Shown here in pieces: positions 1 to 25,074 of a stretch of 25,074 nucleotides of DNA. The notes under the pieces are model-generated. The model saw only the letters and a list, made by a program, of their open reading frames with translations, was not told the origin of the DNA and searched no databases. The stretch comes from a virus, in the IMG/VR virus record IMGVR_UViG_3300046654_000007, positions 1 through 25,074 of that record; one strand, given 5' to 3'. A program made the position numbers and the translations under genes. How positions within the stretch are numbered: position 1 is the first letter of the stretch; every line of letters begins with the position of its first letter.

Positions 1-746
1 TGGGGCAGTATCTTGTATCCCTTGTCGATCCCTTTTTGAGCAACCACAGCCATCTCTGGGTCGATGGGGGGCGCTCCCTTGGGGAAGGCCTCCTGTGAGT
101 TCATTGGGGCAGCCTTGGCCTTCTCAGCGGCAGCCGCGACCTTTTCTTCAGCACTCAACACCACACCTGCTTTTCCCGCAGGGGTCTTCATTGCCAGAGC
201 ACCTACCACCGGCATCACTGCGCCACCGATTGCCTCACCAGCATTTCGGTTGCCAAGGGCTTCTCCGACCCCCCCACCGATCCCCTTCCACCCCTCAGAT
301 GCCATCTCAAACGGCGCTGCTGCAGCCTGTGTCAGGTTCTTACCCCCTTCGCTGCGGGGCTGATATGTGCCAGCCTGTGTGGTGTCCTTGACGACATCAG
401 CGCCCTTTGCCATGGCAGCGTCAAATCCTTCACCTTGGGCCATTCCCCACATTGCACGGCCAGCACCAGCGAAACCACCGACCACGGAGGATGCGAGTCC
501 AGTACCCGCCGACAGTGCTGCTTCACCAATCGCGCCAGGTGCGGCTTCCATACCCTTCAGTGTTGCATCGCGCTGTTCAGCAGACGGTGTTGCTCGAACA
601 GGACCCTTTGGTCCCAGTGCAGACATCGGCTTCTTGGTGTCGTCCCACTCAGACACATCGTGTTCCCCATCAGCAAGATATGCGTCAGGGTCAAACCCCT
701 TGGTTGCAGATTTTGCGAGGTATGCGTCAGGGTCAAAGGCTGCCAT
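1..746 (-). CDS. P22 gp16-like ejection protein position, N-terminal part (runs off left edge)
   Basis: An uninterrupted reading frame of 248 codons starts at ATG 746-744 and leaves the window. It begins one base after the stop of the 578-residue gene upstream, so the two are probably translationally coupled. The N-terminus carries the same short motif twice, FDPDAYLA at about residues 4-11 and again at about 18-25. A Gly/Ala-rich segment follows (about residues 75-215) with stretches such as GGVGEALG and GGAVMPVVGALAM that could associate with membrane, then a charged Ala/Lys/Glu stretch. Its place as the third large gene after the stabilization protein matches P22 gp16, which enters the host with the DNA. 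An N-terminal FDPDAYLA-type motif also occurs, to my recollection, in large phage virion proteins, some carrying lytic transglycosylase domains; any such domain here would lie beyond the edge. The frame is certain; the function is inferred from position. Confidence 0.75.
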   Translation of the reverse strand, partial: MAAFDPDAYLAKSATKGFDPDAYLADGEHDVSEWDDTKKPMSALGPKGPVRATPSAEQRDATLKGMEAAPGAIGEAALSAGTGLASSVVGGFAGAGRAMWGMAQGEGFDAAMAKGADVVKDTTQAGTYQPRSEGGKNLTQAAAAPFEMASEGWKGIGGGVGEALGNRNAGEAIGGAVMPVVGALAMKTPAGKAGVVLSAEEKVAAAAEKAKAAPMNSQEAFPKGAPPIDPEMAVVAQKGIDKGYKILP

Positions 747-747
747 C

Positions 748-2484
748 TCAGACCCCCAACTTCTGACGGATCTTTACAGCGCGGGGGTCTTGAGGGTTTG
801 CTGTTGCCCAGTCGAGTGCTTGCTGATCATCTGGCGCCAATTTTTTGGTGGTCTTGGCGACTGGTTTCGCGCCACCCAACCCGGCGATTTCCCGAGTCAC
901 ACTGTCGATGTCACCTTGAGCGCGAGTCTTATCCTCCGGTGTCTTGGCGGCAGCTAGTTTCTCCTGTGCCTTGGCAAGCTCTTGGTTCATGATCTCAAGC
1001 CGCCCAGCATTCGCAGACGGATCTGACGTTGCTGTGTGTTTTGGGCTCAAGTCGGCGCGAACTTTCTTTGACCCTGCGACGTTGGCCTCAACCGCCTTAT
1101 TCGCCATATCAAGTGCGGTCTTGTAGGCTTCAGGACTCTCGGCGGTCTGAAACATTTCCATTGCCATTTTGAGCGCAGTGACGTTTGGTCCACCCCGGCT
1201 AATGACCTGTTGGAATTCTGACGCAAGTTCCAGATTTGCGGCTTTGAGCGCTCGTAATTTCGGGTTGCTTAGTTTCTCGGCACCCCACTGCACTATCTGG
1301 TTGTATGGAACAAAGTCTTTGCGATCAACCGCAGCAGATGCCTCTAACGCATTACTGATGAGTTTCGGCATCGTCGCCTCGACACCAGCAAGCGTACCAG
1401 CGCGACGACCGGCAGAGGTGGCACTGGAGAGGTCAAATTTCTGTTGCGCCCGACCAGCGAGTACATCTTCCGGGGTAATGCCGAGTTCAGCGGCCCACTT
1501 TATAACATTCTGCTGGACAGTCTTGTCCAGACCACGAAGACTCGATGGGTTGATGATCCACTGACCGACCGACAAACGACGCTCCGCATCGGAGATGGTT
1601 GCCTCATCCCGGCCAGCAAGTCCCGCAAGAGTCCCTCGCGACCCAGATCCAGCAGCCAAGATCATCTTCTTGCGTTCATCATATTGTTCAGGAGTGACCT
1701 CCCCTGCTTCACGGGCAGCCTCAAGAGTATCAAGTTGTTCGATTGACTGTGCGCTCTTTCCCTCATAACTGAGAGCACGAGCACTCTTCAACTTGGCATC
1801 CAATGCTTCTTTGATCTGCGCGCGACCGTACGCACCAGCATCGATTTTGTCCCGGAGGATTTCTGGCGTAGCCTTCTCAAGCTGTGCGATGTCCTCTTCC
1901 TTCATCTTGGGTTGTTTGGTCTCGGGGTTGACATTAGCCCGCTCCATGGTGGCCAGAGCCTTCATTCCAGTGGTGAAGTTTTCCATTGCCTTCAACGGGT
2001 CATCGGCGTTCTCCTTCTTCCATCGTTTCCAGATGTAGTCGGAACGTTCATGCGCGTCATCCGTGGCTGTCTTCATGGAAGCCAACGTATCTTTGTCGAG
2101 TTGACCCAAATGCTTCTGGTATTCGATAGCGTGTGCCTGTGTTGCCTCCAGCGTCTTGAGCAACCCCTGTTGTGCCTTGGGGCTCAGGTTTTTACCCTTT
2201 TCGAGAGCCTCTGATAGCCCTTCAGGCGTGTGGAAATTGACACCTTCTTCCTGCAGCGCCTGCAGTGCCGCACGGTCTTTGGCCTCATCTTGACGCTGTT
2301 GTTCCGCCTGGTTGAACTCACCAACCCCCTCGGCCAAGCTATAAGCCTTCTTGGTGTTCCCCATCGGATCGATTGGAGCAAAGGGTTTCACACTCGCTGC
2401 GATGTTAGGATCTACCGGCGTGAGACCAGATTGCTGAATGTGCGCAGCGGGCGCACCCATCGGAATTTGATAGTCAATGGGCAT
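748..2484 (-). CDS. P22 gp20-like internal/ejection protein (putative)
   Basis: This 578-residue, largely helical protein is rich in Ala, Glu, Lys and Gln. No cysteine, signal peptide or enzyme motif is apparent. Heptad-like charged helices run through much of it, for example around residues 55-250 and in the C-terminal stretch containing AQEKLAAAK. It starts at ATG 2484-2482 with a GAGGAA ribosome binding site that overlaps the stop of the preceding gene. It lies second of three large genes after the gp4/gp10-like genes, the position of P22 gp20, an ejection protein thought to help form the conduit for DNA across the cell envelope. The assignment rests on position and on its coiled-coil-like composition. 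I recognise no specific family motif, so the functional call is moderate although the gene itself is certain. Confidence 0.7.
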   Translation of the reverse strand: MPIDYQIPMGAPAAHIQQSGLTPVDPNIAASVKPFAPIDPMGNTKKAYSLAEGVGEFNQAEQQRQDEAKDRAALQALQEEGVNFHTPEGLSEALEKGKNLSPKAQQGLLKTLEATQAHAIEYQKHLGQLDKDTLASMKTATDDAHERSDYIWKRWKKENADDPLKAMENFTTGMKALATMERANVNPETKQPKMKEEDIAQLEKATPEILRDKIDAGAYGRAQIKEALDAKLKSARALSYEGKSAQSIEQLDTLEAAREAGEVTPEQYDERKKMILAAGSGSRGTLAGLAGRDEATISDAERRLSVGQWIINPSSLRGLDKTVQQNVIKWAAELGITPEDVLAGRAQQKFDLSSATSAGRRAGTLAGVEATMPKLISNALEASAAVDRKDFVPYNQIVQWGAEKLSNPKLRALKAANLELASEFQQVISRGGPNVTALKMAMEMFQTAESPEAYKTALDMANKAVEANVAGSKKVRADLSPKHTATSDPSANAGRLEIMNQELAKAQEKLAAAKTPEDKTRAQGDIDSVTREIAGLGGAKPVAKTTKKLAPDDQQALDWATANPQDPRAVKIRQKLGV

Positions 2485-2493
2485 GTTGATTCC

Positions 2494-4284
2494 TCAAGGT
2501 TGTGCGAACGGGTCAGCTACGGGCACGAACGGGGGGTTGTCGGGACTGGCCCAACTCTGTGTGGTCGCACCGAATGGATTTGCTGTTAGATCCATAGGTA
2601 ATTGACCCGCATACGGAGCGGTCCCAGATCCGAGGTCGCCCGTCACTTGCGTTGTGGCTGTCCCAGGATCGTAAGTCGGCGTGGGTGTCGGGGTCTGGAA
2701 TCCCGTCATATCGATGGGGGTTGCGCCCGCATTTGGGTCCAACCCTGGCAGCGTCGGCGTACCTGTATTGTTGGCTCCGCCAATCTTGTTCAAAATCGAA
2801 TCCGCGTTCAGAGTGTTACCCAAGTTGCTTGCGCCCGACGCTAAAATGTTAGCTGCACCCGCGAGTCCCGAAGCCTTGCCTGCGGCGGCGCCTGTGATGC
2901 CGGTTGCCTTTGCACCTGCTGATCCTGTGATTCCCCCAGCCGTATATCCGGCAGACCCCACTTCACCAGCAGCAGTCGCATTCGCCGCACCCGTGACCCC
3001 GCCCGCAATCGCATTCGATGCGCCGAGAGTTCCCGCCGCACCCGCGTTACCGATGGCTTGCTGTGCCGTCTCGACGCTGACCCCATTGGCAGCCAATGCA
3101 GTCTGCAGTTGCGCGGTGGACACTTGTCCAGTAGCGACCATGTTCTGCAACGCACCAAGCGATAGATTGTTCTGCTGCAACCATTGAGTGAACGCCTGCT
3201 GTTCGTATTGGGCAGCATTTGCTTGACCGAACTTGACAAGTCCTGCTTCGGTATTGGACCCCAACAACCCACCCTTCGACGCGGCGCTGTTCTGGATAAT
3301 GTCCATACCCTGCTGTTGAGCAAACTGCATGGCCGCGCTATTCTGGGCCATGTCCATCGTGAATGGGGTGTTGAACTGACCACCAGGCTGGAGCCCCGCC
3401 GATAGAGTCTTCAGCGCATCGGTGCCCGCAGACATGTACGGTTGTTGGTTCACGGTTTGATTGGCGAGGGTTTGATTGGCAGTACCAATCGCGGCGGTCT
3501 GACCCGCGATTTGCTGCTGAGACGCGTCGAGAGCGCCCTTTGCCTGAATTCCTCCTGCCTGGGTTGCCGCACCGGCCAGAGTACCAGCAGCACCCGTCGC
3601 AGCGTCTGCCTGAAGTTTTGCGGCGGCGAGTTGTGCGGGAGACAGCACATTGGCCGCATCAGTAGCCCCCTGGGCCTGAATGTTCCCTGCCTGCTGGGCA
3701 GCAGTAGCAGCAGCCAGGGTCCCCGCTGCGTTCAGCACATTGCCAGCAGTGGAAGAGGTGCCGGGAGCAGAACCGCCCGCACCAAGCGCTCCAGCAGCAC
3801 CTGCAGTTAAAACTCCCCCCACACCGCCCGGCGCGCCGCCAGTGAGATTACTCGCAGCAGCCTTGGATGCGCCATTGATCATTGTGGACATTGCGGCGGA
3901 ACCGGGTTGCGCGACCTGTAGTGCGCCGCCCGCCATGACTGCTTCAGCGGTGTTGCCGGTTGCCTGTGCCACTGTCGCGGCAGCCTGTTCCACTGACATG
4001 CCCGAATCAACATATGCCTGCGTCGCCGCCGCAACCTGTTCTGCCGTCATCGTGGCACTCGTGGCCGCGCTGGCCAGTGCACCAAGCCCGCTGGCAATGC
4101 CCCCGGTCAACGCCCCCGTGGTGCCACCCTTGATGATACCGTCGAGTACGCTTCCGCCAGTCACTGCCGCTGTCACGCCCCCGATTGCGGCACCAGTGGC
4201 AGCACCACCAATAATCGCAGCCCCCACCGCACCAATGCCTGCGTCAATGCACACTGCCGCTACAGCCGAAGCGATTACTGCCAT
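2494..4284 (-). CDS. P22 gp7-like DNA transfer/ejection protein
   Basis: This 596-residue protein is dominated by Ala, Gly, Gln and Thr. Residues 1-70 are a glycine-zipper-like hydrophobic stretch (GAAIIGGAATGAAIGG and similar) able to insert in or pack against membrane. Residues about 328-387 hold the most diagnostic segment: a Ser-Ala-Ala followed by KGGLLGSNT, then a Gln/Tyr-rich helix and LSLGALQNMVATGQ. This resembles the AxGGLGS...LGALQGQ...GQ pattern of P22 gp7 and related phage DNA transfer proteins. Residues about 415-490 carry imperfect GITGxAxAKA-type repeats, and the C-terminus is Pro/Thr-rich. P22 gp7 is only about 230 residues, so this version is greatly extended. The start ATG 4284-4282 is preceded by AAAGGGA, and the gene begins directly before the stop of the cupin-like gene. 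Confidence 0.72.
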   Translation of the reverse strand: MAVIASAVAAVCIDAGIGAVGAAIIGGAATGAAIGGVTAAVTGGSVLDGIIKGGTTGALTGGIASGLGALASAATSATMTAEQVAAATQAYVDSGMSVEQAAATVAQATGNTAEAVMAGGALQVAQPGSAAMSTMINGASKAAASNLTGGAPGGVGGVLTAGAAGALGAGGSAPGTSSTAGNVLNAAGTLAAATAAQQAGNIQAQGATDAANVLSPAQLAAAKLQADAATGAAGTLAGAATQAGGIQAKGALDASQQQIAGQTAAIGTANQTLANQTVNQQPYMSAGTDALKTLSAGLQPGGQFNTPFTMDMAQNSAAMQFAQQQGMDIIQNSAASKGGLLGSNTEAGLVKFGQANAAQYEQQAFTQWLQQNNLSLGALQNMVATGQVSTAQLQTALAANGVSVETAQQAIGNAGAAGTLGASNAIAGGVTGAANATAAGEVGSAGYTAGGITGSAGAKATGITGAAAGKASGLAGAANILASGASNLGNTLNADSILNKIGGANNTGTPTLPGLDPNAGATPIDMTGFQTPTPTPTYDPGTATTQVTGDLGSGTAPYAGQLPMDLTANPFGATTQSWASPDNPPFVPVADPFAQP

Positions 4285-4707
4285 TTAAGTCCCTTTCGGC
4301 GCGTTCGCGCAATGTTCCAAATACTGCTCATGGGTGCCTACAACCAACTCCTGCAACAGTGTTGGGACGTCCTTGCAACCACTCGACCCATGAAAAGTGA
4401 TCCACCGCACATCGGTCAACGTGCGGCCCGCCTTGCTGAACCCAGGATGCGATTCAATCACCATAGGCGCATCGAGTTGGCGCAAAACCCCATCGTCACT
4501 CACCACCAAAATGCTCCCCTCAAGTAACACATCGATGGTACTGAACTTGTGGATTGCACCTGTGATTATGGTGCCTTTAGGGACATACATTTCACGACCG
4601 TAGACACCTTCGCTGAAATAGTGACGAACCGGAACCTCCACTTGAGGTAGTTTCAGACTCGCCTCAGTCAGCATTCGGATTTCGTCACGGGGGGTTAGAT
4701 CGTTCAT
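4285..4707 (-). CDS. cupin-like phage structural-region protein
   Basis: The protein is 140 residues if started at ATG 4707-4705. That ATG overlaps the stop of the upstream gene as ATGA, the coupling used repeatedly in this cluster, so I prefer it. An ATG seven codons upstream (4728) is also possible. The centre reads as a small beta-barrel of cupin type: HYFSEGVYGREMYVPKGT, then GAIHK, then LLEGSILVVSDDG, then APMVIESHPG and a final DVRWITFHG strand. The single His in GAIHK and the Glu in VYGRE could contribute to a metal site, but the full cupin metal triad is not obvious. Similar small cupins occur next to stabilization and ejection genes in many short-tailed phages. Whether it is a virion component or an enzyme is unknown. 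Confidence 0.7.
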   Translation of the reverse strand: MNDLTPRDEIRMLTEASLKLPQVEVPVRHYFSEGVYGREMYVPKGTIITGAIHKFSTIDVLLEGSILVVSDDGVLRQLDAPMVIESHPGFSKAGRTLTDVRWITFHGSSGCKDVPTLLQELVVGTHEQYLEHCANAPKGT

Positions 4708-4955
4708 ACGGAGGTGATGGTTTCCCATCCTGAAGCGCCACCAACACGCAATTTATTGAGCGTAGTGTCAAAGTAAATTGCACCCTTCACATAGGCTGGG
4801 GCCGACGCTGTTGGGGCTTGGATTGGTTGAACCAGAGCAGGAGTGGTGAGATTCGAGTATAAGAACTGAAACCACTGCCGCCAAGGTTGTGTGAGCGTAC
4901 CGTCACGGGTCTCCGATACCTTGGAGCTATACGGAGGCAATCGCATTTGTGTCAT
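4704..4955 (-). CDS. small tail-associated protein with GxIYFDTTxNKLRV motif
   Basis: This 83-residue protein is coupled by ATGA overlaps at both ends, to the gp10-like gene upstream and the cupin-like gene downstream. The N-terminal half contains WRQWFQFLYSNL, and the C-terminal part has GAIYFDTTLNKLRVGG followed by SGWETI. That pattern recurs in short phage proteins and at the ends of fibre and adhesin proteins, where it forms a small beta unit. It occupies the place of the P22 tail needle (gp26) but is far too short and lacks an extended coiled coil, so I do not call it a needle. The start ATG 4955-4953 has GGAGA about nine bases upstream. Confidence 0.72.
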   Translation of the reverse strand: MTQMRLPPYSSKVSETRDGTLTQPWRQWFQFLYSNLTTPALVQPIQAPTASAPAYVKGAIYFDTTLNKLRVGGASGWETITSV

Positions 4956-6364
4956 GGATCAATCTCCGCACCCGCAATGACAAAAGGTACTGGGTCAGTG
5001 AGTGTAAACCGAAAAACAAAATCTATGGCGCTACCAAGTCGGTCCCACTTCACCCGAGGTGTTCGGTACTGTCCAACCTTCCCAATGGTACGTCTACGTG
5101 GACTGCCGTAGGTTCTCCCCTCGTCTCGGGACACTTCGAGAGTGATATAGAAGTCAGACGCCTCTGGCACATTCCCTGTGTCCATGATGAGTGCCAACTC
5201 AGTGATCGGGAATTCCACTCCATTGTTGCGCAGGTGCTTTGAAATGACTTGCCGTTTTTGGGGGACACCACTGTCATCATAGGCTGTAGGTGACAGGATG
5301 TAGAGCTTCGTGGAAGAGTTGTCCCAAAACAAGGTGCGGGAATTGAACACCACCGCCCCGTCCGCATAGTGTCGGCTCAGTGCTGACCCAGTCTGCACCA
5401 CACTCCAGATGCCAGTATTCAGGTCATAGATCAAGGACCTGTTGGCGGTGGGAAAGGTGATTTGGTACATGGAGTGGCCATCTACCGTGTACCCAAACCC
5501 AACAGCATCCCCCATGGTGTAGAGCCTGCCAAGTGCAGCGATGTAATCGTCGACATCGCTCGTACTCACTTTGGTGGGGGTGATCCCAACCGTGTTGTAA
5601 ACTGCCAGACCCCCTTGAGTGCCGAGACCAAGAAACGGCACCCCCTGATCCACCAACGCAGGACTCCACTTGGCAGCCAACCCATAGGGCTGGGTGCTGC
5701 CGGTAATCAACTGAAATGGTTGAGGACTCAACCCAGCGTCCTGCCAATATTCAATGGAACTGGTGCCCCACAGGATCAAGACACTGCCGATGGTGGATAC
5801 CGCAGTCAAGAGGTCACTGTTCTGTTGCTTGACGATGAACATCGACGCACCAGCATTAGTCCAAGTGAGTCCATCAAGCGCGGCACTGATGTAAGCCGAG
5901 CGACTTGCGGGGGCCTCCACAATAAACCTGCCACTCAGGGCCGTGACAGTGGTCGCACCATTTGGGAAATTCACATCACTAATCTGCGAGAACACCCCTG
6001 TGCCTGTGGCGTAAATGTAGCCATGTGCCCCATCCACAATGATCAACTGTGCATAGTTATCACTCAAAGAGACTCGATTGACTGTGGTGGTCAGGGTCCC
6101 GAGTGCCACACACACTCCAGTAATGGACACCGAGTAAAGGGTCGCACCAGCTACAACGTAACAGACCTGACCAATGACCCGCGCGCCACGGATGGGGGAC
6201 CCAGGGATGTCAATCCACGGGAATGACCCAGGGGTTCCACGAACCACAATCTTGGCGCCCTCAAGTTCCTTGCGGATGTCGTAGTAGCAATTTGTTCGGT
6301 ACTCCGATGCTATCGCAAAGGAGTCGGCACGAAGACCGATCCCGAACAGGTTTACTGGCTTCAA
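4952..6364 (-). CDS. packaged DNA stabilization protein, P22 gp10-like
   Basis: This 470-residue protein closely matches the length of P22 gp10 (about 472), the hub that closes the portal channel after packaging. The N-terminus MKPVNLFGIGLRADS, then EYRTNCYYDIR and the repeated beta-strand composition (VCYVVAGATLYSV, AQLIIVDGAHGYIY, SGRFIVEAPAS) are typical of this beta-propeller-like family. The segment around residues 195-225 (LILWGTSSIEYWQDAGLSPQPFQ) is another family-like stretch. The C-terminal part (TLEVSRDEGRTYG, then RVKWDRLG) resembles the common phage pattern of measured and deviating strands. The start codon is TTG (6364-6362), overlapping the upstream stop as TTGA with GGGGAG about eight bases upstream; there is no nearby in-frame ATG. 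It lies directly after the gp4-like gene, as in P22. Confidence 0.85.
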   Translation of the reverse strand: MKPVNLFGIGLRADSFAIASEYRTNCYYDIRKELEGAKIVVRGTPGSFPWIDIPGSPIRGARVIGQVCYVVAGATLYSVSITGVCVALGTLTTTVNRVSLSDNYAQLIIVDGAHGYIYATGTGVFSQISDVNFPNGATTVTALSGRFIVEAPASRSAYISAALDGLTWTNAGASMFIVKQQNSDLLTAVSTIGSVLILWGTSSIEYWQDAGLSPQPFQLITGSTQPYGLAAKWSPALVDQGVPFLGLGTQGGLAVYNTVGITPTKVSTSDVDDYIAALGRLYTMGDAVGFGYTVDGHSMYQITFPTANRSLIYDLNTGIWSVVQTGSALSRHYADGAVVFNSRTLFWDNSSTKLYILSPTAYDDSGVPQKRQVISKHLRNNGVEFPITELALIMDTGNVPEASDFYITLEVSRDEGRTYGSPRRRTIGKVGQYRTPRVKWDRLGSAIDFVFRFTLTDPVPFVIAGAEIDP

Positions 6365-7317
6365 TCCGAACTCCCCGGCTGAAAGTACCGAGTCTCAATT
6401 TCAGCATCCTTTTTCTGCGCGATCATGAGAGACTCTTTTCGGATTGCCTCTTGCACCGGCAGCCAAGCAGCATTGAACATGCTTGCCCCTTCGCGCGCGA
6501 GTTCCCAACAAAGTGGGCGATACCATTCTTGTGGATAGTAAGGAAGATCAGTGCTGTTCACGAAGTCTTGTACCGGCTCCATATAGGTCAGCACGAGGTG
6601 TTTCGTTACGTCCTGCGCGCCAGCCACATCGGTATATAAGTAACTGAACCCGAGTTGATTCTCGTAGTAAATCGCCCCCGGGTCACTGATGTTGGTGGGA
6701 GCAACTTTACTCGGCAGCAGGTCGTAATCACGCGCCTGCATAATGTTCATCGGGGTGTCGTTGAGATCGATGTCTCGCAACACCGCCGCCTCAATCGACA
6801 AGGGTTGCTGTGGTGTGGTAGTGTAGAAATACACTACTGTGTTCACAGAGGATGAGGATGGAAGTTGCGTTGCAAGGTAAACGACGTTGCCATTAATGAG
6901 CGACACAGTGGTCCAGAATAGATCACCGGTGTCCAACTCCACGGCGATATTTCCGCCTACAGTGATACCTGTGATGACAGCGACTTGAATCGCCCCGGCC
7001 CCACCAGGCGCAACTGCTGTGTTGACAGTTTGAACGTAAGAAGCCGCCCACCCAATCGCCTTGGGACCGACAACATATTGGCCGGTGGTAGAGTGCAGAA
7101 ATAGGTGTCCACGTTTACGAGTCCAAACCTTCAACCCTGGCGCGAAGTCTGTCTTCCCCATCCACTGTTTGCAGATGAGATTGAGTTTGCGCACCATGTC
7201 CTGCATGATGACAGGATCAATGGGGTCGATACCATCGATTTTCTTGATGTTCAGCAGAGCCTCTCGGACAACATCATCGCGAGTGACGTAGAACGAATAT
7301 GAGCCGCTGGTACTCAT
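6361..7317 (-). CDS. head-tail adaptor / gp4-like tail accessory protein
   Basis: The 318-residue product starts at ATG 7317-7315, overlapping the stop of the methyltransferase-glycosyltransferase gene as ATGA. The N-terminal region (VVREALLNIKKI, then MVRKLNLICKQWMG, then LKVWTRKRGHLFLH and YVVGP) is the pattern of the phage head-completion or tail-tubular-like proteins that bind under the portal: a helical bundle followed by beta strands. The C-terminal part is helical and ends in an EAIRKESLMIAQKKDAEIE stretch. P22 gp4 has about 166 residues, so this protein is about twice as long and belongs to the larger adaptor type seen in other short-tailed phages. Its position directly before the gp10-like gene supports a role in closing or extending the portal channel. 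Confidence 0.75.
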   Translation of the reverse strand: MSTSGSYSFYVTRDDVVREALLNIKKIDGIDPIDPVIMQDMVRKLNLICKQWMGKTDFAPGLKVWTRKRGHLFLHSTTGQYVVGPKAIGWAASYVQTVNTAVAPGGAGAIQVAVITGITVGGNIAVELDTGDLFWTTVSLINGNVVYLATQLPSSSSVNTVVYFYTTTPQQPLSIEAAVLRDIDLNDTPMNIMQARDYDLLPSKVAPTNISDPGAIYYENQLGFSYLYTDVAGAQDVTKHLVLTYMEPVQDFVNSTDLPYYPQEWYRPLCWELAREGASMFNAAWLPVQEAIRKESLMIAQKKDAEIETRYFQPGSSD

Positions 7318-8894
7318 GCTGCGTCCCGATCAGGTATGCCAAGTTTCGCGTCGATAGTCTGCTCCAAGTGCCAATAGACCTCTTCCTTAGAGATGTCCAC
7401 TTGACACTGCGCCGTACCGGTGTCTTCATCCTTGGTACAAGTCTTCCAACCGTAATGCATCATGTGACAAGCTGGAGCCTCATCGTTCCCCCGGCCAGTG
7501 CAGTTGGTTCCCTTGCCGTAAAGCGACACCGTGTTTACCCAATCACGTGTCAGATTCTCGACAGACGAGTGTGATAGGAAGATCACTTTCGGCATAGGCT
7601 CATTGGCTACCGAGTTCAACACACCAGTCTCAGGGCCGATCACCAGATCCGCTTCAAACGCGAATGCCAGGGTCTGCCGAATGGACCACTTGCCACAGGT
7701 GCGTGTCACGCGCGGTTCTTTCTCCCATCCCGCCTCCAACATCGCCGCTTCAGGACCGCCGCATAGCACGACATCGACATCCTTGTAGTTGAGCATGAGC
7801 GCGGCAATGATTGCATCGAGTCCAGCCCAGGTTTTGTGCACAGAGGACCCTGCGAGGCTCCAGAGTACAACAAACTTACCGAGCCTTGCCCGCTGTTTGC
7901 GCGCCCACGCCCGTTCATCCAATGTGGTGTAGAACTTGATCACAGGATTATGGTCAAGTCCGGCCAGATCGTGCTGGTGCTCAACATAGTTCTGGTTCAT
8001 GTGTTTATGCCGAATCATTGGTGTCCAGACATCTGCTGCAGTACGGCCTGGCATGGCCAGAAACGACCCTTCGACAGATTCGCTGAGGTTCACGAACTTG
8101 GTGTATTTCTTGGCCTGCCACTTCCAAAAGTCACCGAGGTGCGCGTTGGGTACTTGGTCCTTGTCCAGCAGCATGATGCCATCGAGGTTTGGGTCTTCAG
8201 TGACGATGGCCGCGCCCGGGTTGCTGGTCATCAGTGTGACATGATAACCCTGACGCTTGAGACCGGCCCAGACGCTAGACGCCTGCATCAAGTCACCAAA
8301 TGCACCGAAGCGGCAGACGAGGGCTGACTTCTGGGGTTTCTCCATCTGCCAAGACTGATCAGTGGCCTTACTTTGCAACTTCTTAAAGATCAGAAGCATG
8401 GAATACTCCATGTCGTCATTGCGCTCTTGACACTCGACCAAGTCCCACCCTTTCCGGTCGAACATTGCGTTGATGATGTCCTTGGGTAGAAAGTCGTGCT
8501 TATGGTCCGGGTTCGCGCCCGGTTTGCCGATGTTGGGATAGAAGTTCTTGTGTGGAAGATACAAGACCATGTACCCACCCACCTTCACCAGACGCCACCA
8601 CTCGATCAAAGCGGCCTTGAAATTCTCGATGTGTTCCAACAGGTGGCTTGAGTAAACGAAGTCCATGGATTGACTGGCGAAGATGTCCATCTTCTCACAG
8701 GTCTCCACACGAATGTCAGGATGAATGTTGTGTCCGAACTGCTCATGATGACCGTTGTCAACTGAGAGCACGTGAGGCAGAACTTTGAAAGTTCCGGCGC
8801 CAAGGTCCAAACCTCTGCCACGCAGATAGGGTGCAACTTCCCAAACAATCTTCTTGGATTCCGCGACGTATGGGTCATTGATGTCCCAAGTCAT
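7314..8894 (-). CDS. fused SAM-dependent methyltransferase and family 9 glycosyltransferase (heptosyltransferase-like)
   Basis: The 526-residue protein has two enzymatic halves. Residues about 1-175 are a class I methyltransferase: SAM-binding LDLGAGT at 29-35, acidic D46 at the end of the second strand, MDFVYSSHLLEH at 77-88 and VGGYMVLYLPH at 105-115. Residues about 188-515 resemble ADP-heptose:LPS heptosyltransferases (GT-B fold). They have FGAFGDLMQASSVWAGL with D201 where the family has its conserved Asp, VVLCGGPE at 375-382, and GPETGVLNSVANEP in the nucleotide-sugar site. There Asn replaces the His common in the family. Four cysteines (465, 476, 486, 497) sit in the C-terminal tail. 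The start ATG 8894-8892 overlaps the upstream stop as ATGA and has GGAG upstream. Lying among late genes, it may modify virion proteins or host surface sugar; substrate is unknown. Confidence 0.85.
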   Translation of the reverse strand: MTWDINDPYVAESKKIVWEVAPYLRGRGLDLGAGTFKVLPHVLSVDNGHHEQFGHNIHPDIRVETCEKMDIFASQSMDFVYSSHLLEHIENFKAALIEWWRLVKVGGYMVLYLPHKNFYPNIGKPGANPDHKHDFLPKDIINAMFDRKGWDLVECQERNDDMEYSMLLIFKKLQSKATDQSWQMEKPQKSALVCRFGAFGDLMQASSVWAGLKRQGYHVTLMTSNPGAAIVTEDPNLDGIMLLDKDQVPNAHLGDFWKWQAKKYTKFVNLSESVEGSFLAMPGRTAADVWTPMIRHKHMNQNYVEHQHDLAGLDHNPVIKFYTTLDERAWARKQRARLGKFVVLWSLAGSSVHKTWAGLDAIIAALMLNYKDVDVVLCGGPEAAMLEAGWEKEPRVTRTCGKWSIRQTLAFAFEADLVIGPETGVLNSVANEPMPKVIFLSHSSVENLTRDWVNTVSLYGKGTNCTGRGNDEAPACHMMHYGWKTCTKDEDTGTAQCQVDISKEEVYWHLEQTIDAKLGIPDRDAA

Positions 8895-9217
8895 ACGAGG
8901 CTCCAGACAGGTTTACCCTTGATGGCGACGATCTTCACCGGGATCAGCGCAGCAGCATTCTTGACCTCAGCCCAATTCAGATTCTTCGCTTGGGCTTCCT
9001 TGTAGACATCGGACTGCGCGATTGGTCCACCATCCAGGATGTTGCGCACAAACGCGTCAAATGATTCCCTTTCTTCCTCTTCCTCCTCTGGTTCCACGAC
9101 AGTCACATCGGGCTTGAGCGGATTGCCGCCACCATCAAAAAGGACTCCGTTCTGCTCATACAGAGCTTGCGGATGCCCCCAAATGGTTCCGTGGGGTTTC
9201 GAGGGGTCGAGTTTCAT
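8891..9217 (-). CDS. small protein with acidic linker and winged-helix-like C-terminus
   Basis: This 108-residue protein has three parts. The N-terminal GTIWGHPQALYEQNGVLFDGGG is a short unit of a kind seen in other small phage proteins. Residues 40-53 form a strongly acidic linker with six consecutive Glu. The C-terminal 55 residues (FVRNILDGGPIAQSDVYKEA, then a second helix with WAEVKNAA, ending in GKPVWSLV) follow the helix-turn-helix-wing layout found at the C-termini of some phage primase and replication proteins. DNA binding is an inference from that pattern. It is coupled to the downstream fusion enzyme through an ATGA overlap. The start ATG 9217-9215 has AGGAG about eleven bases upstream. 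Confidence 0.72.
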   Translation of the reverse strand: MKLDPSKPHGTIWGHPQALYEQNGVLFDGGGNPLKPDVTVVEPEEEEEERESFDAFVRNILDGGPIAQSDVYKEAQAKNLNWAEVKNAAALIPVKIVAIKGKPVWSLV

Positions 9218-9229
9218 GCGCGTGTGCTC

Positions 9230-9478
9230 CTAAACGTAGATGGTTGATTCCTTAGCCTTGTTGAGGACTCCCTCCAACGAAGCCAAGATGTTGCGCTCCA
9301 GACCCGAACGGGTCATGGTGAGTGCTGGGTGCGGGATGTCTGCAACGATTGCCCTACAGAGGTCATCCAGTGAAATGTCGACAGCTATGCCCGTTTCCTT
9401 CACGGTTACCGTTATTTCAGGGTTGTGCCAATGTCTGGACACATGCACCATGACTTTTTGCGGTGGGACCTCGGCCAT
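9230..9478 (-). CDS. hypothetical phage protein, 82 residues
   Basis: A small gene with a clear AGGAG site seven bases before ATG 9478-9476. The product starts with beta strands (VMVHVSRHW, ITVTVKETGIAVDISL) and ends in helices that include RNILASLEGVLNKAKES. I recognise no family. It sits between the 20-residue-repeat protein and the winged-helix-like protein, 12 bases from the latter, so it belongs to the same transcript. It has no cysteine and no membrane segment. Confidence 0.65.
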   Translation of the reverse strand: MAEVPPQKVMVHVSRHWHNPEITVTVKETGIAVDISLDDLCRAIVADIPHPALTMTRSGLERNILASLEGVLNKAKESTIYV

Positions 9479-9525
9479 CTGACACTCCTAAGTTGTTGGA
9501 TTATGCCTTGTTTTAGTATGTGAAG

Positions 9526-10590
9526 CTAGTTCCAAATTCCACCTCGAACGTAGTTGCCACGAGAACTCACTACCGGGGCGCCGAACGTCGCCGTGCTACC
9601 CGCCCACTGGTAGGTTCCGGGCACAGCCGCTACAAGCGCCGCAATGCTGGCCGGACTACCTTGCCATGCCCACGCACCAACGGTAGCACCTACAAGCGCG
9701 GGGACCGCTGCCTGCACCCCTGCCCACGTGTACGCGCCCGTGGTGGCGTTTACCAGCAGGGGGACATTGGCCGGAGCCCCTAGCCATGAATACTGACCGG
9801 GAGCGGCTGCAATTTGCAGGGGCACATCACTCTGCGTGCCGGTCCAAGCGTATGCACCGATACCCGCCGAGATGACGACAGTGCTGGCAAAGGTGGCCGT
9901 GGTTCCGGCCCACGTGTACGCACCCGGAGCGCCATTGACCTGCGAGGGCACATCGGCCTGGACTCCAGACCACGTATAGAGTCCCGGAGAAGCCGATAAC
10001 CCACCACTGAATGTGACCGCAACACCCGCCCACGTGTACGCGCCGGGCAGTGCCTGAACCAGCAACGGAATAGACGAGGTGAGTCCAGCCCAAGACCACG
10101 TGCCGGGGGCGGCGTTGACCAGCGCAGGGACTGCCGATGTTGTGCCCGCCCAAGAATACGCACCGATGGTCTGCGATACGAGAATGGGTACGTTGGCAGG
10201 AGCGCCGGCCCAAGAATACGCACCGGGGGCAGCGTTGACCAGTGCTGGGACACCAGATGTCGTGCCAGCCCAAGAATAAGTGCCCGTAACCGAATTGACC
10301 AGTGCCGGGACTGTGGACAACGTGCCCGACCAAGAATACGCACCGGGGGCCGCACCGACTAGCACCGGGACGAGTGCCGCGACACCCGTCCAACTGTACG
10401 CGCCCGCCGTGGCAGGAATTAGAAGCGGGACTGTGGAAGTGCTGCCTGCCCAGGAGTAAGCGCCGGGGGATCCGGCGATTAGGCCAAGTAGGGGAGAAGT
10501 GCTACCTGCCCAAGTGAACGCGCCGGGGCTGGCGGAAACTGTGACAACGCCACCGCCGCCTCCTCCGGTGAGAGCGAGGAGCAGGGACAT
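9526..10590 (-). CDS. structural protein made of sixteen 20-residue G-x-aromatic-x-W-x-G repeats
   Basis: After a 20-residue leader (MSLLLALTGGGGGG, hydrophobic then six Gly), residues 21-343 consist of sixteen tandem units. Fourteen are exactly 20 residues, one is 22 and one is 21, and an 11-residue tail ends in GGIWN. The consensus is roughly APGAYSWAGTTSxVPALVNA. Gly3, the aromatic at 5, Trp at 7 and Gly at 9 are nearly invariant, while the second half varies. Charged residues are almost absent. Such regular units suggest a beta-solenoid or stacked beta-hairpins presenting an aromatic face, as in phage adhesins or decoration fibres. It follows the larger fibre-like gene by four bases (ATG 10590-10588, weak ribosome binding site). 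The leader resembles short SLLLLL-Gly leaders on other phage head or tail proteins. The function is inferred. Confidence 0.8.
   Translation of the reverse strand: MSLLLALTGGGGGGVVTVSASPGAFTWAGSTSPLLGLIAGSPGAYSWAGSTSTVPLLIPATAGAYSWTGVAALVPVLVGAAPGAYSWSGTLSTVPALVNSVTGTYSWAGTTSGVPALVNAAPGAYSWAGAPANVPILVSQTIGAYSWAGTTSAVPALVNAAPGTWSWAGLTSSIPLLVQALPGAYTWAGVAVTFSGGLSASPGLYTWSGVQADVPSQVNGAPGAYTWAGTTATFASTVVISAGIGAYAWTGTQSDVPLQIAAAPGQYSWLGAPANVPLLVNATTGAYTWAGVQAAVPALVGATVGAWAWQGSPASIAALVAAVPGTYQWAGSTATFGAPVVSSRGNYVRGGIWN
9562..10530 (-). repeat. about 60-bp tandem repeats coding the 20-residue units
   Basis: The DNA of the repeat protein is itself an imperfect tandem array of about sixteen 60-bp units. 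The best conserved parts are the codons for Pro-Gly-Ala-Tyr-Ser-Trp-Ala-Gly, seen on the given strand as recurring GCCCAAGAATACGCACCGGG-like blocks. Units 4-8 are the most alike. Units 9, 11 and 16 differ most. Confidence 0.85.
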
Positions 10591-10594
10591 TTAA

Positions 10595-12088
10595 TTACTC
10601 GAAATAGGCGTCGAATCCGACGGTGTGAATCACCGAGCCAGCAGAAGCTACAGTACCCTGTTGACGGCATGTAGTTGCCACAAACTCACCAGGAGCAATA
10701 ACGATTGGAGCAGCAAAGGCTCGATAGATACCCTGCGGGCTAAGCAATGTCCCTGCCGGTGCGGTCACTACACAACCTTCTACCCCAAGCATGATGTGCC
10801 GTGGAGCTTTCGTTGTGCCGGTGGTGAAGGAGGCAGATTCTGCTGTAGCCAGTGATACTGCGGTATGCCCAAAAGCCAACCCATAAAGAAACGCCAAGGG
10901 GCCACCAGTAATAGCTGCATCAACTACCGAGTGAATCCATACTCCAGTAATAATCAGGTTGCGCCCTGTTAATCCTGCTACTGCAGCGGGATTCTGGTAG
11001 GAGGTCATAACCCCAAGCGTACCTGCCGCGAGTGTGCATAAGTCATGTGATACCCCACCCAGTCCAACTGGATTTCCCGTACCAACTGCGGTATTACTTA
11101 GGGCTGAAGCTGCTGCAATTGCAGCATTCAAATAGTTCGATGTCGATGGGTTGGTTGCGGGTGAGACACCATTCTGTACTTGGTATCCCATGTGCCCGAA
11201 GCCAGCCTTCTGAGTCGCCCAAGGTCTTGCCAAGTCAGGTCCAAGCTCAGTGATGAAGCAGTCCGTTACTTTCAGAATTGGGGCCAGCGCAGGGGCGGAG
11301 CCAGCGGTGTAGACCCGGAAGGTCAAAGGCTGCGATGCCGCCTGGAATGGTTGACCTTGCGTTGGTGCATTGGTCTGCATTGTCAAAACAGCCTGCAATA
11401 TGTCATCAATATAGAACAGCACCGTATCCGTCTGAATCACGATCAACCAGTCGTGATTGATTGAACCCGAGGGGACGGTAATCGGTCCTGTTGAGGTTTC
11501 CGTACCGTTGTAGTTGATGTAACCGCGAAGCTCGCCCGAGGTATTGAACCTGTAGAACACACCGTCCGTTGGCGCGCCGGGAGCCGCACCGTTCAGCGTA
11601 GCCTGGAATAGACCGAACTCAATGGTCTGGTTGGCCTGAGCGCCGTTGGGAATCTGCGCTGAGACATTGACACGCAACTCAGCCTTGGCAAACAACGGGA
11701 AGTTCTTCCAAGTCTGGAAGCCACACGAGGTTGACAGGGTAGTAACTGAGCCGGAGTTCAACGTCAAAAAACCCGACGCCTGCGCTGCAGTCATCGTCGT
11801 GAACGCGTATTTGTACTTTGAAGTATTCTGGAAAGTCGCGTTGAACGTGTCATCCCACAGCAAAGTCTTCGCCGCCGTGTACAGACCTTCTCCTTCAGAC
11901 ACATAGACTTGGTTCACACGACCACCAGCCACCACTGAGCCGAGCCCTGCGTCGTTCTGTCCGGCAAGCGCAACGAAACCGGCTTGATTCAAAACCTGGG
12001 GCGTTGTCACCTTCAGGTTGTAGTTGGCGTCAACGTTCGCCTTACCTGCCGTATTGGAGCCACCGTTGATTACACTGTCCATTGCCAT
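10595..12088 (-). CDS. fibre-like structural protein with probable lectin-type (LamG/concanavalin-like) domain
   Basis: The 497-residue product begins MAMDSVINGGSNTAGKANVD, followed by NYNLKVTTPQV. This opening is common among phage capsid or tail surface proteins. Residues about 75-270 form a beta-rich domain with KTLLWDDTFNATF at its start, TIEFGLFQA, GVFYRFNTSGELRGYINYNG, and WLIVIQTDTVLFYIDDIL. That order of strands fits a jelly-roll lectin fold used for carbohydrate binding. The C-terminal 200 residues contain GFGHMGYQV, Ala-rich helix and further beta strands (LIITGVWIHSVVD, GEFVATTCRQQG), perhaps a trimerising head domain. ATG 12088-12086 has AAGGAA about seven bases upstream. It probably works with the adjacent repeat protein as surface decoration or receptor-binding fibre. 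Confidence 0.72.
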   Translation of the reverse strand: MAMDSVINGGSNTAGKANVDANYNLKVTTPQVLNQAGFVALAGQNDAGLGSVVAGGRVNQVYVSEGEGLYTAAKTLLWDDTFNATFQNTSKYKYAFTTMTAAQASGFLTLNSGSVTTLSTSCGFQTWKNFPLFAKAELRVNVSAQIPNGAQANQTIEFGLFQATLNGAAPGAPTDGVFYRFNTSGELRGYINYNGTETSTGPITVPSGSINHDWLIVIQTDTVLFYIDDILQAVLTMQTNAPTQGQPFQAASQPLTFRVYTAGSAPALAPILKVTDCFITELGPDLARPWATQKAGFGHMGYQVQNGVSPATNPSTSNYLNAAIAAASALSNTAVGTGNPVGLGGVSHDLCTLAAGTLGVMTSYQNPAAVAGLTGRNLIITGVWIHSVVDAAITGGPLAFLYGLAFGHTAVSLATAESASFTTGTTKAPRHIMLGVEGCVVTAPAGTLLSPQGIYRAFAAPIVIAPGEFVATTCRQQGTVASAGSVIHTVGFDAYFE

Positions 12089-12100
12089 AATAGTTCCTTG

Positions 12101-12394
12101 TCAATCTGCCCAGACCCAACGAATGGCGAAGGTGCCTTGAATCTTTTCACTCGCTCGACCATAAATCGTGAACCCCGTACCAGCAGTTGGCGTTCCACCG
12201 GTGAACTCAGCGAACAACGCGATGTAGCGATGGTCTGATGCTGTGTGGTCGCTGGTGCTGTCGTCCGCCATAATGTACGCTTCCACTTTGCTGGTGGCGC
12301 TGATGGTCGTCTGCCCGGTCACAGCAATCAACGCCTCGTTAGAGCCAGGGTAGGCTCCGAAGTCGATGGTTGCTGTGCCCTGACCAGTTGCCAT
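12101..12394 (-). CDS. small phage structural-region protein, 97 residues
   Basis: The product starts MATGQGTATIDFGAYPGSNEA and ends with FTIYGRASEKIQGTFAIRWVW. This matches a widespread type of small beta-rich phage protein that often lies next to decoration and fibre genes. It has alternating beta strands and no cysteine. The start ATG 12394-12392 lies three bases after the stop of the 159-residue gene. The ribosome binding site is weak, so translation probably depends on coupling to the upstream gene. The role is likely minor structural, inferred from context. Confidence 0.72.
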   Translation of the reverse strand: MATGQGTATIDFGAYPGSNEALIAVTGQTTISATSKVEAYIMADDSTSDHTASDHRYIALFAEFTGGTPTAGTGFTIYGRASEKIQGTFAIRWVWAD

Positions 12395-12397
12395 GGC

Positions 12398-12877
12398 TTA
12401 AGTCGCCGTACCTTGGAACACGGGCTGCGTGCCGGAACTGACCCCGTTAACGTTGATCTGAAGTCCAGGGACCAACGAAATTGGGCCGCCCAAGTCAATG
12501 TAGCCGAACACATGCTTGCCCGCGTCAGTGCTATCGTAGAACGCTCCCCAGTATGCGCCTGTGGGGTTGGCGGCATTCGCGGCCAGCGTGATGGGGCTGG
12601 TGCAGTTGAGACTAGTCACCGCACCTGCGAGGGTAGAGGTGCAGCCCGCAACGGTGATGCCACCAGTGGTGTAGCTGCCCGCAGCAGCAACCTCGTTGGT
12701 CGCATAATTCTGCGCGCCACCCGCACCATAACGAGGGTCGCTGTCCGTCACCGTGGGCGGCGCGACATTCGTCATGATGATCATCTTGATCGTGTTGGTG
12801 GCCCAGAGGGATGCCAGACCGGTGAGCGACATGTTGCTCACAAATTTTGCACTAACGTGCGTTGCTCCTGCTGCCAT
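12398..12877 (-). CDS. putative minor structural protein, 159 residues
   Basis: This beta-rich protein opens with MAAGATHVSAKFVSNM and contains IKMIIMTNVAPPTV, the motif YATNEVAAAGSYTTGGITV and, later, YWGAFYDSTDAG. The motif sequence (an early lysine-rich strand, then TNEVxAxGYTxGG, then a region with a coloured aromatic YIDLGG) is familiar from small phage structural proteins encoded beside decoration genes. ATG 12877-12875 shares one base with the upstream stop (TAATG) and has CAGGAG nine bases before it. Its specific role is unknown. Confidence 0.72.
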   Translation of the reverse strand: MAAGATHVSAKFVSNMSLTGLASLWATNTIKMIIMTNVAPPTVTDSDPRYGAGGAQNYATNEVAAAGSYTTGGITVAGCTSTLAGAVTSLNCTSPITLAANAANPTGAYWGAFYDSTDAGKHVFGYIDLGGPISLVPGLQINVNGVSSGTQPVFQGTAT

Positions 12878-13431
12878 TACTGATACTCCTGGATAGCCAG
12901 CGTTGAAGCGCTGGCACAGATTGCATGAATTGCACCGGTCGTGAACGTGTATCTATCCATGACCCACGTACCGTTCGGCGTCAACACTATCCCGCTATTC
13001 ATGGCAGCGGCAAACCCATCCCCAAAATACACATTCACGGTGCCGAGGTTGAACACCACCAATTTCTTCCGGGCCGCATTGGCAGCGATCACCACGGAGT
13101 CCGAGCTTGTGACGCTGGCTGTGGCAGGCGCAAGCGCAGTGCCCAACCCCCGCATCATCGCACTCATTCCACGCAGCTTGGCGGCCTCGGTACCGGCAAC
13201 ATCACCATAGACAGCCGCATCGGTAGTCGATCCCTCTGCTACATCCGCCCCATCTGCTAGAGTGACCGCTCCACCGCCTCCACCGCCACTGCCCGGCGTG
13301 GCCTTGACCCATGCAAGACCAACCGTGTCCCACACATACGTCGCAACCTTATTGACGTTCTCGGATTGGATGCCCGAGACTGCGTCGACAAGGATGTTTC
13401 GGTGTAGGTAGGCGCTTTGCGGATCCGCCAC
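12877..13431 (-). CDS. putative decoration/fibre protein with poly-Gly linker, 184 residues
   Basis: The start codon is GTG (13431-13429), four bases after the stop of the upstream gene. The N-terminal 45 residues contain an anchor-like segment (AYLHRNILVDAVSG, then VATYVWDT). A GSGGGGGG linker follows at about residues 48-55. The middle has the ADGADVAEGSTTDAAV unit common in phage fibre proteins. The C-terminal 60 residues form a small beta domain, with KKLVVFNLGTVNVYFGDG followed by IVLTPNGTWVMDRYTF. That layout is typical of small capsid-surface or tail-fibre units. The modular structure suggests attachment at one end and exposure at the other. The function is inferred. Confidence 0.72.
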   Translation of the reverse strand: MADPQSAYLHRNILVDAVSGIQSENVNKVATYVWDTVGLAWVKATPGSGGGGGGAVTLADGADVAEGSTTDAAVYGDVAGTEAAKLRGMSAMMRGLGTALAPATASVTSSDSVVIAANAARKKLVVFNLGTVNVYFGDGFAAAMNSGIVLTPNGTWVMDRYTFTTGAIHAICASASTLAIQEYQ

Positions 13432-13434
13432 GGA

Positions 13435-13815
13435 TTACATCCGGTCGAGGTAATTGTTCCGCTCGACAAAGCCCACATTGCCCAACTCGTCCTTGGCCTC
13501 ACCATAGAACAGGTCGATGTGCTCTCCGCCATACTGATCATCGGTAGCGTTCATCTCGCGGCGAATGAACCCCTTGGCGGGACTGTAGACGCTGGGGTCT
13601 TTGATACCGGAGACGTCAAACTCGCCGCCCGTGGCTTGCACAAATTCATGCACTCCGTGTAGCTGCGTCTTCGGCATACGGTTGAACTTGGCGCTGGCCT
13701 CGGGGGTCATGCAGCAAGAGGTATTGCGCGCACTCGCGAACGTTGTCCACGACTCGTCAGGCTCAGACGCCTTTGCGGGTGGGGCGGTGATCTGAAACTT
13801 TTCTGCAAGGCTCAT
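13435..13815 (-). CDS. hypothetical phage protein, 126 residues
   Basis: ATG 13815-13813 has a perfect AAGGAG site. The protein is hydrophilic, with a Cys-Cys pair near residue 34 (RNTSCCMTPEA) and charged C-terminal segments (RREMNATDDQYGGEHIDLFYGE). I do not recognise a family. It lies just downstream of a hairpin (13828-13858) that could set its expression apart from the genes before it. Structural context suggests a minor virion or assembly factor, but this is not supported by any motif. Confidence 0.65.
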   Translation of the reverse strand: MSLAEKFQITAPPAKASEPDESWTTFASARNTSCCMTPEASAKFNRMPKTQLHGVHEFVQATGGEFDVSGIKDPSVYSPAKGFIRREMNATDDQYGGEHIDLFYGEAKDELGNVGFVERNNYLDRM

Positions 13816-13827
13816 GATTGCTCCTTA

Positions 13828-13858
13828 AAGAGACGGGGCCGCATGGCCCCGGACTCTT
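13828..13858 (-). terminator. intercistronic hairpin, possible attenuating terminator
   Basis: On the transcript a 7-bp GC-only stem (CGGGGCC pairing with GGCCCCG, 13834-13840 with 13845-13851) closes a four-base loop. It is extended by an outer AAGAG/CTCTT pairing across a small internal loop. The bases after it on the transcript are TCTCTTTAAGG, only partly T-rich, and they run into the AAGGAG of the next gene. It could be a weak terminator, an RNA-stability element or a modulator of that ribosome binding site. Confidence 0.5.
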
Positions 13859-14237
13859 AGTTTGCCGAACCCTTGGGGGCGTAGCCTTCTTTCAGGTCAC
13901 GCACACCCTGCCATCCATCATCCGGGAAGCTCATGCCGCCCGTGTAGTGGCGCAAAGGCATATCGCGGATGTCGCGATGGGGCTGGTCGCTGATGTCCAT
14001 GCCGGGGGGCAGGATGTTGAACTTCGCGGCCTCACCGTAGGCGGTGCCCTTCTTGACGATGTAGTCGTCAGTGCTGGCACAGAAGCCCGACTTCTCGCCG
14101 ATGTCGTTCTTCTCGCTCTGCATGTTCATGACACCCGAGTCCACTTCTTCAAACGGCTTGCCGAACTTGGTGTCGTTGCCGATCTGGCCAGTGTACTTGG
14201 CGCCCTTGCCCGAAGGCAGGTTGGGTTTTGTTGACAT
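13857..14237 (-). CDS. hypothetical phage protein, 126 residues
   Basis: ATG 14237-14235 is preceded by AAGGAG at a ten-base spacing. The product is hydrophilic, with an early Lys/Gly-rich segment (KPNLPSGKGAKYTG) and later a DISDQPHRDIRDMPLRHY segment. It has a single Cys and no membrane or coiled-coil stretch. No family is recognised. It sits between the probable decoration protein and the hairpin, in the block that follows the major capsid gene. Confidence 0.65.
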   Translation of the reverse strand: MSTKPNLPSGKGAKYTGQIGNDTKFGKPFEEVDSGVMNMQSEKNDIGEKSGFCASTDDYIVKKGTAYGEAAKFNILPPGMDISDQPHRDIRDMPLRHYTGGMSFPDDGWQGVRDLKEGYAPKGSAN

Positions 14238-14249
14238 GTCGAATGCTCC

Positions 14250-14807
14250 TTATGCGGTGACGTTGGCGAGTGGCAACACGTTGTATTCCAACGCAATCGC
14301 CAAGACGCTGGATGCGTCCGTGCCGCGCTGGACGAACAGTTGGTCGCCCTGGTTGACGGTGAATCCACCCATATACGGGTAGACGCCTGCGCCGAGTTGC
14401 GCTTGGCCGGTGGTGGCGGTGCCATTAAGCGCCACAGAGTTGGTGAACCCCGCAACGTTGGTCTGGGTGCCGGTGGCAGTGCCGTTGTACAACGACGCGA
14501 CAAACGGGCCGTAGGTACTGGTCGTCAACGACGGTGTGGCGCCCACAGCCGCGTTGTTCATCACACGGATCACCGAATAGGTGTCCGCATTGATCGCGGT
14601 GACAGTGGATGTACCGTTGTACAGCGTGGCAGTGGATGTGCCCGCAGCAGCAGTGACTTGCGACACTGTGATAGCGAACACCTGCAACGCGGTAAACGCC
14701 ACAAACTTGCTGGTCGCGCCCGAGGCACCGGCGGCAAGGGCCGGGAACACGTGGGCCACGCGGGCCAGATAGGAGGGGTGGTCATACCCCATGCTTTTTA
14801 CTGACAT
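14250..14807 (-). CDS. putative capsid decoration/minor head protein, 185 residues
   Basis: This is the first gene after the major capsid gene. That place is often taken by a decoration or head-stabilising protein. The 185 residues are low in charge and high in Ala, Thr, Val and Gly. They contain two similar short strands, ATLYNGTSTVTAIN and ASLYNGTATGTQTN, about 50 residues apart, which point to an internal duplication in a beta-sandwich. The C-terminal part has GGFTVNQGDQLFVQRG, typical of beta-rich virion proteins. The start ATG 14807-14805 has AAGGAG upstream. The hairpin in the preceding gap may lower its expression relative to the capsid protein. Confidence 0.7.
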   Translation of the reverse strand: MSVKSMGYDHPSYLARVAHVFPALAAGASGATSKFVAFTALQVFAITVSQVTAAAGTSTATLYNGTSTVTAINADTYSVIRVMNNAAVGATPSLTTSTYGPFVASLYNGTATGTQTNVAGFTNSVALNGTATTGQAQLGAGVYPYMGGFTVNQGDQLFVQRGTDASSVLAIALEYNVLPLANVTA

Positions 14808-14861
14808 CTGAATTACTCCTTATTGCGTGGACCTCGCCCACATTGTTTACAGTTTGAGAGT

Positions 14862-14887
14862 GGCCAGCGGGCGGAGGTCCGCTGGCC
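14862..14887 (-). terminator. strong hairpin downstream of the major capsid gene
   Basis: A perfect 9-bp stem (GGCCAGCGG with CCGCTGGCC, 14862-14870 with 14879-14887) closes an eight-base loop, starting about 20 bases after the capsid stop. No T-tract follows on the transcript (ACTCTCAAACTG). It may therefore be a partial terminator, or a 3'-end stabilising structure for the abundant capsid message. Loop bases could also pair with a GAGGT segment near 14831-14835. Confidence 0.6.
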
Positions 14888-14906
14888 CTGCGCTTGGAAA
14901 ATCAGC

Positions 14907-15896
14907 TTACGCTTGCGAGTCCCACTTCACAATGCGCGCGTTCGCGGCCAGCGAGTGGACGATGCCGAACCCGCCCAGATAGTACCAGGCCACACCCTTG
15001 CTGCGACCGTAGTCAGTCGGGATCTTGCCACGCATTTCCTCGGGCACCGCGATGGCTTCCGCGACGGTGTCATTACCGAAGAAGAAAATCCAGTCGGACA
15101 GGCCGTTCACAAACGGCGTCATGTCGCCACCCGCCGCAGTGGCGATACCGGTGGAACCAACACCCTTGGCAATATTGGTCTGCTCGACGTAGCGGCAGTT
15201 TTCGTAGCGACCAATTTCACCGTTCATGATGAGCTTGAAGCCGGTATCCGAATACTGGTGAATCGTTTCAAGATTGTTCTTGAACGAGCGCAGGGTCGTG
15301 GGCCATGCCAAGGCATAGTAATCGTCGCCCAAGTACGCGGGAATGTTGCGTTCCTTCATCAGGTCAACGATTGATTTGGCGTGGGCATTGCCGTAAGCGA
15401 CGCTGTTGGTGCCGGTGACGGTACCATTGGTGGTCAGCGTGATTGCCGAACCATTGTTGCCGCTGACTGGAATGGCGCGCAGTGGGGTGGCATTGAACTG
15501 TGCCCAACCCAGACGATCAAATGTCTTGACTGCGTCATTCTTCAGGACCTTCTGCACCAATTCCATCACCGGGAATTTGGACAGGTTGTCCAGTTTGCCC
15601 GAATACGGCACCGAGTTGCCTGCTTCCGTGATCGTCAGTGTGCCCTGAACAATTGTGAAGTTGGATTCCGGCATCGTGTTCGTTTCCGTCAGCACACCAC
15701 CAGCGGTTGCAACGTCAGAGAACACATCCCAGGTGAAAATATCACCCTTCTTTTTGCCTTGTTGCGACGCATCACGAACGTCACAGAACTGGCGAAACTT
15801 CACCAGTGGCTGCACCGACATACGCAACACATTCGAGAGTTGGCGCGAGTACATAAACCCGCCCAGTGAATTGACTGCCCAAACTTGTCCTGCCAT
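14907..15896 (-). CDS. major capsid protein (HK97-fold, N4-gp56-like family)
   Basis: The 329-residue protein follows the scaffold gene directly, the standard place of the coat gene. It opens with a short N-arm (MAGQVWAVNSLGGF, then LSNVLRMSVQPLVKFRQF). It continues with the KKKGDIFTWDVFSDV strand, an elongated loop region and a helix with MELVQKVLKNDAVKTFDR that fits the spine helix. Residues about 230-245, GRYENCRYVEQTNIAKG, are the diagnostic stretch shared with the N4-gp56/P22-coat-like capsid family. The C-terminus is beta-rich (VAWYYLGGFGIV). It is about 100 residues shorter than P22 coat and lacks an obvious P22-type insertion domain. ATG 15896-15894 has AAGGAG upstream, as expected for a highly expressed gene. 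Confidence 0.85.
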   Translation of the reverse strand: MAGQVWAVNSLGGFMYSRQLSNVLRMSVQPLVKFRQFCDVRDASQQGKKKGDIFTWDVFSDVATAGGVLTETNTMPESNFTIVQGTLTITEAGNSVPYSGKLDNLSKFPVMELVQKVLKNDAVKTFDRLGWAQFNATPLRAIPVSGNNGSAITLTTNGTVTGTNSVAYGNAHAKSIVDLMKERNIPAYLGDDYYALAWPTTLRSFKNNLETIHQYSDTGFKLIMNGEIGRYENCRYVEQTNIAKGVGSTGIATAAGGDMTPFVNGLSDWIFFFGNDTVAEAIAVPEEMRGKIPTDYGRSKGVAWYYLGGFGIVHSLAANARIVKWDSQA

Positions 15897-15920
15897 GATT
15901 GGCTCTCCTTGAAAGATTGA

Positions 15921-16910
15921 TTAATGTTGAGTCGGTGACCCCGCCATCCACTGCGGCCCACCGCGAGATTTCGCGATGTTGGCAATAATGTCAGAGGTTG
16001 ACTCGTCGACTTCTTGTTCAACCGAAGACACCGTCTTTTGGGACGCTGGTTTCGGCGCGGGCGTCACCGCCTGCTTGCGAGTCAGTTTTTCCGCACCTTG
16101 GACAGGGGCTGGAGCGGCGGCAGCGGTCTTTTTATTGACCCATGCACGCAGCGTATCGCCGATGTCCTTATACCGAACGTCGTAAGGGCGCGTGTCTCCA
16201 GACGCAAGCAACTTGCGATCAGTTTCCTGAGCAAGGTTGTTGAGAATTGGGTCGCCCACGATGTCAGCATAGTCCTTGCGGTATTGCTGGATCGCCTGGT
16301 TGAACGTCAGCCGGTCATCAATCGTCTTGGAGATGTCGGCAGTCGAAACTGATGGACGTCCTTGACGCAATGCGCGTACCGCTGCTGCCGCCTCTTCTTC
16401 ACTGCCCATTTGTAAGGCCCGGGCAAAGGCCAGGTCGTCATCGACCGTATCCGGCGCAGGGTCCGCCTTGGCGGGTGCTTGCACCTTTTGGATTTGTTCC
16501 TGCCGCAGGCGCGACGCCTCCGCAAGATATTGATCAGCGGCGTCAACTTTGCTGGCCACCGTGAGCCATTCGTCCATAGTGCGCGTGACATCGCGCCCGT
16601 TGATCTTGCGGGTGATCATCTGGGTGATTGGGACCGGAGTCCCAATCGGGTCCGACTCGGCTACTTGAGCGGCAATCGTGGCGTCAGCTTCAGGGTCGAC
16701 GACAGTCTCATCAACCAAATCTTCTTGAGTGCCGTCATCCTGTTGGACGGTGAACTTTTCGGTGCTGCCGTCATCATTCACACTGGAGAAATCGTCGGCA
16801 TGGGCCTCGTCATTCGCGTCATTGATGCGGGCGAGTAGGGCCAAACGGGCGTCATTCCCCGTACCTACAGCGTCACCACCGTCATTATTTGTTCCGTCTT
16901 CGAGTGCCAT
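15921..16910 (-). CDS. head scaffolding protein
   Basis: The 329-residue protein is acidic in its first 100 residues (for example NDDGSTEKFTVQQDDGTQEDL) and predominantly helical with long charged heptads in the middle (AEASRLRQEQIQKVQ, FNQAIQQYRKDYADI). It ends with a basic, Pro/Ala-rich segment and a short amphipathic C-terminus, the usual place for coat-binding in scaffolds. Its position immediately before the major capsid gene and after the portal matches P22 gp8, which is also about 300 residues. I see no protease motif, so a fused maturation protease is unlikely. ATG 16910-16908 has AGGAG seven bases upstream. It starts two bases after the stop of the 93-residue gene. Confidence 0.78.
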   Translation of the reverse strand: MALEDGTNNDGGDAVGTGNDARLALLARINDANDEAHADDFSSVNDDGSTEKFTVQQDDGTQEDLVDETVVDPEADATIAAQVAESDPIGTPVPITQMITRKINGRDVTRTMDEWLTVASKVDAADQYLAEASRLRQEQIQKVQAPAKADPAPDTVDDDLAFARALQMGSEEEAAAAVRALRQGRPSVSTADISKTIDDRLTFNQAIQQYRKDYADIVGDPILNNLAQETDRKLLASGDTRPYDVRYKDIGDTLRAWVNKKTAAAAPAPVQGAEKLTRKQAVTPAPKPASQKTVSSVEQEVDESTSDIIANIAKSRGGPQWMAGSPTQH

Positions 16911-16912
16911 TT

Positions 16913-17194
16913 TTAACTCCTGTCCTCAAGAATATTCAACGCTTGAACGCCATCACCGACAGCGTCCCGCAACCAACCGACGATACTCTCTGCGACAAAA
17001 ATCTCATTTTGCAATTTTCGCACAGATTCCGCGTCGGAACAATCAACTTTTAGAAATGCGTTTTGGGCATCCTGCTTCTGCTCTATTGCGCGCGCCACCA
17101 TGTAACGACCAATCTCGCTGTTCATGAATGACTCCACCTGCTTGCCGAACACGGCGCGCCGGATCATCACCACCTCTTCTTCATCTCCAGTCAT
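16913..17194 (-). CDS. small helical phage protein between portal and scaffold, 93 residues
   Basis: The gene overlaps the portal stop as ATGA (ATG 17194-17192), so it should be made in proportion to the portal. It is almost entirely helical, with VESFMNSEIGRYMVARAIEQKQDAQ and ESVRKLQNEIFVAESIV-type amphipathic stretches. Proteins of this kind often sit between portal and scaffold genes in short-tailed phages. Their function is not known to me; a role in procapsid assembly is plausible from position. Confidence 0.72.
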   Translation of the reverse strand: MTGDEEEVVMIRRAVFGKQVESFMNSEIGRYMVARAIEQKQDAQNAFLKVDCSDAESVRKLQNEIFVAESIVGWLRDAVGDGVQALNILEDRS

Positions 17195-19488
17195 GCTGCA
17201 GCCGCCATTGGTTGTTGTGGTTCAGGTTGTGCTGCTGCCTGCGCCATCGAATGCTGATGCTGCTGTTGATTCTTCTCCAGTGAGTGTTGATGAGCCAGAC
17301 CCATCTTGGCCACATCATGAGCAACCGATTGGTCTTGCTCCCGAATCGCCCGCAGGTGCGTGGTGGCATTGCGCATGTTGTTGTTGTCTTCCTTGATCTG
17401 CGTGGTCTTGATCTGAGTCTCAGCAAGAATTTTGGAAGATTCGAGTTTGACCTGGTGCCCAGTCATCTTCTCCTGCACCTTGGTAGTGAGGTCTTGGATA
17501 ACCTTGGCTTGTTTCTGAAGCTGAGCTTGCATCTGAGCGATATTTGGGTCATCGTTAGTGAAGAATCGGCTCCCGTCGCTGTACCCCATGTGGCCAAATA
17601 TCTCCTTACCAATCTCGGCCAAGTTGAGGCCGGGAACCGGTTCCTTAACCATGCCGATGTAAGTCTGCATACCAGCCAAGAACTTCTGCAGCTTCATCTG
17701 TGGATCTGTCGCACCCATGCCCACGTTCACTGTGAGTGTGAGTTCCTTTTCCAGAAGATCATCAGTCACCTCGTCGATTCCAAACTTCTGGAATAGTTGC
17801 GCGCGCTTTGCCACAATCGCCAGAATCACTTGGTCAGTCTCGTAAAACTGCTCCAAAAGTACCACTTGACGCAGAACCGGCTGCACGAACGTTTCAACAA
17901 AGGTGCGCAGCAGATACTCGACTAATGTCCCAGTAGACTGCTGCAGGATTGCCATGTTGCGCGCAGGCCCAGCAATGCCCTTGTCGGCCATGACCTGCCC
18001 GGCGCTAAAGTTGCCCAAAAGGTCATTCATGTCGTTGTCAACACGACCCTGCTCCTCGAACGCCGATGCTGTGACGTCCGGCCAAGAGATTTCGCGCACA
18101 TCGTTGATGGGATCTTCCATCATCACCGCACCACCAGGCACGTTGCGCATGAGACCGCTGATGTCAACGTCACGCCCACGCTTGACGAACCACTTCTTAT
18201 TCAACACAAACTTGACGTTGTCGATGCGCTGATTGGCGATCTCGTTTGCTTCTTCCACCAGACCCTTGCCAAGAGTGGGAAGGGAAGATGGCATCACCTT
18301 GTGCGTCTCAATGATGCAATGACCCATCACATAGGGCCGCTGACCATGAAACACCGTTTCCTTGAGGGGTCGTGGGTCAGTGAGCAGGGCTTTGTCACTG
18401 AGGGTGTAGAACTCAACGTCCTCACCATCGCGACGGTGGATGTGCCGCTGCACCCAAACAATCTCGTAGTCCGGTAGCGACTTGCCATCTGGTGAGTATG
18501 CGTCTTCACGGTCCCTACCGCGCGCGACTCGGGTGCTGTCGGCCATCGCATCGGATGCTGACCGGATCAAACTGTCACCAAGCATACGCCATTTACCCTG
18601 CTCCATCTTCTCCTTGATGTCCATGATGTACATCGGGATGAGTTGGATCACATAGGGCGAGGAGTTGATCGGGTCCATCCAGTTGGCGCCTGGATCGATT
18701 CGCAAATTTTCAACAGGGAACAAGTCGATTACCGGTCTGTCAACTTTAGGCTTGACCTCCGCAACCGCTTCGATTGCAACCTTTGCAGGTCCATAGTCCG
18801 CATATTCATCTTGACTTGGCGGCTCCAGTGGATCCCCACCGGCTGGGCTGGTCAATTGAGGAGGAATTACCTCGGAATCCTCTGGTAGATCCGCCGCTTC
18901 TTGTTTTGGGTATTCATCGTCTGTCTCTGCCGACCCCATGGACAAAGGACTGATTTCAACTTTGGCATCTTTGACCTCGGCTGCTGCTTGGAACTCCCAA
19001 TAGATGTGCGCGCAGGCCACGCCCACGGTTTGAGCATCCTGAATGCCACCCAACACGATCTGGTACCAGGGGATCGACTTGGTCAGTCGGTACTGCAGCA
19101 ACTCCTTCATGACGGAAGCACTTGCCACCTCCACTTTATTACTGGGGTCCATCGCTTGGACACTCGTGGTGTCCATGTTGCTGAAGAATGCGGCGGCTGC
19201 GGCGGCCTCATTCTTGCGGATGATCGACCGCATCTTGGGACGGTACAACTTGCTGCGCTTTTCAAACGCGGGGGCGTTGTATTTGCTGTCCCCGGGGTGC
19301 TGGTTGTTGAACGCGCGAATCGAGTCGTCCCAGTTCTTTCGATAGTTGTTGTCAACGTAGCTGGTGCTGTCGCGATAGGCGTCTTGTGCCCGTTTCAACC
19401 AGTCACCGTCACCATATCCACCGGACTTTCCATCCTGCGGCGCGATCTGCGCGGTGGGGGCGCGATTGTTCTGGTTGATCATTCCCAT
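17191..19488 (-). CDS. portal protein (P22-like)
   Basis: The 765-residue product is close to the length of P22 portal (725). Its N-terminal region (YVDNNYRKNWDDSIRAFNN, then RSKLYRPKMRSIIRKNEA) and the middle EEANEIANQRIDNVKFVLNKK with VKRGRDVDISGL are family features of the P22-like portals. It forms the dodecameric ring through which DNA is packaged and ejected. Residues about 168-250 are an acidic, Pro-rich insertion before DLFPVENLRIDPGANW. Residues about 650-745 form a long helical coiled-coil stretch resembling the C-terminal barrel of the P22 portal. They end in a Gln/His/Ala-rich tail. The start ATG 19488-19486 shares one base with the upstream stop (TAATG) and has AGGTG upstream. 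Confidence 0.9.
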   Translation of the reverse strand: MGMINQNNRAPTAQIAPQDGKSGGYGDGDWLKRAQDAYRDSTSYVDNNYRKNWDDSIRAFNNQHPGDSKYNAPAFEKRSKLYRPKMRSIIRKNEAAAAAAFFSNMDTTSVQAMDPSNKVEVASASVMKELLQYRLTKSIPWYQIVLGGIQDAQTVGVACAHIYWEFQAAAEVKDAKVEISPLSMGSAETDDEYPKQEAADLPEDSEVIPPQLTSPAGGDPLEPPSQDEYADYGPAKVAIEAVAEVKPKVDRPVIDLFPVENLRIDPGANWMDPINSSPYVIQLIPMYIMDIKEKMEQGKWRMLGDSLIRSASDAMADSTRVARGRDREDAYSPDGKSLPDYEIVWVQRHIHRRDGEDVEFYTLSDKALLTDPRPLKETVFHGQRPYVMGHCIIETHKVMPSSLPTLGKGLVEEANEIANQRIDNVKFVLNKKWFVKRGRDVDISGLMRNVPGGAVMMEDPINDVREISWPDVTASAFEEQGRVDNDMNDLLGNFSAGQVMADKGIAGPARNMAILQQSTGTLVEYLLRTFVETFVQPVLRQVVLLEQFYETDQVILAIVAKRAQLFQKFGIDEVTDDLLEKELTLTVNVGMGATDPQMKLQKFLAGMQTYIGMVKEPVPGLNLAEIGKEIFGHMGYSDGSRFFTNDDPNIAQMQAQLQKQAKVIQDLTTKVQEKMTGHQVKLESSKILAETQIKTTQIKEDNNNMRNATTHLRAIREQDQSVAHDVAKMGLAHQHSLEKNQQQHQHSMAQAAAQPEPQQPMAAAA

Positions 19489-19838
19489 TAGAGCTTCACC
19501 TGCAGTTCATTGGCCACAGAGAACGGGACCCCCTCGTTGCGCTTCACACCCACAGCGCGGTCGTCATACAGAGCGATCATTCCGCTGTCCTTTTTGTTGG
19601 TGACGGGGAGAACTTTACCGAGATGTTCTTGGCACCAGCGGCGGATTGCCGGGTGGGGGCGGCGGGCGGTGAAGATGCGGACATCGTAACCCTCCTTGAG
19701 CCAGCCTTTGACGCGGGAGACCATGGCATCCACAGGTTTGCCCACGTGGTCGTCTCCTCGGAACTCATCGTAATGCGCCAAAGTTCCATCCAGATCAACG
19801 CCGATCCAGGTGTCATGAACATCAGAAGTGGAATTCAT
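19488..19838 (-). CDS. HAD-superfamily phosphatase-like protein
   Basis: I place the start at ATG 19838-19836, giving 116 residues that begin just before the catalytic motif. A frame extension upstream to 19931 would add 31 Arg-rich residues that read out of frame over the preceding gene. The HAD motifs are complete: DLDGT with Asp15 nucleophile and Asp17, FTAR at 56-59 supplying the Thr, Lys82 or Lys83 in NKKDS, and DDRAVGV with Asp92/Asp93. This compact capless type resembles the 3'-phosphatase domain of polynucleotide kinases and small phage phosphatases. It overlaps the preceding small gene and the portal start, so it is co-translated with the portal. Phosphatase on nucleic acid ends or nucleotides is plausible, but the substrate is unknown. 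Confidence 0.82.
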   Translation of the reverse strand: MNSTSDVHDTWIGVDLDGTLAHYDEFRGDDHVGKPVDAMVSRVKGWLKEGYDVRIFTARRPHPAIRRWCQEHLGKVLPVTNKKDSGMIALYDDRAVGVKRNEGVPFSVANELQVKL

Positions 19839-20016
19839 CTTCCCACTTCTTCCCCAACTCGCCCTTGTCCACGCCTTTGCTCGGGTTCTGCACGGGTGGG
19901 GGAGGAGGCGCCTTGCCTTCCACGGCCTCACGGATTTGCTTGTCGCGCGGGTGCTCTTTCTCCTTGCCCGTGCCGGTCATCCGCTCCCAGATACTGCGTG
20001 TTTTTTCTTCAGCCAT
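19822..20016 (-). CDS. small charged Pro-rich protein, 64 residues
   Basis: ATG 20016-20014 has CAGGTG upstream. The product is very hydrophilic, with mixed charge at the start (EEKTRSIWERM), a run of five prolines in the centre and a WEDEFHF end. It has no recognisable family. Its last bases overlap the start of the HAD gene by 17 bases, which suggests coupling. Confidence 0.6.
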   Translation of the reverse strand: MAEEKTRSIWERMTGTGKEKEHPRDKQIREAVEGKAPPPPPVQNPSKGVDKGELGKKWEDEFHF

Positions 20017-20019
20017 GAT

Positions 20020-20394
20020 TCACCTGCGCGCTTGATTGAAACGAAGATTCCACGGCTGACCCATCTCACCGGAGTTGATCCCATGGGGTTGCAGATGTGG
20101 TGCGAGTTGGGGGGCTGCGGCCTGTGCAATGGCACCGCCGAGTTGTTGCATCGGCTGTCCGACCTGTGCTTGCTGCGGCGGGGCGTAACCCATTGGCATT
20201 GGAGAAGGACCCATCACACGAGCAGAACCCACGCCTGGTTGAACTGGGGCGGCAGGAGCGACAGCGCCCATGCCGGGCCGAGCGACCACACCTTGCGCCT
20301 GCGGCGGCGCGATTCCAGCGCCACCCATCGCAGGCTGACCACCATTCATGCCTCTGGCGCGGATCATCGCCAGTTCTTGAGCTTGATTCATCAT
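20020..20394 (-). CDS. Gln/Pro/Gly-rich small protein, 124 residues
   Basis: The start is set by AAGGAG, six bases before two consecutive ATG codons at 20394-20389. The frame runs further upstream to 20490, but that part overlaps the previous gene and lacks a ribosome binding site. After a short helix (NQAQELAMIRARGMN) the chain is low-complexity Ala/Pro/Gln/Gly/Met (for example MPMGYAPPQQAQVGQPMQQ) and probably disordered. The Arg-rich end reads WNLRFNQARR. No family is recognised. It may be a flexible head or assembly component. Confidence 0.62.
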   Translation of the reverse strand: MMNQAQELAMIRARGMNGGQPAMGGAGIAPPQAQGVVARPGMGAVAPAAPVQPGVGSARVMGPSPMPMGYAPPQQAQVGQPMQQLGGAIAQAAAPQLAPHLQPHGINSGEMGQPWNLRFNQARR

Positions 20395-20404
20395 ACTGTT
20401 CTCC

Positions 20405-20758
20405 TTAACTGAGTTGATACTGCTCACCGAACTCACCGTTCCACCGGCCACGGGACATGCCCATGCGTTCCAGCAACTCTCCACCTGCAATCATGGCCAC
20501 GTAGGCCAGTTTCTTAGGCGTCATCTTGTCGCTGGCATCGATGGTGTATCCGTACTTGGCCTCACCGGCCATGTGCTTGACCACCAGCGTCATCCCCGGC
20601 GCCCAGCCCACCATCCACGGGTGATCGGGATAAGTCTTGCACAAAATGGTAGCCACTTCCTTGGCCTTGTGCTCCATCTCCACCGACTCGCTGTCGAAGC
20701 TCGTCACCTCGACTGTCTGAACATCGACGTCGAGTTGGCGGTCGTGAATGTTGCTCAT
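20405..20758 (-). CDS. conserved-type phage protein, 117 residues, unknown function
   Basis: The product has mixed alpha/beta character, with VQTVEVTSFDSE, then a helix, then DHPWMVGWAPGMTLVVKHM, GEAKYGYTIDA and a C-terminal helix GELLERMGMSRGRW. The aromatic HPWMVGWAPG segment is distinctive, but I cannot assign it to a named family. The start ATG 20758-20756 lies three bases after the stop of the preceding gene with no clear ribosome binding site. It is therefore probably coupled. Confidence 0.65.
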   Translation of the reverse strand: MSNIHDRQLDVDVQTVEVTSFDSESVEMEHKAKEVATILCKTYPDHPWMVGWAPGMTLVVKHMAGEAKYGYTIDASDKMTPKKLAYVAMIAGGELLERMGMSRGRWNGEFGEQYQLS

Positions 20759-20761
20759 GGG

Positions 20762-21001
20762 TCAGGGTTCGATAGGAGGAGTCACGACGTCCAGCACCGG
20801 CTCAATTGGAGCGGGTGCTGGGGAAGTGGTGCCGGTGATGTGCAGCCACAGGCTGGACAAGAATCCTTTGACTTCGGCAACATCCGCATTCAGGACACTG
20901 GCTGCGGTGGTCTCAAGCTCAACCAAACTTGCCTTTTTAGCAGCGAGTTCTGCCTCAATTGTGGCGATTTCGGCTTGAATATTTTCGCGAAGTGTAGTCA
21001 T
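20762..21001 (-). CDS. small coiled-coil protein, 79 residues
   Basis: The first 45 residues form a regular amphipathic helix (IQAEIATIEAELAAKKASLVELE) suited to a coiled coil. A short hydrophobic stretch (LSSLWLHITG) follows, then a Pro-rich tail. ATG 21001-20999 overlaps the upstream stop as ATGA. It could be an assembly chaperone or a small lysis-type protein, but neither is supported by a motif. Confidence 0.6.
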   Translation of the reverse strand: MTTLRENIQAEIATIEAELAAKKASLVELETTAASVLNADVAEVKGFLSSLWLHITGTTSPAPAPIEPVLDVVTPPIEP

Positions 21002-21180
21002 GGTGCGGTTTGGTTCAGAGTTGGAATTTCAGCGGGGGTTGCTGGGGCAGGGGATGGGTCCAAAAACGCGGCGGCAGCCGCCTTGATGCCGTCAGCATAC
21101 CCAAGATCGTACACAGACTGCACAGCCGCTTCATGAGAATGATTGAAGTTCTCAGAGTAAGTCTGAATCGGAGATGACAT
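20998..21180 (-). CDS. hypothetical small phage protein, 60 residues
   Basis: A short gene with a good CAGGAG site ten bases before ATG 21180-21178. The product has an N-terminal hydrophilic part with a short helix (HEAAVQSVYDLGYADGIKAAAAAF) and a Pro/Ala-rich tail. The YxLGYxDGxxAAA segment is often seen in short phage proteins. It is coupled to the next gene by an ATGA overlap. Confidence 0.6.
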   Translation of the reverse strand: MSSPIQTYSENFNHSHEAAVQSVYDLGYADGIKAAAAAFLDPSPAPATPAEIPTLNQTAP

Positions 21181-21258
21181 GTTTGATGCTCCTGAATGTG
21201 GGGGGAATTATGCCGTAGTCTTTTGCAGTGACGGTGATTATTTTATGTGCGACCAAGA

Positions 21259-21468
21259 TCATGCAAGGTTCGGATTATAAATACCTGTGTTGTTTTTGTC
21301 AGTCGAGTCGTACCTGCGCCCGTTACTGAACTCATAGACGCCGTGGTCCGGGGCCTGCCACTCGCTGCCCCACGCGCGCTGCGCCAGGTCGTTCCATGAA
21401 ATGGTGCGGGTGACCACAGCGTTGCCGAGGTTGCCGATATTCACAGCGGCGGGTGGGTTAGTGGCCAT
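21259..21468 (-). CDS. hypothetical small phage protein, 69 residues
   Basis: I start at ATG 21468-21466, which has GGAGAA seven bases upstream and overlaps the end of the preceding gene. The longer frame to 21531 has no ribosome binding site. The sequence contains VVTRTISWNDLAQRAWGSEW followed by HGVYEFSNGRRYDST. It reads as a small alpha/beta protein without cysteines. The gap of 78 bases to the next gene is one of the few in the cluster, and no clear promoter stands out in it. Confidence 0.6.
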   Translation of the reverse strand: MATNPPAAVNIGNLGNAVVTRTISWNDLAQRAWGSEWQAPDHGVYEFSNGRRYDSTDKNNTGIYNPNLA

Positions 21469-21649
21469 TTTCGTTCTCCAGCCAATCGGTGTAAGTTGCA
21501 ACACAGTCGTACAAGGCGAGTACCTCTTCACGCACGTTGTTTGTGTCCTGCTCCATCGCGTCCAGAACCCTCGACCGCTGTGATAGCCGCAGATTCACCT
21601 CGACCAAGTGTTTCGCCACAAGTTCCTTGGGCGTGGGTTCATGGCTCAT
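21458..21649 (-). CDS. small helical phage protein, 63 residues
   Basis: ATG 21649-21647 has AAGGA about ten bases upstream and overlaps the stop of the gene before it. The product is two amphipathic helices (PKELVAKHLVEVNLRLSQR and NNVREEVLALYDCVATYTDWL) and ends ENENGH. It has one Cys. No family is recognised. The overlaps on both sides support it being real. Confidence 0.6.
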   Translation of the reverse strand: MSHEPTPKELVAKHLVEVNLRLSQRSRVLDAMEQDTNNVREEVLALYDCVATYTDWLENENGH

Positions 21650-21839
21650 GTCCGAGGTCCTTCAAGATGCTGACAAGACGCTGAATTATCTTCGGGGAGT
21701 CACCATCGATGGTGATGGATGACGGGGACCCTTCAGTCTTACGATAGATGAATGTGGCAACCGCTTCGTCGCCAGCGGTGATATATGCCTTAACCTCCAG
21801 GCATTCACGTGTATTCTGGTTCTGCATAGGAAGGTTCAT
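21639..21839 (-). CDS. hypothetical small phage protein overlapping the terminase end, 66 residues
   Basis: I place the start at ATG 21839-21837. An in-frame ATG at 21827 is also possible, and the frame extends to 21896 over the terminase. The gene overlaps the terminase end in another frame by about 35 bases. The product has beta strands (CLEVKAYITAGDEAVATFIYRK, then SSITIDGDSPK) followed by a helix, KIIQRLVSILKDLG. No family is recognised. It is coupled to the following small gene through overlap. Confidence 0.55.
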   Translation of the reverse strand: MNLPMQNQNTRECLEVKAYITAGDEAVATFIYRKTEGSPSSITIDGDSPKIIQRLVSILKDLGHEP

Positions 21840-23385
21840 TTCGTCTTGGCGCAATGGGTTCCATGTCATATATCCGGGCGGCTGCGTCGATTGCATCCTT
21901 CAGTCCGTGCGGAAAGTAGTGGAATTGTAGCTTCAATTGAGCAGTCAGGTCATATAAATTTCCATGCTCGTCCTTACGGCGGATGGGGCGCGCGATGCGG
22001 TAGTCATATCCAGTGCCCAACATGTGCCGCTGTATCTTGGTCAGGTTCTTCTCGTCCGTCTCATAAGGGAAGAAAATCTTGTGGGACCGGCAGTCCGGCA
22101 CCAGCCGCTGCACCCGGTCGGTCTTGGATCCCTCACCGTCGCGCGGCCATGCCAACTCCTTCACCTCGAAATGTGGGCGGTCGGGCAACCGCATCTGCTC
22201 CTTGAAGTAGTCCAGGTCCGCTTGGGCGCCGAACGACTCGTACCCCATCTTGACCTGCTGAACCCCAGTCGCGCTGGCCCACTTGATGTACATCCGCGCA
22301 AAGTTCTCCCACCGCTCCTTCAGGTCCATCTTGTGGTTGTACCCATCCAGCAGATATTTGTTGTTGCCCGCGTCGATGCCGATCACAATGATCGCGGTGT
22401 TGGCTGAGTCCTTCTTCTTGGACCGGGCCGGATCACACATGACATAGACCGCCAGTGTCTCTGGTCGCACCTCGTACACCTGCAAATCCTCGATGTTGAA
22501 TATCCGCTGCTCACCGCTCAATGGGTTCTGCAGGTACTGACACGCCAGATCAGAGTCGGTGTTCTTGAGCAGTCGCTTGTCCCACTCGCTCTGCGGAAAC
22601 AGAACCGGCACACCGTCCCGGGTCCCATCGTGTGTGGCCGGGTATATCCGGGGCACCAGCGCCTTGCGGTTGATGATCCACTCATAGGTGTCAGCATACG
22701 AGTATCGTGTGCCCACCATCCACTCTTCGCCACCCACGGTCCCCAAGGACTGACTCAGCGAGTATGCATCCGTGGTCTTTTGACTCTGCTCTGGGGTCGA
22801 GACGCTCTTGTCGGTCACGACGTCGTCGTATATCCGCAGCTTGTAGTGCTTGCCAATCGGCTGCCCGTCGATCAGTCCAGACGCCTCCACCGTCGCTTCT
22901 TTGGAGTTCCCCTCACGCTTGACCACGATCCCATCCGTCGACCACCGCTGCGCCTGGCGCGAGGGGTTGTCCCACAGAATCTCAGGGAACAACTTCTTCA
23001 GGTTCTCATTGGTCTCAAGCTCCACCTTGATCTGCCGCAAGAAGTCGATGGCCAACCCTGACACGTTCGAGAATATCCCAATCGTGATCTCCGGATCCTG
23101 CAGTATCCGCTGGATCGACCCGCCAAATGTGATGATGGTGCTCTTGTAGTGCTCGCGCGCCCACAGGTCAATGTGGCCAGTGGGGTCCCGCTCCACCTCG
23201 CGGCAGCGTTCATACAACCACGGGTGCAGCATGTCCCGGCGCCGACACATCTGAACCAGTAGGTAGTAGCGGTCCCACAGACACAAGGAGCGCACCCCGA
23301 TCAGGTCCCGCCCACTGTCACTGATCTTGTCCCAGGCGCCAAAGAGATCCGGACCAAACGGAAGGTCAAGGGTGGGTAGGCGCAT
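21805..23385 (-). CDS. terminase large subunit
   Basis: The 526-residue protein is the DNA-packaging motor. The ATPase half shows a deviant Walker A, AREHYKST (76-83, Lys81), a Walker B LRIYDD with Asp187 and Glu-equivalent Asp188, and the coupling-type segment VGTRY (224-228). The nuclease half shows the acidic cluster typical of the RNase H-like fold: Asp318 in CDPA, Glu383 in GYESFG and Asp497/Asp500 in GLKDAID. The Walker B acidic pair is Asp-Asp rather than the usual Asp-Glu, which also occurs in this branch of terminases. ATG 23385-23383 shares one base with the stop of the small membrane protein (TAATG), so it is probably coupled to it. The length is near the family norm. Confidence 0.9.
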   Translation of the reverse strand: MRLPTLDLPFGPDLFGAWDKISDSGRDLIGVRSLCLWDRYYLLVQMCRRRDMLHPWLYERCREVERDPTGHIDLWAREHYKSTIITFGGSIQRILQDPEITIGIFSNVSGLAIDFLRQIKVELETNENLKKLFPEILWDNPSRQAQRWSTDGIVVKREGNSKEATVEASGLIDGQPIGKHYKLRIYDDVVTDKSVSTPEQSQKTTDAYSLSQSLGTVGGEEWMVGTRYSYADTYEWIINRKALVPRIYPATHDGTRDGVPVLFPQSEWDKRLLKNTDSDLACQYLQNPLSGEQRIFNIEDLQVYEVRPETLAVYVMCDPARSKKKDSANTAIIVIGIDAGNNKYLLDGYNHKMDLKERWENFARMYIKWASATGVQQVKMGYESFGAQADLDYFKEQMRLPDRPHFEVKELAWPRDGEGSKTDRVQRLVPDCRSHKIFFPYETDEKNLTKIQRHMLGTGYDYRIARPIRRKDEHGNLYDLTAQLKLQFHYFPHGLKDAIDAAARIYDMEPIAPRRNEPSYAEPEYT

Positions 23386-23495
23386 TACTCAGCACAGGTG
23401 GCGGCCAGATACATCGCCCACAACAGAATAGCCACGGTCCACACGGATGGCCATATCACGGCTACCACCATCCAGAAGAACAGCACCCAGAGCAT
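23385..23495 (-). CDS. 36-residue single-span membrane protein
   Basis: A short frame begins at ATG 23495-23493, two bases after the stop of the Lys/Pro-rich peptide, and ends in a TAA sharing its last base with the terminase ATG. Nearly all of it is hydrophobic (MLWVLFFWMVVAVIW, then VWTVAILLWAMYLAA), rich in Trp and aliphatic residues. The chain is long enough for one membrane-spanning helix, ending in TCAE. No ribosome binding site precedes it, so translation would depend on coupling. Its tight fit at both ends supports it being real. It could be a small holin-like or other membrane peptide, but function is unknown. Confidence 0.55.
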   Translation of the reverse strand: MLWVLFFWMVVAVIWPSVWTVAILLWAMYLAATCAE

Positions 23496-23497
23496 GG

Positions 23498-23599
23498 TTA
23501 GTTGAATGTGGCGTTGTTCAGCATCCCGGGCTTGACGGGTTGCTTCTTCACAGGCTTGGGCGCGGGCTTGACCGGCTTCTTTATGGGTTTGAGCGCCAT
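23498..23599 (-). CDS. 33-residue Lys/Pro-rich basic peptide
   Basis: A short frame runs from ATG 23599-23597 to TAA, starting two bases after the stop of the preceding gene. The first 24 residues are built from KP and KK steps (MALKPIKKPVKPAPKPVKK), followed by a neutral NNATFN end. The composition resembles the DNA-binding tails of histone H1-like or other nucleic-acid-neutralising proteins. CTGGA lies upstream as a weak ribosome binding site. Placed between the two terminase genes, it might bind DNA or the packaging machinery. That is inference from charge alone. Confidence 0.5.
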   Translation of the reverse strand: MALKPIKKPVKPAPKPVKKQPVKPGMLNNATFN

Positions 23600-23601
23600 G
23601 A

Positions 23602-23805
23602 TCAGTCCAGGCTCGATCCGTTGTAGGCTGTGCGCTTCTGGTATGCCTGATCGCACATCAGGTGGTCCTCCAGCTTCTCCGCTATCTTCTTGTTCGATAT
23701 GCGAGCGATCATACCGTCGAGTTCATAGGAGCCCGACAAGTCTTTGATCGTGCGCCAGTCCTTTGGGCAGCATTCGTGGTTCGTGTAGTGGGAGAGCTTT
23801 TTCAT
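23602..23805 (-). CDS. hypothetical small phage protein, 67 residues
   Basis: ATG 23805-23803 overlaps the small terminase stop as ATGA and has GGAGG just upstream. The product is basic at the start (MKKLSHYTNHECCPKDW), with a Cys-Cys pair and a third Cys later (LMCDQAYQ). A helix (ISNKKIAEKLEDHL) follows. His and Cys residues in the first part could bind metal, but no standard zinc pattern is present. No family is recognised. Confidence 0.65.
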   Translation of the reverse strand: MKKLSHYTNHECCPKDWRTIKDLSGSYELDGMIARISNKKIAEKLEDHLMCDQAYQKRTAYNGSSLD

Positions 23806-24356
23806 TTAACCTCCAGTTTTTTGACTGCGTAGTCGAGTAGCTGCGCCGGGGTGAACACAGCCATGGCGATCTTGATAGGCCCACCATCAGCCCCCTCGAT
23901 CTGCTGCACGATTTTATCCCCATACACCTCGTTGTAGTCTGCCCCCATCACATATTTCCGTGAGTCGATGCGTAACTTGGAACGAGCCACATCTTCGAGG
24001 GGGTTGTCCACAGCATCGGCAATCTCAATGATCTCACCGGCAAACACTTCGGCTCGTAGCTGCTTGGCATCCTTGAATCGCAAGCGGCGCTCAGAGTCCT
24101 TGTTCATCCAGCGCAGGAAGGCGCCCCGCTCAAACTCGCGAATGTCCTCGGCAAGCAAGGTGTTGAGATTCCCACCTCCTGCGATCCCTTCGAGGATGCG
24201 CTCAAAGACGATGGGGTACTGGACGAGTTTGAGTTCCAGCAGCGCCTGTTCATGGGTGAGCGCAGGCACAGGTGCTGTGAGCCAATCAGGAACAAGCCAC
24301 GCAGGAAGAGGAGTCTCTTTGTGCTTGGGTTCAACATCTGTGATGCTTTGGTTCAT
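23802..24356 (-). CDS. terminase small subunit (Sf6/P22-type-like)
   Basis: The protein is 184 residues from ATG 24356-24354; an upstream TTG at 24374 would add six residues (MAIICT). The C-terminal half carries the pattern of small terminases of short-tailed phages: LRFKDAKQLRAEVFAGEIIEIADA, then LEDVARSKLRIDSRKYVMGADYNEVYGDK. The N-terminal half has a helix-rich region that would hold the DNA-recognition domain (ALTHEQALLELKLV, then FERILEGIA). Oligomers of this subunit recognise the packaging start site and load the large subunit. No ribosome binding site precedes the ATG. A TATAAT lies eight to thirteen bases upstream, which suggests the message may start at or beside the start codon. Confidence 0.8.
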   Translation of the reverse strand: MNQSITDVEPKHKETPLPAWLVPDWLTAPVPALTHEQALLELKLVQYPIVFERILEGIAGGGNLNTLLAEDIREFERGAFLRWMNKDSERRLRFKDAKQLRAEVFAGEIIEIADAVDNPLEDVARSKLRIDSRKYVMGADYNEVYGDKIVQQIEGADGGPIKIAMAVFTPAQLLDYAVKKLEVK

Positions 24357-24363
24357 GGTGCAA

Positions 24364-24369
24364 ATTATA
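24364..24369 (-). promoter_or_regulatory. candidate -10 element (TATAAT) of a promoter for the late operon
   Basis: On the minus strand a perfect TATAAT stands just before the small terminase start. With a normal -10 to +1 distance, transcription would begin at about 24356-24358, on or beside the ATG. There is no ribosome binding site between them. A -35 match is poor: GAGACA about 19 bases upstream is the nearest. The promoter would then be weak, activator-dependent or phage-specific. Confidence 0.4.
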
Positions 24370-24530
24370 GCCAAAAGGTGGTTCTTTGTGTCTCACCTTT
24401 AGTTTGTCATTTGGTCTTGTTTCCAAAAAATTGGTGAAAAATTTTCTAGGGGATTTGTGAAATCTGAGAATTTAAGAACTTTGAGTGTCTGGGTTCAGGG
24501 ATGCTTTTTCTCAACCACCAGGTTAAGCCC

Positions 24531-24545
24531 TCATGGGACCCATGA
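24531..24545. repeat. perfect palindrome TCATGGGACCCATGA
   Basis: Two seven-base arms (TCATGGG and CCCATGA) flank a single central A, about 160 bases before the candidate -10 element. The arms share the GGGT/ACCC theme of the nearby repeats. A CCATGG core occurs again at 24547-24554 and near 24618-24625. It has the size of a protein operator, though no binding protein is known. Confidence 0.6.
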
Positions 24546-24643
24546 CACCATGGTCGGCCTGGCGCGCGGGTCCTGTTTTCCAAATACCCACTGTATGGGT
24601 TCTGGTTTCACTGCAGCACCATGGTAGACCACAGACTAGAGCC

Positions 24644-24835
24644 ATGGGTCAGAGGGTCACAGAACCCAGGGTCACTGAACCCAGGGTCACTGAACCCAGT
24701 ATCACTGAACCATTACCTAGTACCCAATGGGTCAGAGGGTCACAGAACCCAGGGTCACTGAACCCAGTATCACTGAACCAGACCCATTACCTAGTACCCA
24801 ATGGGTCAGAGGATCACAGAACCCAGGGTTAACGG
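24644..24835. repeat. array of 15-bp GGGTCACTGAACCCA-type repeats in three blocks
   Basis: Three blocks each open with ATGGGTCAGAGG or ATGGGTCAGAGGA (24644, 24727 and 24801). Block 1 holds four contiguous 15-bp units (24654-24712). Block 2 holds three (24737-24780). Block 3 holds one (24811-24825). The consensus is GGGTCAC(T/A)GAACCCA; the last unit in blocks 1 and 2 is GTATCACTGAACCA. The blocks are joined by TTACCTAGTACCCA. A wider inverted pair, GACCCATT (24781-24788) and AATGGGTC (24800-24807), flanks the second junction. An inverted partial unit TGGGTTCAGGG lies at 24490-24500. The layout resembles iteron or packaging-site arrays. Confidence 0.8.
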
Positions 24836-25074
24836 ATGCCAATATAATGCACTGCTGTATAAAGTCACAGTGGTTATTACTTTAGTCTGTCGTCCGTATG
24901 ACAAATGGCTACTGCGTGCGCGAGATATATTTTTTTCTATGTTTCTTGTTTTTTTCGATTTGCGATCTGTAAAACCCCAGAACCCACTATTCGGCTATTC
25001 AGAGGTCAGACTAATGCAACACTAGGCAACATGGCATCCATGACCCCCCACAATCGGCATAGAATCCGATAAAC

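Follow-up and report, generated by a model that had tools for sequence, protein, structure and literature searches.

What is the function of an array of 15-bp tandem repeats lying directly upstream of a phage small terminase gene? The question arises from a 25,074-nucleotide stretch of viral DNA, the whole of which is referred to below as the window (IMG/VR record IMGVR_UViG_3300046654_000007, positions 1 to 25,074). An initial annotation, made from the sequence alone, offered three functions for this array: a packaging-recognition site, an origin of replication, or a control array for the late operon.

The window is a 25-kb phage fragment containing P22-like virion genes and a small terminase of the Sf6 type. 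An overlapping contig, L007, represents the same phage (99.99% identical over 12.8 kb) and reaches 553 bp past the window. This extension possesses small ORFs on the opposite strand, starting at 25263 in the extended coordinates, which places the array in a divergent intergenic region of ~0.9 kb. The terS mRNA is probably leaderless or nearly so, since its preferred ATG follows a TATAAT by only 7 nt, and a similar layout is found in relatives. Elsewhere in the window (9526–10590) a 354-aa protein is built of repeated units of the GAYSWAG...VPALVNAAPG type. The terminase features are as follows.

21805–23385, minus strand: terL, large terminase, of a lineage that differs from most other array-bearing phages
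23802–24356, minus strand: terS, small terminase of the Sf6 gp1 type (PF20901, phrog_1482), with ATG at 24356 preferred over TTG at 24374
24364–24369, minus strand: TATAAT, putative terS −10 element, 7 nt before the ATG, identified by consensus match only

The array consists of eight 15-bp units in three blocks (4+3+1) at an exact spacing of 15 bp. Six of the eight units are of the full GGGTCAC(A/T)GAACCCA type, one of these with a single mismatch, and units 2 and 3 of block 1 are identical. Every block opens with ATGGGTCAGAGG (24644, 24727 and 24801), and the linker ATTACCTAGTACCCA joins blocks twice, at 24712 and 24786.

24585–24601, no strand: imperfect palindrome TACCCACTGTATGGGTT, a possible weak or decayed site
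24644–24835, no strand: the complete array, with its 15-bp units in three blocks, the units proper being summarized as 24654–24823
24654–24713, plus strand: block 1, units at 24654, 24669, 24684 and 24699, the last being GTATCACTGAACC
24737–24781, plus strand: block 2, units at 24737, 24752 and 24767, the last again GTATCACTGAACC
24811–24825, plus strand: block 3, a single unit, GGATCACAGAACCCA
24836–25074, no strand: AT-richer stretch from the array to the early promoter, ~38–49% GC in 100-bp windows versus 56% for the genome

The 4+3+1 layout, with every block behind a common opener, had been described in the initial annotation, and is upheld by the coordinates and by shuffling: with up to three mismatches allowed there are 7 unit matches versus 1.57 expected, and none of 100 shuffles reached 7. 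The 8-bp inverted pair that had been assigned to the shared linker is exact at the second linker only (GACCCATT, 24781–24788; AATGGGTC, 24800–24807). The 15-mer, for which a search elsewhere had been recommended, is confined to the array and not scattered, with no further occurrence at two mismatches or fewer in the rest of the record; beyond the window, an exact 22-mer of the array was found in IMG/VR only in L007. Judged from the sequence, block duplication with gain or loss of units is a reasonable reading of this pattern. A coding repeat was ruled out, because the blocks are spaced 83 and 74 bp apart, which shifts the frame. An RNA element was likewise rejected; Rfam gave one match, far under the gathering score, and the array precedes the likely start of terS.

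The conserved element is not the 15-mer, which the initial annotation had taken as the key unit, but a palindrome at the block junctions, both of which have ACCCA-A-TGGGT in common.

24722–24732, no strand: canonical palindrome ACCCAATGGGT at the junction of blocks 1 and 2, proposed operator of the early protein RepC (see below); the motif is also present in relatives
24796–24806, no strand: canonical palindrome ACCCAATGGGT at the junction of blocks 2 and 3, proposed RepC operator

A third copy, read from the overlapping L007, lies just outside the window at 25127–25137. In the 25.6-kb extended sequence ACCCANTGGGT occurs three times, always in the control region, where 0.02 occurrences are expected in total. 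The closest annotated TerS to that of the window (40.9%) belongs to phage DSL-LC05 (locus L028), for which the family 'Luchaoviridae' has been proposed (PMC10611076). This 37.6-kb genome contains the ACCCA-N-TGGGT core four times, all upstream of terS, as part of repeated CTGACCCACTGGGTCAG-like palindromes. Dozens of phages whose TerS proteins are related have clusters of the same core upstream of the terS gene; relatives usually have several, and up to 13, compared with three exact copies in the window phage. Two IMG/VR scans with the motif alone (as a single palindrome and as a close pair) returned dense clusters mostly on contigs where this TerS adjoins. A de novo search for palindrome arrays across the whole genomes of G012, G019, G020 and DSL-LC05 recovered the array upstream of terS and none other than ACCCA-N-TGGGT.

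The window phage appears to be of mosaic origin. For TerS and the array it matches the DSL-LC05 group, while its TerL, portal and capsid match a lineage lacking the motif (L009, L012, L016 and L018, each for some of the proteins). ACCCA-N-TGGGT is absent from the relatives by TerL (L009–L025), some of which have other repeats upstream of terminase genes, namely GGGGATCC, TTTGTCTAG and TTGCATNCAA (L011:101–338, L021:4446–4770 and L012:3464–3592).

These associations bring up the possibility that TerS binds the palindromes and starts headful packaging beside its own gene. An Sf6-type TerS together with P22-like virion genes implies headful packaging, this TerS and the palindrome show tight linkage, and array and TerS have moved together into a different TerL and head background. 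The ends of near-complete contigs are scattered, as circular permutation would give, which is uninformative for a pac site; fixed genome ends at the array were rejected on this scatter. The array genomes also have an early and replication module in common, and this module travels with TerS, so that linkage of TerS to the motif cannot by itself separate a TerS site from a site for an early protein. Other phages show further combinations. MW202483, with a DSL-like TerL and a different early module, carries another palindrome array, GTTTAYGTAAAC, at the corresponding position upstream of terS (L282:28202–28613), and its TerS resembles that of DSL-LC05 only over ~28 residues near the C-terminal part. 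In G030 and G031 the same core, flanked by AT-rich DNA and accompanied by TGTGGATAA boxes, lies 1.2–1.4 kb upstream of an Sf6-type TerS that is 33% identical (L296:9180–9385 and L297:1974–2140); an HMM search for RepC found none in these two, nor do they have the DSL replication module, so that TerS and motif occur together there in the absence of a detected RepC, as a TerS site would allow. The 171-kb record G011 (L294 / L196) has a dense motif cluster with a period of ~63 bp, and neither TerS nor DSL-type early proteins were found in it.

The position of the palindromes relative to promoters argues for a different role. Where an early-sense TTGACA occurs within 30 bp of a palindrome (26 cases), it always starts 10–13 bp before the palindrome, which therefore fills the promoter spacer; a single terS-sense TTGACA was found within this range, at another distance. 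Among 52 dereplicated arrays, 16 have a palindrome in the −35/−10 spacer of an early promoter, compared with a mean of 0.37 and a maximum of 2 for shuffled flanks; a seventeenth row (L181) was left out of this count as an artefact at a sequence end. In the window phage TTAATA-N17-TATATA spans the copy at 25127 and is a putative promoter with a weak match, each hexamer agreeing with the consensus at 4/6 positions; the promoter scan of this phage did not list it.

From 25117, outside the window: putative divergent early promoter with the third palindrome (L007:482–511, minus strand of L007)

Throughout the family the early genes have a repeated leader in front of them, of the CTGTAACCCGTAACC(N)GTAAAGGA type, and the extension of the window phage has it as well (L007:375–396).

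On the other side of the array, the distance from the terS-nearest palindrome to the ATG was measurable in 32 arrays, and in most of them it is 48–49, 57–60 or 67–69 bp. This palindrome is phased to the terS start at 10.5 bp with R=0.77 (n=32; the P of 6e-9 ignores residual relatedness), while the mutual spacing of neighbouring palindromes shows weak periodicity (R ~0.18). In the window phage the phased position near terS lacks a canonical palindrome. Placement in the promoter spacer and helical phasing are marks of transcription operators, and both count against a pac site.

Which protein reads the palindromes? DSL-LC05 annotates a 103-aa 'repressor protein C' (RepC), relatives of which are found in most array genomes with a visible early region, some of them by HMM only. 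Its predicted structure is a compact helical HTH domain (pLDDT 86). By profile, the nearest solved sequence is the HTH of MqsA (E 7e-5), and the nearest folds, at weak Foldseek E-values, are HigA2, P2 C and MqsA. The MqsA operator is ACCT-N3-AGGT (PMC4901048), and thus has the ACC-N5-GGT frame in common with the phage palindrome.

Covariation was analyzed in loci fetched by TerS or RepC protein and not by motif. Where the recognition helix of RepC has Lys, the palindrome is present in 78/80 loci; with His or Asn it is present in 1/10 (Fisher 8e-10, counting sequences and not events). On the tree, which rests on few columns and has many unresolved forks, the change from Lys to His/Asn occurred at least twice. 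In L379, L346 and L370 the palindrome is GCCANTGGC, and all five copies in L379 are inside the array; the TerS proteins of these phages are 77% identical to that of a canonical phage, with the HTH nearly unchanged. The motif thus switches without following TerS. The His-type group L324/L330 shows no clear replacement motif, and L453–L456 are exceptions, in which a Lys-type RepC goes with a terS upstream region that lacks the palindrome. A Mantel test on centre-base preference slightly favoured RepC over TerS (partial 0.24 versus 0.18). Many of these statistics rest on the same loci, with tests devised while exploring them, and they are not independent confirmations of one another.

Since the palindrome changes together with RepC rather than with TerS, the evidence speaks against a packaging site recognized by TerS; as grounds for naming TerS the reader, linkage was strong but non-discriminating, whereas RepC covariation did discriminate. 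Published systems point the same way, in that reported binding of TerS to pac is weak or sequence-independent, and in P22 the pac sequence, 22 bp long and asymmetric, is located within terS itself (PMC9611059). We regard the pac interpretation as quite unlikely. From the sequence comparisons, the reader is most likely RepC, a small XRE/MqsA-like protein encoded in the early operon, rather than a packaging protein. The early genes of the window phage lie beyond the contigs found, and a RepC is presumed for it by analogy with its relatives.

Could the region instead be an origin of replication, with the repeats as iterons that act together with the AT-rich stretch, and with DnaA boxes in some of the relatives? 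The AT-rich core adjoins the array, and the array genomes carry a conserved replication module (PrimPol, PolB, SSB and SNF2, mostly 64–95% identity). Exact DnaA boxes, mostly as inverted pairs, are present in 8/71 arrays versus ~0.5 expected. Such paired boxes (TTATCCACA / TGTGGATAA) occur in the operator region upstream of terS in L107, L152, L181, L221, L260 and L278, and may indicate a nearby origin. The window phage, by comparison, has no DnaA box within one mismatch, and GC skew, which the initial annotation had put forward as a check, has no extremum at the array in any of the six array-bearing genomes profiled. Phages with other modes of replication need not show a GC-skew switch. An origin does not predict the placement of palindromes in promoter spacers or their phasing to the terS start. 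As an account of the array an origin seems unlikely, and it could coexist with operator function.

The 15-bp units themselves may be a functionless by-product of slippage, only the junction palindromes being of consequence, which would be compatible with the operator interpretation. The tandem 15-mer is found only in the window phage while the palindrome is family-wide, two adjacent units of block 1 are identical, and the half-sites in the 15-mer stand at a non-canonical spacing, ACCC-A-GGGT. Against this, the half-sites GGGTCA and GAACCC have been kept in the units, and short tandem arrays are often binding sites. We consider a by-product possible, and lean somewhat against it. A last alternative is that the palindromes are operators of a host regulator which these phages exploit. 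The same core clusters in phages without a detected RepC (G030 and G031) and in G011 could be explained in this manner, but the motif covaries with the recognition helix of the phage's own RepC, and its ACC-N5-GGT frame is shared with MqsA sites. This alternative is very improbable.

The array most likely consists of operators in a region that controls early and late phage genes, and tandem 15-bp duplication would have elaborated it in the window phage. More specifically, 24.36–25.26 kb is likely a divergent control region with palindromes serving as RepC operators on the early and terS sides. The early operon would run rightward, mostly outside the contig, and the late (terS) operon leftward. 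The palindromes would be bound by a small, presumably dimeric, XRE-type HTH protein made from the early operon. With an operator inside or against the early promoter, bound RepC would block RNA polymerase and turn the early genes off. In relatives an operator lies at a helically phased distance upstream of the terS promoter, where the bound protein would face the polymerase on one side of the helix and may so act on terS. The clustered copies in between probably permit cooperative binding or looping. In the window phage duplication would have enlarged the middle cluster into tandem 15-bp units of similar half-sites; these may be weak or partial sites, or may not be bound by RepC, the half-site spacing being non-canonical. 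Among the functions first offered, a control array is thus preferred and packaging by TerS is not. Late-operon control gains from promoter placement, phasing and RepC covariation, with its scope widened to the divergent early operon as well as terS.

The proposed arrangement resembles that of phage phi29, where p4 and p6 act at A2b/A2c and A3, and a regulator bound to inverted repeats shuts down early promoters and switches on a late promoter whose consensus match is weak (PMC3100819). In both, early and late promoters are close together, and a regulator made early acts (here by proposal) on inverted repeats. The two differ in that RepC is an XRE/MqsA-type HTH protein by sequence and model, and in the many more palindromes found here; late activation is deduced here from site positions and phasing. 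The lambdoid CI/Cro proteins and 434-type operators (OL/OR, Sf6 annotation) also combine a small HTH protein with palindromic operators over an early promoter. Sf6, however, has three operators per side in an immunity region far from terS, whereas here several to 13 palindromes lie upstream of terS, in relatives with one just upstream of the late promoter. MqsA, the nearest solved HTH by profile, uses the same ACC-N5-GGT operator frame; RepC differs in being a phage early gene product with many operators. Mycobacteriophage stoperators are likewise described as many copies of one repressor site per phage, and as asymmetric and spread over the genome, unlike the palindromes here, which are confined to one region.

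A repeat array beside terS can thus be taken wrongly for a packaging site. The motif by itself retrieves this group of phages and places their early/late junction, and with RepC it forms a candidate regulator-operator pair with natural specificity variants, in phages known only from metagenomes. We suggest, tentatively and with somewhat less than even confidence, that the early-to-late switch across a broad uncultured group of P22-like podophages is run by a single small regulator, which would block the early promoter by binding in its spacer and activate the leaderless terS promoter from helically phased operators, and whose operator code would have changed on at least two occasions through a single residue of the recognition helix. 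If this is true, these phages would provide a natural series of protein-DNA specificities.
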